64,000 bases of DNA from Microbacterium sp. SLBN-154 (GTDB lineage Bacteria; Actinomycetota; Actinomycetes; Actinomycetales; Microbacteriaceae), in assembly GCF_006715565.1 (NCBI RefSeq), contig NZ_VFNL01000001.1, forward strand, positions 558,001-622,000, written 5' to 3'. Numbering within the stretch: position 1 is the first letter of the stretch; each line of letters opens with the position of its first letter. The notes beneath the pieces were generated by a model. That model saw only the letters and a program-made list of their open reading frames with translations, was not told the DNA's origin and did no database searches. Of the stretch, positions 1 through 64,000 are shown in pieces. The position numbers were made by a program, and so were the translations under genes.

Positions 1-899
1 ATGGCATTGCCGGCCACGGTGACGGGTGCGGTGATCGGGGCGATGACCTGGGTGCCGCCGAGGATGCTGTCCTCGCCGGAGGTCACGCCGGTGATCCCCC
101 CGCCGCTGTCGCCGTTCCCGCCGTTCGCGCCGGTCTGCGTCGTCGACGAGCTGGTGCTGTCGCCGATGCCGGAGATGGCGTTGCCGGCCACGGTGACGGG
201 TGCGGTGATCGGGGCGATGACCTGGGTTCCGCCGAGGATGCTGTCCTCGCCGGAGGTCTCGCCGGTGATCCCCCCGCCGCTGTCGCCGTTCCCGCCGGTC
301 CCGTCGGTCTGCGTCGTGGACGAGCTGGTGCTGTCGCCGATGCCGGAGATGGCGTTGCCGGCCACGGTGACGGGTGCGGTGATCGGGGCGATGACCTGGG
401 TTCCGCCGAGGATGCTGTCCTCGCCGGAGGTCTCGCCGGTGATCCCGCCGTCGCCGTTCCCGCCGTTCGCGCCGGTCTGCGTCGTGGACGAGCTGTCGCT
501 GTCGCCGACGACCGATACGGCGTTGCCCGAGACAGTGATCGGAGCGTCGACCGACACGATCCCCTGCGTTCCGCCGAGGATGCTGTCCTCGCCGGAGGTC
601 TCCGCCGAAACGGGCGCGGAAGCCGGGGCGGACGTCATCGTCGACGAGTCGGACGAGCTGTCGCCCAACACCGAGACCGCGTTGCCGGTGACGGTGACGG
701 GGGCTTCGACGTCGAGCAGGGCTTGCGAGCCCGACCCGATCGCGTCGGAGCCGTCGGTGGTCGCCACCGGCTGCGATGCCGATGAGGCCCCGGGCGGCTG
801 AGCCGTCGAGGATTCCGACGTCGATTCGCTGTCACCGATGACGGAGACCGCGTTGCCGACGACCGAGACCGGTGCGTTCAGATCGACGACGGCTTGGGT
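1..899. repeat. Tandem repeats inside the chaplin-like gene
   Basis: The core 'rTGGCrTTGCCGG' and related copies start at about 1, 175, 349, 517, 676 and 847. The first three units are 174 bp apart and nearly identical; the later spacings are 168, 159 and 171 bp and the sequence diverges. All spacings are multiples of three, so unit gain or loss keeps the reading frame. The array continues beyond the window start. Confidence 0.9.
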
Positions 900-1019
900 A
901 CCGGAGAGGAGGCCGTCCTCCCCCGTGGTTTCGGCCGCCGTGGCGACCGTTGCGCCGAACAGCGTGAGGCCGCCGGCAATGACCGCGCCCCAGAGGGCAC
1001 GCTTGACGAACGTGTGCAT
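1..1019 (-). CDS. Chaplin-like secreted repeat protein, C-terminus outside window
   Basis: Read on the lower strand from ATG at 1019 behind a GGGAGA ribosome site and open to the window edge. The first 30 or so residues are a signal peptide (basic start, hydrophobic core, ATVATAAE cleavage region). The rest is a run of units built as GGTQ-x-(V/I)-DAPVTV-x-GNAVSV-x-GDS, separated by Ser/Thr/Gly-rich linkers with GETSGEDS. The APVTVxGNAVSVIG core resembles the chaplin domain of Streptomyces aerial-hypha proteins, but none of the units read here contains the chaplin cysteines. Inference: an extracellular amyloid-like or adhesive surface protein. It lies 78 bp downstream of another repeat-rich exported protein on the same strand. 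Function is not proven; the chaplin relationship is by motif only. Confidence 0.8.
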   Translation of the reverse strand, partial: MHTFVKRALWGAVIAGGLTLFGATVATAAETTGEDGLLSGTQAVVDLNAPVSVVGNAVSVIGDSESTSESSTAQPPGASSASQPVATTDGSDAIGSGSQALLDVEAPVTVTGNAVSVLGDSSSDSSTMTSAPASAPVSAETSGEDSILGGTQGIVSVDAPITVSGNAVSVVGDSDSSSTTQTGANGGNGDGGITGETSGEDSILGGTQVIAPITAPVTVAGNAISGIGDSTSSSTTQTDGTGGNGDSGGGITGETSGEDSILGGTQVIAPITAPVTVAGNAISGIGDSTSSSTTQTGANGGNGDSGGGITGVTSGEDSILGGTQVIAPITAPVTVAGNA

Positions 1020-1062
1020 GGAAGTTTCTCCCTAGAACTGATGGATGTCGCGCGAACGCGGT

Positions 1063-1095
1063 GACTCTCGTGCCGCCGCAGGGCGGCGCAGAGTC
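1063..1095 (-). terminator. Hairpin between the two surface-protein genes
   Basis: GACTCT...GCCGCC pairs with GGCGGC...AGAGTC, and an outer pair ACTGATGGA (1037-1045) / TCCATCAGT (1094-1102) nests around it. It starts at the stop codon of the upstream lower-strand gene. No clear T-run follows, so it may attenuate transcription or stabilise RNA rather than terminate fully. Confidence 0.5.
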
Positions 1096-1097
1096 CA

Positions 1098-2414
1098 TCA
1101 GTCGGGAGAAGCGTCTGTCTCGAAGATCGGCGCCCCGGGAAGGCGATCGTCCTCAGGACCGGCTCGTCGCATCCAGGCACGGTATGCGAAGAGCGGTCCG
1201 AAGGCGATCAGCCCCCAGGTGCCGAGGCTGGCGCCGCCAGACCCGGCGGCAGTGGCATCGCCGGGGAGAACTCCCCCGGGTGAGTCGAAGAGTCCACCGC
1301 GCTTCGCGGTGAGGTCGGGGCTGGCGGTGGCGCCGTCGCCCACGACGGGCGACGCGGAAGTCGACCCGCCCGCGGCGGACGGCCGAGTCCCGTCGCTCAG
1401 GCGGTGGGCGAGCTGAAGAACACCGGATGCCGCGAACGAGGCCGTCACAGCGGCATCCGCTTCCGAGGTTCCGGCGGCGACGACGTTGACCAGAGAAGTG
1501 TCGATCGCATGTGAGGGAGGCGTGGCGGCAGGGGAGCCAGGCCCCTCACCTGCCGCCGGGGGCCGGACGGCAGGTGCGGCGGGCACGGGGCCCGCAGGAG
1601 CGAGGATGTGTCCCGAATCGCCGACGGTTTCGCCGACCGACTCGACACCGTCGTCGATCGATCCGCCGATCTGCTCGACGGCGTCGGGGATGCCGGCGGC
1701 CTCGGCCACCTTGCCGACGACGGGCGTCTGCTCGACGACGTCCGTCACCACCTCGACCACGTGCGACACCGGACGCTGCTCGCCGACGGACGCCGTCAGC
1801 TCCCCGACGGCGTCGACGGCGGATGCCGCGACCTCGGCCACCGGGCGGACGACAGGCTGCAGGGGCGCGGCGGCTGCGAGATCCCCCGCCGTCTTCGTCA
1901 CGTCTTCGGCAACGGTTCCCACGGTTCCCGTCAGCGCGCCGGAAGCGTCATCGACGACAGACGCACCCGCACCGACGATCTCACTGACGGGCGCGGTGGC
2001 GGGCTTCGTCACTTCCCCGACGGCGTCCGTCGCGTCGTCGACCACGGGTACTGCGGTGCCGGTGACCGGTGCGGCGACTTCCTCGACGGTGTCGGTGCCG
2101 CCGTCGACCACGGTTGTCGCGGCGTCAGCGACCGGCGCGGCGACCTTCTCGACGGTGTCGGTGCCGCCCTCCACCACTGTCGCTGCGGTATCGGTGACGG
2201 GCTCGGCGACCGCGCCGACGGTCTCCGCGCCACCCTCGGCGACCGCGCCCACCGCACCCAGCAGACCCCCGGAGTCCTGCGATTCGTCGGCGAGGGCGCT
2301 CGAGGACGACAGTCCGAGCACGAAGGACAGAAGCATCCAGCCGATCGCGACGCCCACACCCGCCAGCACAAGCCGCAGGGGTCGTGGGCTACGACCGGGA
2401 AATGCCCTGTCCAT
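1098..2414 (-). CDS. Exported protein with 22-residue repeats and C-terminal membrane anchor
   Basis: The 438-residue product has an N-terminal hydrophobic segment (about residues 14-43, ending in ALADES) typical of a signal peptide or anchor. Then come repeats of the type VV-x-GGTDTVE-x-VAAPV over about residues 65-150, low-complexity Ala/Val/Pro/Gly sequence, and a short hydrophobic stretch near the C-terminus (GLIAFGPLFAYRAW) followed by basic residues, which looks like a membrane stop. No enzymatic motif is visible. It precedes the chaplin-like gene on the same strand, so both may contribute to the cell surface. I do not recognise a named family. Confidence 0.8.
   Translation of the reverse strand: MDRAFPGRSPRPLRLVLAGVGVAIGWMLLSFVLGLSSSSALADESQDSGGLLGAVGAVAEGGAETVGAVAEPVTDTAATVVEGGTDTVEKVAAPVADAATTVVDGGTDTVEEVAAPVTGTAVPVVDDATDAVGEVTKPATAPVSEIVGAGASVVDDASGALTGTVGTVAEDVTKTAGDLAAAAPLQPVVRPVAEVAASAVDAVGELTASVGEQRPVSHVVEVVTDVVEQTPVVGKVAEAAGIPDAVEQIGGSIDDGVESVGETVGDSGHILAPAGPVPAAPAVRPPAAGEGPGSPAATPPSHAIDTSLVNVVAAGTSEADAAVTASFAASGVLQLAHRLSDGTRPSAAGGSTSASPVVGDGATASPDLTAKRGGLFDSPGGVLPGDATAAGSGGASLGTWGLIAFGPLFAYRAWMRRAGPEDDRLPGAPIFETDASPD
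2015..2278. repeat. 66-bp in-frame tandem repeats
   Basis: Copies of CTCGACGGTGTCGGTGCC-like sequence begin at about 2082 and 2148 (exact 66-bp spacing), with diverged copies about 66 bp to either side. They encode the 22-residue GGTDTVE-x-VAAPV repeats of the surface protein. Confidence 0.75.
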
Positions 2415-2486
2415 CCTTCACCTCCGCACGCGAATGACTCGCTCCGCGCGACATCGCGCGGATCTGGGGTGCCTGGACTCCCGACC

Positions 2487-3005
2487 CTATGACTGGGCTA
2501 TGAGGCTGTCAAGAGGCCCTGCCGCAAGCCGCAGCTCGAAGCACAGCGAGTTCGGCATGGTGGCGCGGTACGGCTCGTAGACCGGAGTCGGGGTGAATCC
2601 GAGGCTCGTGTAGAGCGCGATGGACTCGGGCTGAGGGGCACCGGTCTGGAGGATGACACGTGGCGCACCGTCTTCTCGTGCGCGTGCGATGACCCGTTCC
2701 GTGAGGGCGCGCCCGATTCCGCGGCCACGGGCTGTCGACGTCACGACGAGGCGCTTCAGCTCCCACTCGGATCCCAGGCGCCGAAGCATGACGTGCCCGA
2801 CGGGCGCATCATCGGTGACCGCGATCCAGGTCGACACGATCTCCTCCGGCGCGACGCGCAGCGCCTCGATCCGTGCTGCCTTGATGTGTGCCGGCTCATC
2901 CCGGTTCAGGGGTCCGTAGCGTCGTTCGAGGTCCTCGTCGAGTGCAGCGCGCAGTGCCGCGGCGCGCGGGTCGTCCACGGGAACCTCGAGAATCTGATAC
3001 GTCAC
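2487..3005 (-). CDS. GNAT family N-acetyltransferase
   Basis: Predicted 172-residue acetyl-CoA-dependent acetyltransferase. The acetyl-CoA binding motif A is visible as RGRGIGRAL in the second half, preceded by the usual beta4 strand (WELKRLVV) and followed by ALYTSLGF, the typical C-terminal GNAT element. I chose the GTG at 3005 because GAGG/AGG precedes it at workable spacing; the frame stays open upstream to an ATG at 3068, which would give 193 residues but lacks a good ribosome site and runs into the first DnaA-like box. The substrate cannot be told from sequence. Confidence 0.85.
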   Translation of the reverse strand: MTYQILEVPVDDPRAAALRAALDEDLERRYGPLNRDEPAHIKAARIEALRVAPEEIVSTWIAVTDDAPVGHVMLRRLGSEWELKRLVVTSTARGRGIGRALTERVIARAREDGAPRVILQTGAPQPESIALYTSLGFTPTPVYEPYRATMPNSLCFELRLAAGPLDSLIAQS

Positions 3006-3060
3006 CCTTCCATCCTCGCGGTGCCGCAGCATCCGAATGACCGTCGGCTGACCTCGCGGG

Positions 3061-3259
3061 TTGTCCACATCTGTTTGTCAAGTCGGCAAACCTTCAACGA
3101 GTACTTCAAGCACATCGTTATCCACATCGTGTGAGCGAAGAAAAACCTGATCAAAGGGATTAATTGCCACTCAGGCGGCGACCATTCCCAGAGTTGTCCA
3201 CAACCGTTGTTCACAGGCCAGACGGCGTTTCGCGCAAACTATGCACAGAGTTATCCACA
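3061..3259 (+). promoter_or_regulatory. Cluster of six DnaA-box-like sites upstream of dnaB
   Basis: In the gap before dnaB all six sites point the same way: TTGTCCACA (3061), TTATCCACA (3118, perfect), TTGTCCACA (3194), TTGTTCACA (3207), CTATGCACA (3239) and TTATCCACA (3251, perfect). This fills most of the non-coding stretch 3006-3423. An AT-richer segment (GATCAAAGGGATTAATTG) lies between boxes two and three. No dnaA, dnaN, rpmH or parB is in the window, so this is more likely DnaA-dependent control or titration near dnaB than oriC itself, but an origin role is not excluded. Confidence 0.75.
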
Positions 3260-3423
3260 GGTCGTCTTGCGAGTGTCCGACCCCCTCCTTACCGTGAGTG
3301 GAGCTCAAGACGAGCCGCACGCACAGCGTCGACGCGGACGCGGCGGGAACCTCGGGGCCCGGGGCCGGCGTGACGGGTCGTCGCTTCCGCGCGCGCACGA
3401 ACAACAGGGAGAACACATCGCCT

Positions 3424-5988
3424 ATGTCGATCGCAGACATCTCTGATGAACGCATGGGCGGCCGTCGCGACCCGGAGCGGACGCCGCCGCACGACATGGC
3501 GGCCGAGCAGAGCACGCTCGGCGGGATGCTGCTGTCGAAGGACGCTGTCGCGGACGTCATCGAGACGCTGCGGGGCGCCGACTTCTACATCCCGAAGCAC
3601 GAGATCATCTATGAGGCGATCCTGTCTCTGTACTCGCACGGCGAGCCGACCGACGTCATCGCGGTCACCGACGAGCTGATCAAGACCGGCGACCTGCAGC
3701 GAGCGGGTGGGGCGGACTACCTCCACACCCTCACCTCGATCGTGCCGACCGCGGCGAACGCGGGCTACTACGCCTCGATCGTCGCCGAGCGGGCGCTGCT
3801 GCGCCGCCTCGTCGAGGCCGGGACGCGCATCGTGCAGATGGGCTACAAGGGCGAGGGTGACGCGATCGAGCTCGTCAACAACGCCCAGGCCGAGATTTAC
3901 TCCGTCAACAGCGGGCAGGAGACCGAGGATTACGTTCCCTTGACCGTCGCGGTCGACGCCGCGGTGGACGAGATCGAGGCCGCGCGCGGCCGTGACGGGC
4001 AGATGACCGGCATCCCGACCGGGTTCTCGGGGCTCGACCAGCTTACGAACGGTCTGCACCCCGGACAGATGATCGTCGTGGCGGCGAGGCCGGCTATGGG
4101 CAAGGCACTGGCCCTGGACACGCCGCTTCCGACACCCACGGGTTGGACCACCATGGGCGAGGTCAAGGTCGGGGACGAACTGTTCGATGCCGACGGACAG
4201 CCGACGAAGGTCGTCGCGGCCACCGAGGTCATGACCGACCGGCCCTGCTACGAGGTCGAGTTCTCTGACGGGTCGCGCATCATCGCCGATGCCGAGCACC
4301 AGTGGGTGACGGAGACTCGCGCCGCGCGTCGCGGTGGTCGTGCGACCGCCAGCGTCGTCACGACCGAGAAGATGGCGGCAACGCTGACGGTGGGTGCCGA
4401 GAAGCGGGCGAATCACTCCGTGCGCAATGGTCGACCGCTTCAGGCTCCTCATGCTGACCTTCCGGTGGCGCCGTACGCCCTCGGCGCGTGGCTGGGCGAC
4501 GGTCACACCGCCGGCAATCGCATCACAAGCGAGACCGACGAGATTCCCGGTTTCATCCGCCGCAGCGGACTTCGGGTCGAGGCGCGAGGCGGCATGCTCT
4601 ACTCCGTTCAGCTTCTCGAACGGGAGGAGCTGACGCGGGTCTGCGAGATCTGCGGCGCCGGCTTCCGAGCGCGCCACCCACACGTCCGCACGTGCGGGCG
4701 CACCTGTGGACCGAAGAACAAGGGCGCCCACCCCGAGCGCCTATCCTGCCCAGACTGCGGTCAGCCTTTCTCGGGGGAGGCGCAGCGCTGCGCCGCCTGC
4801 CATCGCGACCACGGCTCGTTCACGGCCCTCCTGCGAAAAGCGGGCGTGCTCGGTGACAAGCACGTGCCGCTCGCGTACCTGCGAGCGTCCGAGGCGCAGC
4901 GCCGCGAACTGCTTGCGGGGCTTCTCGACACCGACGGCACGGTCGTGCGGGGCGTCGGCTCGTGCCAGTTCGCCGTGACGAACAAGAAGCTGGCCGACTC
5001 CGTCTACGAGTTGATCGTCAGTCTCGGTTACCGCTGCGGACGCACGACCAAGCGCGTGAACGGGCGATCGGCGGAGTCGTCCACCTGTTACATCCTGAAC
5101 TTCTCGACGACGGACGACGTGTTCTGGCTCGAGCGCAAGCGCGTCCTCCACGAGCAGGAGCGTCCCGTCGATGTGACGAGAACGGGTCGCCGCTATGTCA
5201 CGGCGGTCCGGCCCATTCCGAGCGTCCCCGTGCGCTGCGTGCAGGTCGACAACGACGACCACCTGTATCTCGCCGGGGAGTCGATGATCCCGACGCACAA
5301 CTCAACGCTGGCTCTGGATTTCGCCCGCGCGGCCGCGATCAAGAACAACATGCCGACCATCGTCTTCTCCCTCGAGATGGGCCGGAGCGAGATCGCGATG
5401 CGCCTCATGAGCGCGGAGGCGGCGGTGCCGCTGCAGAACATGCGCAAGGGCACGCTCGACTCACGCGACTGGACGACGATCGCCTCCACCCGCGGGCGCA
5501 TCAACGACGCGCCCCTCTACATCGACGACAGCCCCAACATGACCCTGGTCGAGATCCGCGCGAAGTGCCGCCGCCTCAAGCAGCGGGTGGGTCTGAAGAT
5601 GGTCATCATCGACTACCTGCAGCTCATGACGAGCGGCAAGCGCGTAGAGTCGCGTCAGCAGGAGGTCTCGGAGTTCTCCCGCGCGCTGAAGCTGCTCGCG
5701 AAGGAGCTGCAGGTGCCGGTGATCGCGCTGTCGCAGCTGAACCGTGGTCCTGAGCAGCGCGCCGACAAGAAGCCGGCCCTGTCCGACCTCCGCGAGTCGG
5801 GATCGATCGAGCAGGATGCCGACATGGTCGTCCTGCTCCACCGTGAGGCGGCGTACGAGCGCGACAGCCCACGCGCCGGCGAGGCCGACCTCATCGTGGC
5901 GAAGCACCGTAACGGCCCGACCGACACCGTGGTCGTGGCGTTCCAGGGGCACTTCTCCCGCTTCACCGACATGGCTGTGGGGATGTAG
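3424..5988 (+). CDS. dnaB: Replicative DNA helicase DnaB with in-frame intein
   Basis: The 854-residue precursor splices to a 455-residue hexameric helicase that unwinds DNA at the replication fork. The N-terminal DnaB domain begins PPHDMAAEQSTLGGML; the RecA-like ATPase domain carries the P-loop ARPAMGK/ST, interrupted exactly between K and S by the intein, then the Walker B region KMVIIDYLQLM and SQLNRGPEQRADKKP. The ATG at 3424 is preferred (AGGGAG upstream, start matches family N-termini); the frame extends in the 5' direction to a GTG at 3298 but that extension looks non-coding. A dense DnaA-box region precedes the gene. The helicase cannot bind ATP normally until splicing restores the P-loop. 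Confidence 0.97.
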   Translation: MSIADISDERMGGRRDPERTPPHDMAAEQSTLGGMLLSKDAVADVIETLRGADFYIPKHEIIYEAILSLYSHGEPTDVIAVTDELIKTGDLQRAGGADYLHTLTSIVPTAANAGYYASIVAERALLRRLVEAGTRIVQMGYKGEGDAIELVNNAQAEIYSVNSGQETEDYVPLTVAVDAAVDEIEAARGRDGQMTGIPTGFSGLDQLTNGLHPGQMIVVAARPAMGKALALDTPLPTPTGWTTMGEVKVGDELFDADGQPTKVVAATEVMTDRPCYEVEFSDGSRIIADAEHQWVTETRAARRGGRATASVVTTEKMAATLTVGAEKRANHSVRNGRPLQAPHADLPVAPYALGAWLGDGHTAGNRITSETDEIPGFIRRSGLRVEARGGMLYSVQLLEREELTRVCEICGAGFRARHPHVRTCGRTCGPKNKGAHPERLSCPDCGQPFSGEAQRCAACHRDHGSFTALLRKAGVLGDKHVPLAYLRASEAQRRELLAGLLDTDGTVVRGVGSCQFAVTNKKLADSVYELIVSLGYRCGRTTKRVNGRSAESSTCYILNFSTTDDVFWLERKRVLHEQERPVDVTRTGRRYVTAVRPIPSVPVRCVQVDNDDHLYLAGESMIPTHNSTLALDFARAAAIKNNMPTIVFSLEMGRSEIAMRLMSAEAAVPLQNMRKGTLDSRDWTTIASTRGRINDAPLYIDDSPNMTLVEIRAKCRRLKQRVGLKMVIIDYLQLMTSGKRVESRQQEVSEFSRALKLLAKELQVPVIALSQLNRGPEQRADKKPALSDLRESGSIEQDADMVVLLHREAAYERDSPRAGEADLIVAKHRNGPTDTVVVAFQGHFSRFTDMAVGM
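4105..5301 (+). mobile_element. Class 3-type DnaB intein with LAGLIDADG homing endonuclease
   Basis: The 399-residue insertion runs from Ala1 (after the P-loop Lys) to Asn399, followed by Ser+1. Block A starts with Ala instead of Cys/Ser. Block B has H65 and W67 (ADAEHQW). Block F has C378 (VRCVQVDN), block G has T397 (IPTHN). This Trp/Cys/Thr trio with no N-terminal nucleophile is the defining set of class 3 inteins, whose archetype is the DnaB intein of mycobacteriophage Bethlehem. Endonuclease motifs are LGAWLGDG (about 126-133) and LLAGLLDTDG (about 269-278). Between them sit two Cys4 clusters: C180/C183/C197/C201 and C215/C218/C229/C232. Asp residues of both endonuclease motifs are present, so homing may be active. 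Confidence 0.93.
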
Positions 5989-6087
5989 GACAGCGGGGGT
6001 GTGTCATCCCGTCGGCTGAACACCCGTGCGAGTCACGGGACTTGAGAGTCCTCCGGCCGCGAGGCTGACGGTGCCCTCAGCGGCACG

Positions 6088-6729
6088 TCACCTGATGCGG
6101 GAGTGAGGCTCCGCGGATCGCGACGCTGCGCCGGTGCGCACCCGGCGAAGGGCGAGCGCCGCGATCGCTCCCCCGATCGCGCCGAACAGGTGCGCCTGCC
6201 AGGAGATGCCGTCCCCGGCGCGGAAGATCCCGGCCAGCATGCTGCCGCCGTAGATGGCGACGACTGTCAGGGCGATGAGCGCGTAGAGGATGCCGTGGCC
6301 CAACGACCTTGCCACGAATGCCCGGACCACCAGGTAGCCGAAGTAGCCGAAGACCATCCCGGACGCGCCCACGGTGATGGTGCCGGGTGCATTCAAGATC
6401 CACGTCCCTACACCAGCGATCACCCCGACGATGGCGGTCACAGCCCAGAACCGGCCGATGCCGTCGAGTGCGACGAGCACCCCGAGGACGAGGAACGGGA
6501 TCGTGTTGGCGATCAAGTGCGGCCAACCGGAGTGCAGGCCGTGGGCGAGCAGGATGCCGTCGAGGCCGTCGAGAGCCCACGACTCGATGCCGAAAACCCG
6601 AACCCAGCTTCCGGGCAGGACCGCGTCCAATGCCGTGATGGCCCACATGATCGCCATGAGGATCAGCGGCTGGAGCGCGCGGGTCGCCCACCGACTGGTC
6701 GATCGCGGCGAGGTCGCGGCAGCGGTCAT
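6088..6729 (-). CDS. Rhomboid family intramembrane serine protease
   Basis: This 213-residue polytopic membrane protein has the rhomboid set: HxxxN at H71/N75 (HLIANT), nucleophile S123 in GASG, and catalytic H180 (AHLFG). About six transmembrane helices are visible, the usual minimal rhomboid core. ATG at 6729 starts MTAAATSPRS; a much longer open frame upstream overlaps the divergent gene and is rejected. It is expected to cleave membrane proteins within the bilayer; the substrate is unknown. Confidence 0.93.
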   Translation of the reverse strand: MTAAATSPRSTSRWATRALQPLILMAIMWAITALDAVLPGSWVRVFGIESWALDGLDGILLAHGLHSGWPHLIANTIPFLVLGVLVALDGIGRFWAVTAIVGVIAGVGTWILNAPGTITVGASGMVFGYFGYLVVRAFVARSLGHGILYALIALTVVAIYGGSMLAGIFRAGDGISWQAHLFGAIGGAIAALALRRVRTGAASRSAEPHSRIR

Positions 6730-6799
6730 GGACACATCGTCGCATCCACTCCTGGCTATCGAGTCGGAACCTCTCAGCAAGGACGTTCGTCGCGAGACC

Positions 6800-6808
6800 T
6801 GTGGATAA
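6800..6808 (-). promoter_or_regulatory. Isolated DnaA box
   Basis: TGTGGATAA is a perfect DnaA box in reverse orientation, in the 157-bp gap between the divergent rhomboid and oxidoreductase genes. A partial second site (GCATCCACAG) follows 12 bp later. It faces the cluster on the other side of dnaB. Confidence 0.55.
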
Positions 6809-6886
6809 CTGCGCGCGCATCCACAGCGGGCCGCCGACTCTTGAGCTGCGGCCCGACGAGTCGCTCGGACACGCCAGGATCGACGT

Positions 6887-7813
6887 ATGACAGTGGACGT
6901 GACGGTGGTCGGCGGCGGAATTTCCGGGCTCGCGTGCGCCCGAGCAGTCACGGCCCGCGGCCTGTCGGTCCGCGTTCTCGACCGCGGCCTCCGCGTCGGT
7001 GGGCGTCTCTCGAGCCGAACGCTCTGGGGGCGCCCGGTCGATCTCGGCGCCTCGTACTTCGTCTCGGATGATTCGGATTTCGATAGCGTGGTCCGCGGAT
7101 GGGCAGATCGCGGCCTCGCCCGCCCCTGGACCGATACCTTCGCCGTCATCGACGCCGACGGTGAACAGAGCCGCAAGAAGGGGCCGACGCGCTGGGCTGC
7201 GCCGCGAGGGCTGCGATCGCTCGCTGTCGATCTCGCGGACGGCCTCGATGTGCGCGTCGAACACACCGTCGAGCGCGTCGAGCCGCACCGCATCGACGAT
7301 GATGAGGCCGGCGAGGTCGTACTCGCCATGCCGGGCCCGCAGGCTGCGCGCCTTTTCGAGGCCGCTCCCGGCGGTGAGCTCGCGTGGGAGCCCGTCATCG
7401 CCGTGGCGCTGCGATGGGACAGCCGGCAATGGCCTGTCGATCTGCACGGTGCCTTCGTCGAGGCCGACCCGGACGTGTCGTTCGTCGCCGACGACGGTGA
7501 CCGTCGAGGCGACGCCGCGCCCGTGCTCGTCGTGCACACGACGGCCGAGCGCGCCCGCCGGCACCTCCACGATCCCGCAACGGCGATCCCGCCCGTGCTC
7601 GACGCCGTGCGGCGGCTGCTGCGGATCGTCGCCGAACCCGCCGCGACGTTCGCCCACCGCTGGACGTTCGCCCGCCCCGTGGGAACGACCGGTGAGCCGT
7701 TCTCCCGCACTCCGGGGCTGTCCGCCTGTGGCGATGCCTGGGGCGATCGGGCCGCTGTCCGCACGGCGTGGGGCTCAGGTCACGCACTCGGTAGAGCACT
7801 CGCCGGCGCCTGA
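6887..7813 (+). CDS. FAD-dependent amine-oxidase-like oxidoreductase
   Basis: The 308-residue protein opens with a dinucleotide-binding fold: GGGISG at residues 9-14 in VTVVGGGISGLACARA, then the acidic strand end VLDRG and the GGR motif (RVGGRLSSR) typical of flavin-containing amine oxidases and protoporphyrinogen-oxidase-like proteins. The C-terminal part has WTFARPVG and a second FAD contact region (GLSACGDAWGDRAAVRTAWGSG). It is shorter than classical monoamine oxidases and close in size to renalase-like proteins. ATG at 6887 matches the start of the nucleotide fold. Substrate unknown. Confidence 0.85.
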   Translation: MTVDVTVVGGGISGLACARAVTARGLSVRVLDRGLRVGGRLSSRTLWGRPVDLGASYFVSDDSDFDSVVRGWADRGLARPWTDTFAVIDADGEQSRKKGPTRWAAPRGLRSLAVDLADGLDVRVEHTVERVEPHRIDDDEAGEVVLAMPGPQAARLFEAAPGGELAWEPVIAVALRWDSRQWPVDLHGAFVEADPDVSFVADDGDRRGDAAPVLVVHTTAERARRHLHDPATAIPPVLDAVRRLLRIVAEPAATFAHRWTFARPVGTTGEPFSRTPGLSACGDAWGDRAAVRTAWGSGHALGRALAGA

Positions 7814-7887
7814 GGCATCAGCGGGAAGCGGTTTCGGCGCGCGACGAGTGATTGATCAGCCGACGAACCCCCTGACACGCTGGACGC

Positions 7888-8382
7888 ATGAGAGCGATGA
7901 TTCGAGCGCCACGACCGGCCGACGCGGCAGCGATAGCCGAGGTACACGTCGCAGCCTGGCGAGAGACCTACTCGCACCTGCTCCCCGCAGACTTCTTCTC
8001 CCCGTCGTACGTAGCCGGTCGGCAGCGGCTCTGGAGACACCTTCTCGCTGAGCCACGGGACGACATGACGATCCGCGTCGCCGAGATCGACGGTGACATC
8101 ATCGGGTTCGCCTGGCTGGGGCCTGGCGAAGGGCGGGACGCCGAGCCACCGCCACGCGACCGGCTCCTCTACGCGATCTACGTCCTCGCTGACCATCACG
8201 GAACGGGCGCGGGGCAGACGTTGCTCGATGAGACCGTCGGTGAGGGGCCGGCGATGCTCTGGGTCGCGAAGGAGAACCCCCGCGCGGTCGCTTTCTACGA
8301 GCGCAACGGGTTCCGCTTCGACGGCGTCGAGCAGATCGATCCCCATGCCCCGCTGATCACCGACGCGCGAATGGTGCGGTGA
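7888..8382 (+). CDS. GNAT family N-acetyltransferase
   Basis: The 164-residue protein starts MRAMIRAPRPADAAAIAEVHVAAW, a common GNAT N-terminus. Motif A appears as YAIYVLADHHGTGAGQTLLDE and the C-terminal part as NPRAVAFYERNGFRFDG. It stands alone between unrelated genes. The substrate is not predictable; the family assignment is firm. Confidence 0.9.
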   Translation: MRAMIRAPRPADAAAIAEVHVAAWRETYSHLLPADFFSPSYVAGRQRLWRHLLAEPRDDMTIRVAEIDGDIIGFAWLGPGEGRDAEPPPRDRLLYAIYVLADHHGTGAGQTLLDETVGEGPAMLWVAKENPRAVAFYERNGFRFDGVEQIDPHAPLITDARMVR

Positions 8383-8432
8383 CCTCGACACGCGGTCATC
8401 CGTCTGTCCCGTGGGGAGTTCATCCGTCGGAG

Positions 8433-8462
8433 ATGTACGCGTCCGACGGGCCGGACGTACAT
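8433..8462. promoter_or_regulatory. Inverted repeat upstream of the 2TM gene
   Basis: ATGTACGCGTCC (8433-8444) faces GGACGTACAT (8453-8462), identical arms apart from a 2-nt insertion. It sits about 75 bp before the small membrane protein gene and could be an operator or the terminator of the preceding acetyltransferase gene. Confidence 0.35.
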
Positions 8463-8536
8463 ATACGACGAATGAGCCCGCGCGGCAGCGCGAATCCGCC
8501 CCACGCCGCGCACACGACGGCCCCTATGATCTAGCC

Positions 8537-8803
8537 ATGACGGGCCAGGGCGATCTCAGGACGCGAGCCGTCCAGCGGCTCAAGGCGAAGCAGCACTTCT
8601 GGTCGGCCCTCATCACGTGGGTCGTCCTCTCGGCGATGTTCGTCGTGATCTGGTTGGCCACGGGGATGGGCGGTTTCTGGCCCATCTGGCCGATCGCCGG
8701 CATCGCCGTCGGTGTCGCATTCACCGGCATCCGTGCGTTCGGCCCCGCGAACGCGGGTCCGAGCGAAGAGCAGATTCAAACGGAGATGCGCCGCCTCTCC
8801 TGA
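8537..8803 (+). CDS. 2TM domain membrane protein
   Basis: Small 88-residue protein: a basic N-terminus (RTRAVQRLKAKQHFW), two hydrophobic helices (ALITWVVLSAMFVVIWLAT and FWPIWPIAGIAVGVAFTGI) joined by GMGG, and a hydrophilic tail. This is the layout of the 2TM domain family found near bacterial histidine kinases and as stand-alone proteins. ATG at 8537 is chosen because the upstream in-frame extension is Arg-rich and non-conserved in character. A strong terminator follows. Confidence 0.8.
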   Translation: MTGQGDLRTRAVQRLKAKQHFWSALITWVVLSAMFVVIWLATGMGGFWPIWPIAGIAVGVAFTGIRAFGPANAGPSEEQIQTEMRRLS

Positions 8804-8821
8804 CCCCGTCGTGAAACGACG

Positions 8822-8858
8822 AAACCCCCGCTCGATCGCATCGGGCGGGGGTTCGTTT
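8822..8858 (+). terminator. Rho-independent terminator
   Basis: AACCCCCGCTCGAT (8823-8836) pairs with ATCGGGCGGGGGTT (8840-8853) through one mismatch, with a 3-nt loop, and CGTTTT follows. It lies directly after the 2TM gene and before the convergent SDR gene. Confidence 0.85.
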
Positions 8859-8963
8859 TGGTACTTCAGCGTACGTAGGCTCTCATGATCGACATCCTTC
8901 CGTCGGGGGACCTTGAGAGTACCCAGCGATCCGCGATCAGGCAAGGGGTGGGGTGACCCGAGG

Positions 8964-9773
8964 TCAGCTGCCCGCGCGACGCCATTCGTCGGAGGTGAGG
9001 TGAGATCCGGCCTGAGGGCCCATCTGCAGCATCCCGCCGTCGACGACCCAGCTGGCCCCCGTGACGTAGGACGCGGCAGGCGAAGCGAGGAACGCGGCCA
9101 CAGCAGCGATCTCGTCGGGCCTTCCCGGACGACCGAGCGGGATGCCGGGGCGATGCGTGTTCTCGGCCTCTTCGGCGTCCATGTCGTTCAGGGGTGTGGC
9201 GATCTCGCCCGGGCCGAGGGCGTTGACGGTGATGCCGTGCTCGCCGAGCTCCTGCGCCATGGTCTTCACCAGACCTCCCAGGCCATGCTTCGACGCGACG
9301 TACGCGGCACTTCCCACGCGGGGCTGGTGTTCGTGGACGCTGGTGATGGCGATGATCCGCCCACCGCGGCCCGCGGCGACCATCCGGCGCGCCGCAGCCT
9401 GCATCCCGACGAATGCGCCGTCGAGGTTCAGGAGCACATCCTTCCGCCAGGCTTCGACATCGAGATCGAGGAACGGGCCCCCCGACCCGCCGCCGGCGTT
9501 GTTGACGAACACGTCGACGCCACCGAGTTCGTCGGCCAATGCGTCGATGACCTTCGCGGCTCCCTCGAGATCGGTCGCGTCGAACTGGGTCACCACCGCC
9601 CGGGAGCCGCGGGCGCGCACCTCTTCGGCGGTCTTCTCGGCGCCGTCCTTGTCGGAGTGCCAGGTGATGCCCACGTCCAGCCCGGCCTCGGCGAGAGCGA
9701 TGGCGGTCGCTGCACCGATGCCGGAATCGGAAGCGGTGACGATGGCATGCCGAGGAGTGAAGGTGTCAGTCAT
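8964..9773 (-). CDS. SDR family oxidoreductase
   Basis: The 269-residue classical short-chain dehydrogenase has a cofactor-binding Gly motif in the variant form TASDSGIG (residues 13-20), NNAG at the end of beta4, catalytic Ser in ITSVHEH, and YVASK as the Tyr-x-x-x-Lys pair. Basic residues near beta2 (WHSDKDG) leave cofactor choice open. The C-terminal SYVTGASWVVDGGMLQ is typical of glucose-dehydrogenase-like and fabG-like SDRs. The alcohol or ketone substrate is unknown. Confidence 0.92.
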   Translation of the reverse strand: MTDTFTPRHAIVTASDSGIGAATAIALAEAGLDVGITWHSDKDGAEKTAEEVRARGSRAVVTQFDATDLEGAAKVIDALADELGGVDVFVNNAGGGSGGPFLDLDVEAWRKDVLLNLDGAFVGMQAAARRMVAAGRGGRIIAITSVHEHQPRVGSAAYVASKHGLGGLVKTMAQELGEHGITVNALGPGEIATPLNDMDAEEAENTHRPGIPLGRPGRPDEIAAVAAFLASPAASYVTGASWVVDGGMLQMGPQAGSHLTSDEWRRAGS

Positions 9774-9899
9774 GGTCCGACGGTATGCCGGTGTGGGTCC
9801 ACCCGCGTGGGCCTTGCGGCGCGTGACGGCACTCGCTAGGCGTTGACCGGGCCGGCCGCGGATGTCGTCGAGCTCATCACGCTCCGGTTACGGTCGAGC

Positions 9900-10745
9900 A
9901 TGCCCACTGCGACGACCAGGCCTGGCCCGCGCGTCGGAACGGGGTGGCGCGTCACAGTGGTCCTGGCAGCGACCATCGTGATCTGGGGTCTCATGGTCTG
10001 GCTCTCCACTGCCGTCTGGGGGAATGAGGTGGGCCCGGCCAGACGCATCTCCAGCGCTCTCTTCGTCATCGCACTCACGGTGCCGATGATCGTGGTCGTC
10101 CGACGTTTTCTCGATCGCCGGCCGTGGTCGACACTGCGGCTCCAGACGGGACCGAGCCTGTGGCGGTCCCTTCTCGTCGGGGTGGGCTCATTCGTGATCC
10201 CCTCGGCGATCGGGCTGGGGGTCGCGAGTGCGGCGGGGTGGGTCCGGATCACGACAGACCTCTCCCCGGCCGCGTTGGTCGGCGCTGTCGCCTTCACTGT
10301 GGTGACGGTCCTGCTGCTGGAGGCCATTCCCGAAGAGTTGATCTTCCGGGGCTACGTCTACCGCACTCTGTCGGCATCGATCGCACCCGTGCGGGCCGTG
10401 CTCATCCAAGCCGTCCTCTTCGCGCTCCTCGGCACGACACTGTGGGTCGCGACGACCGGTTGGGGCGTGATCGTGGAGAGGGGTTCGCTCTTCCTCGTCA
10501 TGGGTGTCGTCCTCGGCGTCCAGCGACTGGTGTCAGACAGCGTCTGGACGCCGATCGGTTTCCATCTCGGGTTCCAGGTCGTCGCCCAGTCACTCTTGAC
10601 GAATCCCGCCGTTCAGACGAGCAGCGCCATGGTGGTCACCGTTGCCGGCATCGTGCCCGGTTTCGTTTTCTCCGTCGCCGTCACGCGATTGTTCATCCAC
10701 CGGAAGGCGAACTGGATACTCCCCGAGCCCGACGCGTCGCTCTGA
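9900..10745 (+). CDS. CPBP family intramembrane glutamic endopeptidase, possibly inactive
   Basis: This 281-residue multi-pass membrane protein carries the CPBP (CAAX protease/bacteriocin-processing) motif 1 EEx3R as E145-E146-x3-R150 in IPEELIFRG. Motif 3 is recognisable with H222 (GFHLGFQ). In motif 2 the usual F-x-x-x-H reads FALLG, so the expected His is a Gly at about 178. ATG at 9900 gives a normal N-terminus; the open frame also extends to a TTG at 9843. Family assignment is sound, but proteolytic activity is doubtful. Confidence 0.82.
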   Translation: MPTATTRPGPRVGTGWRVTVVLAATIVIWGLMVWLSTAVWGNEVGPARRISSALFVIALTVPMIVVVRRFLDRRPWSTLRLQTGPSLWRSLLVGVGSFVIPSAIGLGVASAAGWVRITTDLSPAALVGAVAFTVVTVLLLEAIPEELIFRGYVYRTLSASIAPVRAVLIQAVLFALLGTTLWVATTGWGVIVERGSLFLVMGVVLGVQRLVSDSVWTPIGFHLGFQVVAQSLLTNPAVQTSSAMVVTVAGIVPGFVFSVAVTRLFIHRKANWILPEPDASL

Positions 10746-10760
10746 GGCCGTCGGCGTCCG

Positions 10761-12362
10761 TCAGTTGCCGGCGGGGTCGTCCGCGGAGTCGCGGCTCGCC
10801 GCGGGCTTGCGGGCCGCCGGAGCCGCCGGCGCCGCCGGCGTGGCGGCCCCCGCCATCCCCGCTCCGATCCCACGCCCGACTGCCTGACCCTGGATGATGC
10901 CCGCCAGGTCGAGTCCGGTGGCCGACTCGACGCTGTCGAAGACCGAGCGCAATGCCTTCGCGCTGTCTCCGCCCACGACATCCGACGCGCCGTCGCCGGA
11001 GCCGCCGACGATCGAGACGTTGCCGATCGTGGAGTAGCCCTTGGCGAATTCGGCCATGATCGAGGGCAGCACCTCGAGAACGCGCTGCGACAGGAATGCC
11101 TCCTGGTTCGACGCGATGGCCTCAGCCTCGGCCTGTACCGCCGCGGCCCGCGCCTCACCTTCGGCGCGGATCGCGTCGGCTTCGGCCTGCGAGCGCAGAC
11201 GGCGGGCCGTCGCCTCGGCATCGGCCAGTGAGCGGAGTGCGTTCGCCTCACCGCTGGCCTTCGCCTCGGCGGCCGCTGCCTCACCGGCCGCGCGGGCGCG
11301 GTCGGCTTCGGCCTGCTGCTCGGCGATACGCGTGCGCGCCTCGGCCTGCTTCACCTGCTCGATCGCCGCGGCCTCGGCCGCGCGCTCGCGCGTGTAGAGC
11401 TCCGCCTGCGCGCGGGTCTCGGCCTCGTAGCGCTGCGCGTCGGCGACGCGCTTGACGTCGGCATCGAGCTGCGCCTGCTTGTTCTCGGCCTGCTGCTGCA
11501 GCACGGCCTGCTCGGCCTGGGCGCGGGCCAGGTACTCGGCCTGCTCGGCCTCGGCGCGGGCCCGACCGACGCCGGCGTCGGCGTTGGCCGTGTTGGTGTC
11601 GAGGGCGGTCTGCTCGACAAGGTTCGCTTCCTTGTTCGTGATGATCTTCTGGTTGATCGCACGATCGGCGTTGGTCTGAGCGATCTCGGCAGCCTGGCGC
11701 TTCGCCTGGATCTCGGGAGCACCGAGCGACTGGATGTAGCCCACGGCATCGGTGATGCCCTTGATCTGGAACGAGTCGAGGATGAGGCCCTGCTCGGCGA
11801 GTTCGTGCGAGACGTCGGCGGCGATCTGGTCGGAGAACTTCTTGCGCTCGCGCATCAGTTCCACGACCGACAGTGTCGCGACGATGCCTCGCAGCGCACC
11901 TTCGAGCTGCTCGGTGGTGAATTGTTCGATCGCGGCGTCCTGCGAGGCGAAGCGTTCCGCGGCGCGACGCACGAACAGCGGGTCGGAGCCGATCTTCACG
12001 ATCGCCACTCCATCGACGTTGAGAGTGACATTGTCGAGCGACTGCGCCTCGGCGTTCAACGACACCTGACGTGACCGCAGCGAGATGATCTCGTGGCGCT
12101 GCGTGATCGGGTTCACGAGCGACTTGCCGTTGACGATCACCGTGACCGGCGACTCCGACATCTCCGATGAGCTCGTGCCGTCGGCGGCCAGCACCGTGCT
12201 CTGCACCTTCTGCTTGCGGCCCGAGATCACCAACGCCTCGTCGGCGCGGGCGACCTTGATCCAGCTACGTGCGAACAGCAGTGCGATCAGGCCGATGACG
12301 ATCGCGGCGACGACCGCGATACCGACGATGATCAGGATGCCGACGACTCCGGCGATCTCCAT
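10761..12362 (-). CDS. Flotillin-like SPFH/Band 7 protein
   Basis: The 533-residue protein has one N-terminal transmembrane helix (about residues 5-32), an SPFH/Band 7 domain (about 40-240, with VTVIVNGKSLVNPITQRHEI and SLDNVTLNVDGVAIVKIG), then a long Ala/Glu/Arg/Gln-rich coiled coil (about 240-430) and a Gly/Ala-rich tail. This is the architecture of bacterial flotillins, which organise membrane microdomains. No NfeD-like partner gene is adjacent, as is common for YuaF/YqiK pairs elsewhere. It converges with the CPBP gene across a 15-bp gap. Confidence 0.9.
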   Translation of the reverse strand: MEIAGVVGILIIVGIAVVAAIVIGLIALLFARSWIKVARADEALVISGRKQKVQSTVLAADGTSSSEMSESPVTVIVNGKSLVNPITQRHEIISLRSRQVSLNAEAQSLDNVTLNVDGVAIVKIGSDPLFVRRAAERFASQDAAIEQFTTEQLEGALRGIVATLSVVELMRERKKFSDQIAADVSHELAEQGLILDSFQIKGITDAVGYIQSLGAPEIQAKRQAAEIAQTNADRAINQKIITNKEANLVEQTALDTNTANADAGVGRARAEAEQAEYLARAQAEQAVLQQQAENKQAQLDADVKRVADAQRYEAETRAQAELYTRERAAEAAAIEQVKQAEARTRIAEQQAEADRARAAGEAAAAEAKASGEANALRSLADAEATARRLRSQAEADAIRAEGEARAAAVQAEAEAIASNQEAFLSQRVLEVLPSIMAEFAKGYSTIGNVSIVGGSGDGASDVVGGDSAKALRSVFDSVESATGLDLAGIIQGQAVGRGIGAGMAGAATPAAPAAPAARKPAASRDSADDPAGN

Positions 12363-12495
12363 GTATGACTCCCCTTGTCACGCAAGACGGCGGCGGCCCA
12401 CCCGACACCCCCACCCACCCTGCCAGACCGGCCGTGCGCCCACCGCATTCGGCGGAAGAGATGTGGAAACCGCTGACCGAGGAAACCGTCGATGG

Positions 12496-13461
12496 TCACG
12501 ACGAGTAGAGAGCGGCCAGAGCACGTGCACGCGTCGCGACGGCCTCGCAGAGCGCATCGGGTGCGAGGACGCGCGCGTCGAGCTCGAGCTGCCAGGCCGC
12601 CCACACGGCGTGACGAAGGTCGTCGAACGCGACGTCCAGCCGCACCCATCCGGATTCGGCCGGCCTCTCCGCACGGAGGGCCCGCACCGTCCCGACCAGC
12701 TCGTCTCGGCGTGAGGCCCTGACGTCGACGGTCACGGACAGGTGGCCATCGGCCAGGAACGTCGCGCTGCGTTCGGCCCAGAGGCGGTCCAGGTCGACCC
12801 GCGCCGGACGGTCGGCCGGTTCGGTGAGCTCCTGAGCGAAGAGCATCCGAGACAGCCGATACGTGCGGTCTTCCCCCGCGGCGAGGGCGAGCAGATAGGT
12901 CCGGTCGCGGACGGTCACCAGGCCGATCGGGTCGACGAGGTGCGATCGGGGCGTTCCGGTGGGGGCCGCGTAGTCGAACCGCAGCTTGTGTCCGGCCAGG
13001 ACCGCGCGGCGGACCTCGCTCATCACCCCGTCCGCCAGTTCCTCGGTCACGGTTCGCCGGGACAGCAGATCGGTCTCCGGTTCGACGAGCAGACGGCGGG
13101 CGGCGTCATCCACGTTGGCGCGGTGTCCTTCGGGCAGCGCGTCGATCACCTTGCGCATCGCCGACGCGAGGGGGGCGCTCAGGCCGAAGACGCTCCCGCC
13201 GCGTCCCGAACCCGCCGTGAGCATCGCCAGCGCTTCGTCATGGTTCAGACCGGTCAGTTCGGTCCGGAATCCGGGAAGCAGGGAGAACCCCCCGTGCCGA
13301 CCGCGGTCGACATACACCGGCACGCCGGCAGCAGACAGCGCCTCGATGTCGCGCAGCACCGTGCGCGGCGACACCTCCAGCTCTCCAGCCAGCTCGCCCG
13401 CCGTCATCCGCCCCCGCTGGCGTAGGAGCAGCACCAGCGAGACCAACCGATCCGCCCGCAT
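12496..13461 (-). CDS. WYL-domain HTH transcriptional regulator (YafY type)
   Basis: The 321-residue protein begins MRADRLVSLVLLLRQRGRMTAGELAGELEVS, a DeoR-like winged helix, with the recognition helix around SPRTVLRDIEAL. The WYL domain follows (about 140-220: LRFDYAAPTG...PIGLVTVRDRTYLLA) and then the WCX extension. Such regulators bind DNA and sense a ligand through the WYL domain. It is transcribed divergently from the RidA gene across 119 bp, which suggests it controls that gene. The open frame upstream to 13560 overlaps the promoter region and is rejected. Confidence 0.92.
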   Translation of the reverse strand: MRADRLVSLVLLLRQRGRMTAGELAGELEVSPRTVLRDIEALSAAGVPVYVDRGRHGGFSLLPGFRTELTGLNHDEALAMLTAGSGRGGSVFGLSAPLASAMRKVIDALPEGHRANVDDAARRLLVEPETDLLSRRTVTEELADGVMSEVRRAVLAGHKLRFDYAAPTGTPRSHLVDPIGLVTVRDRTYLLALAAGEDRTYRLSRMLFAQELTEPADRPARVDLDRLWAERSATFLADGHLSVTVDVRASRRDELVGTVRALRAERPAESGWVRLDVAFDDLRHAVWAAWQLELDARVLAPDALCEAVATRARALAALYSS

Positions 13462-13580
13462 CCCCTCATCCTCGTGCAGAAACACGACACAAGGTGTCAT
13501 GTTTCGTTGCGAGGCTCGTAAGAGCGGGCGATGACGGCTCCCGGCCGCCGGCTTCCGCACACATACAGATCGGAGTGGAA

Positions 13581-13976
13581 ATGGATCGAACAGCAGTCAA
13601 CCCGGTGACGTGGTCGCAGGCGATGGGCTTCAACCAGGGTGAGGTCGTCTCAGGCGAAACCCGCACCCTCTACATTTCGGGACAGACCGCCATGAGCGCT
13701 GACGGCCGGCCGGAGCATGACGGTGATCTCGCGGCTCAGCTCGCCTTGGCAGCGGACAACCTCGAGGGGGTCCTCACCGCTGCGGGGATGTCTCTGAAGA
13801 ATCTCGTCCGGCTCAACGTCTACACCACGGATGTGGACGCGCTGTTGCCGCACTACGGCGTGCTCGCTGCCCGGCTCGGCGCCGCCGGGGTCGCCCCGAC
13901 GACGACGATGCTCGGGGTGGCCCGGTTGGCGATCCCCGGCCAGATGGTCGAGCTCGAGGGGACGGCGATCGCGTAG
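13581..13976 (+). CDS. RidA family protein
   Basis: The 131-residue protein has the RidA/YjgF fold: [14 protein letters not shown] near the N-terminus, [32 protein letters not shown] in the middle, and [26 protein letters not shown] at the end. The Arg that binds the substrate carboxylate in deaminating RidA proteins (usually RVQV/ARVEVA) aligns with GVARLAIPG, so imine deamination is plausible but not certain. ATG at 13581 follows CGGAG. Divergent to the WYL regulator. Confidence 0.9.
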
Positions 13977-13991
13977 CGGGCAGCCGTGGTC

Positions 13992-14035
13992 TTCGCCACG
14001 ACGGTCGGTGGAGGCTCCCCGGCCGTCGTGGCGAA
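13992..14035 (+). terminator. Terminator-like hairpin after the RidA gene
   Basis: TTCGCCACGACGG (13992-14004) pairs perfectly over 13 bp with CCGTCGTGGCGAA (14023-14035), with an 18-nt loop. It lies between the RidA gene and gadB. No T-run follows. The rest of the 200-bp gap shows no other feature I can name. Confidence 0.55.
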
Positions 14036-14178
14036 CTCCTGCCATCCCGCCCTTGCCGCACCCCGCCGGCGTCCCGGGTCTGGTCCTCGCGCGGGAACAC
14101 CGGCACGATGGCGGTGACCCCGCCGTCGTCATCCTCGCCGCGTGTCTCGCGCACCGACGGTTCCTTCAGGAGGAAGCA

Positions 14179-15573
14179 GTGCTGCACAACCGCAAGTCGC
14201 TCCGAGACGAACTGCTGGATGTGATCTTCGCCTCGCCCTACGCCGCGAGCACCCTGCCGAAGTACCGCATCCCCGACGACGAGCACCTGCCCGACCGGGC
14301 GCACCAGATCGTGGTCGACGAGTTGATGCTCGACGGCAACTCCCGGCAGAACCTGGCGACCTTCTGCCAGACCTGGCTCGAGCCGCAGATCCAGGACATC
14401 ATGGCCCGCTCGATCGACAAGAACATGGTGGACAGGGACGAGTATCCGCAGACGGCTGCGATCGAGGAGCGCTGCGTGCACATCATCGCCGACCTGTGGA
14501 ACTCGCCCGACGCCGCCGACACCCTGGGGACGTCCACGACCGGTTCCAGCGAGGCGGCGATGCTCGGTGGCATGGCGCTGCTGTGGAAGTGGCGCGAGCG
14601 TCGCCGCGCCGCAGGGCAGCCGACCGACCGGCCGAACCTCGTCACGGGGCCTGTTCAGGTCTGCTGGCACAAGTTCGCGCGCTACTGGGACGTCGAGCTC
14701 CGGGAAGTCCCGATGGCGGAGGACCGTCTGCTGATGACCCCGGAGGAGGCGCTGGCCCGGGTCGACGAGAACACGATCGGTGTCGTGCCGACGCTCGGGG
14801 TGACCTTCACCGGCGCCTACGAGCCGGTCAACGCCATCAGCGATGCGCTGGATCAGCTTCAGCGCGACACCGGGCTGGATGTGCCGATGCACGTCGACGC
14901 CGCCAGCGGCGGGTTCCTCGCCCCCTTCGTCACGCCCGACCTGGTGTGGGACTTCCGGCTGCCGCGGGTGAAGTCGATCAACGCCAGTGGCCACAAATTC
15001 GGGCTCGCGCCGCTCGGGGTGGGGTGGATCATCTGGCGCGACGCCGCCGACCTTCCGAAGGACCTCATCTTCGACGTGAACTATCTCGGCGGCAACATGC
15101 CGAGCTTCGCCCTCAATTTCTCCCGGCCGGCGGGGCAGGTCGTGGCCCAGTACTACCTGCTGCTTCGTCTCGGGCGCGAGGGGTATCGCCGGGTGCAGCA
15201 GTCCTGCTACGACACCGCGCAGCACCTCGCCGCCGAGATCGCTGCGCTCGGCCCGTTCGAGATCATCCATGACGGGGCGCCGGCAGGCGGCATCCCCGCG
15301 ATCTCCTGGCGGCTGAAAGCCGGGCATGAGGCGCCGTTCACCCTGTTCGACCTCGCCGACCGGCTGCGCACACGCGGATGGCTCGTTCCGGCGTACTCGC
15401 TCCCGGCCGACCGCGAGAACACGGTGGTGCAGCGCATCCTCGTCCGCCACGGCTTCGGTCGCGACGAGGCGTCACTGCTGATGGACGATTACCGCTCGGC
15501 CATCGCCCACTTCGACAACCACCCGATCACGGTGCCGATGTCAGAGGAGGAGGCGGGCAGCTTCCATCACTAG
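14179..15573 (+). CDS. gadB: Glutamate decarboxylase
   Basis: This 464-residue PLP enzyme converts L-glutamate to 4-aminobutyrate, consuming a proton, and is used in acid resistance and GABA metabolism. The length equals that of E. coli GadB. The PLP lysine is K273 in [21 protein letters not shown] binds the cofactor phosphate, and HVDAASGGF carries the pyridine-contacting Asp. Start is the GTG at 14179, behind CAGGAGGA with 5-nt spacing. No glutamate/GABA antiporter gene is adjacent. Its last 4 bp overlap the convergent acetyltransferase gene. Confidence 0.95.
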
Positions 15574-16616
15574 GGACGCCGGACGAGCGCGACCGAGCGC
15601 TCCTCGGCGACGAAACCCAGGCCCGAATAGAGCGTGTTCGCGCCGGTCGGGCTCTCGGTGTCGACGTCGAGGATCGCCTCGTCGATGTCGGCGTCGGCGA
15701 TGGCGCGCAGCGCGTGGGAGATGACGAGTGGCGCGAGCCCTTCACGGCGCCGGTCACGCACCACGCCGATGAGGTCGATGTACGCGTTGCTGCGTCCCCG
15801 GGCCTCCCAGTCGTCATGGTTCACGGTGACGAGGCAGAAGGCGATGATCCGTCCGTCGGCGTCGACGACGAGTCGGGAGAGATCGGCCCGGAAGAATTCG
15901 CTGCCGACGAACTTCCCCCACCCCTGAGGGGTCGAAGGGAGACTGCCCCAGTGATCGCGGAACGCGTCGTTGCGCGCCGTGCGGGCGTCGTCTTCCCGAT
16001 CGCTCGAGTATGCGACGACCTCGACACCGTCGGGCTTCGTCACGTCGGGCACGGCGGATCGCTGCCGCACCATCGTGGCGAACCACCGCTCGGGGGTGAA
16101 GCCGAACGACGCGGCAAGGGCCTGATGACCGACGTTGATCGCCTCGGCGTACGTCTTCAGCTCCGTGGGCAGCTCCACCGTCGCCCCCGCAGCCGCCTCC
16201 GCGACCTGCTGCTCCGCCCGGGCGTTCTGCCACGCGAACAGCTCGCGACCGATGCCGCGCCGGCGCCACGCGGGATGCACGGAACCTGCGAGGTGCACGC
16301 TGTACTTCTCATCCCGCGAAGGGTGAAGGAACGAGCTGCCCGCAGCGATCGCCGTCCCATCCTCGGCGAACCCGATCAGGGTGTCGCGCGTGTGGTCGAT
16401 GTGGGGAAGGTCGAACGTGTCGGCCACCTCCTCGCGAGGAGTGACCCAGGAGGGGTGATCGACGGCGTCCGCCGCAGCGAAGACTCCGTGGATGGCGTCG
16501 ATGTCGTCGCGCGTGCCGGTTCGCCACAGCGCGACATCCGGATGCTGCGGCAGGGCCGGTCCGGCGCCGTCGCCGGTTCGGGTTCCGACCGTACTGTCGT
16601 CGCTCACGGGGCCCAC
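15570..16616 (-). CDS. GNAT family N-acetyltransferase with two GNAT-like halves
   Basis: The 348-residue protein is twice the usual GNAT length. The N-terminal half has motif A in [24 protein letters not shown]; the C-terminal half repeats it as [26 protein letters not shown] with TLYSGLGF at the end. Double GNATs of this size include mycothiol synthase MshD, but the sequence is not close enough by eye to say so. The gene converges with gadB, sharing 15570-15573. Confidence 0.85.
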
Positions 16617-16758
16617 CCTACCGACGACGGCAGGGACGGTCCTGCCCGCGGCGCGAGGACGATCGGTCGAGGCGCGTACTATCCAGGCCGGTCCTTACTC
16701 TCCTCGACCGATCGTCCTCGTCTCGGCCGCGACGCCGCGTGGCGCGCGCCAGAAACGC

Positions 16759-17010
16759 CTAGCGGTGACCGTCCTGATCGACGTCGGTGTACTCGCCGGG
16801 CGTTCCCTCGGGGTGGGTGCGGGTGCCGTCGCGCCCTTCGGCATCCTCGTACTCGCCAGGGGCTCCGCGGTGATCCGCGGTGCGCGTGCCATCGGCCCGC
16901 TCGGCGTCTTCGTACTGCCCCGGCACTTCGTCGCCCTGGTGGGTGAAACGGCCGCTGCGCGTTTCTTCGTCGGTGTACTCGCCCTCGTCGGGGGTGGACC
17001 TGTCGCTCAC
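16759..17010 (-). CDS. Small acidic repeat protein of unknown function
   Basis: The 83-residue product starts at GTG 17010, after AAGGAG with 6-nt spacing. It is built from near-repeats of P-G-(E/Q)-Y-(E/T)-D followed by x-D-G-T-R-T (GEYTDEETRSG, GQYEDAERADGTRT, GEYEDAEGRDGTRT, GEYTDVDQDG). It is very acidic, has no Cys, no signal peptide and no membrane segment, and is probably disordered. I recognise no named family. It stands alone between two GNAT genes on the same strand. Confidence 0.7.
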   Translation of the reverse strand: MSDRSTPDEGEYTDEETRSGRFTHQGDEVPGQYEDAERADGTRTADHRGAPGEYEDAEGRDGTRTHPEGTPGEYTDVDQDGHR

Positions 17011-17085
17011 GATCGTCTCCTTCGTCGTCGTACCCCACACGCTACGCCCGAGGGCCGCTCCGCGGCATCAGGTTGACAGCGGATA

Positions 17086-17928
17086 TCACCCCAGCTCGAG
17101 GCTCGTGATCCCGAAGAGGCCGTCGGTGTCGATCCGCGGCGGCTCTCCCGTGTACATGCGGGCCGTCTCGAACGACGGCGCCCACCCCTGCGCCTGCGCC
17201 CACGCCACGGCGCGGGGATTGACGCCGGGCACGTCGACGGCGACCGAGGTCGCTCCGCGGTCCTCCGCGAGCGCGCTCACGAGGGCCGAGGCGATCGCAG
17301 CGTCATCGGTGAAGACGGGTCCGAGCCGCGAGGCGGCATGGGCATCGCGCAGCACCGCGAACCCGACGATCTCATCGCCGCGCAGGGCGACCCGGGCGCT
17401 GCGCGCGGGCAGGCTCACCCACGCCGCGAGGAATGCGTCGCGGGGCGCTCCGAAGAAGCGCCGGTCGTATGCCGCCAAGCGGTCGGACGGGATGTCACGC
17501 GCATCGACGAGGCGCACACCCGCGGGCGGCGGCGTCGCGGCAGGCCCACCCTCGTACCGGATGTTCGTCCATGCCGGGTGGAATCCCGACCGGCGGTAGT
17601 TGTCCTGCTGGGCGACGACGCCGTCGAGGGCGACGATTCGTCCCGCCATCCGCTTCATCCCGGCCCGCCAGGTCTGAAAACCGAGTCCCCGGCCCCGCAC
17701 GTCGGGACGGGCGATGTACATGCCGAGGAACCCGAACGCGTCGCCGTAGCCGATGACCGAGATGGATGTCACGGGCTCGCCGTCGAGCCGGCCGATCAGG
17801 AACCCGCGGGGGTCGGCGACAGCGAACGCCTGCGCGTCGGTGACGCCCGGGTTCCATCCCTCGGCGACCGCCCAGTCGGCCATCATCGTCACCTCGGCGG
17901 GGCTCGCCACGCCGACCTCGAATCCCAT
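17086..17928 (-). CDS. GNAT family N-acetyltransferase with C-terminal acetyltransferase-like domain
   Basis: This 280-residue protein opens VGVASPAEVTMMADWAVAEGWNPG, a signature of the subgroup that pairs an N-terminal GNAT domain with a second GNAT-fold domain. Motif A reads GMYIARPDVRGRGLGFQTWRAGM; the second half (about 150-275) includes FAVLRDAHAASRLGPVF. Start ATG at 17928. Substrate unknown. Confidence 0.88.
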   Translation of the reverse strand: MGFEVGVASPAEVTMMADWAVAEGWNPGVTDAQAFAVADPRGFLIGRLDGEPVTSISVIGYGDAFGFLGMYIARPDVRGRGLGFQTWRAGMKRMAGRIVALDGVVAQQDNYRRSGFHPAWTNIRYEGGPAATPPPAGVRLVDARDIPSDRLAAYDRRFFGAPRDAFLAAWVSLPARSARVALRGDEIVGFAVLRDAHAASRLGPVFTDDAAIASALVSALAEDRGATSVAVDVPGVNPRAVAWAQAQGWAPSFETARMYTGEPPRIDTDGLFGITSLELG

Positions 17929-18006
17929 GGTCAGACCGTAGCGCGTGGCGCCCGGGCGGTCAGCGCCGGGCAGTCCGGTTCGAGCCGGGTGGCCCGCTGA
18001 TGGCGC

Positions 18007-18038
18007 AGAACTTGACTCCGCCGTTGCGTCATAGTTCT
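18007..18038. promoter_or_regulatory. Candidate operator of the MFS/MerR operon
   Basis: AGAACTTGAC (18007-18016) faces GTCATAGTTCT (18028-18038), equal arms apart from one inserted base, and the left arm contains a -35-like TTGACT (18012). The site ends 10 bp before the transporter start, leaving almost no untranslated leader. MerR proteins bind inverted repeats within promoter spacers, so the MerR gene of this operon is the natural candidate ligand-sensing regulator. Confidence 0.5.
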
Positions 18039-18048
18039 GACTGGGTGC

Positions 18049-19305
18049 ATGAACGTCATCCCCGTCGCCTACCTCGCGTCCTACATGCTGTCGCTGCTGG
18101 GCAACTCCGTCGCCGGAATCGCCCTTCCGCTGATCGTCCTCCAGGTGACGGGGAGCGCCCTCGGGGCCGGCGCGGTGGCGGCCGCGACCGCGATCCCCGC
18201 CGTCCTTGCCGGCCTCGTGATGGGGGTGGTGATCGACAGGATCAACCGGCGAACCTCCTCGGTCATCACCGATCTCGTGTCAGCCGCATCGATCGCCGCG
18301 CTCCCGCTGATCGACCTGATCTCCGGGTTGAGCCTTGGATGGTTCATCCTGTTCGGGATCATCGGCTCGCTCGGGGATGTACCGGGCATGACCGCCCGCG
18401 ACGCTCTCCTGCCTGCGATCGTGCGTCACGGTGGGATCGGAGCCGAGCGACTCATGGGCATCCGCGAGACGCTCGGCGCCGCCGCGCTGCTGCTCGGGCC
18501 GGCCGCGGCAGGAACGCTCATGGTCCTGTTCGACGGCTCGACCGTTCTCTGGATCACCGCGGCGACGTCGCTGTCCGCGGCACTGCTCACGCTCGTGATT
18601 CCCCGCCGTGTCGGCGTGGTCTTCGTCCCGACCCGCGCCGCCGGCAGCGCGCGCACCAGCGGCTGGACGCAGCTGCGCGACGGGTGGCGGGTGCTGTTCC
18701 GCAGCCCGTTCCTCGTGATGACGACGACGCTGAGCCTCATCTCCGTGATCGTGCTGTCGTCGATGCAGGGACTGATCCTTCCGGTGCACTTCTCGCTCAT
18801 CGATCAGCCCGGAATGCTCGGCTTCGTCCTCACGGCCCTCGCGGGGGGAATGCTGGTGGGCGGCACGATTTACTCCGTCGCCGGCGCGCGGGGCCGGCGA
18901 CGGACGTGGTTCCTCATCGGGCTGTTCGGCAGCGCCGCGGGCTTCGGGGTCATCGCGGTCCTTCCCGATGTCTGGGTCGTGTTCGCGGGTGCCTTCATCG
19001 TCGGACTCTCCAGCGGGCTGTTCGGCAGTCTCATCGGCGTGCTGATGATCGAGCGGATTCCGGAGCAGATGCGGGGGCGGGTGATGGGCACGCAGAACGC
19101 GATCATGACCGCCGCGCCCGCGGTGGGCATCGTCGCTGCAGCGGTGCTCACCGAGTACGCGGGCGTGAACGTCGCCGCGATCGCCCTGGCCGGCGTGTGG
19201 ATCATCGCGCTCGCGCTCGGGGTGTTCGCCCGCCCGCTGCGTAGTCTGGAGCGGGGAAGCGCGGGGCCGGGCGGAGCCGAGACGGTGGTGAACGAGCGTG
19301 CGTAG
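18049..19305 (+). CDS. MFS transporter (drug exporter type)
   Basis: The 418-residue protein has about 12 hydrophobic helices. It begins MNVIPVAYLASYMLSLLGNSVAGIALPLIVLQVTGS and has the MFS motif-A region as GVVIDRINRRTSSVITD between helices 2 and 3. This resembles macrolide-efflux-like exporters of the DHA3 type. Its stop overlaps the start of a MerR regulator by 8 bp, so the two are co-translated; the pair suggests inducible efflux of a small molecule. Confidence 0.9.
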   Translation: MNVIPVAYLASYMLSLLGNSVAGIALPLIVLQVTGSALGAGAVAAATAIPAVLAGLVMGVVIDRINRRTSSVITDLVSAASIAALPLIDLISGLSLGWFILFGIIGSLGDVPGMTARDALLPAIVRHGGIGAERLMGIRETLGAAALLLGPAAAGTLMVLFDGSTVLWITAATSLSAALLTLVIPRRVGVVFVPTRAAGSARTSGWTQLRDGWRVLFRSPFLVMTTTLSLISVIVLSSMQGLILPVHFSLIDQPGMLGFVLTALAGGMLVGGTIYSVAGARGRRRTWFLIGLFGSAAGFGVIAVLPDVWVVFAGAFIVGLSSGLFGSLIGVLMIERIPEQMRGRVMGTQNAIMTAAPAVGIVAAAVLTEYAGVNVAAIALAGVWIIALALGVFARPLRSLERGSAGPGGAETVVNERA

Positions 19306-20050
19306 TGCAGAGCTGGCCCGACTGGCCGGGGTCACCGTTCGCGCTCTGCGCCACTACCATCAGGTCGGCGTGCTCGCTGAACCTCCGCGCGGGTCGAACG
19401 GATACCGCGACTACGACGTGCACGACCTGGTTCGGTTGCTGCGGATCCGGCGGCTGGCGTCGCTCGGCGTTCCCCTGGAGCGCATGCCCGACCTCCTCGA
19501 TGCATCATCCGACGGTGCCGCACTGCTCGACGAGCTCGACGCCGAGCTCGCGGAGCAGATCGCGCGCCTCGCCGAGCAGCGCGCCCTCATCGCGCGGGTC
19601 CGTGCGCTGGATGCCCCGCCCGACGTCCCCGCCGAGTTGGCGCCGTTCCTGGCGTTCTTCGCTGCGGCGGGTGCCCCGTCGGAGCTCACTCGGATCGATC
19701 GCGACCAGTCCGTCCTGCTCGCGCATCTCGTCGGTGACGAGCGGATGCCTCAGCTGGTGCGCTTCTACGAGAGGATCAGCGATCCCGCCATCGCTCCCGC
19801 GGTCGTCGCCTTCTCGGAGCGGTTCGCTGACCTGGGTCCCGACACTCCCGAGCAGGAGACCGCAGCGCTGGTGTCGGACTTCATGAGCGCCTTCGGCCCA
19901 CTTCTCACCGAGTCGTCCGCAGACGCGATGCTGACGATGAGCCGCGCCGCCGAGCAGCTGATCGCCGAGTACACCGGCGACGTGCTGAACCCCACGCAGC
20001 GACGGGTCCTCGCCGATCTCGCCGCGGCGGTCGACGACCGTCTCGCCTGA
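19298..20050 (+). CDS. MerR family transcriptional regulator
   Basis: The 250-residue regulator starts at GTG 19298, overlapping the transporter gene. The MerR winged helix is at residues 1-70 (RSAELARLAGVTVRALRHYHQVGVLAEPPRGSNGYRDYDVHDLVRLLRIRRLASLGVPL), followed by a dimerisation helix (about 75-115) and a helical C-terminal effector domain (about 120-250). It probably controls the operon through the inverted repeat at 18007-18038. Confidence 0.92.
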   Translation: MRSAELARLAGVTVRALRHYHQVGVLAEPPRGSNGYRDYDVHDLVRLLRIRRLASLGVPLERMPDLLDASSDGAALLDELDAELAEQIARLAEQRALIARVRALDAPPDVPAELAPFLAFFAAAGAPSELTRIDRDQSVLLAHLVGDERMPQLVRFYERISDPAIAPAVVAFSERFADLGPDTPEQETAALVSDFMSAFGPLLTESSADAMLTMSRAAEQLIAEYTGDVLNPTQRRVLADLAAAVDDRLA

Positions 20051-20069
20051 CCGATCGACGGCCCGCCCC

Positions 20070-20786
20070 TCAGTCCTTCTCGCCGAAGCCGTCCTTCACC
20101 AGATCCCGCAGGGCGGCGACCGCCTTCTCGGCGTCGGGCCCGTCGGCCTCGATCCGCAGGACATCGCCCTTCGACGCTCCCAGGGACAGGAGGCCGACCA
20201 TGCTGTTGGCCTTCACCGGTCCCGCTCCCGAGGTGGCGTTGGAGATGCGGATGTCGGCGGTGAACGTCCGCACGGTGCGCACGAGCGTCGCCGCGGGGCG
20301 CGAGTGCAGCCCGACCTTGTTCACCAGCGGCTCCTCGGCGGTGATCCCGTCGGCCGGCGCAGGCGCAGTATCCGCCGGTTCCGGTGCTCCGTCCGACTCG
20401 TCCCGCCGCTTCGCGGCCAGGGCGCCCCGGGCTTCGGCGGCGACCTCGTCGAGCGTGGCGCCCGACAGGGCACGCACGATGCCCGCGGTCATGCCCTCGA
20501 CGAACGGCCCGTCGCTGATGCGCACCGGATGGGTCGACTCCCGCAGGTCGAGGGCGAGCTCAGCGCTCAGCACCGCCGAGCCGAGGTCGGTCATGATGAG
20601 CACGCCGTCGGCGTCGGCGAGCTCGTCGATCGCCTCCGCGATCGCTGCCGCGTCGGTGCCGAACCCTTCCTGGGCGCCCGAAGCGATCCGCACCGGCGGC
20701 GGTTCGTCGTGCACCATCTGCATCGCGAGGTCGAGCGCCGCCTCGGCGAGGGGCTGACTGTGCGAGACGATGACGAACCCGATCAC
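20070..20786 (-). CDS. dhaM: Dihydroxyacetone kinase phosphotransfer subunit DhaM with HPr domain
   Basis: This 238-residue protein passes phosphate from the PTS to DhaL-ADP. Residues 1-130 form the mannose-type EIIA domain with phosphoacceptor His9 (VSHSQ). A Pro/Ala/Glu linker (about 130-150) follows, then an HPr domain with His161 in GLHSRPAA and the regulatory-serine region NSMVGLLSLG. The EI-like domain of enterobacterial DhaM is missing, so general enzyme I must feed it. Last gene of dhaK-dhaL-dhaM, overlapping dhaL by 4 bp. Confidence 0.95.
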   Translation of the reverse strand: MIGFVIVSHSQPLAEAALDLAMQMVHDEPPPVRIASGAQEGFGTDAAAIAEAIDELADADGVLIMTDLGSAVLSAELALDLRESTHPVRISDGPFVEGMTAGIVRALSGATLDEVAAEARGALAAKRRDESDGAPEPADTAPAPADGITAEEPLVNKVGLHSRPAATLVRTVRTFTADIRISNATSGAGPVKANSMVGLLSLGASKGDVLRIEADGPDAEKAVAALRDLVKDGFGEKD

Positions 20787-21430
20787 CCCGCAGACTCCGA
20801 CAGCGCCTCACTCATCGTCCGCAGCAGGATCGCCGCCGACACCGAACCGGGGTCGATGTGCCCGGCGCTGCGCTCGCCGAGGTACGAGGCGCGGCCCTTG
20901 CGCGCGACGAGCGGCTCGGTGGCATCCGATCCCTCCTGCGCCGCCTCCGCGGCCGCCGTCACCGCATCCGCTGCGGACGCGCCCGAGGCCACCGACGCCG
21001 ACAGCGCCTCGATCGCCGGGTCGAGTGCGTCGATCATGGTCTTGTCACCCACCTCGGCGTGACCCCGGGCGACGACACCGGCGACGCCTGCCCGCAGCGC
21101 CTTCTCCACGTCGGCCGCGCTCATCTCCCCGTCGGGGGGAGAATTCTTCCCCATCTCGAGAAAGAAGGTGCCGTAGAGCGGCCCGGCCGCACCGCCGACG
21201 GACGAGATCAGCGTCATCCCGACCGTTTTGAACAGGGCCGGGATGTCGGCGGGCGAGCCTGCATCGAGCTTCGCGGTGATCGCGGTGAACCCACGGTTCA
21301 TGTTGGTGCCGTGGTCGGCATCGCCGATCGCCGAGTCGAGCTGGGTGAGGTAGTCGGCGTTCTCGCTGAGCGCCGCGGCGGCGCGGCGGAGCCAGTCCTG
21401 CAGCGTGGCAGTGGTGACGGCATCCGTCAT
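20783..21430 (-). CDS. dhaL: Dihydroxyacetone kinase ADP-binding subunit DhaL
   Basis: The 215-residue subunit holds ADP, which is rephosphorylated in place by DhaM and donates phosphate to dihydroxyacetone on DhaK. The Mg-binding motif GDADHGTNM (D37, D39) is present, with GGAAGPLYGTFF and GHIDPGSVSAAILL further on. The ATG at 21430 is one base from the dhaK stop; the ATGA overlap with dhaM shows translational coupling. Confidence 0.95.
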   Translation of the reverse strand: MTDAVTTATLQDWLRRAAAALSENADYLTQLDSAIGDADHGTNMNRGFTAITAKLDAGSPADIPALFKTVGMTLISSVGGAAGPLYGTFFLEMGKNSPPDGEMSAADVEKALRAGVAGVVARGHAEVGDKTMIDALDPAIEALSASVASGASAADAVTAAAEAAQEGSDATEPLVARKGRASYLGERSAGHIDPGSVSAAILLRTMSEALSESAG

Positions 21431-21431
21431 C

Positions 21432-22427
21432 TCAGGCACCCCACCGCAGGCCGCTGGTGTTGACGGGGGCATCCCAGAGGCGCAGCACCTCGTCATCCGC
21501 CTGGGTGAGGGTGAGCGAGCACCCCGCCATGTCGAGGCTCGTGATGTAGTCGCCGACGAGGGAACGAGCAACGTCGATCCCGCGCTGCTTCAGCGCCGCG
21601 GCCACTTCGGCGTAGACGACGTACAACTCGATCAGCGGGGTGCCGCCGAGGCCGGTGAGCAGGGCGATCACCGGTCCGCCGGTGAAGTCGAGGTCGGCTG
21701 TGATCGAGGAGACGAGCTCCTCGGCGATGTCGTGCGCGCTCGCGAGCGGCTTGCGCGTGCGACCCGGCTCGCCGTGGATCCCGACGCCCATCTCGATCTG
21801 GTCCTCCGGGAGGTCGAAGCTGGGCTTCCCGGCTGAGGGGACGGTGCAGCTGGTGAGAGCGACGCCCATCGACCGGCTCGCCTTCGAGACCTTCTCGGCC
21901 ACGGCGGCCACCTCGGCGAGGGGGCGGCCTTCGGCGGCGGCGGCCCCGGCGACCTTCTCGACGATCACCGTGCCGCCGATGCCCCGGCGCCCGGCCGTCC
22001 AGGTCGAGTCCTCGACCGCGACGTCGTCGGCCACCAGGACCGACGCCGTCTCGATCCCCTCATCCTTGGCGAGGTCGGCGGCCATTTCGAAGTTCAGCAC
22101 GTCGCCGGTGTAGTTCTTCACGATGAAGAGCACGCCGGCGCCGGTGTTCACCTTCGTCGCAGCGGCGAGCATCTGGTCGGGGGTGGGCGAGGTGAAGATC
22201 TCGCCCGCGCAGGCCGCGGCGAGCATGCCCGGGCCGACGAAACCGCTGTGCAACGGCTCGTGCCCCGAGCCGCCGCCCGAGACGAGCGCGACCTGGCCTT
22301 CGCTGCCGGCGGTCGGGCGCAGGACCAGGCGGTTCTCGTGGTCGACCTCGAGTTCGGGATGGGCGGCTTCCACCCCTCGCAGCGCGTCAGCGAGCACCGT
22401 TGCGGGGGCATTGATGAGCTTCTTCAT
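21432..22427 (-). CDS. dhaK: Dihydroxyacetone kinase substrate-binding subunit DhaK
   Basis: The 331-residue subunit binds dihydroxyacetone covalently through His218 (MGVGIHGEPG), the same number as in E. coli. GGGSGHEPLH (51-60) closes over the substrate. First gene of the operon; ATG at 22427 sits behind GAGGAGACCC. With DhaL and DhaM it yields dihydroxyacetone phosphate for glycolysis. No glycerol dehydrogenase or DhaR regulator lies next to it. Confidence 0.96.
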   Translation of the reverse strand: MKKLINAPATVLADALRGVEAAHPELEVDHENRLVLRPTAGSEGQVALVSGGGSGHEPLHSGFVGPGMLAAACAGEIFTSPTPDQMLAAATKVNTGAGVLFIVKNYTGDVLNFEMAADLAKDEGIETASVLVADDVAVEDSTWTAGRRGIGGTVIVEKVAGAAAAEGRPLAEVAAVAEKVSKASRSMGVALTSCTVPSAGKPSFDLPEDQIEMGVGIHGEPGRTRKPLASAHDIAEELVSSITADLDFTGGPVIALLTGLGGTPLIELYVVYAEVAAALKQRGIDVARSLVGDYITSLDMAGCSLTLTQADDEVLRLWDAPVNTSGLRWGA

Positions 22428-22602
22428 GCGGGTCTCCTCTTCATCGAGTGCCTGGGTGGGCGGCGCGGTCATCGGGGCGCGCACCTGAGACGACAGTAGA
22501 CACATCCGGTGGGGTTTCGGTATGGGTTCTTGGGGAGTTCGAAGCGACGCCGCGCGAGCGCCGCAGTGGAATGCCGGCACACCCGCGGGGGTTGAAGGGC
22601 AC

Positions 22603-23481
22603 ATGGATGCCGCGGGCCAGACCTCTTCCCTCATCGCCGACGACACGGCGATGGGCCCGGTGACCCTTCTCGTCGGCGACCTCGACGTGATGACGCGGTT
22701 CTACCGCGACGTCGTCACCCTCGAGGTGCTGAGCGCCGAGGGCGACACCGTCACTCTCGGGCGTACGGGGCGACCCATCGTCATCCTCGTCCACGCGCCC
22801 GAGCTCCGTCATGCGCCGCAGGGCGCGGCCGGGCTCTACCACACGGCCATCCTGTTCGAGTCGCAGGCGGCGCTCGCCGCCGCCGTGTACTCGGTCGCGC
22901 GCCAAGCACCGCAGACCTTCACGGGCAGCGCCGATCACCTGGTCAGCCAGGCGTTCTACTTCACCGATCCCGAGGGCAACGGCATCGAGCTGTACTGGGA
23001 TCGCCAGCGCACGGAGTGGTCGTGGACCCACGGGCGCGTCGAGATGGGGACGCTCTTCCTCGATCCCAATGCGTTCCTCCGCGAGCATCTGACGGAGGAT
23101 GCCGCGGCGGGCGCCACCGCCCGTGACGCCGCCGGGGTGGGACATGTGCATCTGTCGGTGGGCGATATCGCCAGCGCGCGGGCGTTCTACGTCGACGGGC
23201 TCGGTTTCGCCGAGACCGCCGAATTCCGGGGTTCGGCCCTCTTCGTCAGCGCGGGCGGCTACCACCATCACATGGCCATGAACGTCTGGAACTCGCGGGG
23301 TGCCGGTCCTCGCATGCCGGCGCTCGGGCTCGGGCGGGTCGACCTGGTGCTCCCCGGCGCCGACGACCTCGGCGAGCTCGGTGAGCGGCTGCGTCACCAC
23401 GGCGTCGCGGTGCGCGACGACGGCCGAGGGCTCTCCTTCGACGACCCCTGGAGGAACGCGGTCTTCGCCACCGTCGCCTGA
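22603..23481 (+). CDS. VOC family protein, catechol 2,3-dioxygenase-like
   Basis: The 292-residue protein has two glyoxalase/dioxygenase halves. Half one: GPVTLLVGDLDVMTRFYRDVVTLEVL, with LYHTAILFE and TDPEGNGIELYWDR; half two: GVGHVHLSVGDIASARAFYVDGLGFAE, with HHHMAMNVW and DPWRNAVF. The His/His/Glu metal set is plausible (VGHVHL, HHHMA and a late acidic residue). It resembles Bacillus CatE. ATG at 22603 follows GAAGGG; an ATG at 22522 in frame looks too early. Confidence 0.87.
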   Translation: MDAAGQTSSLIADDTAMGPVTLLVGDLDVMTRFYRDVVTLEVLSAEGDTVTLGRTGRPIVILVHAPELRHAPQGAAGLYHTAILFESQAALAAAVYSVARQAPQTFTGSADHLVSQAFYFTDPEGNGIELYWDRQRTEWSWTHGRVEMGTLFLDPNAFLREHLTEDAAAGATARDAAGVGHVHLSVGDIASARAFYVDGLGFAETAEFRGSALFVSAGGYHHHMAMNVWNSRGAGPRMPALGLGRVDLVLPGADDLGELGERLRHHGVAVRDDGRGLSFDDPWRNAVFATVA

Positions 23482-23537
23482 TGACCCGTCTCGTGTCAGA
23501 CGAAGGTGCGACGCCGGCGGTGGCGACGGTCAGGCGT

Positions 23538-23554
23538 GCCGACGACTCGTCGGC
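23538..23554. terminator. Short palindrome between convergent genes
   Basis: GCCGACGACTCGTCGGC is a perfect 8-bp-arm palindrome in the 106-bp gap between the convergent VOC and VanZ genes. It may act as a weak bidirectional terminator; no T-run is visible. Confidence 0.3.
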
Positions 23555-23587
23555 CTCGAGATGGTGGTCGCTGGCCTCGCCGGACGA

Positions 23588-24073
23588 TCACGGCGTCGAC
23601 ATCGCGTCCTGGACCGACACATTCGACTGACCACGCCCGCGTCCCGGCCAGGCGGGATGGCGGCGGATGAGGGCGGCGACAGCCACGCCGACCACCGCGC
23701 CCAGCCCATTCGCGACGAGGTCCCGCGGGTGGGAGATGCGGTCGAGGGGGATCTGCGCCAGCTCGATCCCGAGGGTGAGCAGCAGAGGCAGCGCGAGCGC
23801 CAGCACGCCCCGCAGGAGCAGACCGGTGGCAACACCGATCGGCACGAACATCAGGACGTTCAGCAGGATCTCGAGGCTCCGCCCGTCGGTCCACGCCGCC
23901 TCATCCGTCCACGCGGCGGGGTTGAGGATGCCCCAGCGCGCCTCCGACCCCTCGGTCGCCCACGGCAGCGGGCGAAGGGTCACCCAGAGGACGAGGCTCG
24001 TGTAGAGCGCGCCCAGCAGGAACACAGCGGCCGACACCGTCCGTCGAACGGCGGGCGAGGCGGGGCTGCTCAT
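23588..24073 (-). CDS. VanZ family membrane protein
   Basis: The 161-residue membrane protein has four hydrophobic segments with the VanZ pattern: an early charged loop after helix 1 (LRPLPW), NVLMFVPIG in helix 2, GIELAQ in helix 3, and RDLVANGLGAVVG in helix 4. VanZ-like proteins are linked to glycopeptide or envelope-stress tolerance, but no van genes are here. ATG at 24073; a longer frame to 24130 adds a non-hydrophobic stretch and is less likely. Confidence 0.88.
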   Translation of the reverse strand: MSSPASPAVRRTVSAAVFLLGALYTSLVLWVTLRPLPWATEGSEARWGILNPAAWTDEAAWTDGRSLEILLNVLMFVPIGVATGLLLRGVLALALPLLLTLGIELAQIPLDRISHPRDLVANGLGAVVGVAVAALIRRHPAWPGRGRGQSNVSVQDAMSTP

Positions 24074-24176
24074 GGTTCGATCGAACCGGTCGTGCACCGT
24101 CACGTCAACGCGATACGGCAACCCCAGCACCTCTGCACCGCGCTTTCCCAGGCGTCACGGGGTGGCCGGAGCGCGC

Positions 24177-24482
24177 TCACCGCCGAGCCAGCGCGTCCCA
24201 GTCGACGTCGATCATCCGGGGCTTCCGGCGCGAGATGCGCGCCCGGAGGACCGTTCCCACCTCGGGCCAGTACCGCTTGTCGAGGACGACCTCGGTCCGC
24301 AGCGTCTCGCCTTCGATCTCGGGCACCTCGAGAGCGAGCTCCATCGTGCACGTCTGGTAGCGCCGGCGGAGGGTGGGCGGCGTGAGGGAGAGGATGCGGA
24401 TGGTGCCCACGTACGCGTCCGCCATCGTCGATCCGCTCAGGCGCTCGAGCGTTTCGGCCGCCCCATCTTCCCAGTCCTCCAT
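24177..24482 (-). CDS. Conserved hypothetical protein
   Basis: This 101-residue protein has no signal peptide, membrane segment or Cys cluster. It looks like a small beta-rich domain: TIRILSLTPPTLRRRYQTCTMELALEVPEIEGETLRTEVVLDKRYWPEVGTVLRARI. Normal codon use and a clean start (ATG 24482) support it as a real gene, but I recognise no family. Confidence 0.6.
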   Translation of the reverse strand: MEDWEDGAAETLERLSGSTMADAYVGTIRILSLTPPTLRRRYQTCTMELALEVPEIEGETLRTEVVLDKRYWPEVGTVLRARISRRKPRMIDVDWDALARR

Positions 24483-24667
24483 GGTGCGAGCGTAGCGGGC
24501 AGGGTGCGCCTGTCCCCGCGCGCGTCACGACCCGTCACTTTTCGCGGTCTCGGTCTCCGCCGAGCCGCCGTTCTCGACGGGTCGCCGCGGGCCGATGCGC
24601 GGACGACGGGACCCACGCCGCTCGCGCTGTGCTTCGATGAAGACATGACGCTGCAGGGGAGAACGCG

Positions 24668-25711
24668 ATGAAAGCCACCCTCATGTACGGCGCCGGAGAC
24701 GTGCGGATCGAAGACGTCGCCGACCCCGTCATCCAGCAGCCGACCGACGCGATCGTCCGCACCGTCCGCACCTGCATCTGCGGCTCCGACCTGCATCCCT
24801 ATCACTCGATGAAGCCGTCTGCGCGAGGTCAGAGCATGGGCCACGAGCTGCTGGGCGTCGTGGAGGAGACCGGGCCCGAGGTGACCACGGTGAAGAAGGG
24901 CGACCTCGTCATCGCCCCGTTCGCCTGGTCGGACAACACGTGCCCGACCTGCCGGGACGGCTTTCAGACCGCCTGCCCGCACGGCGGGTTCTACGCCACG
25001 CGCCAGACCGCGGGCCTCCAGGCCGAGCTCTCCCGCATCCCTCTCGCCGACGGCAGCCTCGTCGCCGTTCCCGGAGTGACCGAGGATGACACCGCGGTGC
25101 TCCCCTCGCTCCTGACCCTGTCGGATGTGTATCTCACCGGCTACCACGCGGCCTTCATGGCGCGGGTGCGTCCCGGCCAGTCGGTCACCGTCGTCGGCGA
25201 CGGGGCCGTGGGTCTGTCGGCGGTGCTCGCAGCGAAGCAGATGGGCGCGGAGACCATCATCCTGATGGGACGCCACCGGGCGCGCACCGACCTGGGCGTG
25301 GAGTGGGGTGCCACCCACGTCGTGCCCGAGCGTGGCGATGAGGGCGTCCAGCGCGTCCTCGACATCACCGACGGCCTCGGAACCCACGCCGTGCTCGAAG
25401 CGGTCGGACACATGCCCGCCTACGAGCAGTCGTACCGTGTCGCGCGGACGGGGGGAGTGATCTCCCGGGTCGGCGTGCCGCAGTACGAGGAGGCGGGGGT
25501 AGGCTTCCGCTCGCTCTTCGGACGGAACCTCACGCTCACCGGCGGCCCCGCGCCCGTCCGCGCGTACATCGAGGACGCGATCCCGCAGGTTCTCGACGGC
25601 ACGATCGAGCCCGGTCGCGTCTTCGACGTCACGATGCCGCTCGACGAGGTGCCGGCCGGGTATGCCGCCATGGACGCGCGCGCAGCACTCAAAGTCCTCG
25701 TGACCGTGTGA
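24668..25711 (+). CDS. Zinc-dependent alcohol dehydrogenase family protein
   Basis: The 347-residue medium-chain dehydrogenase has catalytic zinc ligands CICGSDLHPYH and GHELLGVVEE, and the NAD(P)-binding motif VVGDGAVGLSAVLAAKQMGA. The structural-zinc loop (NTCPTCRDGFQTACPHG) carries three of the usual four Cys in a spaced pattern. ATG at 24668 follows GGAGAACGCG. Its stop overlaps the GTG start of the MFS transporter by 4 bp, so the two form an operon, perhaps for export or detoxification of an alcohol or aldehyde. Confidence 0.92.
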   Translation: MKATLMYGAGDVRIEDVADPVIQQPTDAIVRTVRTCICGSDLHPYHSMKPSARGQSMGHELLGVVEETGPEVTTVKKGDLVIAPFAWSDNTCPTCRDGFQTACPHGGFYATRQTAGLQAELSRIPLADGSLVAVPGVTEDDTAVLPSLLTLSDVYLTGYHAAFMARVRPGQSVTVVGDGAVGLSAVLAAKQMGAETIILMGRHRARTDLGVEWGATHVVPERGDEGVQRVLDITDGLGTHAVLEAVGHMPAYEQSYRVARTGGVISRVGVPQYEEAGVGFRSLFGRNLTLTGGPAPVRAYIEDAIPQVLDGTIEPGRVFDVTMPLDEVPAGYAAMDARAALKVLVTV

Positions 25712-27033
25712 GCGCGCTCGACTCCGCACGACCGACCGCCACCCGCCCGGTCGGCACCCCCGCGGTTCTCGTCGCGCAGCTGCTCATCCGCAGCGCGTCG
25801 GCGGCCGGCGCGCTGGCCCTCGGAGCCTATTTCGTCGACCTGGCTCGCGCCGGCGCGCCGGTCGGGGCCCTCATCCTCGGCGTGCTCTCGGGGTTGAGCT
25901 TCCTCGCTGAGCTCGTGCTCGCACCCCTCGCGGGTTCGGCGAGCGATCGCCGCGGACGCCGCGTGTTCCTCGTGGCCGCCCCGCTCCTGGCCGCCGCCGG
26001 CATCCTCATCACCCCCGGCGCGTCGCTCATCGCGGTGGCGCCGTCGGCCGCGCTCGTGATCGCCGTCGTCGCGACATCCCGCCTTCTCGACGGCGCAGGC
26101 GCCGCGATCGCCGCGCCCGCCACCCTCGGCCTCCTCGCCGACGCCAGCGATGACGACCGGATGCGACGGGGCCGCGTGACGAGCCTGTACGAGCTGTCGT
26201 CTTCCGGCGGCATCGCCGTCGGCGCCGTCATCGGTCCGCTCCTCTACGGGGCGTGGGGGCTGTGGTCGTTCGTCGCGCTCGCAGCCGTCTACGTCGTGGC
26301 ATCCCTGCTGGTGCTGCTCTTCGTGAGGCCGGATGCCGCGGGCGGACCGAGCCGCCTGCAGGCCGGCGTCCGCGAACGGATCCGGATCATCGGTCAACCC
26401 CGCCTGCTCGCCTTCCTCCCGGCATGGATCGCGGTCAACGCCATCCTCGGCACCTGGGTCACCTCGCAGATCACGTTCGTGCTCGCCGGCGACCGCACCG
26501 CTGACGGCCAGCTCCTGCCGGGCGCTTTCGCCGGCAACGAGGTGGGGCTCTCCGCCGTCCTCGGCGTCTACGTCCTGGTGTTCAGCCTCTGCATCGTGGC
26601 GTGGGCCTTCTTCATCGGGCGCCTGCCGACCGTGCCGACGCTGTTCGTCACGGTCGCGGGGGCGATCGTGGCGTCGATCGGTCTGCTGCTGCTCAATCAC
26701 GGCGTGTCTCTGGCGATCGCGATCCCCATCGTGGTCGCGGGGATGTTCCTCGAGGCGGGGTTCACCCCGGCCGCGCTCACCCACCTCAGCGACATCTCGT
26801 CGGAGTTCCGCGAGAACCGCGGTCTGATCATGGGCGTGTACTCCGTCGTGGTCGGCGCCGGCTACCTTCTCGGCAACGTCCTCGGCGGCGTCTTCGCCGA
26901 GTGGCTGCTCTTCGACGGGCTGGCGATCCTCACGATCGGTCTCGCGGTGGTCGCGATGGCGTCGATCCTGGTGATGGCGGTCATCGAGCGGCGGATGGTC
27001 CCCCGCGTCCCCGGTGTCACACGGTCGAGCTGA
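25708..27033 (+). CDS. MFS transporter
   Basis: The 441-residue protein has about 12 transmembrane helices; motif A is visible as LAPLAGSASDRRGRRVFLVAAP. Translation starts at GTG 25708 within a GTGA overlap with the dehydrogenase gene. The last 17 bp overlap the convergent small membrane protein gene (27017-27033). Substrate unknown. Confidence 0.9.
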   Translation: MSALDSARPTATRPVGTPAVLVAQLLIRSASAAGALALGAYFVDLARAGAPVGALILGVLSGLSFLAELVLAPLAGSASDRRGRRVFLVAAPLLAAAGILITPGASLIAVAPSAALVIAVVATSRLLDGAGAAIAAPATLGLLADASDDDRMRRGRVTSLYELSSSGGIAVGAVIGPLLYGAWGLWSFVALAAVYVVASLLVLLFVRPDAAGGPSRLQAGVRERIRIIGQPRLLAFLPAWIAVNAILGTWVTSQITFVLAGDRTADGQLLPGAFAGNEVGLSAVLGVYVLVFSLCIVAWAFFIGRLPTVPTLFVTVAGAIVASIGLLLLNHGVSLAIAIPIVVAGMFLEAGFTPAALTHLSDISSEFRENRGLIMGVYSVVVGAGYLLGNVLGGVFAEWLLFDGLAILTIGLAVVAMASILVMAVIERRMVPRVPGVTRSS

Positions 27034-27397
27034 AGTACAGCAGTCCGATCGGCACCAGCATCAACAGACCCAGCACGATGCCGCTGATCGACAGGCCGTA
27101 GCGGCGCTTGCGCGTGATGCCCACGATGAGTCCGATGACCGCCAGCAGCAGCACGAGCGCCCCACCGATCCCGAGCATCGGGATGAGGGCGACGAGCAGC
27201 CACCAGATGGCGTTCATCTCGGGGATGAGCCCGATGAGGAAGACGAAGAGCGTCGGCACCAGACCGACCATGGCGATGATGACGGCGATCAGACCGAGGA
27301 CGTCGAAACCCTTCTTGCGCGCCGGCTGCGGGGCCGGCATCGCGGCGTATCCCGGCCCGTACCCCTGGCCGTACCCCGGTTCGTACCCTGCCGTCAT
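27017..27397 (-). CDS. Small membrane protein, DUF4190-like
   Basis: The 126-residue protein has a Tyr/Gly/Pro-rich cytosolic head (YEPGYGQGYGPGYAAMPAPQ), then basic residues and three hydrophobic segments, including the short hydrophobic-loop-RKRRYG-hydrophobic pattern typical of DUF4190 proteins. ATG at 27397 follows GGAGGGGG. Function unknown; related proteins in actinobacteria are envelope-associated. Confidence 0.75.
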   Translation of the reverse strand: MTAGYEPGYGQGYGPGYAAMPAPQPARKKGFDVLGLIAVIIAMVGLVPTLFVFLIGLIPEMNAIWWLLVALIPMLGIGGALVLLLAVIGLIVGITRKRRYGLSISGIVLGLLMLVPIGLLYFSSTV

Positions 27398-27423
27398 CGG
27401 CGTCCCCCTCCGTCGGAGCGATC

Positions 27424-28476
27424 CTAGGGGAGCCCGCGGTGCGGGTCGATCATCGTCATGCCCGCCGGCGCGGCGGTGTCGAACCGGGGGAGGAGAGCGG
27501 ATGCCTCGTCGAGGCCGATCACGCGCTCGATGAGGTCGTGCGGGCGGAGCCGCCCCGAGGCGACGAGCCTCATCATCGCCGGGTAGTCCATCGCCGCCAT
27601 CCCGTGGCTGCCGAGGATGTCGAGCTCCCATGCGATCGCGCGCGCCATGGGGACGGGGGAGCGGCCGTCGTCCGTCGGAAGCAGACCGATCTGCACGTGG
27701 CGTCCACGACGGCGAAGGCTCAGCACCGCGTCCGCGGCGGTCTGAGCGCTGCCGACGGCGTCGACCGAGACGTGCGAACCGCCGCCGGTCAGCTCACGGA
27801 CGACATCGGAGACGGCAGGCCCGCCGGGTTCTGCGACGACGACGCCGGCGGCGCCGAGCCGGCTCGCGAGCTCGAGCGCGCGGGGGTTGGTGTCGACGGC
27901 GATCACCCTCGCGCCCAGGGCGACCGCGATCATCACGACGCTGAGTCCCACGCCACCGGCGCCCACGACGGTGACCCACTCCCCGGGGGCGACGCGGGCC
28001 CGGGCGGTGAGCGCCCGGAAGGCGGTCGCGAAACGGCAGCCGAGCGCCGCGGCCGCCTCGAACGACACCGCATCGGGGAGGGCGACGAGATTCGTGTCGG
28101 CGGCGTGGAGCGCCACCTTCTCGGCGAAGGATCCCCAGTGGGTGAAGCCCGGCTGCTGCTGATCCGGACACACCTGGGCATCGCCCGCCCGGCACCACGG
28201 GCACACTCCGCACCCGCAGACGAAGGGCACGGTGACGCGGTCGCCGACACGGAAGCGGGCGACGCCGGCTCCGACCTCGGAAACCACGCCCGCCAGCTCG
28301 TGGCCCGGCACATGGGGGAAGACGATGTCGTCGTGACCGGCCCACGCGTGCCAGTCGCTGCGGCACACCCCGGTGGCGCGGACGTCGACGACCACCCCAC
28401 CCTCCGGTGCGACGGGCTCGACGACGTCGACCACGGCGGGTATGCCACGGACAGCATGGATGACGACGGCGCGCAC
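27424..28476 (-). CDS. Zinc-dependent alcohol dehydrogenase
   Basis: The 350-residue medium-chain dehydrogenase has catalytic-zinc residues in VCRSDWHAW and GHELAGVV, a complete four-Cys structural-zinc loop CGCGVCPWCRAGDAQVC, and the NAD motif VVGAGGVGLSVVMIA with an acidic VDTNP downstream, which suggests NAD over NADP. Start GTG at 28476. The product is typical of threonine/alcohol dehydrogenase-like enzymes; the precise alcohol is unknown. Confidence 0.92.
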   Translation of the reverse strand: MRAVVIHAVRGIPAVVDVVEPVAPEGGVVVDVRATGVCRSDWHAWAGHDDIVFPHVPGHELAGVVSEVGAGVARFRVGDRVTVPFVCGCGVCPWCRAGDAQVCPDQQQPGFTHWGSFAEKVALHAADTNLVALPDAVSFEAAAALGCRFATAFRALTARARVAPGEWVTVVGAGGVGLSVVMIAVALGARVIAVDTNPRALELASRLGAAGVVVAEPGGPAVSDVVRELTGGGSHVSVDAVGSAQTAADAVLSLRRRGRHVQIGLLPTDDGRSPVPMARAIAWELDILGSHGMAAMDYPAMMRLVASGRLRPHDLIERVIGLDEASALLPRFDTAAPAGMTMIDPHRGLP

Positions 28477-28518
28477 AGGGCGAATCTACCCGCCGCGTCC
28501 GCCGTCTAGGGTGGGCTC

Positions 28519-29424
28519 GTGACAGAGCCTCACGCCACCCTCCCCGCCTCCATCGGCTTCCCCGACACCGACACCGTCGTGACGTACCCCCAGGGTGCGA
28601 CCTCGAGCACGGGTCGCGTCCTGCACATCGACGACCTCGGCGAGGGGCGCTCCGCCGTTCTCCTCGACGTCACGTGCGTGCATCCCGTCACCGCGGCCTG
28701 GCCCGATCAGCCCGCCGACCGCGCGACCCTCGAGGCCGCAGGGCAGACGTTCCCCGTCGTCGACGCGGTGGTCGGTGGCATCCAGGACGGTCGCCTCTTC
28801 CTCGGGTCCGACCTGCCCGTGCGGATCGGGACGGAGGGCTGGGTCTTCGTCGTCGCGCACATCGTCGAGGGCTCGGCGCCCGCGGTGGGCGCCGAGGTGG
28901 ACGCGGTCGTCGATGCCGATCATCGCGCCGCGCTCTCCTCCGGACACACCGTCTGCCACCTCGCCTCCCTCGCCCTGAATGCCGCCCTCGCGGGGGCGTG
29001 GACGAAGGACGTCATGAGGGATGCGCTCGGCCACCCCAACTTCGACGCACTGGCGATCCAGACGAGCCGCATCCATCCCGAGGGTTCGGTGGACGTCTAC
29101 CGGGTCGGCAAGTCGTTGCGGCGGAAGGGTTTCTCCGCCGCCGGGCTCGATGACCTCCCCGCGATCGAATCGCACGCGAACATGCTGCTCGCGGAATGGG
29201 TCGCCTCCGACGCCGCCGTCCGCATCGAGCGCGACGGAGACGGACTGTCGTCGCGCCGCGCCTGGGTGTGCGAGCTCCCGGACGCCACGGTCGAGATCCC
29301 CTGCGGCGGCACCCACGCCTCGCGCCTCGGCGCCTTCTCGTCGGTGTCGGTGGCCCTCGAAGCCCGCGACGTCGAGGGAGCCCGCGAGATCACGATGACG
29401 ACGACGGGTCGTCCGGCCCTCTGA
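28519..29424 (+). CDS. AlaX-like tRNA-editing domain protein
   Basis: The 301-residue protein carries the second additional domain of alanyl/threonyl-tRNA synthetases: HxxxH at H143/H147 (SSGHTVCHLAS) and C262/H266 (PCGGTHASRLG), which form the zinc and editing site in free-standing AlaX proteins. The N-terminal 100 residues are a beta-barrel-like region as in class II AlaX. It likely hydrolyses mischarged tRNA, though some actinobacterial homologues are annotated only as metal-dependent hydrolases. GTG at 28519. Confidence 0.8.
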   Translation: MTEPHATLPASIGFPDTDTVVTYPQGATSSTGRVLHIDDLGEGRSAVLLDVTCVHPVTAAWPDQPADRATLEAAGQTFPVVDAVVGGIQDGRLFLGSDLPVRIGTEGWVFVVAHIVEGSAPAVGAEVDAVVDADHRAALSSGHTVCHLASLALNAALAGAWTKDVMRDALGHPNFDALAIQTSRIHPEGSVDVYRVGKSLRRKGFSAAGLDDLPAIESHANMLLAEWVASDAAVRIERDGDGLSSRRAWVCELPDATVEIPCGGTHASRLGAFSSVSVALEARDVEGAREITMTTTGRPAL

Positions 29425-29451
29425 CCCTCTCTCGCGCGGCACCATGGAGAC

Positions 29452-29877
29452 ATGGGTCGCGCACGGAGAGGTTCGGATGCCGCCGAGCCGCGGCATCCGA
29501 AGATCTGCGCGTCCTGCGGTCGCACCATGGAGTACCGCGCCCGATGGGCGGCGAACTGGGACACGGTGAAGTACTGCTCCGATGCGTGCCGCCGCCGCGG
29601 TGTGACGCCCATCGACCGTGAGCTCGAGGCGTCGATCCGGCAGACGCTCGCGTCGCGTACGGCGACCTCGTCGATGTGTCCGTCCGAAGCGGCGAAGGCC
29701 GTCGGCGGCGAGGAATGGCGTGAGCTGATGGAGCCCGCGCGGCGGGCCGCGCGGCGCCTCGTCGCGGCAGGTGAAGTGGAGATCACCCAGGGCGGCCGTG
29801 TGGTCGACCCGTCGACGGCGAAGGGGCCGATCCGCATCCGGCGCAGCCCCGCCTCCGGTGCGACGATGGAGGCATGA
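29452..29877 (+). CDS. DUF2256 and DUF3253 domain protein
   Basis: The 141-residue protein joins a small zinc-finger domain (CASCGRTMEYRARWAANWDTVKYCSDACR, residues 19-47) to a winged-helix-like DUF3253 domain (about 52-130: SIRQTLASRTATSSMCPSEAAKAVGGEEWRELM). The two-domain pairing is known as a family of unknown function. ATGA overlap with the next gene. Confidence 0.88.
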   Translation: MGRARRGSDAAEPRHPKICASCGRTMEYRARWAANWDTVKYCSDACRRRGVTPIDRELEASIRQTLASRTATSSMCPSEAAKAVGGEEWRELMEPARRAARRLVAAGEVEITQGGRVVDPSTAKGPIRIRRSPASGATMEA

Positions 29878-30470
29878 GCACCTCGATCTCTCCCCGCCGT
29901 CTCGATTGGTCCGAGGGGCGTTGGACCCACGACCCCGTTTCCGCCGAACGGCGCGGTGACGACCTGGTCGTCACGGCCGTCGAAGGCAGCGACGCCTGGC
30001 TGCGCACCGCGTACGGCTTCGAGCACGCCTCCGAGCACGGGCTCATCGCCCCGTTCCCCGTCGGCTCGGCGATGGAAGTCGAATTCACGGCCGATTTCAC
30101 CGAGCAGTTCGATCAGGCCGGGATCTTCGTGCGGATCGACGAGGAGCGCTGGATCAAGAGCGGTGTGGAGTTCTGCGATGGTGAGCTCGGTGCGGGCGCC
30201 GTCGTCACCGACCGGCGTTCGGACTGGTCGGTCGGTGCCGTGCCCGGGTGGAGCGGCCATCGCCTGGTCATCCGGGTGAGCCGGGGTGACGACGCGATCA
30301 CGGTGCGCGGCGGTGTGGCCGGCGAGCCGATGCGGCTGCTGCGGCTGGCGCCGTTCGACGGCGCCGCCGAGGCATCGGCGGGTCCGCTCGTCGCCGCGCC
30401 GTCTCGCGCCGGACTGACCGTGGTGTTCCACTCCTGGCGGCTGACCGAAGCGGACGCGTCGATCCACTGA
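29874..30470 (+). CDS. DUF1349 domain protein, concanavalin-like fold
   Basis: The 198-residue cytosolic protein matches DUF1349 (regulation-of-enolase-1-like): WTHDPVSAERRGDDLVVTA at the start, then DFTEQFDQAGIFVRIDEERWIKSGVEF and SWRLTEADASIH near the end. The fold is a lectin-like beta sandwich; bound ligand and biological role are unknown. Start overlaps the previous stop (ATGA). Confidence 0.88.
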   Translation: MSTSISPRRLDWSEGRWTHDPVSAERRGDDLVVTAVEGSDAWLRTAYGFEHASEHGLIAPFPVGSAMEVEFTADFTEQFDQAGIFVRIDEERWIKSGVEFCDGELGAGAVVTDRRSDWSVGAVPGWSGHRLVIRVSRGDDAITVRGGVAGEPMRLLRLAPFDGAAEASAGPLVAAPSRAGLTVVFHSWRLTEADASIH

Positions 30471-30510
30471 TCCGGCCCTCCCGCCCGCCGCGCGGGCGTA
30501 CGCTCTGAGC

Positions 30511-30708
30511 ATGATCGAGCTGTTGGCACTCGGAGGCATCGCCGCCGGTGTCACGGCGGTGGCGTTGTGGGTCACCCGGCCTCGACGCAAGACGTCGACG
30601 CCGCATGACGACACGCTCCGGGTCGGGCAGGCCGCGACTCCGTCTCCGTACGAAGCGGCCCGTCGCGCAGAGGGAAAGGCCGCCTGGACCCGCATCTCGG
30701 GCGCCTGA
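30511..30708 (+). CDS. Small single-pass membrane protein
   Basis: This 65-residue protein has one N-terminal hydrophobic helix (IELLALGGIAAGVTAVALWV), basic residues, and a hydrophilic tail ending YEAARRAEGKAAWTRISGA. It sits 40 bp after the DUF1349 gene and 5 bp before the phosphatase-family gene, so it is likely co-transcribed. No family recognised. Confidence 0.6.
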   Translation: MIELLALGGIAAGVTAVALWVTRPRRKTSTPHDDTLRVGQAATPSPYEAARRAEGKAAWTRISGA

Positions 30709-30713
30709 AAGGG

Positions 30714-31556
30714 ATGTCGTCCCCCCTGATCGGACCCGTGGCGCCGCCCGCCCTGCACGTCATGACCTTCAACATCCGCCGTCGGCTTTCTCCGACGCTG
30801 CGGCGCGTGGACCGGTGGAGTCACCGGCGAGCCGCGGTCGCCGCACTGCTGGGAGCGGAACGGCCCCACGTCCTGGGTGTGCAGGAGGCTCTCCCCGACC
30901 AGGCGCGCGACGTCCATGCCGCGCTCGGCCCGGGTTACGTGGCGATCGGTCACGGACGACGCCGGGATGGCGGGGGAGAAGCCTGCCCGCTCTTCTTCGA
31001 CGCCGACCGCCTCGAGCTCGAGAGCTGGCGGCAGATCGCCCTGTCGGACCATCCGGATGAGCCCGGATCGCGTTCGTGGGGCAACAGGGTGCCCCGCGTC
31101 GCGGTCATCGCGCGGCTGCCCGACCGGGCGACATCCGCGGCGTTCGTCGTGGTGAACACGCACTTCGACCACATCTCCCGGACGGCGAGGCGTCGCTCGG
31201 CCGAGGCCCTCCGTCTGCTCGTCGCCGAGGCGGCGCTCCCGGGCGTGGTGATGGGCGACCTCAACTCCGGGGAGGGGACGGTGCCGATCAGGGAGCTGCT
31301 GCGGGATGCGGCGCTGCGAGACGCCTGGGCGGTCGCCGACGAGCGGGTCACGCCCGAATGGGGCACCTTCCCGAACTACGGTGATCCCCGCGTGGGCCGG
31401 AAGCGCATCGACTGGATCGTCGTCACACGCGACATCGAGGTCGAGCGCGTCGCGATCAACCCGTCGGCCCCGCAGGGCCGCCGGCCCTCGGACCACCTGC
31501 CGGTCCAGGCCGTGCTGCGGCTACCCGAGCGACGCGCCGATCACACCCTGGACTGA
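30714..31556 (+). CDS. Endonuclease/exonuclease/phosphatase family protein
   Basis: The 280-residue cytosolic protein has the full EEP motif series: MTFNIRR, GVQEAL, VVNTHFDH, GDLNS, DWIVV and SDHLPV, giving the Asn, Glu, His, Asp/Asn and His/Asp metal and catalytic residues. Family members cleave phosphodiesters in nucleic acids or inositol phosphates. No signal peptide, so an extracellular nuclease is unlikely. Confidence 0.92.
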   Translation: MSSPLIGPVAPPALHVMTFNIRRRLSPTLRRVDRWSHRRAAVAALLGAERPHVLGVQEALPDQARDVHAALGPGYVAIGHGRRRDGGGEACPLFFDADRLELESWRQIALSDHPDEPGSRSWGNRVPRVAVIARLPDRATSAAFVVVNTHFDHISRTARRRSAEALRLLVAEAALPGVVMGDLNSGEGTVPIRELLRDAALRDAWAVADERVTPEWGTFPNYGDPRVGRKRIDWIVVTRDIEVERVAINPSAPQGRRPSDHLPVQAVLRLPERRADHTLD

Positions 31557-31598
31557 GCGGCGGCGTCGTCGCGGGCATGCCGGTCGCGAGCGGGCGGG

Positions 31599-31943
31599 TC
31601 ACCCGGCCGGATGCCGCTCCGCGTCGTCCGGCGAACGCCGAAGACCGCAGCCCCCGGCGATGAGCAGCGAGGGGCCGTCGCCGCCCCGCATCAGCGTCCA
31701 CAGGGTGTGCGTGCACGACCGGCATCGCACGATGAACGCGTCGCGGTCGGCCTCGACCCGCCATTCCGCGAGCGGTGCCGCGCGGTGGCATCCGCCGCAC
31801 TCGACGATCAGCATGCTCAGGTCACCCGCGAGGAGATCCTCCAGGGCGCCCACTACGGCGTTTCCGTCGACGACGTGCGCCGTGTGAGGGTCGTCCCGGC
31901 CGGGGTGTGTGGCGTGGGCGACGCGGGTGGGGTCGTCGGACAT
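31599..31943 (-). CDS. DUF6510-like zinc-ribbon protein
   Basis: The 114-residue protein has two CxxC pairs (ECGGCHR and RCRSCTH) 27 residues apart, consistent with one zinc ribbon. GGAGG at 31950-31954 gives proper spacing for ATG 31943; an in-frame ATG at 31949 overlaps the reductase stop. It is the last of a three-gene run with a flavin reductase and a molybdopterin oxidoreductase and may be an accessory redox or metal protein. Confidence 0.8.
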   Translation of the reverse strand: MSDDPTRVAHATHPGRDDPHTAHVVDGNAVVGALEDLLAGDLSMLIVECGGCHRAAPLAEWRVEADRDAFIVRCRSCTHTLWTLMRGGDGPSLLIAGGCGLRRSPDDAERHPAG

Positions 31944-31945
31944 CG

Positions 31946-32665
31946 TCATCCTCCGAATCGTTCGGTGCGCACGCGCGCCGGGTCATGACCGGCGGCGACC
32001 ATCGCGTCCGCCGCGGCTTCCACGAAGCGGGTCGGTCCACAGATGAAGGTGAGCGGATGCCGCGCGGGCGGCCATGTCGCCGCGGCGACCCGGTCGGGCG
32101 TCAACCGGCCGACGGGCTCCGGCCAGCCCTCGGGGGCGGCGCGGGTGTACGCCCACGTGAGGTCCAGGGAGCGACCGGCGAGGTCGAGGATCTCGTCGCG
32201 GTAGAGGGCGTCGTCGGGGCTGCGCACCGAGTAGAGCAGGCGGAAGGGCACGGGGCTTTCCGACCGGTCGTGCGCTCGCGCCATCGCGAGGAGGGGCACG
32301 ATCCCCGATCCGCCCGCAACGAGCTGCACCGGGTCGGGGTCGGACTCATGCCACACGAAGTATGCGCCGAGTGGGCCTTTCACCTCGAGCATGTCGCCGA
32401 CCTCGGCCACGTCGACCAGGTAGGGCGAGACCTCCCCGTCGGGCACGGTGTCCACCGCGAGTTCGACGCGTTCGCCCGGCCCTGACGAGGCGATCGAGTA
32501 CGACCGCTCGGCCTGGTAGCCGTCTTCCGCGGTGAGGCGGATGTCGAGGTGCTGGCCCGGATCGTTGCCGGGCCAGCCGGGGACGTCGAGGGTGAGGACG
32601 CGCGCGTGGCTCGTGGTCGGCCGGACCGCGGCGATGCGCGCGGCGAGCCACCCGGTCGTCCTCAC
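31946..32665 (-). CDS. Ferredoxin-NADP reductase-like flavoprotein
   Basis: The 239-residue protein has an FAD-binding barrel (ERSYSIASS, RxYS motif) and an NAD(P) domain (GGSGIVPLLAMARAH, ICGPTRFVEAA). It ends TERFGG with no 2Fe-2S domain, so it is a stand-alone reductase. GTG at 32665 sits in a GTGA overlap with the upstream molybdopterin enzyme gene, and its stop overlaps the DUF6510 gene region. It probably delivers electrons to the adjacent molybdopterin enzyme. Confidence 0.9.
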   Translation of the reverse strand: MRTTGWLAARIAAVRPTTSHARVLTLDVPGWPGNDPGQHLDIRLTAEDGYQAERSYSIASSGPGERVELAVDTVPDGEVSPYLVDVAEVGDMLEVKGPLGAYFVWHESDPDPVQLVAGGSGIVPLLAMARAHDRSESPVPFRLLYSVRSPDDALYRDEILDLAGRSLDLTWAYTRAAPEGWPEPVGRLTPDRVAAATWPPARHPLTFICGPTRFVEAAADAMVAAGHDPARVRTERFGG

Positions 32666-33255
32666 CAGTACCGCTCCTCCAGCCAGGGGTCGCCGCGCAG
32701 GTGATAGCCGTTCTGCTCCCAGAACCCGGGATCGTCGTGCTGCTGCATGACGAGGCCCCGCACCCACTTGGCGCTCTTCCAGAAGTAGAGGTGCGGCACC
32801 AGGAGGCGGGCGGGGCCTCCGTGCTCGGGGTCGAGCGGCTCGCCGTCGAACTCGTACGCGATCCAGGCCTTGCCGTCGAGCAGATCCTCGAGGGGCACGT
32901 TCGTGGTGTACCCGCCGTAGGAGTGGGCCATGACGTAGTCGAAGCTCGTCTCGACCTCTTCGAAGAGCGTGTCGAGGGCGACGCCTCGCCACGAGGTGCC
33001 GAGCTTCGACCATCGCGTGACGCAGTGGATGTCGGTCGACACCTCCTCCGACGGCAGAGCGGTGAATTCGTCCCAGCTCCACCGCGCCGTCTCACCGGTC
33101 TCGGTGCGGATGGAGAACGACCATTCCGAAAGCGGAATGCGCGGCGTGGGGCCTGCGGAGAGGACGGGGAAGTCGGTGGTGAGGTACTGGCCGGGCGGAA
33201 GATCCGGGTCGGCGTCACGCCGACGCGAGCCGAATCCGCGGGTGAACTGGGCCAT
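32662..33255 (-). CDS. Sulfite-oxidase-like molybdopterin oxidoreductase
   Basis: The 197-residue protein matches the oxidoreductase molybdopterin-binding domain. Mo-ligating Cys78 lies in DIHCVTRWSK, followed by WRGVALDTLFEEV and HSYGGYTTNVPLEDLLDGKAW. It lacks a signal peptide and a haem or dimerisation domain, so it is a cytosolic YedY-core enzyme. First gene of a tight operon with a flavin reductase. Likely reduces an oxidised sulfur or nitrogen compound; the substrate is unknown. Confidence 0.92.
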   Translation of the reverse strand: MAQFTRGFGSRRRDADPDLPPGQYLTTDFPVLSAGPTPRIPLSEWSFSIRTETGETARWSWDEFTALPSEEVSTDIHCVTRWSKLGTSWRGVALDTLFEEVETSFDYVMAHSYGGYTTNVPLEDLLDGKAWIAYEFDGEPLDPEHGGPARLLVPHLYFWKSAKWVRGLVMQQHDDPGFWEQNGYHLRGDPWLEERYW

Positions 33256-33370
33256 CGGAACCTGCTTTCGCGAGGGTGGTGCCGAATCGGGGTGTGACGC
33301 TCTGCCGCGAGCCTAGGGCGCGGGCGCCCGCCGCTCAACCGCTTCCGCGGGTCGCCGCCGCGGCGGGGAG

Positions 33371-33454
33371 CCCTCAACTCCTGCAGAATCGAGCGCAGGG
33401 GCCGACAGCAAGGCTTTTCCGGGCTTTTCGCCTCGGTAGTGCAGGAGTGAGGGA
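33371..33454. repeat. Palindromic intergenic element
   Basis: CCCTCAACTCCTGCA (33371-33385) is matched by TGCAGGAGTGAGGGA (33440-33454): about 14-bp inverted arms with one inserted base, 54 bp apart. The inside has a direct repeat GGCTTTTCC / GGCTTTTCG. It fills the 208-bp gap between the molybdopterin gene and the sigma factor gene, where I see nothing else. It may be one copy of a dispersed repeat. Confidence 0.45.
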
Positions 33455-33463
33455 CGACGCGGA

Positions 33464-34699
33464 TCAGCCGCCGACGGCGGCGGCCTTCGCCCGCAGCACA
33501 GCCGCCTCGCGCTCGTTGCCCGTCAGTGCCGCCGCGGCCAGGAGCTCGGCGCGGGCCTCCTCCGCCCGGCCGAGCTGGGCGAGCAGCTCGCCGCGCACGC
33601 TCGGGATGAGGTGCGAGCCGCGCAGCGCGCCCTTCGCGACAAGCCGGTCGACCATCGTCAGCGCCGTGCCCGGCCCGACGGACATCGAGACGGCGACCGC
33701 GTGATTGAGGTCGACCACCGGGCTGGGGGCGATCCGGCCCAGCGCCTCGTACAGCACGACGATCTCCTCCCAGTCGGTCTCGGCGAAGGTCGGGGCGGTC
33801 GCGTGCTGCTCGGCGATCGCCGCCTGCAAGGCGTACGCGCCCCGTCCGCGCCCGACGGCGTCGGCTCGCGCGAGCGCGGCGCGCCCCCGCTCGATCTGGG
33901 CACGGTCCCACCGGGCCCGGTCCTGATCCGCCAGCAGCACGGGCTGCCCCCCGGCATCCGTCCGCGCCCCGAACCGTGAGGCCTGGAGCTCCATCACTGC
34001 CAGCAGGGCGCACGCGTCGGCCTCGCGCGGCATCAATCCGGCGAGCATGCGACCGAGCCGCAACGCCTCATCGGCCAGGTCGGCGCGCACCCACCGGTCA
34101 CCGCTCGTGGCGGCATACCCCTCGGTGAAGATCAGATACACCACGCTCAGAACGGTCTGCAGCCGAGCCGGCCACTCCGCAGGATCAGGCGTCTCGAACG
34201 GTACCTTCGCGGCCTGGAGGGTCTTTTTCGCCCGGGTGATGCGCGCCTGCACCGTCGGCACGGGCACCAGCAGCATCCGCGCGATCTCGACGGTCGTGAG
34301 CCCTCCGACGACCCGCAGGGTGAGGGCGACCTGCGATTCCCGCGAGAGCGCCGGGTGGCACGCGGTGAACACCAGCCGCAGCACATCGTCGTCGATCGGT
34401 TCCCACGCGTCCTCGGCCAATTCCGAGAGGTCGTGCGCCATGGCGCGGTGGCGCTCATCGAGCGCCGACCGGCGTCGCCAGGCGTCCACCGCTCGCCGCT
34501 TCGCGACCGCCGTCAGCCACGCACCCGGGTTGTCGGGCACGCCGTGCTCGCGCCACGAGCCCAGGGCCTCGACGATCGCTTCCTGCGCGACATCCTCGGC
34601 GAGGACGACGTCGCCGGTCGCCTTCGCCACCGCGGCGACGATACGCGCACCCTCCATGCGCCACACGGCCTCCAGCACGCGGCGCGGATCGGCGCTCAT
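33464..34699 (-). CDS. ECF sigma factor with DUF6596 C-terminal domain (ECF42-like)
   Basis: The 411-residue protein joins sigma region 2 (about 10-85: AEDVAQEAIVEALGSWREHGVPDNPGAWLTAVAKRRAVDAWRR) and region 4 (about 120-175: SQVALTLRVVGGLTTVEIARMLLVPVPTVQARITRAKKTL) to a long helical C-terminal domain of TPR character. ECF42 sigma factors typically sit beside a DGPF/YCII protein, exactly as here: the YCII gene lies upstream and overlaps by 4 bp. No anti-sigma factor is nearby; the C-terminal domain probably replaces it. Confidence 0.93.
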   Translation of the reverse strand: MSADPRRVLEAVWRMEGARIVAAVAKATGDVVLAEDVAQEAIVEALGSWREHGVPDNPGAWLTAVAKRRAVDAWRRRSALDERHRAMAHDLSELAEDAWEPIDDDVLRLVFTACHPALSRESQVALTLRVVGGLTTVEIARMLLVPVPTVQARITRAKKTLQAAKVPFETPDPAEWPARLQTVLSVVYLIFTEGYAATSGDRWVRADLADEALRLGRMLAGLMPREADACALLAVMELQASRFGARTDAGGQPVLLADQDRARWDRAQIERGRAALARADAVGRGRGAYALQAAIAEQHATAPTFAETDWEEIVVLYEALGRIAPSPVVDLNHAVAVSMSVGPGTALTMVDRLVAKGALRGSHLIPSVRGELLAQLGRAEEARAELLAAAALTGNEREAAVLRAKAAAVGG

Positions 34700-35118
34700 T
34701 CGGTGCCGAGCTCCTCGCGCCAGCCCTTCTCCTTCTGGATGTACTCGTTGTCGGCGTAGTCCGCGAAGTCGGACTCGTCGGTCATCCGGCGCACCTCGAT
34801 CTTGTTGCCGGGGCCGAGGGGGGCCTTCTTCGCCCACTCGACGGCCTCCTCCTGCGACCCGACCTGGATCGTCCAGAAGCCGTTGAAAAGCTCGTGCACC
34901 TCGCCGTAGGGCCCGTCGGTCACGATGGGCGCTTCGCCGGTGAACTCCACCACCGACCCCTGCGCCGCATCGGTCAGACCGTCGCCGCCGAGAAGCACCC
35001 CGGCCTTCATCATCGACTCGTTGTAGGCGCCCATCGCGTTGATGATCGCCTCGAAGTCCATGTCTTCGTAGTTCTCCACCGAACCGCTGTTGCGCATGAT
35101 GAGCATGTACTTGGCCAT
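34696..35118 (-). CDS. YCII/DGPF domain protein, ECF42 partner
   Basis: The 140-residue protein begins MAKYMLIMRN and carries GEAPIVTDGPYGEVHELFNGFWTIQVGSQEEAVEWA, the DGPF signature. Its last 4 bases overlap the sigma factor start (ATGA), so the two are translated together. ATG at 35118 follows GGAGAT at short spacing. Such proteins are usual companions and likely targets or modulators of ECF42-type sigma factors. Confidence 0.92.
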   Translation of the reverse strand: MAKYMLIMRNSGSVENYEDMDFEAIINAMGAYNESMMKAGVLLGGDGLTDAAQGSVVEFTGEAPIVTDGPYGEVHELFNGFWTIQVGSQEEAVEWAKKAPLGPGNKIEVRRMTDESDFADYADNEYIQKEKGWREELGTE

Positions 35119-35281
35119 GAAAATCTCCGTTTCGTTCGGGGAGGAGGGCCCTCCCACTATCGCGTCGAACCGGGCGGAGCGGAATCGACATCGCCGGCGA
35201 GAAAGATTTCGGATGCCGCGACGGCGAGCCGCGGCATCCGCTTCCCGTGCGCCGGACCCACCTGCGGGCACAATGCCATTC

Positions 35282-36070
35282 ATGTGGCTCTACCAGCTGC
35301 CGGTCGGGGTCGCGCTGCCCGGTTTCGTCATCCTCTTCGTCGCGGCGTCGCTGCTGATCGTCATCGCGCTGCGTCGCTGGGTGCCGGGCGACAAGAAGCA
35401 GATGCGCGAGTGGGACCGGATCCTCGCCTACGTGATGGCGACCTTCGGCGTGCTCTACGGCGTGACCCTCGCGCTCATCGCCGCCGCCTCGTACGAGAAC
35501 TACCGCGGCGTCGAGGAGATCGTGATGGATGAGGCATCGGCGGTCGCGGTGCTCTATCGCGACACGGCCGGATTCCCCGAGCCCGAGCGGGGGGAGCTCC
35601 AGGCGCTGATCGTCTCGTACGTCGACCACGTCCGGGAGGTGGATTGGGAGGCGCAGCGCGAGGGACGGATCCCCTCGCAGTCTGTGGCGGAAGTCGCCGC
35701 GATCGAAGAGGTTCTCTTCTCGTTCGAGCCCGAGGGTGAGGGGGAGGCGAACGTCCATGCGGCGGCGATCTGGTCGTTCAACGAGTTCATGTCGGCGCGA
35801 AGCGCGCGGATCGGGGTGATCGGGCTGGAGCTCCCCGGCATCCTGTGGTTCGTCCTGTACTCGGGCGCGGCGATCACGGCGGTGCTGATCGGGATGATCC
35901 AGATGGGACGGCTGCGTACTCACCTCGTCATGGCGGCGGTGCTCGCGTCGTACGTGGCCATCGTCATCTTCACCATCGCGAGCTTCGATCACCCCTACAT
36001 GGGGCCGGTCGCGGTCGACACGGAGTACTTCGAGGAGGTGCAGGAGTGGCTCTTCGACCGCGCGGATTGA
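35282..36070 (+). CDS. DUF4239 (bestrophin-like) membrane protein
   Basis: This 262-residue membrane protein has two N-terminal helices (VGVALPGFVILFVAASLLIVIAL and ILAYVMATFGVLYGVTLALIAAASYENY), a cytosolic helical region (about 80-175), and two C-terminal helices (ILWFVLYSGAAITAVLIGM, LVMAAVLASYVAIVIFTIAS). This is the DUF4239 layout. An in-frame ATG nine bases upstream (35273) is an alternative start. Confidence 0.82.
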   Translation: MWLYQLPVGVALPGFVILFVAASLLIVIALRRWVPGDKKQMREWDRILAYVMATFGVLYGVTLALIAAASYENYRGVEEIVMDEASAVAVLYRDTAGFPEPERGELQALIVSYVDHVREVDWEAQREGRIPSQSVAEVAAIEEVLFSFEPEGEGEANVHAAAIWSFNEFMSARSARIGVIGLELPGILWFVLYSGAAITAVLIGMIQMGRLRTHLVMAAVLASYVAIVIFTIASFDHPYMGPVAVDTEYFEEVQEWLFDRAD

Positions 36071-36137
36071 TCGCTGTCGGAGACCTCCTCGGGCGCCGAT
36101 CTGTCGTGATCGCACCGTTGTGCGACATGCTGACGTG

Positions 36138-36773
36138 ATGAGCGAGGATGCCCAGGCCGCGACCGAAGACGGTGCCGTCGAAAGCGTCGCGGTCGAGAAC
36201 ACCGTGGAGACGCTGGTCGGCCAGGTCAAGGCCGCGCGTCACACCCTCCAGCGCCGCGCGAATGCGGAGGTGATCGGCCTGTACTGGCAGATCGGCGCGA
36301 CCATCCTCGCGCAGGAGAATGCCGCCGAAGACCAGGATGCCGCGCTGGAGGCGCTCGCGCACCGGCTCCGTCACACCTACCCGACCATGACGAGCCTCAC
36401 GGTCGAGGGCCTTCGTCGCATGCGCGACTTCGCCGCCTCGTGGCCCCCGCGCGGCGGGATCGTTCAGCAGCCGGTCGGACAGCTGCCGTGGGGTCATGTC
36501 GTCGAGCTGCTCACCCGCCTCGAAGATCAGCGTCTTCGCGAGTGGTACGCCGGAAAGGCCGTGCAGCACACCTGGAGCCGCACCGAGCTGATCGGCCACA
36601 TCGACGCGGCCCGGCACGAGCACGACACCGACGCGCCGCAGAACTTCGCCGCGGCGCTGCGTCGCGTCGACTCCGCCCTCGCCGAGCAGCTGAGCGCCGA
36701 CCCCGACACCGTCGGCTTCCTCGCCGTGGGGATCGACCTCGATCGCGCAGCCCGCCTCCCCGTGGCGGAGTGA
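36138..36773 (+). CDS. DUF1016 N-terminal domain protein without nuclease domain
   Basis: The 211-residue protein corresponds to the N-terminal half of YhcG-type proteins: VKAARHTLQRRANAEVIGLYWQIGATI, LSLTVEGLRRMRDFAASWP, QLPWGHVVELLTRLEDQRLREWYAGKAVQHTWSRTEL. In full-length relatives a PDDEXK nuclease domain follows; here the protein stops at FLAVGIDLDRAARLPVAE. The frame ends cleanly and codon use is ordinary, so this looks like a natural short form rather than a frameshift. Confidence 0.85.
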   Translation: MSEDAQAATEDGAVESVAVENTVETLVGQVKAARHTLQRRANAEVIGLYWQIGATILAQENAAEDQDAALEALAHRLRHTYPTMTSLTVEGLRRMRDFAASWPPRGGIVQQPVGQLPWGHVVELLTRLEDQRLREWYAGKAVQHTWSRTELIGHIDAARHEHDTDAPQNFAAALRRVDSALAEQLSADPDTVGFLAVGIDLDRAARLPVAE

Positions 36774-36777
36774 GCCG

Positions 36778-37626
36778 TCAGTCGCCGCCGCGTCCGGTGA
36801 AGGCGTCCATCGACGAATAGACGCGGAACACCCGGCCCGCGATGGCATCCCAGGCCCTCGTCGGCAGCACGCCGCGGAGGGCCATCGCGAGCTTCACAGT
36901 CCAGGGGCGCAGCACCATCGGCGTGCCGCGGCGCATTCCACGCCAGGCGGCCGCGGTCGCCTGGACCGGGGTCATGATGGGGGTCAGCAGGGGCCCGCGG
37001 GCGCCGGCGAACATGCCGGTCGACACGTAGCTCGGGCAGAAGGTCGTCACCGCGATGTGGCGGTGACCGGCGGCGGCGAGCTCCAGCCGCACCGACTCGC
37101 TCCACCCGATCATCGCCCACTTCGACGCGGCGTACACGCTCATGCGCGGGTTGGCGAGGGTCCCGGCGGCCGAGGCGATGTTGAGGATGCGCTTCGGCCG
37201 CGAGCGGTCGGCGATCATGTGGGGGAGCACCTCCCGGGTGAGCCACATCGCCGCGAGCGTGTTGACCCGCATCGTCGCCTCGATGCCACGGACGGGGTCG
37301 TGCTCCCAGAACGGCGCCCCACGGACGATGCCGGCGTTGTTGATCAGGATGTCGGGTGCCCCGACGTCGTCGCGCACACGCGCGACCCCGTCGCGGATCG
37401 ACTCCGGCTGCGAGACGTCGACGGCGTAGGCGCGCACGTCCACGCCCGACCGACCGAGGTCGGCCGCCAGTGCGGTCGCCCGCTCCTCATCGATGTCCCA
37501 CAGCGCCACGTCGCGGGCGCCGGCGGCGACCGCTCGCCGCGCGTACAACTCACCCATCCCCCGCGCGCCGCCGGTGATGAGCACGACGGCGCCGCGCACC
37601 GGATCGACGTCGTTGGTTCGCTTCAT
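36778..37626 (-). CDS. SDR family oxidoreductase
   Basis: The 282-residue classical SDR has TGGARGMG as cofactor motif, an acidic WDID after beta2 (NAD preference likely), NNAG, catalytic Ser in NIASAAG and YAASK. The C-terminal part PVQATAAAWRGMRRGTPMVLRPWTVKLAMALRGVLP resembles SDRs of lipid and ketone metabolism. ATG at 37626 follows GAGGAGAGGACGCG. Confidence 0.92.
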   Translation of the reverse strand: MKRTNDVDPVRGAVVLITGGARGMGELYARRAVAAGARDVALWDIDEERATALAADLGRSGVDVRAYAVDVSQPESIRDGVARVRDDVGAPDILINNAGIVRGAPFWEHDPVRGIEATMRVNTLAAMWLTREVLPHMIADRSRPKRILNIASAAGTLANPRMSVYAASKWAMIGWSESVRLELAAAGHRHIAVTTFCPSYVSTGMFAGARGPLLTPIMTPVQATAAAWRGMRRGTPMVLRPWTVKLAMALRGVLPTRAWDAIAGRVFRVYSSMDAFTGRGGD

Positions 37627-37738
37627 CGCGTCCTCTCCTCGGCTGTGCCACAGGCACAATTCCCGGCCGTCGTCCAGGCCTGGAGCCGCACCTGGTCTGC
37701 GTGCCATCATCGCGCAACCCCAAGGGCGAGGAGACATC

Positions 37739-38305
37739 ATGTCCACGTATCAGGTCGGCTACTTCATCGGCAGCCTCTCGTCGACATCCATCAACCGGGT
37801 GCTGTCGAAGGCGCTCATCCGCCTCGCGCCCGACGATCTCGAATTCACCGAGATCCCCATCGGCGACCTTCCGCTCTACAGCCCCGACTTCGACAGCGAC
37901 TTCCCGGCCGAGGCGCGGGCGCTGAAGGAGGCGATCGGTGCCTCGGAGGCCCTGATGTTCGTCACGCCCGAGTACAACCGCAGCATCCCCGGTGCGCTGA
38001 AGAACGCCATCGACTGGGCGTCACGGCCGTGGGGCGAGAACTCGTTCGAGCACATCCCGGCGGCAGTGGTCGGGGCGTCGGTCGGGCAGATCGGCACCGC
38101 CGTGGCTCAGCAGAGCCTCCGCGGAGTCCTCAGCTACTGCAACGCGAGGCAGATGACCGCCCCCGAGGCCTACATCCAGTTCTCCGACGAGGTCTTCGGC
38201 CCCGACGGCGAGGTGCGCGCCGAGGATACCGAGACCTTCCTGCGCGACTTCATGAGCGAGTTCCGCGACCACATCGAGAGGGTGCTCACCGTCCTTCCCC
38301 GCTGA
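37739..38305 (+). CDS. NADPH-dependent FMN reductase family protein
   Basis: The 188-residue flavodoxin-fold oxidoreductase has the FMN phosphate loop GSLSSTSINRVL and PEYNRSIPGALKNAIDW, which contacts the isoalloxazine ring. Members reduce quinones, azo dyes or chromate with NAD(P)H. ATG at 37739 follows GGCGAGGAG. It is followed by a TetR regulator 92 bp downstream that may control it. Confidence 0.92.
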   Translation: MSTYQVGYFIGSLSSTSINRVLSKALIRLAPDDLEFTEIPIGDLPLYSPDFDSDFPAEARALKEAIGASEALMFVTPEYNRSIPGALKNAIDWASRPWGENSFEHIPAAVVGASVGQIGTAVAQQSLRGVLSYCNARQMTAPEAYIQFSDEVFGPDGEVRAEDTETFLRDFMSEFRDHIERVLTVLPR

Positions 38306-38397
38306 CCTCCGCGGTACCGGAAGCTCTCGACGCGCCGAGCCGACCGGCAGGACCCCGTCGAGTCGCTACGGTCGGAGTGACGAAGGAGCCGCAGACC

Positions 38398-39030
38398 ATG
38401 TCGACCACCCCGCCCGCCCGCCCCGCCCCCCGGCGGAAGGATGCTGTCGAGAAGACCCGCGCCATCGAGCGAGCGGCGACCGATCTCGTCCTCGAGCGCG
38501 GCTACGAGGCGGTGACGGTCGACATGATCTGCGAGCTGGCCGGAGTGAGCCAGCGCACCTTCTTCAACCATTTCAAGACGAAGGATGCGGCTCTGCTCGG
38601 CGTGGATCCGCCGACGATCGACGAGCGCGCGGCGCGCGAGTTCATCGTCTCCACCGGGCCACTGCTGGCGGGCGCCGCACAGCTCATCAAAGTCGACCCC
38701 GGGGGGCTCGACGCCGACCCCGCGCAGCTGGCGCGGCGCATCCGCGCCATCGGGAGCAACCCGATGCTGATCACCCGCCAGCTGGAGCGGATCGAGGCCG
38801 TCGAGGCGGAGGTCCGCGAGATCCTGATCCTGCGGTTGAAGAACCAGTACCCCGACGACGATCCCGCGGAGCGCGAACGGCAGGCGGGGCTCATCGTGTC
38901 ACTCGTCGCGGGGCTGATGCGCTTCATCGGGCGCAGCTGGGCGGCCGAGGCCGCAGCCGGCGGCATCCCCGACATCGATCCCGCCGCGATCGAGAGGCTG
39001 CTTCACCGGGTTCTCCCCAAGCTCGGATGA
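38398..39030 (+). CDS. TetR family transcriptional regulator
   Basis: The 210-residue regulator has the HTH at about residues 20-65 (AIERAATDLVLERGYEAVTVDMICELAGVSQRTFFNHFKTKDAALLG), with FFNHFKTK as the TetR signature, and a helical ligand-binding domain after it. ATG at 38398 follows AAGGAG. Target genes are not shown by sequence; the neighbouring FMN reductase gene is a candidate. Confidence 0.93.
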   Translation: MSTTPPARPAPRRKDAVEKTRAIERAATDLVLERGYEAVTVDMICELAGVSQRTFFNHFKTKDAALLGVDPPTIDERAAREFIVSTGPLLAGAAQLIKVDPGGLDADPAQLARRIRAIGSNPMLITRQLERIEAVEAEVREILILRLKNQYPDDDPAERERQAGLIVSLVAGLMRFIGRSWAAEAAAGGIPDIDPAAIERLLHRVLPKLG

Positions 39031-39067
39031 CCGGACGCCCGCGGGTCGCGAGCGTAGGGTGAGGGGT

Positions 39068-39316
39068 ATGCCCCACCCCGAGCCCCGCCCCGCGCGAAAG
39101 CCCCTCCGGGAGCGGATGCGCGAGGAGGGCGGCTGGTTCAACTGGATGAACGCCGTGCTCATCCGCAAGGCCGGGCCCGCGGCGGTCGGGCCCTACGACA
39201 CCGAGCCCGAGCCCGAGCGCACCGAGCGGCCCTGCCCCCTCTGCGGTGCGCCCATGTCGCAGCACACATTCGACCGCACCGGCCCCCGGCCGCGCATGTT
39301 CTGCCCGCAGCAGTGA
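39068..39316 (+). CDS. Small protein with zinc-ribbon-like Cys motif
   Basis: The 82-residue protein has a conserved-looking middle (LRERMREEGGWFNWMNAVLIRKAGPAAVGPY) and CPLCGAPMSQHTFDR...MFCP at the C-terminus, three Cys in a ribbon-like spacing with one His possibly completing a metal site. It overlaps the downstream kinase-like gene by 4 bp. No named family recognised. Confidence 0.7.
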   Translation: MPHPEPRPARKPLRERMREEGGWFNWMNAVLIRKAGPAAVGPYDTEPEPERTERPCPLCGAPMSQHTFDRTGPRPRMFCPQQ

Positions 39317-40206
39317 CCGGGGCTCATCCGATCGGCGACATCGATGCATCGCGAATCGACGAATACCTTGTCCGGACGCTGATCGCCGAGCAGTTCCCCG
39401 CGTGGCTCGACCTTCCGGTGCGCGGCGTGCCCTACGGCGGGAACGACCACCGCATGTTCCGCCTCGGAGATGCACTCTCGGTCCGCCTGCCCTCGGCGCC
39501 CGGATACGTCCCGCAGGTTGCGAAGGAGCAACGGTGGCTGCCGCACCTCTCGCGGTCGTTGCCGCTCCCGATCCCCACCCTGCACGGCATCGGACGCCCC
39601 TCCCGCGCCTTCCCGGGTCCGTGGTCGGTCTACGGCTGGATCGAGGGCGATCCGGCCGCCGTCGTCGAGATCGATGACACCCGGGAGTTCGCGGCCGACC
39701 TCGCCGCCTTTCTCGTCGCCCTTCGCGCCGTGGACGCCGCCGGTGGCCCGGCCCCCGGCCTGCACAGCGGATACCGCGGTGGTCCCCTGGCGCACTACGA
39801 CGACGAGATGGCGGCGATCGTCCATCGTGTCTCCGGCCGGGAGCGCGACCTCGCCGAGGGGATCTGGCGCGACGCCTGTGCCGCCGTCTTCGACGGGCCG
39901 CCGGTGTGGGTGCACGGCGATGTGTCCATCAACAACCTGCTGGTCCGCAGTGGACGGCTCGGCGCAGTGGTGGACTTCGGATGCAGCGCCGTCGGCGATC
40001 CCGCCTGCGACACCGTCATCGAGTGGACCTTCTTCGACGGGGTCGCGGCGGCACTCTTCCGCCGTGATCTCGCCGTCGACGACGGAACGTGGGCTCGTGG
40101 ACGCGGCTGGGCGCTGTGGAAGGCGCTTCTCATGATCGAGAGCCCGAGTCCCGCGGAGGTCACGCAGGCCCGACGCGTGCTGGACCGTCTCTTCGGGGAG
40201 GCGTGA
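39313..40206 (+). CDS. Aminoglycoside phosphotransferase family protein
   Basis: The 297-residue kinase-like protein has HGDVSINNLL (catalytic loop, Asp) and DFGCSAVGDPACD (metal-binding DFG-like) as in APH and homoserine-kinase-like proteins. The N-lobe GGNDHRMFRLGDALSVRLP carries the nucleotide-contacting region. GTG start within a GTGA overlap. Actual antibiotic resistance is not implied; many members act on small metabolites. Confidence 0.92.
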   Translation: MTGAHPIGDIDASRIDEYLVRTLIAEQFPAWLDLPVRGVPYGGNDHRMFRLGDALSVRLPSAPGYVPQVAKEQRWLPHLSRSLPLPIPTLHGIGRPSRAFPGPWSVYGWIEGDPAAVVEIDDTREFAADLAAFLVALRAVDAAGGPAPGLHSGYRGGPLAHYDDEMAAIVHRVSGRERDLAEGIWRDACAAVFDGPPVWVHGDVSINNLLVRSGRLGAVVDFGCSAVGDPACDTVIEWTFFDGVAAALFRRDLAVDDGTWARGRGWALWKALLMIESPSPAEVTQARRVLDRLFGEA

Positions 40207-40307
40207 GCCCGCGGCATCCGCTTCTCTCGCCGGTGAAGCATCGCCGAATCCGCCGAGCGCCCACGGCCTACACTGGAAACGCCCCGATCCCCGTCTGAAA
40301 CGCCGTC

Positions 40308-40991
40308 ATGCCTGCTGCTGCCACGCCCCGCGCTTTCCGTGCGCGCGACCTGCAGCTCGCGCGCGCCCTCTTCGCGGCGATCGTTGCGGTGATGATCACT
40401 TTCTCGCCCGATCATTCGGCCTCGATCGGGCTGTCGGTCTTCAGCGGATTCGCGATCGCGACCGGTCTGGTCTTCCTCCTCGCCGCCTGGCTGGTCTATC
40501 CCGCCGGGGCGCGGTGGCAGGCCATCGTGATGGGCATCCTCAGCATCGTCGCCGGCATGGCGGGAGGCATCCCGGCGTGGCGATCGGAGGTCACGTTCGT
40601 GGTCATCGTCGCCACCTGGGCGCTCGCGACCGGACTCACCGAGGCCCTGTCGTCGTGTCGTGAGGTGCGCCTCTCCCGGGGAGCGCCCGAGCTCGCCGTG
40701 GCCGCCCGCGAAGCCCGCGACGGTCTGGCCGTGGGGCTCATCACCCTCGTGCTGAGCGTCGCGCTGATCTCGGTGCCGGTGTCGTACGCGCTGGAGTACA
40801 CCATCGACGAGGCGGGCACCTTCACCCTCACCGGCACGACGATCGGTGTCGGCATCCTGGGCGGCTACGCCGCCATCATCGCGGTGTGGCTGGCCATCGC
40901 CGGCTTCTCGCCGCGCCCCGAGGCGGATTCCCCGTCCGCCGAACCCATCGATGACACCGCCGCGGTGTCATCCCCGGAGGACTCCCGATGA
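40308..40991 (+). CDS. Multi-pass membrane protein, HdeD/DUF308-like
   Basis: The 227-residue protein has about six hydrophobic helices arranged as short pairs (ALFAAIVAVMITFSP, LSVFSGFAIATGLVFLLAAWLV, VMGILSIVAGMAGGIP, FVVIVATWALATGLTEAL), a pattern like HdeD-type membrane proteins, and an acidic Ser/Pro-rich cytosolic tail. It overlaps the next membrane gene by 4 bp. Function unknown. Confidence 0.75.
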   Translation: MPAAATPRAFRARDLQLARALFAAIVAVMITFSPDHSASIGLSVFSGFAIATGLVFLLAAWLVYPAGARWQAIVMGILSIVAGMAGGIPAWRSEVTFVVIVATWALATGLTEALSSCREVRLSRGAPELAVAAREARDGLAVGLITLVLSVALISVPVSYALEYTIDEAGTFTLTGTTIGVGILGGYAAIIAVWLAIAGFSPRPEADSPSAEPIDDTAAVSSPEDSR

Positions 40992-41311
40992 CCGACAAGC
41001 TCACCCGACGCGATCTGCTCAAGCCCGTTCAGCTGCTAGGGCTCGCCTTCGGGGCCGCGCTCTTCGCGGGATTCGTCACCCTCATGTCGATGGGCTTCTT
41101 CCAGCAGGGCGGCGGCGAGCAGGCCTCACGTGCGCTGGTGGTCGCCGGCATCGTCGCGGGCGTGACGTTCATCGTCACCCTGCTGATCCTCTCGCTGCTG
41201 CTCCTGGCCGTCGACCCCGCCGCCGTGCAGAAGCCGATGGAGCGACCGGTGCTCTACGACGACCCCGCCGACGCGCCCGACGCACCCACCGGCGGGTCGA
41301 CCACCCCGTAG
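40988..41311 (+). CDS. Small two-helix membrane protein
   Basis: The 107-residue protein has a basic start (MTDKLTRRDLLKPVQ), two hydrophobic helices (LLGLAFGAALFAGFVTLMSMGFF and ALVVAGIVAGVTFIVTLLILSLLLLAV) and a Pro/Asp-rich tail. Coupled by ATGA overlap to the preceding membrane protein gene; likely a partner or a lipid-bilayer accessory. No family recognised. Confidence 0.75.
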   Translation: MTDKLTRRDLLKPVQLLGLAFGAALFAGFVTLMSMGFFQQGGGEQASRALVVAGIVAGVTFIVTLLILSLLLLAVDPAAVQKPMERPVLYDDPADAPDAPTGGSTTP

Positions 41312-41315
41312 CGGT

Positions 41316-42056
41316 TCAGATGCGGAGGGCGCGGCTGAAGCGGGTGTGAAACCCGGGATGCTGAGCCGGCGTCGCCAGCACGGAATCCGGCGTCCGGCCG
41401 GCCAGGCGAGGAAATCCGGCGTCTGACATCAGGCCGTCGTCGAGCGCCCGCACCCGCGCCTCGACGAGCGGCCACGACACGTGCTCGTTGGCCGCCCAGA
41501 TCGTCCGCCCGAGGTGCGTCTCGTGGAACCCCCACCGCGCGGTGAGGAAGCGCGACAGCGCGGTGTCGACGGCTTCGGTGTCGCGTTCGACGGCGATCCG
41601 GGTTCCCGGACCGACGGCGCGGCCGTCGAGGCGGCGGCGCCGTGAGCGGTATTCGATGAGCGGGCCGGTGTCGCGCATCCCGATCCGCGCCCACCGGTAG
41701 GGAAGCCCGAAGATCGCCCGCGCCGCGAGCACCGGCGCCACGTGCTCGGCCTCGAGGGTGCGGAAGACGACGCCGCGCCGCCCGGCGGCGTCGACGCCGT
41801 AGGTGCGGACGTTGATCTCGCGGAACGTGCCGACGAACGGCACCGGAGGAAGCGGCAGGAATCGGAACTCGCTCAGAACGAACGGAACGAGCCCGACCCA
41901 CGCCGATCCGTCGAAGACGTCGGGCTCCACTCCGCGGGGGAGAAGCGGTGCGACCGCGCCGGGCTCGACCCGCCAGTGCAGGAAGACCGCGTCGCTCCAG
42001 CGCTGGGCGATGACCGCGCGCCGCAGGAGGGGCGGGGCATCGCGCTCGAACGTCAC
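41316..42056 (-). CDS. DUF2071 (YqjF-like) protein
   Basis: The 246-residue protein matches DUF2071: AVFLHWRVEPGAVAPLLPRGVEPDVFDGSAWVGLVPF near the start, FVGTFREINVRTYG and YRSRRRRLDG in the middle, WFHETHLGR-like segments near the end. GTG at 42056 follows a purine-rich stretch; a start at 42083 is possible. Function unknown; Bacillus YqjF is linked to redox-stress responses. Confidence 0.85.
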   Translation of the reverse strand: MTFERDAPPLLRRAVIAQRWSDAVFLHWRVEPGAVAPLLPRGVEPDVFDGSAWVGLVPFVLSEFRFLPLPPVPFVGTFREINVRTYGVDAAGRRGVVFRTLEAEHVAPVLAARAIFGLPYRWARIGMRDTGPLIEYRSRRRRLDGRAVGPGTRIAVERDTEAVDTALSRFLTARWGFHETHLGRTIWAANEHVSWPLVEARVRALDDGLMSDAGFPRLAGRTPDSVLATPAQHPGFHTRFSRALRI

Positions 42057-42166
42057 CCTCCGATTCTCCCGCCGCCGTGGCATCCCGGCGCCCGCTCTTC
42101 CGCCCCGCTGAGCGGGGGACGGAGGCGGGGAAGGCGGCGGCGGGGCGGGGAAGGGCGCGGCGGGGG

Positions 42167-43549
42167 TCAGCGCGCGGGGGGCACGAGCTCGGCGGCGAGA
42201 CCCACGTAGCCGGCCGGCGTGAGGGCGAGCAGCCGTTCCTTCGCCTCGTCGCCGATGTCGAGGCCGCGCACGAACTCCGCCAGCTCGGGCCCGCCGACGC
42301 GGCGCCCGCGAGTGAGGTCCTTCAGCAGCGCGTAGGGGTCGGTGATCTGCGAACGGCCCGCGGCGATCTCGGCGCGCACCACGGTCTGGATCGCCTCGGC
42401 GAGCACCTCCCAGTTCGCGTCGAGGTCGGCCAGCAGCACGTCGCGGCGCAGCGAGATCTCGCCGAGACCGCGCAGCAGGTTGTCGAGCGCGAGGAGGGAG
42501 TGACCGAAGGCCACACCGATGTTGCGCTGCGTGGTCGAGTCGGTGAGGTCGCGCTGCAGACGCGAGGTCACGAGCGTCGAGGCGAGCGTGGCGAACAGGC
42601 CCCCCGCGATCTCGAGATTCGCCTCGGCGTTCTCGAAGCGGATCGGGTTGATCTTGTGCGGCATGGTCGACGACCCGGTCGCGCCGGCGACGGGGATCTG
42701 CGCGAAGTATCCGAGGGAGATGTAGGTCCAGATATCCGTCGCGAGATTGTGCAGGATGCCGCCGGCGTGACGAGCGCGGTCGTAGAGCTCGACCTGCCAG
42801 TCGTGCGACTCGATCTGGGTGGTGAGCGGGTTGAAGTCGAGTCCCAGGCCCTCGATGAACTCCCGCGAGAGGGTCGGCCAGTTCACCTGCGGGTCGGCGG
42901 CGAGATGCGCCGACCAGGTGCCGGTCGCTCCCGAGAACTTCGCGAGGAACTCAGATCCCTGGATGCCGCGGACCACCCGCTCCAGGCGTCCGGCGAACAC
43001 CGCCAGCTCCTTGCCCATGGTCGTGGGGGTCGCCGGCTGTCCATGCGTGCGCGCCAGCATCGCGGCATCCCGGTGCTCGTCCGCCAGACGCCAGAGGGCC
43101 GCGACCACCTCGCGGAGCTTCGGCAGCCAGACGTCGTGCACCGCGCGCTTGACGGTGAGGGCATAGGCGGTGGAGTTGATGTCTTCGCTCGTGCACGCGA
43201 AATGCGTGAGCTCGGCGATGCGGTCGAGCCCGAGGGAGGTCAGGCGATCGCGTACGAGGTACTCGACGGCCTTGACGTCGTGGCGGGTGACCGCCTCCTT
43301 CTCGGCGAGCCAGTCGATCTCGCTCTGCCCGAAGTCGAGATAGAGCACGCGCAGGCGGTCCTTGTCCGACGGCGACAGGGGCCGGGTGCCGAACAGGGAG
43401 GACTCGGTCAGGGCGATCAGCCACTCGACCTCGACCTCGACGCGGGCGCGGTTCAGACCCGCCTCGGAGAGGTAGTCGGCCAGCGGTGCGACCGCGGCCC
43501 GGTAGCGCCCGTCGAGCGGGCTGAGCGGCTGAGGGGGAAGAGAGGGCAC
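42167..43549 (-). CDS. purB: Adenylosuccinate lyase
   Basis: The 460-residue enzyme catalyses two fumarate-releasing steps of purine synthesis: SAICAR to AICAR and adenylosuccinate to AMP. The fumarase-family signature is SSTMPHKINPIRFENAE, the active-site His is in ARTHGQPATPTTMGKE, and the N-terminal LSPLDGRY is typical of PurB. Length matches the E. coli-type enzyme. Single gene here, 36 bp downstream of the phosphatase gene on the same strand. Confidence 0.97.
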   Translation of the reverse strand: MPSLPPQPLSPLDGRYRAAVAPLADYLSEAGLNRARVEVEVEWLIALTESSLFGTRPLSPSDKDRLRVLYLDFGQSEIDWLAEKEAVTRHDVKAVEYLVRDRLTSLGLDRIAELTHFACTSEDINSTAYALTVKRAVHDVWLPKLREVVAALWRLADEHRDAAMLARTHGQPATPTTMGKELAVFAGRLERVVRGIQGSEFLAKFSGATGTWSAHLAADPQVNWPTLSREFIEGLGLDFNPLTTQIESHDWQVELYDRARHAGGILHNLATDIWTYISLGYFAQIPVAGATGSSTMPHKINPIRFENAEANLEIAGGLFATLASTLVTSRLQRDLTDSTTQRNIGVAFGHSLLALDNLLRGLGEISLRRDVLLADLDANWEVLAEAIQTVVRAEIAAGRSQITDPYALLKDLTRGRRVGGPELAEFVRGLDIGDEAKERLLALTPAGYVGLAAELVPPAR

Positions 43550-43585
43550 GATGCTCCCGTGACGACGCGGCCCCGCGTCAGCACC

Positions 43586-44107
43586 TCACGGAGACGTGGT
43601 CGCGGGACGGATGGCGGGTTCCAGCTGCCGGAAGAGCGCCCGGCTCGCGTTCTCGATCATAGCGAGCACCTGATCGAACATCGCGGGCCCCGCGTAGTAG
43701 GGGTCGGGCACGTCGACGCCGTCGGCCGCGGAGTCGAACGAGCGGAGCAGGGCGATCTTGTCGGCATCGGTGTCGGAGGGCGCCCAGCCGCGGAGGATCC
43801 GTTCGTGACTGCGGTCCAGGGCGACGATGAGGTCGGTGCGCTCGAAGTCGGACTGCGTGAACTGGCGCGCCCGGTGGCGGGAACCGTCGTAGCCGCGGCG
43901 CTCCAGCGCCGCCAGCGTCCGCTCGTCGGCACGCTCGCCCACGTGCCAGTCGCCGGTGCCGGCGCTCGTGGAGACGACCCGCGCGGCGAGCCCGGCGTGG
44001 TCGGCGAGAGCTCGGAACACCACGTCGGCCATGGGGGAACGGCAGATGTTCCCGGTGCACACGAACACGACGCGGAACGGCGCAGCAGGCGAGGCGCTCG
44101 CGGACAT
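43586..44107 (-). CDS. Low-molecular-weight protein tyrosine phosphatase
   Basis: The 173-residue enzyme has the P-loop VCTGNICRS with nucleophile Cys17 and Arg23, and the general-acid Asp in VPDPYYAGP. It dephosphorylates tyrosine or small arsenate-like substrates in bacteria. ATG at 44107 is chosen; an in-frame ATG at 44116 is an equal alternative. It precedes purB on the same strand. Confidence 0.9.
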   Translation of the reverse strand: MSASASPAAPFRVVFVCTGNICRSPMADVVFRALADHAGLAARVVSTSAGTGDWHVGERADERTLAALERRGYDGSRHRARQFTQSDFERTDLIVALDRSHERILRGWAPSDTDADKIALLRSFDSAADGVDVPDPYYAGPAMFDQVLAMIENASRALFRQLEPAIRPATTSP

Positions 44108-44242
44108 GAATTCCATTCTGGGGGTGAAGACGCGGCGTGCAAGGGCGTCGACCGTTCCTGCACAGCCCGGCGTTCGGCGCCATCCCCTCACAGATCGCCG
44201 CCCCCGCCCCCGCGGGGACAGCCGGACCTCGATCATCGTCCC

Positions 44243-44533
44243 ATGCTCTCCACCGCCGCCTGCTCTCCCGGTGCCGAGGCGAGTGCGGTCGCGCTCGCCG
44301 CCGTCGTCCGCGAGCTGCGCTCGGTCGCGTTCGCGCTCGCCGACGCGACGATCACCGCCCGCTCCCTCGATCACGCCACCGGCTGGCGCGCCCGGGCCGC
44401 CGAGGCCTTCCACGACAAGGCCGCACGGTGGGCGGGGGATGTCTCAGGGCTCACCTGCCAGCTCGAGACGGTCATCTTCGAGGCGCAGTGCGCCGGTGAC
44501 CGGGCAGCGTCGATGGCGGAGGGATGCTGGTGA
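44243..44533 (+). CDS. WXG100-like small protein
   Basis: The 96-residue all-helical protein has the WXG-like turn region HATGWRARAAEAFHDKAARWAGDV between two helices, as in ESX-type secreted proteins, although WRA replaces the strict WXG. It has no signal peptide. Its stop is inside the start region of the downstream alpha/beta hydrolase gene (GTGA overlap at 44530). Secretion through a type VII system is inference; no ESX core genes are in the window. Confidence 0.6.
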   Translation: MLSTAACSPGAEASAVALAAVVRELRSVAFALADATITARSLDHATGWRARAAEAFHDKAARWAGDVSGLTCQLETVIFEAQCAGDRAASMAEGCW

Positions 44534-45912
44534 GCGATGGCCTCGAGATCCGCGGAGGCGGCGCGGTCTCGGTCGACACCGAGTCCCTCCGCGAGGCGGC
44601 GGGACGCTTCGATCGGATGATCGACGACCTCGACGTGCTGCAGCGCCGCTTCGGGGCCGCTCGTGCCGAACTCGCCGACGAACGACGCTTCGGGTGGGCG
44701 GCGGCCGGGGCGGCGAGCGTCTTCGCCCACGATCTCGACGCCGCGATCGTGCAGGCGGCGCAGATCGCCGGCGACCTCCGCCATGCCGCCGCCGTCTACG
44801 AGTTGGTCGAGCTGGACGCCGAGCACGCCGCCCTGTCGGCGCGCGGCGACGGTGCGGGGCTGGCCGCCGTCGAACTCCGACGCGCCGAGCTGCTGCGACT
44901 GTTCCCCGGCGCCGATGGTGAGGCGTTCATCGCCCGCTTCGACAGGGCGGTGCTGTGGCCGAGCTTTCTCGTGCGTCAGGCGACCGAGACCGGAAGCGAC
45001 CTCGGGGGCATCTTCAGCGAGTTCGGCGCCGCGATCGGGGGCGTCGCGCTCGGCGGTGCCACGCTCGGCACCGCCGCGATCTTCGGTGTCGGCGGGTGGG
45101 GACGTCTCTCGCGTGACGCGCGCCTCGACGGTGAGCCGTCGGCGGTGGTTCTGCGGTCGACGCCTCCGCCGCCGCGGGTGACCACGGCGCCCCCCGACCT
45201 GGCGTCAGCCGCATCTCGGATGCCGGGAGCGGGTGAGGCGCGGGTTCGCGTGGAGAAGTACACGATGCCCGACGGCACCGAGCAGTTCGCGGTGTACATC
45301 GCCGGCACGCAGTCGCTCGGTGTCGGGGGCGAGGATCCCTGGGATGTGCAGTCCAACGCCGAGCTGTACACCGGCAGCCGCTCGGCGTCGTACGAGGCGA
45401 CCCTCGCCGCCCTCGAGGCGGCGGGCGCGAAGCCCGGCGACACCGTTCACGCCTTCGGTCATTCGCAGGGAGCGATGATCGCGGCGCACCTGGCGCTGGA
45501 AGGGCCGTACGACATGGCCACGATGGTCTCGTTCGGATCCCCCGTCGAGGCCGACGTGGGCGCGGACACGTTGGCCGTCGCGATCCGTCATTCCGACGAC
45601 CCCGTCGCGGTGCTCGCCGGGGGCGGGCACGAAACCGCCGTCGGCGCGCCGGGCAGCTTCACCGCCGAGCGCGAGGCCCACGCCGATTCCGGACTGGTGG
45701 ATGCGACGGTGCCGGCGCACTCGATGCGCAGCTATGCCGAGAGCGCGGCCCTCGTCGACACGTCGGGCGATCCGAGGGTCGCCACCGTGCACGAGGTGTT
45801 CGCACGGCTCGGCCAGGCGGAGGCCGTCGCCGTCACCGAGTACGCGGCGGCGCGCCCGCAGCCGGCGGCTGCCGAGCGGCTCAGTCCTCGCGGCGGCGAG
45901 GACGCAGGATGA
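44530..45912 (+). CDS. Alpha/beta hydrolase with ESX-like N-terminal region
   Basis: The 460-residue protein has an N-terminal helical region (about 1-130) with GWAAAGAASVFAHDLDAAIVQAAQIAG, resembling WXG100-type effectors, and a hydrolase domain with nucleophile Ser in AFGHSQGAMIAAHLALEG (about residue 317). Asp and His of the triad are probably DPVAV and a later His. GTG 44530 follows GGAGGG with 6-nt spacing. It looks like a secreted lipase or esterase translated with a helper. Ends within the convergent holin-like gene. Confidence 0.82.
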   Translation: MSDGLEIRGGGAVSVDTESLREAAGRFDRMIDDLDVLQRRFGAARAELADERRFGWAAAGAASVFAHDLDAAIVQAAQIAGDLRHAAAVYELVELDAEHAALSARGDGAGLAAVELRRAELLRLFPGADGEAFIARFDRAVLWPSFLVRQATETGSDLGGIFSEFGAAIGGVALGGATLGTAAIFGVGGWGRLSRDARLDGEPSAVVLRSTPPPPRVTTAPPDLASAASRMPGAGEARVRVEKYTMPDGTEQFAVYIAGTQSLGVGGEDPWDVQSNAELYTGSRSASYEATLAALEAAGAKPGDTVHAFGHSQGAMIAAHLALEGPYDMATMVSFGSPVEADVGADTLAVAIRHSDDPVAVLAGGGHETAVGAPGSFTAEREAHADSGLVDATVPAHSMRSYAESAALVDTSGDPRVATVHEVFARLGQAEAVAVTEYAAARPQPAAAERLSPRGGEDAG

Positions 45913-46279
45913 TGCCGGCGATCCAGTTGATCACCGAGATGATGAGCGCGGCGATGATGCCGCCCCACCAGAACTCCTCGACGCGCAGACCGAAGCTCCA
46001 CCACTGGGTGAACCACGCGGTCAGCCACAGCAGGAACGCGTTGATGAGCAGCCCGATCAGGCCGAGGGTGAGGATGTACAGCGGAAAGGCCAGCACCTTG
46101 ATGACCGTTCCGATGATCGTGTTCACGAGCGCGAAGATGGCCGCCACGAGCAGGAGGGTGAGGACCAGCTGCAGCGTCTCTCCCGGCGCGAACGGGATGA
46201 CGAAGACCTGGAGTGCGGGGATGAGGGTGACGACCCAGATCGCGAACGCGTTCACGACCACGCGGATGAGGAAGCCCAT
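45881..46279 (-). CDS. Phage holin family (4 TMS) membrane protein
   Basis: The 132-residue protein has four transmembrane segments: VVVNAFAIWVVTLIPAL, LVLTLLLVAAIFALVNTIIG, ILTLGLIGLLINAFLLWLTAWF, and GIIAALIISVINWIAGII, ending RPRRRED. This is the common actinobacterial mycobacterial-4TMS/phage-holin family, usually chromosomal and not part of a prophage. It overlaps the hydrolase gene by 32 bp tail to tail. Confidence 0.9.
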   Translation of the reverse strand: MGFLIRVVVNAFAIWVVTLIPALQVFVIPFAPGETLQLVLTLLLVAAIFALVNTIIGTVIKVLAFPLYILTLGLIGLLINAFLLWLTAWFTQWWSFGLRVEEFWWGGIIAALIISVINWIAGIILRPRRRED

Positions 46280-46400
46280 GCGGTGAGTGTGCCACGCCGC
46301 ACCGGTGCCCGCGAGACCTTGACGCGTGCCGCGATGCCCTCCGTCCGCCGGTACCGCCATCCCCATGGCCCGGGCGTCATCCCGCCGTAGACTCGGTGCT

Positions 46401-47528
46401 GTGAGCGACGCTGCAGACATCCCGGTTCGCGTGCGCCCCGGCATCGCCTCCCTGCCGCCGTACAAGCAGGGCACGCAGGCGGGGCCCGACGCCTTCAAGC
46501 TCTCGAGCAACGAGAACCCGTTCGACCCGCTGCCGGGGGTTCTCGAGGCGGTGCGGTCGGCCAGCGCCTTCAACCGGTATCCGGATGCCACGGCCACGCG
46601 CCTCCGCGAACGCCTGGCCGCTCGGTTCGACGTGACCCTCGACGAGGTGCACGTGGGTGCGGGAAGCGTCTCGATCCTCGCCCAGCTCGTGTTGGCCACC
46701 TCCGGGCCCGGTGACGAGGTCATCTACGCCTGGCGCTCGTTCGAGGCCTATCCGTGGCTGGCCGTGCTCGCCGGCGCCGCTCCCGTGCAGGTGCCGCTGA
46801 CCGCCGATGCGCGCCACGACCTCGATGCGATGGCCGACGCGATCACCGACCGCACCCGCGCGATCCTCGTCTGCAGCCCGAACAACCCCACCGGGCCCGT
46901 GGTCGGTCAGGACGAGTTCGATGCCTTCATGCGACGCGTGCCCTCCGACATCCTCGTGATCCTCGATGAGGCGTATGCCGAGTTCGTCACCGCCCCCGGT
47001 GCCGTCGACGGCCTCACCGTGCTCGGCAACCGCACGCGCGGCGGGGCGGAGCGGTCCAACGTCGTGGTGCTCCGCACGTTCTCCAAGGCGTTCGGTCTCG
47101 CCGCTCTCCGCGTCGGATACGCCATCGGGCACCCGCGCATCCTCGATGCCGCGCGCACGACGGCGATCCCGCTGTCGGTCACGGCGCATGCCGAGGCGGC
47201 GGCACTGGCGAGCCTCGACGCCGAGGACGAGCTCCTCCATCGCGTCCGGCACATCGCCGCCCGCCGCGACCGGCTGGCCGAGGCTCTCCGCGATGCCGGC
47301 TGGGCCGTTCCCGAGGCGCAGGGCAACTTCGTGTGGCTTCCCGCGCACGAGAACACCGTGGCCATCGCCGAGACGTTCGCCAAGGCCGGACTCATCGTCC
47401 GTCCGTTCGCCGGCGACGGCATCCGGATCTCGGTCGGTGAGGAAGAGTCTGTGGATCACGTCCTACGAATCGCGGCCTCCGTTGTGAGAGACCTCCCAGA
47501 AGCCCATCCGGGCCGGCGGCTAGCGTAG
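46401..47528 (+). CDS. hisC: HisC-like aminotransferase
   Basis: The 375-residue PLP aminotransferase of fold type I resembles histidinol-phosphate and aromatic aminotransferases: KLSSNENPFDPLP at the N-terminus, CSPNNPTGPV, PLP lysine in TFSKAFGLAALRVGYA, and GDGIRISVG near the end. It lies 4 bp upstream of a 2-oxo acid dehydrogenase operon and away from any his genes, so an aromatic or branched-chain aminotransferase role is as likely as histidine synthesis. GTG at 46401. Confidence 0.88.
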   Translation: MSDAADIPVRVRPGIASLPPYKQGTQAGPDAFKLSSNENPFDPLPGVLEAVRSASAFNRYPDATATRLRERLAARFDVTLDEVHVGAGSVSILAQLVLATSGPGDEVIYAWRSFEAYPWLAVLAGAAPVQVPLTADARHDLDAMADAITDRTRAILVCSPNNPTGPVVGQDEFDAFMRRVPSDILVILDEAYAEFVTAPGAVDGLTVLGNRTRGGAERSNVVVLRTFSKAFGLAALRVGYAIGHPRILDAARTTAIPLSVTAHAEAAALASLDAEDELLHRVRHIAARRDRLAEALRDAGWAVPEAQGNFVWLPAHENTVAIAETFAKAGLIVRPFAGDGIRISVGEEESVDHVLRIAASVVRDLPEAHPGRRLA

Positions 47529-47532
47529 AACG

Positions 47533-48708
47533 GTGACTCTGCACGCAGGCCCCGCCTCGTCTGACCCCGCCGCTTCGGGAGACCCGGTTCCCGACGCCCG
47601 TTTCGTCCGCATCCTCGATGCCGACGGCACGCTGTCACCGACGCCCGCGGCCGAGCCGTATCTCGCTGTCATCGACGCGCTGAGCGACGCCGAGCTCGAG
47701 GGGCTGTACCGCGACATGGCCGAGATCCGCGCCTTCGACGTGCAGGCGACGAACCTGCAGCGCCAGGGTCAGCTCGCCCTCTGGCCGCCGAGCTTCGGTC
47801 AGGAGGCCGCCCAGGTCGGCTCCGCCCGCGCCGCGCGCGCCCAGGACCACGTCTTCCCGTCCTACCGTGAGCACGTGGTCGCCCGCATCCGCGGCGTCGA
47901 CCCGGTCGACATCATCCGCCTCATGCGCGGACTCACCCACGGCGGCTGGGATCCGACCGATCCACGCAACGGCAACACGCACATCTACACGCTGGTGCTC
48001 GGCGCGCAGACGCTGCACGCCACCGGACTCGCGATGGGACTCGTCTTCGATGGTCGCAGCGGCACCGGCGATCTCGAGCGCGACGAGGCGGTGATCGTCT
48101 ACTACGGCGACGGGGCCTCCAGTCAGGGGGATGTGCACGAAGCGATGGTCTTCGCCGCCAGCTACCAGACGCCCGAGGTGTTCTTCCTGCAGAACAACCA
48201 GTGGGCCATCTCCGTGCCGGTCTCGACGCAGTCGCGCTCGCCGCTGTACCGCCGCGGCGACGGCTACGGCATCCCCGCCATCCCGATCGACGGCAACGAC
48301 GTGCTCGCCGGCTACGCCGTGACCCGCGTCGCGCTCGACGAGGCGCGCACGGGTCAGGGACCCCGCGCGATCGAGGCGATCACCTACCGGATGGGCGCCC
48401 ACACCACCAGCGACGACCCGACGAAGTACCGCACCTCCGACGAGGAGCAGTCCTGGGCTCGGCGCGACCCGATCGCCCGCATGGCGACCTACCTGCGCTC
48501 GCGCGGCGCCTCCGATGCGTTCTTCGCCGATGTCGAAGCCTCGGCCCGGGCCCTCGCCGACGACACGCGCGTGCGCACGAACGCCCTCGGCGGCGTCCCG
48601 ACCGACCTCATGTTCGACCACGTGTACTCCGAGCCTCACCCGCTCATCGACGAGCAGCAGCGCTGGCTCGCCGACTACGAGGCGTCGTTCGAGGAGGGGA
48701 CGTCATGA
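47533..48708 (+). CDS. 2-oxo acid dehydrogenase E1 alpha subunit
   Basis: The 391-residue thiamine diphosphate enzyme has the ThDP motif GDGASSQGDVHEAMVFAASY...NNQWAIS and the E1alpha phosphorylation-loop-like YRMGAHTTSDDPTKYR. It decarboxylates pyruvate or a branched-chain 2-oxo acid and passes the acyl group to E2. GTG 47533 follows the aminotransferase stop by 4 bp. The pattern HTTSDDPTKYR is more often seen in branched-chain dehydrogenases. E3 is not in the window. Confidence 0.93.
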   Translation: MTLHAGPASSDPAASGDPVPDARFVRILDADGTLSPTPAAEPYLAVIDALSDAELEGLYRDMAEIRAFDVQATNLQRQGQLALWPPSFGQEAAQVGSARAARAQDHVFPSYREHVVARIRGVDPVDIIRLMRGLTHGGWDPTDPRNGNTHIYTLVLGAQTLHATGLAMGLVFDGRSGTGDLERDEAVIVYYGDGASSQGDVHEAMVFAASYQTPEVFFLQNNQWAISVPVSTQSRSPLYRRGDGYGIPAIPIDGNDVLAGYAVTRVALDEARTGQGPRAIEAITYRMGAHTTSDDPTKYRTSDEEQSWARRDPIARMATYLRSRGASDAFFADVEASARALADDTRVRTNALGGVPTDLMFDHVYSEPHPLIDEQQRWLADYEASFEEGTS

Positions 48709-49748
48709 CCACCGCTCAGCCGATCTCGACCCCCGCGCCCGAGCCCGCGGGCGACCCGGCCGACGCCGGCGTCATCCGCTCCCTTCCCCTGTCGAAGGCC
48801 CTCAATCTCGGGCTCCGCGCCGCCCTGGCCGGCAGTGACCGCGTGCTGCTGATGGGCGAGGACATCGGGCGCCTCGGCGGCGTCTTCCGGGTCACCGAGG
48901 GGCTGCAGGCCGAGTTCGGCGACCGCAGGGTGATCGACACGCCGCTGGCCGAGTCGGGCATCGTCGGCACGGCGATCGGACTCGCGATGGCGGGATTCCG
49001 CCCCGTGCTCGAGATCCAGTTCGACGGATTCGTCTTCCCCGCCTTCGACCAGATCACCTCGCAGCTGGCCAAGATCACGAATCGGCACGAGGGGGCTGTG
49101 CGGATGCCCATCGTCATCCGCATCCCCTACGGCGGTCACATCGGTGCGGTCGAGCACCATCAGGAGAGCCCCGAGGCCTACTTCACCCACACCCCCGGTC
49201 TGCGTGTGGTGAGCCCCTCGACCCCCAACGACGCCTACTGGATGATGCAGGAGGCGATCGCGTCGGACGACCCGGTCATCTTCCTCGAGCCCAAGAGCCG
49301 CTACTGGCAGAAGGGCGAGGTCGACACGCGCGCGCCCGCGCTGCCGCTCCACGCGTCGCGCCTCGTGCGCCGGGGAACCGACGTCACGCTCGTCGGCCAC
49401 GGCGCGATGGTGCACACGCTGCTGCAGGCCGCCGCGCTCGCCGAGTCGGAGGGCACCAGCTGCGAGGTCATCGACCTGCGGTCGCTCTCGCCCGTCGACT
49501 ACGGCCCGGTGCTCGACTCGGTGCGCCGCACCGGCCGGATGGTCTACGCGCAGGAGGCGCCCGGGTTCACCTCGCTCGGCAGCGAGGTCGCCGCCACCGT
49601 CATGGAGAAGGCGTTCTTCGCGTTGGAGTCGCCCGTCCTCCGGGTGTCGGGCTTCGACACCCCCTTCCCCCCGGCCAAGCTCGAGGGCACCTACCTCCCC
49701 GACGCCGACCGCATCCTCGAGGCCGTCGACCGCGCCCTCGCCTACTGA
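48705..49748 (+). CDS. 2-oxo acid dehydrogenase E1 beta subunit
   Basis: The 347-residue subunit completes the E1 heterotetramer: [39 protein letters not shown] at the start, [15 protein letters not shown], and [27 protein letters not shown] for ThDP and substrate binding. ATG in an ATGA overlap with the alpha gene, with GAGGAGGGG as ribosome site. A 22-residue Pro/Ala-rich head precedes the usual start. Confidence 0.95.
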
Positions 49749-49756
49749 GGAGTCCC

Positions 49757-51151
49757 ATGAGCACCCAGACGTTCCTCCTCCCCGACGTCGGGGAGGGTCT
49801 GACCGAGGCCGAGATCGTGACGTGGCGGGTCGCCCCGGGCGACTCCGTTGCGGTCAACGACGTCATCGTCGAGATCGAGACCGCCAAGTCGCTCGTCGAG
49901 CTGCCCTCCCCGTTCGCGGGGCGCGTGGGCGAGCTCCTCGCCGACGAGGGGGCGACGGTGAACGTCGGCGCGCCGATCATCACGATCGACCCGGCGGATG
50001 CGGGGGCCCCGCCGGTGCCCCCCGTCACCGTCGGACAGAGCGAGCACGGCGAGCAGCGCGCGGAGTCGGAGGAGTCGGGCTCGGTGCTCGTCGGATACGG
50101 CTCGGCGGGCGCCGTCCAGTCGCGGCGCCGGAAGCCCGCCGAGCGTCCGGTCACCCAGTCGGTCGGCGTCGTCGCCAAGCCCCCGATCCGCAAGCTCGCC
50201 CGCGACCTCGGCGTCGACCTCGCCGCGGTGACCCCGAGCGGGGCGGCGGGGGAGGTCACCCGCGACGACGTGATGCGCCACGCCTCGCAGGCGAGTGTCT
50301 TCCGCAACATCCAGACCCCGGAGTGGGGCGACGTCCGCGAGGAGACCATCCCGGTCGACGGTGCGGGATCGCGCGCCGCCGAGCCGGCCGCAGCAGCGGC
50401 ATCCGATTCTTCGTCCTCCGGCCCGTCACGCGCGGCGACGGAGGACGACGGGCGCGAGGAGTCCATCCCCGTCCGGGGCGTGCGCAAGGCCGTGGCGAAC
50501 AGCATGGTGCGTACCGCCTACTCGGCGCCGCACGTGTCGGTGTGGACCGACGTCGACGCCACCCGCACGATGGAGCTCGTCAAGCGCCTGAAGGCCTCGC
50601 CCGACTTCGCCGACATCAAGGTCTCGCCGCTGCTCATCATGGCCCGTGCGGTGATCTGGGCGGTGCGGCGGACGCCGATGGTCAACGCCTCGTGGATCGA
50701 CGGCGAGGACGGCGCGCAGATCCGGCTGCACCACTACGTCAACCTCGGAATCGCCGCGGCGACCCCGCGCGGACTCCTCGTCCCGAACATCAAGGACGCG
50801 CAGGACCTGTCGATGCGCGACCTCGCTCGCGCCCTCGAGCGGCTGACCCTCACCGCGCGCGACGGGAAGACCACCCCCGCCGACCAGCAGGGGGGCACGA
50901 TCACGATCACCAACATCGGGGTGTTCGGGATGGATGCCGGCACCCCGATCATCAACGGCGGTGAAGCCGGCATCGTGGCGCTCGGCACGATCCGCCAGAA
51001 GCCGTGGGTGGTCGACGGCGAGGTGCGTCCGCGCTGGGTGACCACGGTCGCCGGGTCGTTCGACCACCGCGTGATCGACGGCGACGGGATGTCGCGCTTC
51101 ATCGCCGATGTCGCGTCGATCCTGGAGGAGCCCGCACTGCTGCTCGACTGA
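49757..51151 (+). CDS. Dihydrolipoamide acyltransferase (E2)
   Basis: The 464-residue E2 has one lipoyl domain with K44 ([15 protein letters not shown]), a peripheral-subunit-binding domain at about 141-174 ([31 protein letters not shown]), flexible linkers, and the catalytic domain ending in [11 protein letters not shown] with His437. One lipoyl domain and the E1alpha/E1beta/E2 gene order match branched-chain or acetoin/pyruvate complexes. Starts 8 bp after the E1 beta stop. Confidence 0.95.
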
Positions 51152-51302
51152 GCTGCGCCCCCGCGCCCCTCTCTGCCCTCCTCTCAGCGGCCGGATGCTC
51201 TTTCGCCGGGAATGAGGAGGGTTGTCGAGAGGTGGGAAAACCCTCGGGAAGCGTCGGGTCTGCCCGGTGCCGCTGGCGGGCGCGCTCCGCCAGCGTGGAG
51301 TC

Positions 51303-52865
51303 ATGTCCGCCCTCCCTCCTCGCCCCGCCCGTCTCCGCCGTCTCCGCCGCCCGAAGGTCGTCATCGGCATCGTCGTCACCCTCGTCCTCTCGGCCGCAGG
51401 CGTGGGTACCGCCTTCGCCACCGGCATCGGCAACGCCCCGGCCGTCGACACGGTCGGCGCCGTCGACTTCGACACGCCCCTGGCGATCCCCGAGCTCCTC
51501 GAGCCCGTCATCGATCCGGACGGCACCAAGGTGTTCGCGCTCGATGCCCGAGCCGGGTCCACGGCGTTCGTCGACGGACGGGAGACCCCCACCTGGGGCT
51601 TCAACGGGTCCTACCTCGGGCCCACCATCCGCGCAGCGCAGAACGACCGCGTGCGCATCGACGTCACGAACGGACTGGATGAGACGACGAGCGTCCACTG
51701 GCATGGGATGCGGCTGTCGGGTGAGATGGACGGCGGCGTGCACCAGCCGATCGACCCCGGCGGCACCTGGTCTCCGCAGTGGACGATCGACCAGGAGGCC
51801 GCCACGCTCTGGTACCACCCGCACCCGCACGGGGCGACCGAGGAGCACGTGCGGCGGGGGCTCGCCGGGCTGTTCCTGATCGACGACGCGCATTCGGCGG
51901 GTCTGCCGCTCCCGGCCGAGTACGGGGTCGACGACATCCCCGTCATCGTGCAGGACGTCGCGCTCGACGCCGAGACCGGCGCGCTCGGTCAGCGCGACGG
52001 CGGATCGTCGGGACATCTCGGCGACGAGATCCTCGTGAACGGGACGCTCGCGCCGTACCTGGCGGTGGCGACGGACGTGGTGCGGCTGCGCCTCGTCAAC
52101 GCGTCGACCGCGCGCGTGTACGCCTTCGGATTCGATGACGGACGGGCCTTCTCGCACATCGCCACCGACGGCGGGCTGCTCCCTGCGCCCCGGGAGACCG
52201 AGCGCCTGCAGCTCTCGCCCGGGGAGCGGGCGGAGATCCTCGTGCGGATGACGCCGGGCGAGACCACCGTACTGCGAAGCGAGAGCCCCGACCTCGGCGG
52301 CGTCCTCCCGGTCTTCGGGGGCGGCAACGGCGGCGCCGACCGCTTCGATGTTCTGCAGCTGCGCGCCGCCGACGACCTGGAGAGCCGCGGGACTATTCCG
52401 CCCGTGCTCGCGCCGGCTGACCCGCTCGATGCCGCCGATGCGGTCATGACGCGGGAGTGGGTGCTCGACGGCACCGCGATCAACGGTCAGGCGATGTCGA
52501 TGGAGCGGATCGACGCGGTCGTGGAGCGCGGCACGGTCGAACGCTGGCGGGTACGGAACGACATGTCCTACCCCCACAACTTCCACGTGCACGGTGTCCA
52601 CTTCGAGGTCACGCGGTACGGCGGCGACGATCCGCCCGCAGCCGTTGCGGGCCCCAAAGACACTCTGTACCTCCCGCCCGGGGTCGAGGTGGAGATGGTG
52701 CTCCGTTTCGACCACGCCGACGCGAGTCATCCGCTCATGCTCCACTGCCATCTGCTGCGGCACGAAGACGCGGGCATGATGGCGCAGTTCCTGGTGGTGG
52801 GGCCGGGTTCCGACACCGCGGTCACGACCCTTCCGCCTGACGCGACCGCCGGACACCGCCACTGA
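51303..52865 (+). CDS. Multicopper oxidase (CueO/FtsP-like)
   Basis: The 520-residue exported oxidase has a basic N-terminus and one hydrophobic helix (about 17-40). Copper sites are visible: HWHG (H132, H134), HPHPHG (H172, H174, H176), HNFHVHGVHF and the type-1/2/3 end motif HCHLLRHEDAGMM. It should oxidise Cu(I) or phenolic compounds outside the cell. ATG at 51303 is preferred; the frame opens earlier (51222) in a proline-poor, less typical stretch. A perfect 19-bp hairpin follows. Confidence 0.93.
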   Translation: MSALPPRPARLRRLRRPKVVIGIVVTLVLSAAGVGTAFATGIGNAPAVDTVGAVDFDTPLAIPELLEPVIDPDGTKVFALDARAGSTAFVDGRETPTWGFNGSYLGPTIRAAQNDRVRIDVTNGLDETTSVHWHGMRLSGEMDGGVHQPIDPGGTWSPQWTIDQEAATLWYHPHPHGATEEHVRRGLAGLFLIDDAHSAGLPLPAEYGVDDIPVIVQDVALDAETGALGQRDGGSSGHLGDEILVNGTLAPYLAVATDVVRLRLVNASTARVYAFGFDDGRAFSHIATDGGLLPAPRETERLQLSPGERAEILVRMTPGETTVLRSESPDLGGVLPVFGGGNGGADRFDVLQLRAADDLESRGTIPPVLAPADPLDAADAVMTREWVLDGTAINGQAMSMERIDAVVERGTVERWRVRNDMSYPHNFHVHGVHFEVTRYGGDDPPAAVAGPKDTLYLPPGVEVEMVLRFDHADASHPLMLHCHLLRHEDAGMMAQFLVVGPGSDTAVTTLPPDATAGHRH

Positions 52866-52879
52866 CCCGACCGGTCGTG

Positions 52880-52926
52880 CGAACGCGCACGCCCCCCGCC
52901 GAGGCGACGGGGGGCGTGCGCGTTCG
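52880..52926. terminator. Perfect 19-bp stem terminator between convergent genes
   Basis: CGAACGCGCACGCCCCCCG (52880-52898) is exactly complementary to 52908-52926 around a 9-nt loop. It lies between the stops of the multicopper oxidase and aztD genes, which converge. It has no flanking T-run but its stability makes a bidirectional termination role likely. Confidence 0.75.
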
Positions 52927-52932
52927 TCGATG

Positions 52933-54162
52933 TCAGCCAACGGCGACGGCGAACTCGTTCGGAACGGCGTCGAGCTCGGTCGTCGCGACGACCTCGCCGG
53001 TGGTCAGGTCGACGGCGTGCACCGCGTTCGCGGCGGGCTCGGTCACGTAGGCGATGTCACCGGACACGAGGATGGCGGGGTGCGGGTCCTGCCACTCCGC
53101 CGGGCCCTCCCATGCCTGGATCACCGGGAACTCGTCGACGAACTCACCCGAGGTCGGGTCGAGGACGTGGATCGAGCCGTCCGAGGCGAGGATGTACCCG
53201 AGGTCGCCGGGCCCGCGCGCGAGGTCGCGGAAGGTGTACTGCGCCCCCTCCGGCATCTCGACGACCTCGAGGGTCCGCGCTTCGGTGTCGACGAGGGTGA
53301 CCGCGCTGAGCAGGACCCCCTCTGCGTCGGGGTCGTTCTTGTAGTCCATCAGCACGATAGGGCTGGTTTCGGTCGTGAACGCGTTCCCGATACGGCCGTA
53401 GGGCTGATCCGGCGAATCGAGCTTGACGATCTCGCCGCCGTCGTAGATCAGAGCGCCGTTCTCGCACCCGAACACGACGACCTCATCCTTCGCGGTCCCT
53501 TCGCCGTGCACGCCCGGGCACTGATCGGTCTCGGCGATGACCGCTCCGCCTGCGTCCTGGGCGGTGATGCCACTGCGGCCGTCGGCGTTGCCGACGGTGG
53601 TGAGGAAGGTCCCGTCCTCGAGGACGATCGACACACCGTGATGCGCTTCCACGCCCTCGATCGTCTCGACGTCGGGAAGACCCTCGGATGCCGCGAGGTC
53701 GGCGGTGTCGAAGATGGTGGTGTCGCTCGTGCCGTCGGCGTACAGGATCGTCTTGCCGGCGTGCCGGACGACGTGGCCGGGTTTGTCGGCCTCGAACACC
53801 AGATCGGTGAGCTCGGGCTCCTCCGATGTCCCCGCGGCGGTGTCGAGCACCTGGAAGCCCTCGCTCATCGTCACCATCACGTGCCGGTCGTCGCCGGCCG
53901 GGTTCAGGCGGATGAACTCCTCGGAGTCGAACTCGGCGACCGGCTCGAGAGTGTCGCCGTCGAGGACGACGACCCCGCCCTCGTACCCGACCGCGACACG
54001 GGGGCCGGGGGAGGCGGACGGGGAGTCGGGCGTCGCCGGTGCGGCGGAACCGGTTGCGGCGCCCGACGAGCACGCGGCCAGGGTCACGACCGCTCCGATG
54101 GTGAGCGCGGTGATGCCCGCGCGGCGCAAAGGGGAAGTGCGCATGATGCCTTTCTTCTTCAT
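52933..54162 (-). CDS. aztD: Zinc metallochaperone AztD
   Basis: The 409-residue lipoprotein has the lipobox LAAC at 28-31 and a beta-propeller body. It chaperones zinc to AztC in the azt system. Candidate metal ligands include H94, H130, H134, H174, H175 and H219, and the C215...C233 pair in CPGVHG...FGCENGAL, a spacing seen again in its paralogue next door. ATG at 54162; MRTSPLRR at 54144 is a possible second start. Last gene of aztB-propeller-aztC-aztD. Confidence 0.9.
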   Translation of the reverse strand: MKKKGIMRTSPLRRAGITALTIGAVVTLAACSSGAATGSAAPATPDSPSASPGPRVAVGYEGGVVVLDGDTLEPVAEFDSEEFIRLNPAGDDRHVMVTMSEGFQVLDTAAGTSEEPELTDLVFEADKPGHVVRHAGKTILYADGTSDTTIFDTADLAASEGLPDVETIEGVEAHHGVSIVLEDGTFLTTVGNADGRSGITAQDAGGAVIAETDQCPGVHGEGTAKDEVVVFGCENGALIYDGGEIVKLDSPDQPYGRIGNAFTTETSPIVLMDYKNDPDAEGVLLSAVTLVDTEARTLEVVEMPEGAQYTFRDLARGPGDLGYILASDGSIHVLDPTSGEFVDEFPVIQAWEGPAEWQDPHPAILVSGDIAYVTEPAANAVHAVDLTTGEVVATTELDAVPNEFAVAVG

Positions 54163-54173
54163 GGGGTGGACCC

Positions 54174-55106
54174 TCAGCGGGAGAGTCCGGTGGAGATGCG
54201 CTCGGTGTTGACGCGCATCATGGTCAGGTAGTCCGGAGCGCCGCCGTCGGCGTCGGTGAGCGACTCGGTGAAGAGCTCCACGACATCGACGTGGACGTCG
54301 GCCTCCTCGGCGAGGGCGCGGACGAGTCGATCGGGAGAAGACGACTCGGCGAAGATCGCCGGCACACCCGTTCTCTCGACCGCCGTGACGAGATCGGCCA
54401 GATCGGACGCGGACGGGGCGGCGAGGGTCGTGCCGCCGGGGATGACCGCACCCACGACCTCGAAGTCGAAGCGGTCGGCGAGGTAGCCGAACACATGGTG
54501 GTTGGTCACAAGCGCCCTCCGCTCGGACGGGATCGCCGCGAAGGCCCGTGTCATCTCCGCGTCGAGCTCGTCGATCGCGGACCGGTATTCCGCGGTGCGT
54601 GCGGCCACCTCGGGCGAGGCGACTCCGTCGAGGCCGGACAGCACCGGCTCCAGTGCATCCACCACGTCACGCATCCGCGCGGGATCGGTCCAGAAATGCG
54701 AGTCGGGGGTGCCGGCGGCGTCGCCGTCGCGGTAGGAGAGGACGTCGATCACGTCGCCGGCGATGAATGAGGCGACGCCGTCGGCCGCTGCCGCATCGAG
54801 GTGCTGCTGCAGCCCCTCCTCGAGACCGAGTCCGTTCGAGACGATCAGGTCGGCGCTGCGCAGGCGCGCCGCCTCCTGCGCCGAGATCTCGAACGAGTGC
54901 GGATCGGCGTTGGGCTTCATCAGCGTGAGGACCTCCGCCTCATCGCCGACGAGCTCTTCGACGACATCGCCGAGGATGTTGGTGGTCACCACGACGAGCG
55001 GACGCTCGTCCCCGACCCCTGCGCACCCGGTGAGCGTCGCCGCCGTCAACCCCGCCGTGAGGAGTGCCGCCGCGAGTCGCCCTCGCGGCGTCCGACGCGC
55101 GCTCAT
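54174..55106 (-). CDS. aztC: Zinc ABC transporter substrate-binding protein AztC
   Basis: The 310-residue lipoprotein has lipobox LTGC (C28) and the cluster A-I zinc-binding fold. Zn ligands expected at H70 (ADPHSFE), H137 (DSHFWTD), H203/H204 (TNHHVFG) and an acidic residue near 254 (FAESSSPDR). Unlike ZnuA it has no His-rich loop, a feature of AztC proteins. Overlaps the upstream propeller gene by 4 bp. Confidence 0.93.
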   Translation of the reverse strand: MSARRTPRGRLAAALLTAGLTAATLTGCAGVGDERPLVVVTTNILGDVVEELVGDEAEVLTLMKPNADPHSFEISAQEAARLRSADLIVSNGLGLEEGLQQHLDAAAADGVASFIAGDVIDVLSYRDGDAAGTPDSHFWTDPARMRDVVDALEPVLSGLDGVASPEVAARTAEYRSAIDELDAEMTRAFAAIPSERRALVTNHHVFGYLADRFDFEVVGAVIPGGTTLAAPSASDLADLVTAVERTGVPAIFAESSSPDRLVRALAEEADVHVDVVELFTESLTDADGGAPDYLTMMRVNTERISTGLSR

Positions 55107-56347
55107 CGCCCGGTCCCCGCGATGAACTGGAACGGCGCAGCCGTGTCGAACGTGCGCGCGATGCGGGCATCGTCCGCGAAGTCGATCTCGAAGAGCTTCT
55201 GCTCCCGGGGCCCGGAGACGTACGCCCGTTGCGCGTCGGCGACGATCGCCGGAACCTGTGCGCCGGCGTCGTCGATCGAGGCTGCGACGAGCGGCTCGGT
55301 CCGCGCCCGCACGGCGCCGTCCGTGCCGTCGAGCACGATCACACGCCCCTCCCTCGTCACGGCGAGCACGGTGTCGGCGTCGTCGTCGACCGCGGTGACG
55401 GTGACCAGTGGCTCGGGCGAGGGCAGGAGCGTCCAGGTCTGTGCGCGGGTGTTCAGGAGCCAGATTCCGTCCGTGCCGGACTCGCCGGCGAGAGCCGCCA
55501 CGGTCGGGCGCCCCTCCCGGTTGTGGAACGACTCCGCGGCCGCCGCCGTGGTGCCGGGCGGGTACGGGATCCGCGAGAGCGTGAGCTCGCCGGCGACGAC
55601 CTCCGCGAGGAGGGCCGCGTCGCGGCATCCGATCACGGCGCCGACGCGGGTCGTGATCGTGCCGCGCGCGTCGGGGCACGTCGCCTGCATCCCCACCGGC
55701 GCGCCGTCGCCCGAGTACGCGGCGACCCGGTCGGCTCGGCCGTCCGGCCCCGCCTCGGTGACCAGCGCGAACGATCCGACGGGGACCACCAGGCCGTCGT
55801 GCGGCGTGACCTCGAGCCGGAACCGCTCGGTCAGCGTGCCGTGCGAGAGAGCCTCGGTGTCCAGGAGCACCGCTTCACCCGAGCCCTCGAAGAAGACTCC
55901 GGTGCTCCCCGACATCGACTGGTTCGTCGTCGCCACGCGCGCCGGACCCTGCCCCTCGACCGTCCCGAGGATCTCGGGGGAGGCGCGGTAGTAGTGGAAG
56001 TGGTCGACGTGGTCCCAGGTCCACACGCCCGAGTCGACGATCTCTACTCCGGTGGCGGTCTCGGCGAAGAGGTAGCGCCCGTCGCTCGCGACGCTCCGGG
56101 GCGGGGCGATCGCTCCGAGATCGGAGACGGTCTCGTCCCACAGGTCGAGGTGGGTCACGGTGCCCGCCTCGTCGATCATCGTCAGTCCCAGTGGGGGTTC
56201 GGTGAGCTCGGTGGCGCCGGCGCGCTCGCCGTGATCGTCGCCGGTGGCGGAAGCTCCCGACGAGGGGGTGGTCGCCGGGGTGCCGGCGCACGCGGTGAGA
56301 CCGACGGCGAGGACGGCGACGGTGAGGGCGAAGACGCGGGAACGCAT
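55103..56347 (-). CDS. AztD-family beta-propeller lipoprotein, paralogue of AztD
   Basis: The 414-residue lipoprotein has lipobox LTAC (C20) and a propeller body. It shares with AztD the segments TPHDGLVVPVG (AztD: AHHGVS...) and CPDARGTITTRVGAVIGC...ALL (AztD: CPGVHGEGTAK...FGC...ALI), so C224/C241 likely form the same disulfide. A His-rich loop DHVDHFHYY (H113, H116, H118) is extra and could bind zinc. It sits between aztB and aztC in the Zur-linked operon. PQQ-dependent enzyme motifs are absent, so a chaperone or sensor role is likelier. Confidence 0.78.
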   Translation of the reverse strand: MRSRVFALTVAVLAVGLTACAGTPATTPSSGASATGDDHGERAGATELTEPPLGLTMIDEAGTVTHLDLWDETVSDLGAIAPPRSVASDGRYLFAETATGVEIVDSGVWTWDHVDHFHYYRASPEILGTVEGQGPARVATTNQSMSGSTGVFFEGSGEAVLLDTEALSHGTLTERFRLEVTPHDGLVVPVGSFALVTEAGPDGRADRVAAYSGDGAPVGMQATCPDARGTITTRVGAVIGCRDAALLAEVVAGELTLSRIPYPPGTTAAAAESFHNREGRPTVAALAGESGTDGIWLLNTRAQTWTLLPSPEPLVTVTAVDDDADTVLAVTREGRVIVLDGTDGAVRARTEPLVAASIDDAGAQVPAIVADAQRAYVSGPREQKLFEIDFADDARIARTFDTAAPFQFIAGTGR

Positions 56348-56379
56348 GGGGATTCTCTCCGGAGAAGGGATGGGACGGG

Positions 56380-57261
56380 TCAGGCGCCGACGGGCGCGGG
56401 AGTGCGCCGCGCGGGCGTTCCGCGCCGGTTTCCGCGAGCGGCGACAGCGGCGCGGAGCAGGGTCGACCCCCCGGCAAGGGCGATGGCCGCCGCGGCGACC
56501 GACGCCCCGGCGGCGGAGGCGAAGTGCCATGAGGCGAGAAGGCCCGTGAAGACGGCCGCGATTCCGAAGGCTGCGGCCAGCAGCATCCGGCTCGGAATCC
56601 GGGCCGTCCACCCGCCGGCCGCCACCGCAGGCGCGAGCAGGAGACCGACGACCAGCAGCGACCCGACAGCCTGGTACGAGGCGACGACGGCGAGGGTGAC
56701 GAGCCCCACGAGGACCGCCTGGGCCAGACGAGGACGAAAGCCCAGCACGGTCGCGATCCGTGTGTCCAGCGCGAGGGCGACGAGGGGACGATGGGCGAGG
56801 GCGGCCACCAGGACGCCGGTCCCGCACGCGGCGGCGAGGACGACGAGGTCGCCGGCGGAGATGGCCAGGATGTCTCCGAAGAGGATGGCCGTGGCGTCGG
56901 TGGCGAAGTTCCCCGAGAACGAGATGACGATGACACCGAGCGACAGCATCGCGACGAACAGCAGACCGATGCTGGTGTCGTACGACAGACGTCCGCGACG
57001 CTGCAGGGCCGCCACGCCGACGCTCATGGCCGTCGCGCCGATGGCGCCACCCACGAGCACGGGGATGCCGAGCACGGTGGCGAGGGCGACCCCGGGGAGC
57101 ATCCCGTGCCCCAGCGCCTCGCCGAGGAACGCCATGCCGCGGATCACCACCCAGGTGCCCACGACCCCGCAGAGCACCGCGACGAGCGCGCCGCCGAGGA
57201 AGGCCCGCTGCACGAACTCCAGCGCGAAGGGCGCGAAAAGAGCGTCGATCAGAACGGGCAC
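56380..57261 (-). CDS. aztB: Zinc ABC transporter permease AztB
   Basis: The 293-residue ABC-3 family permease has about eight transmembrane helices; FLGEALGHGMLPGVALA and the loop near LSYDTSIGLLFVAML match ZnuB-like permeases. First gene of the lower-strand azt operon. GTG at 57261 lies 19 bp inside the Zur palindrome, so the transcript leader must be very short. The ATPase AztA is divergent. Confidence 0.93.
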   Translation of the reverse strand: MPVLIDALFAPFALEFVQRAFLGGALVAVLCGVVGTWVVIRGMAFLGEALGHGMLPGVALATVLGIPVLVGGAIGATAMSVGVAALQRRGRLSYDTSIGLLFVAMLSLGVIVISFSGNFATDATAILFGDILAISAGDLVVLAAACGTGVLVAALAHRPLVALALDTRIATVLGFRPRLAQAVLVGLVTLAVVASYQAVGSLLVVGLLLAPAVAAGGWTARIPSRMLLAAAFGIAAVFTGLLASWHFASAAGASVAAAAIALAGGSTLLRAAVAARGNRRGTPARRTPAPVGA

Positions 57262-57279
57262 GTCCCCACCGTAGGCTTG

Positions 57280-57296
57280 TTGAGAATGATTCTCAA
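57280..57296. promoter_or_regulatory. Zur box between divergent aztB and aztA
   Basis: TTGAGAATGATTCTCAA is a perfect 17-bp palindrome of the actinobacterial Zur type (TGAnAATnATTnTCA). It lies 19 bp before the aztB start and 18 bp before aztA, so one site can repress both units when zinc is sufficient. Confidence 0.88.
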
Positions 57297-57313
57297 AATC
57301 GAAAGGATGCCGG

Positions 57314-57997
57314 ATGCCGCACCTCGCGACGCACCGCGCTCGCCCGCGAAGCACCACCACCTCGTCTTCTCCGATCGCTCGCCTGAGTCGGGTCGGCGTC
57401 GAATTCGGGGGCCGCTCCGCCCTGTCCGACGTCAGCGTCGACGTCATGCGCGGCGAGATCATGACCATCGCGGGACCGAACGGTGCGGGCAAGTCGACGC
57501 TTCTCGAGGTGATCGCGGGTGCGCGGCAGCCGACGCGGGGAACGCGGGAGGTGACGGCTTCGCTGGCCTACGTCCCCCAGCTGGTCGCGGTGTCGCCCCT
57601 GCTTCCGATCACCGTCGGAGACGTGGTGTCTCTGGGTGTGCCGCGCCGGACGGCGCGAGCCCCCCGACGGCGATGGGTCGCGGCAGCGCTCGACCAGCTG
57701 GGCATCACCGATCTCGCGACCCGGTCCTTCGCGGAGGTGTCAGGGGGTCAGCGCCAGCGCGCGCTGCTCGCCCAGGCGCTGGCGCGCACGCCGGAACTCC
57801 TCCTCCTGGATGAGCCGACAACGGGGCTCGACGCCGGCAGCGCCGCGTGCATCCGCGCAACCCTCCGGGAGTCGGCGCGGTCCGGTGTCGCTGTCGTCTG
57901 CGTGTCGCACGAGCACTCCGTGCTCGCGCTCGCCGATCGGACGCTTCGGCTCGATGCGGGTCGCCTCACGACGACGGGGCGAACGCCCGCACCCTGA
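57314..57997 (+). CDS. aztA: Zinc ABC transporter ATP-binding protein AztA
   Basis: The 227-residue ATPase has Walker A GPNGAGKSTLL, signature SGGQRQR, Walker B LLLLDEP and the H-loop VSHEHS. It powers zinc import with AztB and AztC. ATG at 57314 follows AAAGGA. Divergent from the permease and binding proteins and followed by an ArsR-type gene. Confidence 0.93.
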   Translation: MPHLATHRARPRSTTTSSSPIARLSRVGVEFGGRSALSDVSVDVMRGEIMTIAGPNGAGKSTLLEVIAGARQPTRGTREVTASLAYVPQLVAVSPLLPITVGDVVSLGVPRRTARAPRRRWVAAALDQLGITDLATRSFAEVSGGQRQRALLAQALARTPELLLLDEPTTGLDAGSAACIRATLRESARSGVAVVCVSHEHSVLALADRTLRLDAGRLTTTGRTPAP

Positions 57998-58003
57998 CCG
58001 GAT

Positions 58004-58039
58004 CGAAAATCATTCCCAATTGCATAAACATATTGCAAT
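58004..58039. promoter_or_regulatory. Candidate Zur-like and ArsR-type operators
   Basis: CGAAAATCATTCCCA (58004-58018) fits the Zur box at most positions. Directly after it ATTGCATAAACATATTGCAAT (58019-58039) is an imperfect palindrome with TTGCA/TGCAA arms, as in SmtB/ArsR-family operators. Both precede the ArsR gene by 28 bp or more and are unusually AT-rich for this window. Confidence 0.5.
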
Positions 58040-58067
58040 CTTCTTATGGATCCGTTGAACTGAGCCA

Positions 58068-58541
58068 GTGGAGTCGGATGCCGGTCTCGAGGCCACCGCA
58101 GCCCTGTTCAAGGTGCTGGGGTCGACGTCGAGACTGCGCTTGCTGCGCCTGCTCGCTGCGGAGCCGACGGGCGTGACCGAACTCGCGGCGCGTAGCGGAC
58201 TGACGCAGCCGCTGGTCTCGCAGCACCTGCGCACGCTTCGGCAGGCGGGCATCGTGACGGTGTCGCGCGCCGGCCGCGAGGCGACGTACCAGCTCGCCGA
58301 TCACCACATCGCGAACGTCGTCGACGACGCGATCGCCCACGCTCTCGAAGAGAGCCCCCGGAAAGAATCACCACGTAAGGAGCGACCCATGAGCACCGAA
58401 ACCCACGCCGAGCACACCCTGGCCGAGCACGAGCACGGTTCCGACTGTGGACACGAGGCCGTGCCGCACGGCGATCACGTCGATTTCGTCCACGACGGAC
58501 ACAAGCACGCGCTGCACGGCGATCACTACGACGAGCACTGA
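58068..58541 (+). CDS. ArsR-family regulator fused to a His-rich tail
   Basis: The 157-residue protein has an ArsR/SmtB winged helix at about 8-85 (FKVLGSTSRLRLLRLLAAEPTGVTELAARSGLTQPLVSQHLRTLRQAGIVTVSRAGREATYQLAD) and a tail of about 50 residues with many His, Cys and acidic residues (HAEHTLAEHEHGSDCGHEAVPHGDHVDFVHDGHKHALHGDHY split in parts). Start GTG 58068. The tail has its own ribosome site and ATG at 58389, so it may also be made alone. Likely a metal sensor of the zinc island. Confidence 0.85.
   Translation: MESDAGLEATAALFKVLGSTSRLRLLRLLAAEPTGVTELAARSGLTQPLVSQHLRTLRQAGIVTVSRAGREATYQLADHHIANVVDDAIAHALEESPRKESPRKERPMSTETHAEHTLAEHEHGSDCGHEAVPHGDHVDFVHDGHKHALHGDHYDEH
58389..58541 (+). other. 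Internal start for a separate His-rich peptide
   Basis: AAGGAG (58377-58382) stands 6 nt before ATG 58389, in the frame of the ArsR gene. Initiation here would give a 50-residue peptide MSTETHAEHT..., rich in His, Asp and Glu, a metal-buffering composition. Similar short His-rich ORFs occur as independent genes in related bacteria, so this may be either an alternative product or a fused former neighbour. Confidence 0.5.
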
Positions 58542-58564
58542 TCGCCGCCGCGCGGCTTCGAAGG

Positions 58565-58687
58565 TCAGCCCTGTCGGCCTTTGAACCGCGGATTGAGCTT
58601 GTTGATCACGAACACGCGGCCTCGCCGGCGCACCACCTGTGCGCCGGGCTGGTTCTTCAGAGACTTCAACGATGCGCGAACCTTCAC
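58565..58687 (-). CDS. rpmJ: 50S ribosomal protein L36, zinc-independent form
   Basis: The 40-residue protein [19 protein letters not shown]...[11 protein letters not shown] has the L36 pattern but no Cys or zinc-binding His. Such C-minus paralogues replace the zinc form of L36 when zinc is scarce, releasing zinc from ribosomes. Start GTG 58687 follows GGGAGG with 5-nt spacing. It shares a Zur box with the divergent COG0523 gene. The zinc-containing L36 is expected elsewhere. Confidence 0.92.
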
Positions 58688-58702
58688 GGGTCCCTCCCTT
58701 TA

Positions 58703-58719
58703 TTGAGAACAGTTATCAA
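58703..58719. promoter_or_regulatory. Zur box between divergent rpmJ and COG0523 gene
   Basis: TTGAGAACAGTTATCAA matches the Zur consensus TGAnAAnnnTTnTCA with one mismatch between arms. It lies 16 bp upstream of the L36 start and 66 bp before the COG0523 GTG, so it can control both. Confidence 0.82.
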
Positions 58720-58784
58720 TAACAGGCTAGGCTCACCGCGGGTCGACCGTCAAAGCGACGGCGGCCGGCGGAGAGGGGTCCGAG

Positions 58785-59804
58785 GTGGCGGATGTGGATT
58801 CGGGTTCGATCCTGGTCGTCGGAGTGTGCGCTCCGGAGCGTCGCCGATACGCGCAACGCCTGGCTGAGCTCACCGAGCGGCGCATCGTGGGTGCGACCGG
58901 CGGGCGCCGGCACGGGCAGGGTCTCGTTCTCGATCACGCCTCCGCCGATGCGCCGCGAGGTCGCGCGGTCGTCATCGATGCAGCGACCGACGTGGACGCG
59001 GCGCACCTCGCGGGCGCCGAGATCGATGGCGTTCCCCTGTTCGGCGTCATCTGCGTCGTCGACGCCGCCCACCTCCTCGATGACCTCAAGAGTGAGGCGG
59101 CTCTGGTCACCGGTGCGCCGCCCGGCGACGATCGGGGCGACATCGGCGCCTGGGCGCGGCAGGCCGCCGCTCTCATCGAGCTCGCTGACGTGGTTGCGTT
59201 CGTCGGATGGGAGGCGTGCGACACCCCCACCCTCTCGCTGCTGATGTCGCTGGCCTCGCACCTGAGCCCGACGGCGCGCATCCGGCTCAGTCGTCGGCTC
59301 TCCGACGATCTCCGAGCCCTTCGCGAGGCCGTGGCTGACGGCGCGGGCCGGTACGAGCGAGCGGGGTGGGTGCGCGCACTCGATCAGGAACACGACCCGT
59401 ACATGACCGACCGGCGGGTCACCACATTCCGGTACGAACAGTTGCGTCCGTTCCACCCGCAGCGACTGATGCCGTCGCTCGACGAGATCGCGTCAGGACG
59501 CTGGGGGACGGTCGTCCGGTCGATGGGATTCTGCCGTCTCGCCACGCGACCGACGCTCCTAGCCCGGTGGGAGCAGGCAGGCTCCGCGATGTGGATAGAC
59601 CCGATCCCTCCGGATGACAGCCTGTCGGCGATCGGCCAGGAGATCGCCGTCACCGGCTGGGATCTCGATGTGCGATCTCTCGTGGCGATGCTCGACGATG
59701 CGGCGCTGACCGACGAGGAGTTCGCCGCCGGGTCGGGGGTGTGGCGGGACTACGAGGATCCATTGCCGCAATGGGTCGCCTGGGAATCGACGGAGCGGGA
59801 CTGA
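58785..59804 (+). CDS. COG0523/CobW family protein lacking the GTPase motifs
   Basis: The 339-residue protein has the CobW C-terminal domain (RLMPSLDEIASGRWGTVVRSMGFCRLATRP) and a COG0523-like N-domain. The GxxxxGK(S/T) P-loop is missing: SILVVGVCAPERRRYAQRLAEL stands where it should be, the GCxCC metal site is absent, and NKxD is replaced by FVGWEACD. Thus GTP hydrolysis is unlikely. It shares a Zur box with L36 and may act as a non-catalytic zinc-allocation partner. GTG 58785. Confidence 0.8.
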   Translation: MADVDSGSILVVGVCAPERRRYAQRLAELTERRIVGATGGRRHGQGLVLDHASADAPRGRAVVIDAATDVDAAHLAGAEIDGVPLFGVICVVDAAHLLDDLKSEAALVTGAPPGDDRGDIGAWARQAAALIELADVVAFVGWEACDTPTLSLLMSLASHLSPTARIRLSRRLSDDLRALREAVADGAGRYERAGWVRALDQEHDPYMTDRRVTTFRYEQLRPFHPQRLMPSLDEIASGRWGTVVRSMGFCRLATRPTLLARWEQAGSAMWIDPIPPDDSLSAIGQEIAVTGWDLDVRSLVAMLDDAALTDEEFAAGSGVWRDYEDPLPQWVAWESTERD

Positions 59805-59816
59805 TAACGATTATCA
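59802..59816. promoter_or_regulatory. Zur box of the znuACB-zur operon
   Basis: TGATAACGATTATCA fits the Zur consensus with a single mismatch in the inner arm. It overlaps the TGA stop of the COG0523 gene and ends 19 bp before the znuA start. Binding would block znuA transcription. Confidence 0.85.
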
Positions 59817-59834
59817 CTCCGGTACACTGATTCC

Positions 59835-60968
59835 ATGCCCAAGACCCGGTCTCTCTCCGCTTTCGCCCTCACCGCCGCGTCCGCTCTTGCGCTGGCCGGC
59901 TGCGCCACACCGACGGGGTCGACGTCGACGTCCGCCGAGACGGAGCCGGCCGGCGATGCGCTTCTGGTCGTCGCATCGACCAACGTCTATGGACACATCG
60001 CCGAACAGCTCGGCGGTGATGCGATCGAGGTGACCTCGATCGTCACCTCCGCGGCGCAGGATCCGCACTCCTACGAGCCGAGCGCTCAGGACACGCTCGC
60101 AATCTCGAATGCAGACCTCATCGTGGAGAACGGTGGAGGTTACGACTCCTTCGTCGACGCGCTGATCGAGTCCAGCGGGAGCGATGCGCACGTGATCACC
60201 GCTGTCGAGTTCTCGCACGACTATCCCGGCGCCCAAGAGCACAGCGACGAGGAGCACGCCGACGAGGCGACGGCCGGCGACGCGGACGCCGGGGCAGTCG
60301 CTGAGGAAGAGCACGCCCACGAGGAGGGCGAGGCGCACGTCGAGGGTGAAGACCACGCCCACGAGGAGGGCGAGGCGCATGTCGAGGGTGAGGAGGGCGA
60401 GGCTCACGCCGAGAATGGAGACCACGCCCACGACCACATCGAGGGCTTCAACGAGCACGTCTGGTACGACCCGCACACCATCGCGTACGTCGCGGAGGCG
60501 ATCGCCGATGAACTCACCGAGCTGCGTCCGGACGATGCTGACACCTTCGCGACGAACCTCGACGCCTTCACCGCAGAGATCGAGGCTCTCGAGGAGTCCC
60601 TCGGCGACGTTGCTGACGCGAACGGCGGCGCGCGAGTCTTCGTGACCGAGCCGGTGCCGGTCTACCTCGCCGCCGAGGCGGGTCTCGAGAACGTCACCCC
60701 CGATGCCTTCAGTGAGGCGGTGGAAGAGGGACAGGATGTTCCGCCCGCCACGCTCCTCGAGTCGCTCGACCTGCTCCGCGCCGACGATGTGCGCGTCGTC
60801 ATCACGAACACCCAGACGGGCGGAGCCGAGACCGAGCAGGTCATCGGAGAGGCCGAGACCCTCCGGATCCCGGTCATCGCGTTTTCGGAAACGCTCCCTG
60901 AGGGGGAGACTTACATCTCGTGGATGCAGGCGAACATCGCAGCGCTCAGCGACGCTCTGGCGGAGTGA
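59835..60968 (+). CDS. znuA: Zinc ABC transporter substrate-binding lipoprotein ZnuA
   Basis: The 377-residue lipoprotein (lipobox LAGC, C23) has the cluster A-I fold. Zinc ligand H78 lies in DPHSYE, with another His expected near H208 in HVWYDPH. A long loop (about residues 136-203) is made of near-repeats of HAHEEGEAHVEGE with dense His, Asp and Glu, typical of ZnuA as zinc-scavenging loop, here unusually long. Coupled to znuC by a GTGA overlap. Confidence 0.95.
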   Translation: MPKTRSLSAFALTAASALALAGCATPTGSTSTSAETEPAGDALLVVASTNVYGHIAEQLGGDAIEVTSIVTSAAQDPHSYEPSAQDTLAISNADLIVENGGGYDSFVDALIESSGSDAHVITAVEFSHDYPGAQEHSDEEHADEATAGDADAGAVAEEEHAHEEGEAHVEGEDHAHEEGEAHVEGEEGEAHAENGDHAHDHIEGFNEHVWYDPHTIAYVAEAIADELTELRPDDADTFATNLDAFTAEIEALEESLGDVADANGGARVFVTEPVPVYLAAEAGLENVTPDAFSEAVEEGQDVPPATLLESLDLLRADDVRVVITNTQTGGAETEQVIGEAETLRIPVIAFSETLPEGETYISWMQANIAALSDALAE

Positions 60969-61783
60969 CGGCCACCGCGCCTGCGCTCGAGATCCAGGAT
61001 GCCGCGCTGCGGCGATCGGGCCGCGAGCTGTGGGCGGGCCTCGACCTCTCGGTCGCGCCCGGTGAGCTCATCGCCGTGCTCGGCCCGAGCGGGTCGGGGA
61101 AGACGACCCTCCTCCAGGCGATCCTGGGCCTCCAGTCGCTGAGCTCGGGCGCGATCTCGGTGCTCGGTGAGCCGGTGCGCCCCGGGGGCAACCGCCGTAT
61201 CGGCTACATCCCGCAGTCACGGCCGCTCCCGCGCGACGTCGCGCTGCGCGGACGCGACGTCGTGGCGCTCGGGGTCAACGGTCACCGATTCGGTCTGCCC
61301 ATTCCACGCCGCCGCGACGCGGCGCGGGTGGAGAGACTGATCGATGAGGTGGGGGCGCGAGCGTTCGCCGACCGCCCCGTCGGGGTGCTCTCCGGGGGGG
61401 AGCAGCAGCGACTCCGCATCGGACAGGCCCTCGCTGACGAGCCGAAGCTCCTCCTCTGCGACGAGCCGCTGACGAGTCTCGACCTGGCGAACCAGAGAGC
61501 CGTCGTCGACCTGATCGACCGGCATCGGCGCGAGCGGAACGCCGCGGTGCTCCTCGTCACGCACGACGTCAATCCGCTGCTGGGCAAGGTCGACCGGATC
61601 CTCTACATCGCCGGCGGACGGTTCACCCTGGGCAGTCCCGACGAAGTGCTGCGCTCCGATGTCCTCACCGAGCTGTACGGCACGCCCGTCTTCGTCCTGC
61701 GGGCGGGCGACCGGCTCGTCGTGGTCGGCGCGCCGGACGCGGAGGAAACGCATCATCACCACCACGACGAGGACCACTCGTGA
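60965..61783 (+). CDS. znuC: Zinc ABC transporter ATP-binding protein ZnuC
   Basis: The 272-residue ATPase has Walker A GPSGSGKTTL, signature LSGGEQQR, Walker B LLLCDEP and H-loop VTHDVN. The C-terminus is HHHHHDEDHS, a natural His-rich tail also seen in some zinc transporters. GTG 60965 overlaps the znuA stop and the stop overlaps the znuB start, so the three are translated as a unit. Confidence 0.94.
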   Translation: MTATAPALEIQDAALRRSGRELWAGLDLSVAPGELIAVLGPSGSGKTTLLQAILGLQSLSSGAISVLGEPVRPGGNRRIGYIPQSRPLPRDVALRGRDVVALGVNGHRFGLPIPRRRDAARVERLIDEVGARAFADRPVGVLSGGEQQRLRIGQALADEPKLLLCDEPLTSLDLANQRAVVDLIDRHRRERNAAVLLVTHDVNPLLGKVDRILYIAGGRFTLGSPDEVLRSDVLTELYGTPVFVLRAGDRLVVVGAPDAEETHHHHHDEDHS

Positions 61784-62688
61784 GCTGGGACGCCATCTGG
61801 GAGGCCATGTTCGGTGGTCTCCCGGTCTACGGCCAGCTGCTCGGACTCGTCTCCAACGCCGTCTGGGCGGGTGCCGCGCTGGGCCTGGTCGGCGGTCTCG
61901 TCGGCGTCTTCGTCATGCAGCGCGACATGGCCTTCGCCGTGCACGGCATCAGCGAGCTCTCCTTCGCCGGCGCCGCGGCGGCGCTCCTCATCGGCGTCGA
62001 CGTCGTGACCGGCTCGATCTTCGGGTCTCTCATCGCGGCAGCCCTGATCGGCTGGCTCGGCGCCCGCGCCAGAGACCGCAACTCGATCATCGGCGTCCTG
62101 ATGCCGTTCGGCCTCGGCCTCGGCATCCTGTTCCTCTCCCTCTACGACGGGCGCAGTGCCAACCGCTTCAGCCTGCTGACCGGGCAGATCGTGTCGGTGC
62201 AGACCGGCCAGCTCGGCTGGCTGATCGGCATCAGCGCGGTCGTGCTGCTCGGGATGCTGGTGATCTGGCGGCCGCTGCGCTTCGACTCCCTCGACCCGCA
62301 GTCGGCAGCGGCGCGCGGCGTGCCCACGACCGCGGTGTCGCTGCTGTTCATGATCCTGCTCGGTCTCATCGTCGCCGTCGCCGTGCACATCATCGGCGCA
62401 CTCCTGGTCATGGCGCTGCTCGTGACGCCGGCCGCCGCGGCGATGCGCGTCGCCCACGGGCCGCTCTCGGTGCCGCTTCTGGCGGCGACCTTCGGCTTCG
62501 TGTCCGCGGTGGGCGGTATCCTCCTCGCCATCGCCGGCACGCTTCCGGTGAGCCCCTACATCACCACGATCTCGTTCGTGATCTACCTGGTGTGCCGTGC
62601 GGTCGGTGCGCGCCAGGGCCGGGTGACCCGTGAGCGCGGGGGAGAACGGCGTCCAGCGGTGGTTCAGGGCGGCTCGCTAAACTCCTGA
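61780..62688 (+). CDS. znuB: Zinc ABC transporter permease ZnuB
   Basis: The 302-residue ABC-3 permease has about eight membrane helices, with FAVHGISELSFAGAAAALLIG and the DSLDPQSAAARGVPT loop conserved in ZnuB. GTG at 61780 within a GTGA overlap. The ABC-3 loop that docks to ZnuC is around KRD-like LGARARDRNS. Confidence 0.94.
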   Translation: MSWDAIWEAMFGGLPVYGQLLGLVSNAVWAGAALGLVGGLVGVFVMQRDMAFAVHGISELSFAGAAAALLIGVDVVTGSIFGSLIAAALIGWLGARARDRNSIIGVLMPFGLGLGILFLSLYDGRSANRFSLLTGQIVSVQTGQLGWLIGISAVVLLGMLVIWRPLRFDSLDPQSAAARGVPTTAVSLLFMILLGLIVAVAVHIIGALLVMALLVTPAAAAMRVAHGPLSVPLLAATFGFVSAVGGILLAIAGTLPVSPYITTISFVIYLVCRAVGARQGRVTRERGGERRPAVVQGGSLNS

Positions 62689-62690
62689 CC

Positions 62691-63101
62691 ATGGCCCAGC
62701 GGAACACGTGGCAGCGCGAACGCGTGCGCGAAGCCCTCGCCGACGCCCGCGGCTTCGTCAGTGCTCAGTCGCTGCACGCCACCCTCCGTGACGAGAACAC
62801 CGGCATCGGGCTGGCGACGGTGTATCGGGCCCTGGCCGGGCTCGCCGCGAACGGTCAGGCCGATTCGCTGCAGAGCCCTGAAGGCGAGAGCCTCTACCGG
62901 GCCTGTGTATCGACGGGTCACCACCATCACCTGATCTGCCGCAACTGCGGCGTGACCGTCGAGATCGAAGCGACGGATGTCGAGGACTGGGCGCGGCGCA
63001 CTGCGGCCGCCCACGGGTTCAGTCAGGCCGAGCACATCGTCGACATCTTCGGATACTGCTCCGCCTGCACGGCCGGAGCCGGTGAGCGTGACACGGACTG
63101 A
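62691..63101 (+). CDS. zur: Zinc uptake regulator Zur (Fur family)
   Basis: The 136-residue Fur-family repressor has the winged helix at about 8-70 (QRERVREALADARGFVSAQSLHATLRDENTGIGLATVYRALAGLAANGQ), the structural-zinc pairs C83/C86 and C123/C126, and the sensory His run HHHH at 77-80. Zur with zinc binds the boxes at 57280, 58703 and 59802. It starts 2 bp after znuB, so it is auto-regulated through the znu promoter. Confidence 0.94.
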   Translation: MAQRNTWQRERVREALADARGFVSAQSLHATLRDENTGIGLATVYRALAGLAANGQADSLQSPEGESLYRACVSTGHHHHLICRNCGVTVEIEATDVEDWARRTAAAHGFSQAEHIVDIFGYCSACTAGAGERDTD

Positions 63102-64000
63102 TCCGGCCCCCCGCGTCGCCCCCGCGCGCGATCGCACCGTGACCCCCGAGGGGTCGCGGCCGTCGTCGTTCGCGCGTGCGCTGGTGGCGCTCGGGATCGG
63201 CGCCGCGGTCATCGTCGGGCTCTTCCTCATCGACGCGCTCGCCCCCGCGATCTTCCCCGACCCGCTGCCTACACGCGGGCAGGACGGGCTCACTCTCGCC
63301 GTCAGCGTGCTGATCGAGTCCCTTCCCTTCGTCGTCCTGGGCGTCGTGCTCTCGATCGCGGTGCAGGTGTGGGTACCGCCGGGGCTGATCGAAAGATGGA
63401 TGCCGCGGCGAGCCTGGGCGCGCCGGGCCGTCCTCTCCCTGCTCGGCATGCTGATCCCGGTCTGCGAATGCGGCAACGTGCCGTTCGCCCGGGGCCTGTT
63501 GATGCGCGGGTTCAGCGTCTCCGAGACGATGACGTTCCTCATCGCCGCGCCGATCGTGAACCCGATCGTCATCATCACCACCCACGCTGCGTTCGGCTTC
63601 GACGACGGGATCCTGGTCGTCCGACTCATCGGCGGGTATCTCATCGCCAACCTCATCGGCTGGCTCTACAGCCGTCACCCCGACCCCGACGCACTCCTCA
63701 CCGACCGCTTCCGCGATACCTGCGCGCTGCAGCTGGCGCGCGGTCCGGTCGAGGCCGGGACGGCCGGTGCCCTCGGTGAGCGGGGGCGTCGCAGCCTCGC
63801 GCAGTTCGTGATCGAGCTGCGGGCCGTCATGCCGGCACTCATCATCGGTTCGGCGATCGCCGGCGCCGTGCAGGTGCTGATCCCCCGCGATGTCCTGCTG
63901 GCGATCGGGTCGAACCCAGCGCTGTCGATCGTCGCGATGATCGCCCTGGCGATGGTGGTGTCGATCTGCTCGAACGTCGACTCGTTCTTCGCGCTGTCGT
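63088..64000 (+). CDS. UPF0718/YraQ-like permease, C-terminus outside window
   Basis: At least 304 residues of a multi-pass membrane protein are visible. The conserved segment is PVCECGNVPFARGLLMRGFSVSETMTFLIAAPIVNPIVI, with a CxCG motif and the NP pair typical of this permease family; a second copy of the ancestral unit follows (from VIELRAVMPALIIG to ICSNVDSFFALS at the edge). GTG at 63088 is preferred; GTG 63082 is the alternative. It overlaps the zur stop. The family is tied to metal or sulfur compound handling. Confidence 0.85.
   Translation, partial: MTRTDPAPRVAPARDRTVTPEGSRPSSFARALVALGIGAAVIVGLFLIDALAPAIFPDPLPTRGQDGLTLAVSVLIESLPFVVLGVVLSIAVQVWVPPGLIERWMPRRAWARRAVLSLLGMLIPVCECGNVPFARGLLMRGFSVSETMTFLIAAPIVNPIVIITTHAAFGFDDGILVVRLIGGYLIANLIGWLYSRHPDPDALLTDRFRDTCALQLARGPVEAGTAGALGERGRRSLAQFVIELRAVMPALIIGSAIAGAVQVLIPRDVLLAIGSNPALSIVAMIALAMVVSICSNVDSFFALS

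Follow-up and report, generated by a model that had tools for sequence, protein, structure and literature searches.

A full-length class 3 intein interrupts the one clear DnaB of a Microbacterium chromosome at the DnaB-b site, in the window analysed here (the whole stretch of 64,000 nucleotides). In the reading that we favour, with a probability of roughly 0.85, class 3 splicing would restore the Walker A motif of the helicase, a LAGLIDADG domain would allow homing, a Cys module within this domain would bind zinc, and the intein would have come from a Nocardioides-like donor of another order. The P-loop site and the class 3 chemistry are already known from passages of PMC6195587 and PMC5050341. 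For the most part the intein is a well-preserved representative of a known kind; its one variant feature is the Cys module.

The intein within DnaB and its splicing residues

The plus-strand frame 3298-5988 is open, with an ATG at 3424 and no stop through DnaB, and its DnaB coding is interrupted in frame by 399 residues (table 1). With a slash for the junction, the two ends read ...AARPAMGK/ALALDTPLP... and ...MIPTHN/STLALDFA..., and thus the insertion point is located between the Walker A Lys and Ser (...PAMGK/STLALD). The first 33 positions of DnaB_C lie directly N-terminal of the junction, in the N-extein. In the close relatives G207 and G084, empty alleles (...ATGGGCAAA/TCAAC...) align at the same point, which fixes the boundaries of the intein. 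An earlier note on this DNA had placed an intein in DnaB, between the Lys and Ser of Walker A; the open frame, the junctions and the empty alleles all agree with this placement. The genome is one 3.57-Mb contig, and therefore the copy is chromosomal. Besides the one clear DnaB, the genome has an additional 24-bit match in a 456-aa frame, which we presume may be a related RecA/RadA-type ATPase. The AlphaFold model of the intein has a pLDDT of 92.9.

Table 1. Features of the interrupted dnaB gene (positions in the window)
Feature	Position	Strand	Remark
DnaB N-extein, 227 aa	3424..4104	+	ends in Walker A ...AARPAMGK; Pfam DnaB N-terminal domain 9.7e-31
Class 3 type intein, DnaB-b (P-loop) site, 399 aa	4105..5301	+	in frame
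N-terminal half of splicing domain (blocks A and B), starting with Ala1, a non-nucleophile	4105..4404	+	end approximate; residues 1-72 align gap-free to 6bs8
Cys48, where M. smegmatis DnaBi1 has the redox partner of its catalytic Cys	4246..4248	+	Cys in 103/108 aligned inteins
Trp67, block B, W of the WCT triplet	4303..4305	+	108/108 aligned inteins
LAGLIDADG (DOD) homing-endonuclease domain	4447..5124	+	limits approximate
First LAGLIDADG-type motif, LGAWLGDG	4480..4503	+	
Cys cluster 1, C180-x2-C183-x13-C197-x3-C201	4642..4707	+	Cys invariant in 36/36 module-bearing rows
Cys cluster 2, C215-x2-C218-x10-C229-x2-C232	4747..4800	+	Cys invariant in 36/36 module-bearing rows
Second LAGLIDADG motif, LAGLLDTDG	4912..4938	+	
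Cys378, block F, presumed first nucleophile and branch point	5236..5238	+	108/108
Thr397-His398-Asn399, block G, C-terminal cleavage residues	5293..5301	+	108/108
DnaB C-extein, 228 aa	5302..5985	+	starts STLALDFA; Pfam DnaB_C 1.1e-98

The residues expected of class 3 splicing are all present. W67, C378, T397, H398 and N399 are each invariant in the 108 aligned unique inteins, the window's included, a set that leans to relatives of the query, its genome loci having been found with query peptide patterns (80 of 118 kept). Residue 1 of the window's intein is Ala, not Ser, Thr or Cys, and 102 of the 108 have Ala there. The WCT triplet is formed by Trp B:12 (W67), Cys F:4 (C378) and Thr G:5 (T397). 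In the phmmer search of the PDB, the class 3 DnaB intein of Mycobacterium smegmatis (6bs8) was matched with an E value of 1.9e-42, the match being limited to the splicing blocks; class 3 DnaB inteins are the nearest relatives of known structure, and kinship in both sequence and fold with proven class 3 inteins was found. The earlier note had named the triplet, the terminal Asn, Ser+1 and the initial Ala, all of them at the positions found here, and had read them as class 3. This assignment stands on the missing N-terminal nucleophile, the triplet and the solved relatives, the intein trees of this analysis being composed of class 3 type rows only.

DnaB would thus be synthesised with a split P-loop. 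C378 would attack the Lys-Ala bond to form the class 3 branched intermediate, the N-extein would be transferred to Ser+1, Asn399 would then cyclise, and the rejoined Lys-Ser would restore Walker A. Ser+1, the first residue of the C-extein, is the Walker A Ser and, as judged from the sequence, also the second splicing nucleophile, so that helicase activity should wait for splicing. Passages of PMC6195587 make the same argument for DnaBi1 of M. smegmatis and cite the case of RadA, where a P-loop intein goes with an ATPase defect. That unspliced DnaB is unable to hydrolyse ATP, as the earlier note had stated, can fairly be inferred.

The residues behind the inhibition of DnaBi1 also have their counterparts. 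Under oxidation, the catalytic Cys118 of DnaBi1 forms a disulfide with Cys48, as described in part of PMC6195587, and zinc inhibits this intein by binding to C118, V119 and Y128, according to a passage of PMC7360933. The latter three align with C378, V379 and Y388 of the window's intein, which together with C48 complete the residue set for a DnaBi1-type response to redox state and zinc; such a response may be expected here. The five exceptions to Cys at position 48 among the aligned inteins are all viral, and four of five further fetched records have Cys there, the one without it being phage CMP1. Although a passage of PMC6195587 calls Cys48 non-conserved, this distribution suggests that it may belong with the class 3 core. 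Cys48 was not mentioned in the earlier note.

The homing endonuclease and its Cys module

Within the insert, Pfam LAGLIDADG_3 scores above its cut-off. Both LAGLIDADG motifs are intact in the window's intein and in its clade, with the acidic residues and the domain fold in place. Across the six pairs formed by the window's intein and those of three near relatives, dN of the nuclease domain is 0.013-0.030 against dS of 0.37-0.80, a ratio of about 0.02-0.07. The N-terminal splicing half is less constrained (about 0.06-0.26), and the Cys-module stretch alone (about 0.05-0.12) is looser than the nuclease domain overall; the C-extein protein has zero differences in the same pairs. These ratios show purifying selection on the nuclease. 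Since DnaB expression needs an open frame and not a working nuclease, the constraint points to selection on function, although it could partly come from the folding of the whole intein. The domain would cut empty dnaB alleles near the Lys-Ser codons, and the intein would be copied in by recombination.

For a class 3 intein, having a nuclease is nothing unusual, since 82.5% of the 1701 class 3 inteins reported in a passage of PMC7891396 carry LAGLIDADG motifs. The mycobacterial DnaB-b inteins studied in PMC5050341 are described, in the relevant part of that paper, as being without endonucleases. Four mycobacterial loci of 416-417 aa (L055, L056, L064 and L086) have intact nuclease motifs and the Cys module, so that the full-length form extends beyond Microbacterium and Nocardioides.

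The Cys module occupies residues 180-232, between the two LAGLIDADG motifs, and is double zinc-ribbon-like, with paired CxxC knuckles. All eight Cys columns are 100% Cys in the 36 module-bearing rows (at least 7 of 8 Cys) of 61, and for the remaining 61 columns of the stretch the median share of the commonest residue is 0.47, with four columns reaching 0.95. Pfam DZR_2 (double zinc ribbon) matches 33 of these 36 members at E values up to 1 (best 1.3e-05); for the window's own module the matches are weak (DZR 0.045, DZR_2 0.2). Modelled alone, the module gave a pLDDT of 75.6 and a pTM of 0.41, and the model had no match among PDB folds at E 0.001 or better. The module profile against PDB sequences produced weak matches only, zinc fingers and ribosomal proteins among them (best E 0.0014).

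Among 86 unique chromosomal inteins, a count that takes in the window's and two from another P-loop ATPase, 45 have both module halves, 10 the second half only and 31 neither. None of 22 unique viral inteins has either half, and the double module is absent from all 21 viral tree rows. With the 279-aa L022 left out, the module is present in 44 of 66 chromosomal rows with intact nuclease and in 1 of 19 with degraded nuclease (Fisher 1.8e-6); a link of the module with nuclease integrity is not claimed, as seven independent pairs on starred branches gave a median sign-test p of 0.25.

By analogy, the module is best read as zinc-binding and DNA-contacting: it most likely binds two zinc ions and would add DNA contacts for target recognition. 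A long shot, about which we are very doubtful, is that the built-in double zinc finger both extends the LAGLIDADG target reach and, as free zinc blocks the catalytic Cys of class 3 DnaB inteins, buffers or senses zinc beside the splice site, which would make homing and helicase activation dependent on metal and redox state. The earlier note did not mention the zinc-finger-like module. In open-licence PMC literature (titles and abstract starts), no description of the Cys module or of this Microbacterium intein appeared among the matches listed; PMC5050341 mentions Microbacterium once, as an abbreviated genus name in the legend of a figure.

Two other accounts of why the insert persists were weighed. 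The insert could be retained as a conditional splicing switch, in which the Cys48-Cys378 pair and zinc let oxidative or metal stress restrain DnaB. The wide occurrence of Cys48 and the match of Cys48, Cys378, Val379 and Tyr388 with the disulfide and zinc-inhibition residues of DnaBi1 (parts of PMC6195587 and PMC7360933) fit such a role. However, all seven substitutions of Cys48 tried in the experiments covered by that part of PMC6195587 abolished splicing of DnaBi1, a requirement that alone could explain the conservation, and only 23 of 366 Microbacterium genomes carry the insert, so that the genus has no need of the switch; we regard this account as unlikely. Somewhat less likely still is a relic that can splice but in which the nuclease and the Cys module have ceased to function. 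Splicing alone suffices for DnaB, and degraded nuclease motifs do occur in 20 of the 86 unique chromosomal inteins, 18 of these 20 being without the Cys module, but the motifs intact throughout the window's clade and the low dN/dS of its nuclease domain speak against a relic.

Distribution and origin in Microbacterium

Own genome included, 24 of the 366 genomes of the genus match the intein at E 1e-10 or better. Nineteen have a full-length copy in a single frame; in two (G338 and G238) the copy is split over two frames, as seen from the match table and frame lengths, in G042 it is nuclease-degraded (279 aa), and in G271 it lies at a contig end. The remaining genome, G097, has remote matches of 36-39% only, which leaves 23 genomes with the intein at the DnaB-b site, and the DnaB C-extein was found in 353 of the 366. 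In a Microbacteriaceae sample of 299 genomes, two matched, both of the same genus (1 of 85 genera), and the other 84 sampled genera showed none. The C-extein protein of the window recurs unchanged in five other genomes, of which three are filled and two, the above G207 and G084, are empty. The intein DNA of Microbacterium sp. AK009 (L031) is the same as that of L004 from G224, of the same genus.

The patchy state was followed on an extein DNA tree of 46 genomes, a non-random sample of 20 filled and 26 empty ones, the latter from the 30 best C-extein matches. There are 10 changes between filled and empty on the best tree, 9-10 on bootstrap trees and 5 when starred branches alone are counted, and a tree that holds all filled genomes together as one clade is rejected (p-AU 3.8e-28). 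Within the genus, the intein and extein trees show the same two main clades of inteins (a 7-versus-12 split), and thus many of the patchy cases may be losses and not fresh gains. Six tests of transfer within the genus, with groups picked after viewing the trees, gave p-AU of 0.30, 0.043, 0.035, 0.094, 0.0005 and 0.45, and two further groups were already in the best tree and hence had no test; such transfer is at most suggestive. By eye, a flank such as GGCTATGGGCAAG/TC-ACGCTGGCTCTGGAT recurs in several of the filled alleles. A co-conversion footprint is not claimed: after the 20 filled and 26 empty genomes had been thinned to 13 of each, the p values were 0.28, 0.17 and 0.24 for windows of 5, 7 and 10 codons.

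The first intein tree has 106 rows, with L165, L170 and L022 omitted. In it, the Microbacterium copies form with Nocardioidaceae and one further Propionibacteriales MAG a group of 28 rows on a starred branch of 100, and the closest chromosomal relatives from Propionibacteriales are mostly Nocardioides. Among 44 chosen rows, the window's intein is 67-73% identical to those of eight Nocardioidaceae and the Propionibacteriales MAG, with exteins at 58-66%; for three other Micrococcales (two Arthrobacter and one Promicromonospora) the order is reversed, with inteins at 54-58% and exteins at 64-70%. The intein data reject a union of Microbacterium with the other Micrococcales (p-AU 7.7e-5), whereas the extein tree groups them together (93, not starred). 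The extein data reject Microbacterium with Propionibacteriales only marginally (p-AU 0.072) and L066, among the three inteins from other Micrococcales, sits on a long branch, and so part of the incongruence could be weak signal. The kinship of the intein with Propionibacteriales chromosomes and the rejection of the Micrococcales clade fit best with an entry from the chromosome of another order. The intein would most likely have reached Microbacterium from a Nocardioides-like donor; some congeners carry it today, most do not.

Vertical descent with many losses, by which an ancestral actinobacterial DnaB intein was kept in the carrier genomes of the genus, appears improbable. It would account for the common 7-versus-12 split and for the degraded copy of G042, but the 84 other genera sampled from the family gave no match, the closest kin belong to another order, the intein data reject the Micrococcales clade and, across orders, the intein is more similar than the extein. 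Loss after one entry into the genus is fully compatible with these findings. A direct passage from an actinobacteriophage to the Microbacterium chromosome has the lowest probability among the accounts considered and is very unlikely. The earlier note had taken the chromosomal copy as a sign of past phage-to-host homing, and class 3 type inteins are indeed common in phage TerL and helicases. Yet the 21 viral class 3 inteins take their own side of the 106-row tree (96, starred), apart from the group of Microbacterium and chromosomal Propionibacteriales, and none of them has the double Cys module. Over the full length of the intein, identity is below 60% in all of the 700 matching phage records, against the higher values of the nine Propionibacteriales chromosomes; among the 532 phage records that match a stretch of 107 aa around the N-terminal junction, 31 show 60-80% identity. 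A second tree, built from 56 earlier rows and five named phage and plasmid rows (61 in all), separates viral from chromosomal inteins weakly (62). On it, a union of Microbacterium with the full set of 10 viral rows is rejected (p-AU 0.003), and a union with phage Rousseau alone, the best phage DnaB-like intein, is not (p-AU 0.12). As the proximate step, phage-to-host homing is not supported.

For entry from another order's chromosome, a plasmid or an unsampled phage is a possible carrier. Three of 39 plasmid records have a place more than 60% identical; the matching places are short, cover 17-27% of the query and lie in the dnaB genes of mycobacterial plasmids, so that none is a close whole copy. 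A remote phage origin of all class 3 inteins, put forward as a hypothesis in a passage of PMC3196547, would also favour the phage route in general terms and is neither proved nor refuted by the present data.

Comparison with known systems

The M. smegmatis DnaBi1 intein (6bs8, 6own) is likewise of class 3 at DnaB site b, with the same P-loop site, WCT triplet, Cys48 and Ser+1, and its splicing core is 63% identical over 125 residues. It is a mini-intein (139-aa chain) without a nuclease, whereas the window's intein has 399 aa with a LAGLIDADG domain and the Cys module. The M. chimaera DnaB-1 intein (6rix, 6riy) has the class 3 DnaB core in common, but its crystal chains of 145-146 aa are too short for a nuclease domain. 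A nuclease is thus missing from the structurally solved class 3 DnaB inteins (6bs8, 6rix), and the window's group is full-length with a conserved nuclease. As filled, empty and nuclease-degraded alleles coexist in the genus, a homing cycle at an essential P-loop could be watched there.

The TerL and DnaB-like inteins of actinobacteriophages Gaia, CMP1 and Rousseau share the class 3 residues and LAGLIDADG-type motifs, and that of Rousseau is also placed at the P-loop (GK/T) of a DnaB-like helicase. Their identity is 34-46%, the double Cys module is absent in the frames examined, and they fall outside the chromosomal DnaB group, though on the weak split given above. The PI-SceI / VMA1 intein (1ef0, 1vde, 1lws), with about 18% identity and another host gene, is of class 1 and is not known to have a Cys module of the type found here.

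The closest parallel to the module is found in yeast HO and WHO, in which, as here, a LAGLIDADG intein-like nuclease is joined to CxxC zinc-finger motifs, as described in part of PMC7282813. There the finger is C-terminal, and splicing and the exteins have been lost, whereas the window's module is located inside the nuclease of a splicing-type intein. A passage of the same paper presents HO and WHO as the only intein-zinc finger fusions known, which implies that a zinc finger inside a splicing-type intein was unknown in 2020. If the Cys module binds zinc, the window's intein would be of this kind and would add a further intein-zinc finger case to HO and WHO.

Reduced and interrupted DnaB-b inteins within the genus

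The DnaB-b intein of one congener (G042, locus L022) has only 279 aa. The splicing residues are kept, while the Cys module and the second LAGLIDADG motif are both gone, and this intein is an intermediate stage toward a mini-intein. Two other Microbacterium genomes, G338 (L020/L026) and G238 (L021/L025), carry a dnaB intein that is split across two frames, which is due either to a real frameshift or to an assembly error.

Upstream of the window's dnaB gene, repetitive open frames are located on both strands.

Repetitive open frames upstream of dnaB in the window
Feature	Position	Strand	Repeats
Repetitive open frame	1-801	+	MALPATVTGAVIGAMTWVPPRMLSSPEV
Repetitive open frame	1098-2414	-	rich in Ala/Val/Thr

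Inteins of class 3 type in other proteins

Besides the DnaB-b intein, an additional class-3-looking intein is found in two congeners, i.e., G241 (L028) and G183 (L030), inserted at MRGR | TLND in a protein that reads as PhoH. It starts with AQPLD, has HLW in block B and VC in block F, and ends in VTHN followed by Thr+1; its matches to the window's intein are partial (33-41% identity).

Chromosomes of Amycolatopsis and Saccharopolyspora (L102 and L103) contain a class 3 type intein in a P-loop ATPase other than DnaB, perhaps a prophage terminase, with the insertion point GLGGGK|SFLGGG. On a Paenarthrobacter plasmid (L173), a protein with a helicase C-terminal domain is interrupted in its P-loop (GVGK|T) by a class-3-looking intein.

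Full-length mycobacterial relatives

Four Mycolicibacterium and Mycobacterium loci (L055, L056, L064, and L086) harbor full-length DnaB-b inteins of 416-417 aa that have lost neither their nuclease motifs nor the double Cys module. In their nuclease motifs they differ from the published nuclease-free mycobacterial inteins; according to PMC5050341, the mycobacterial DnaB-b inteins studied there have no endonuclease.
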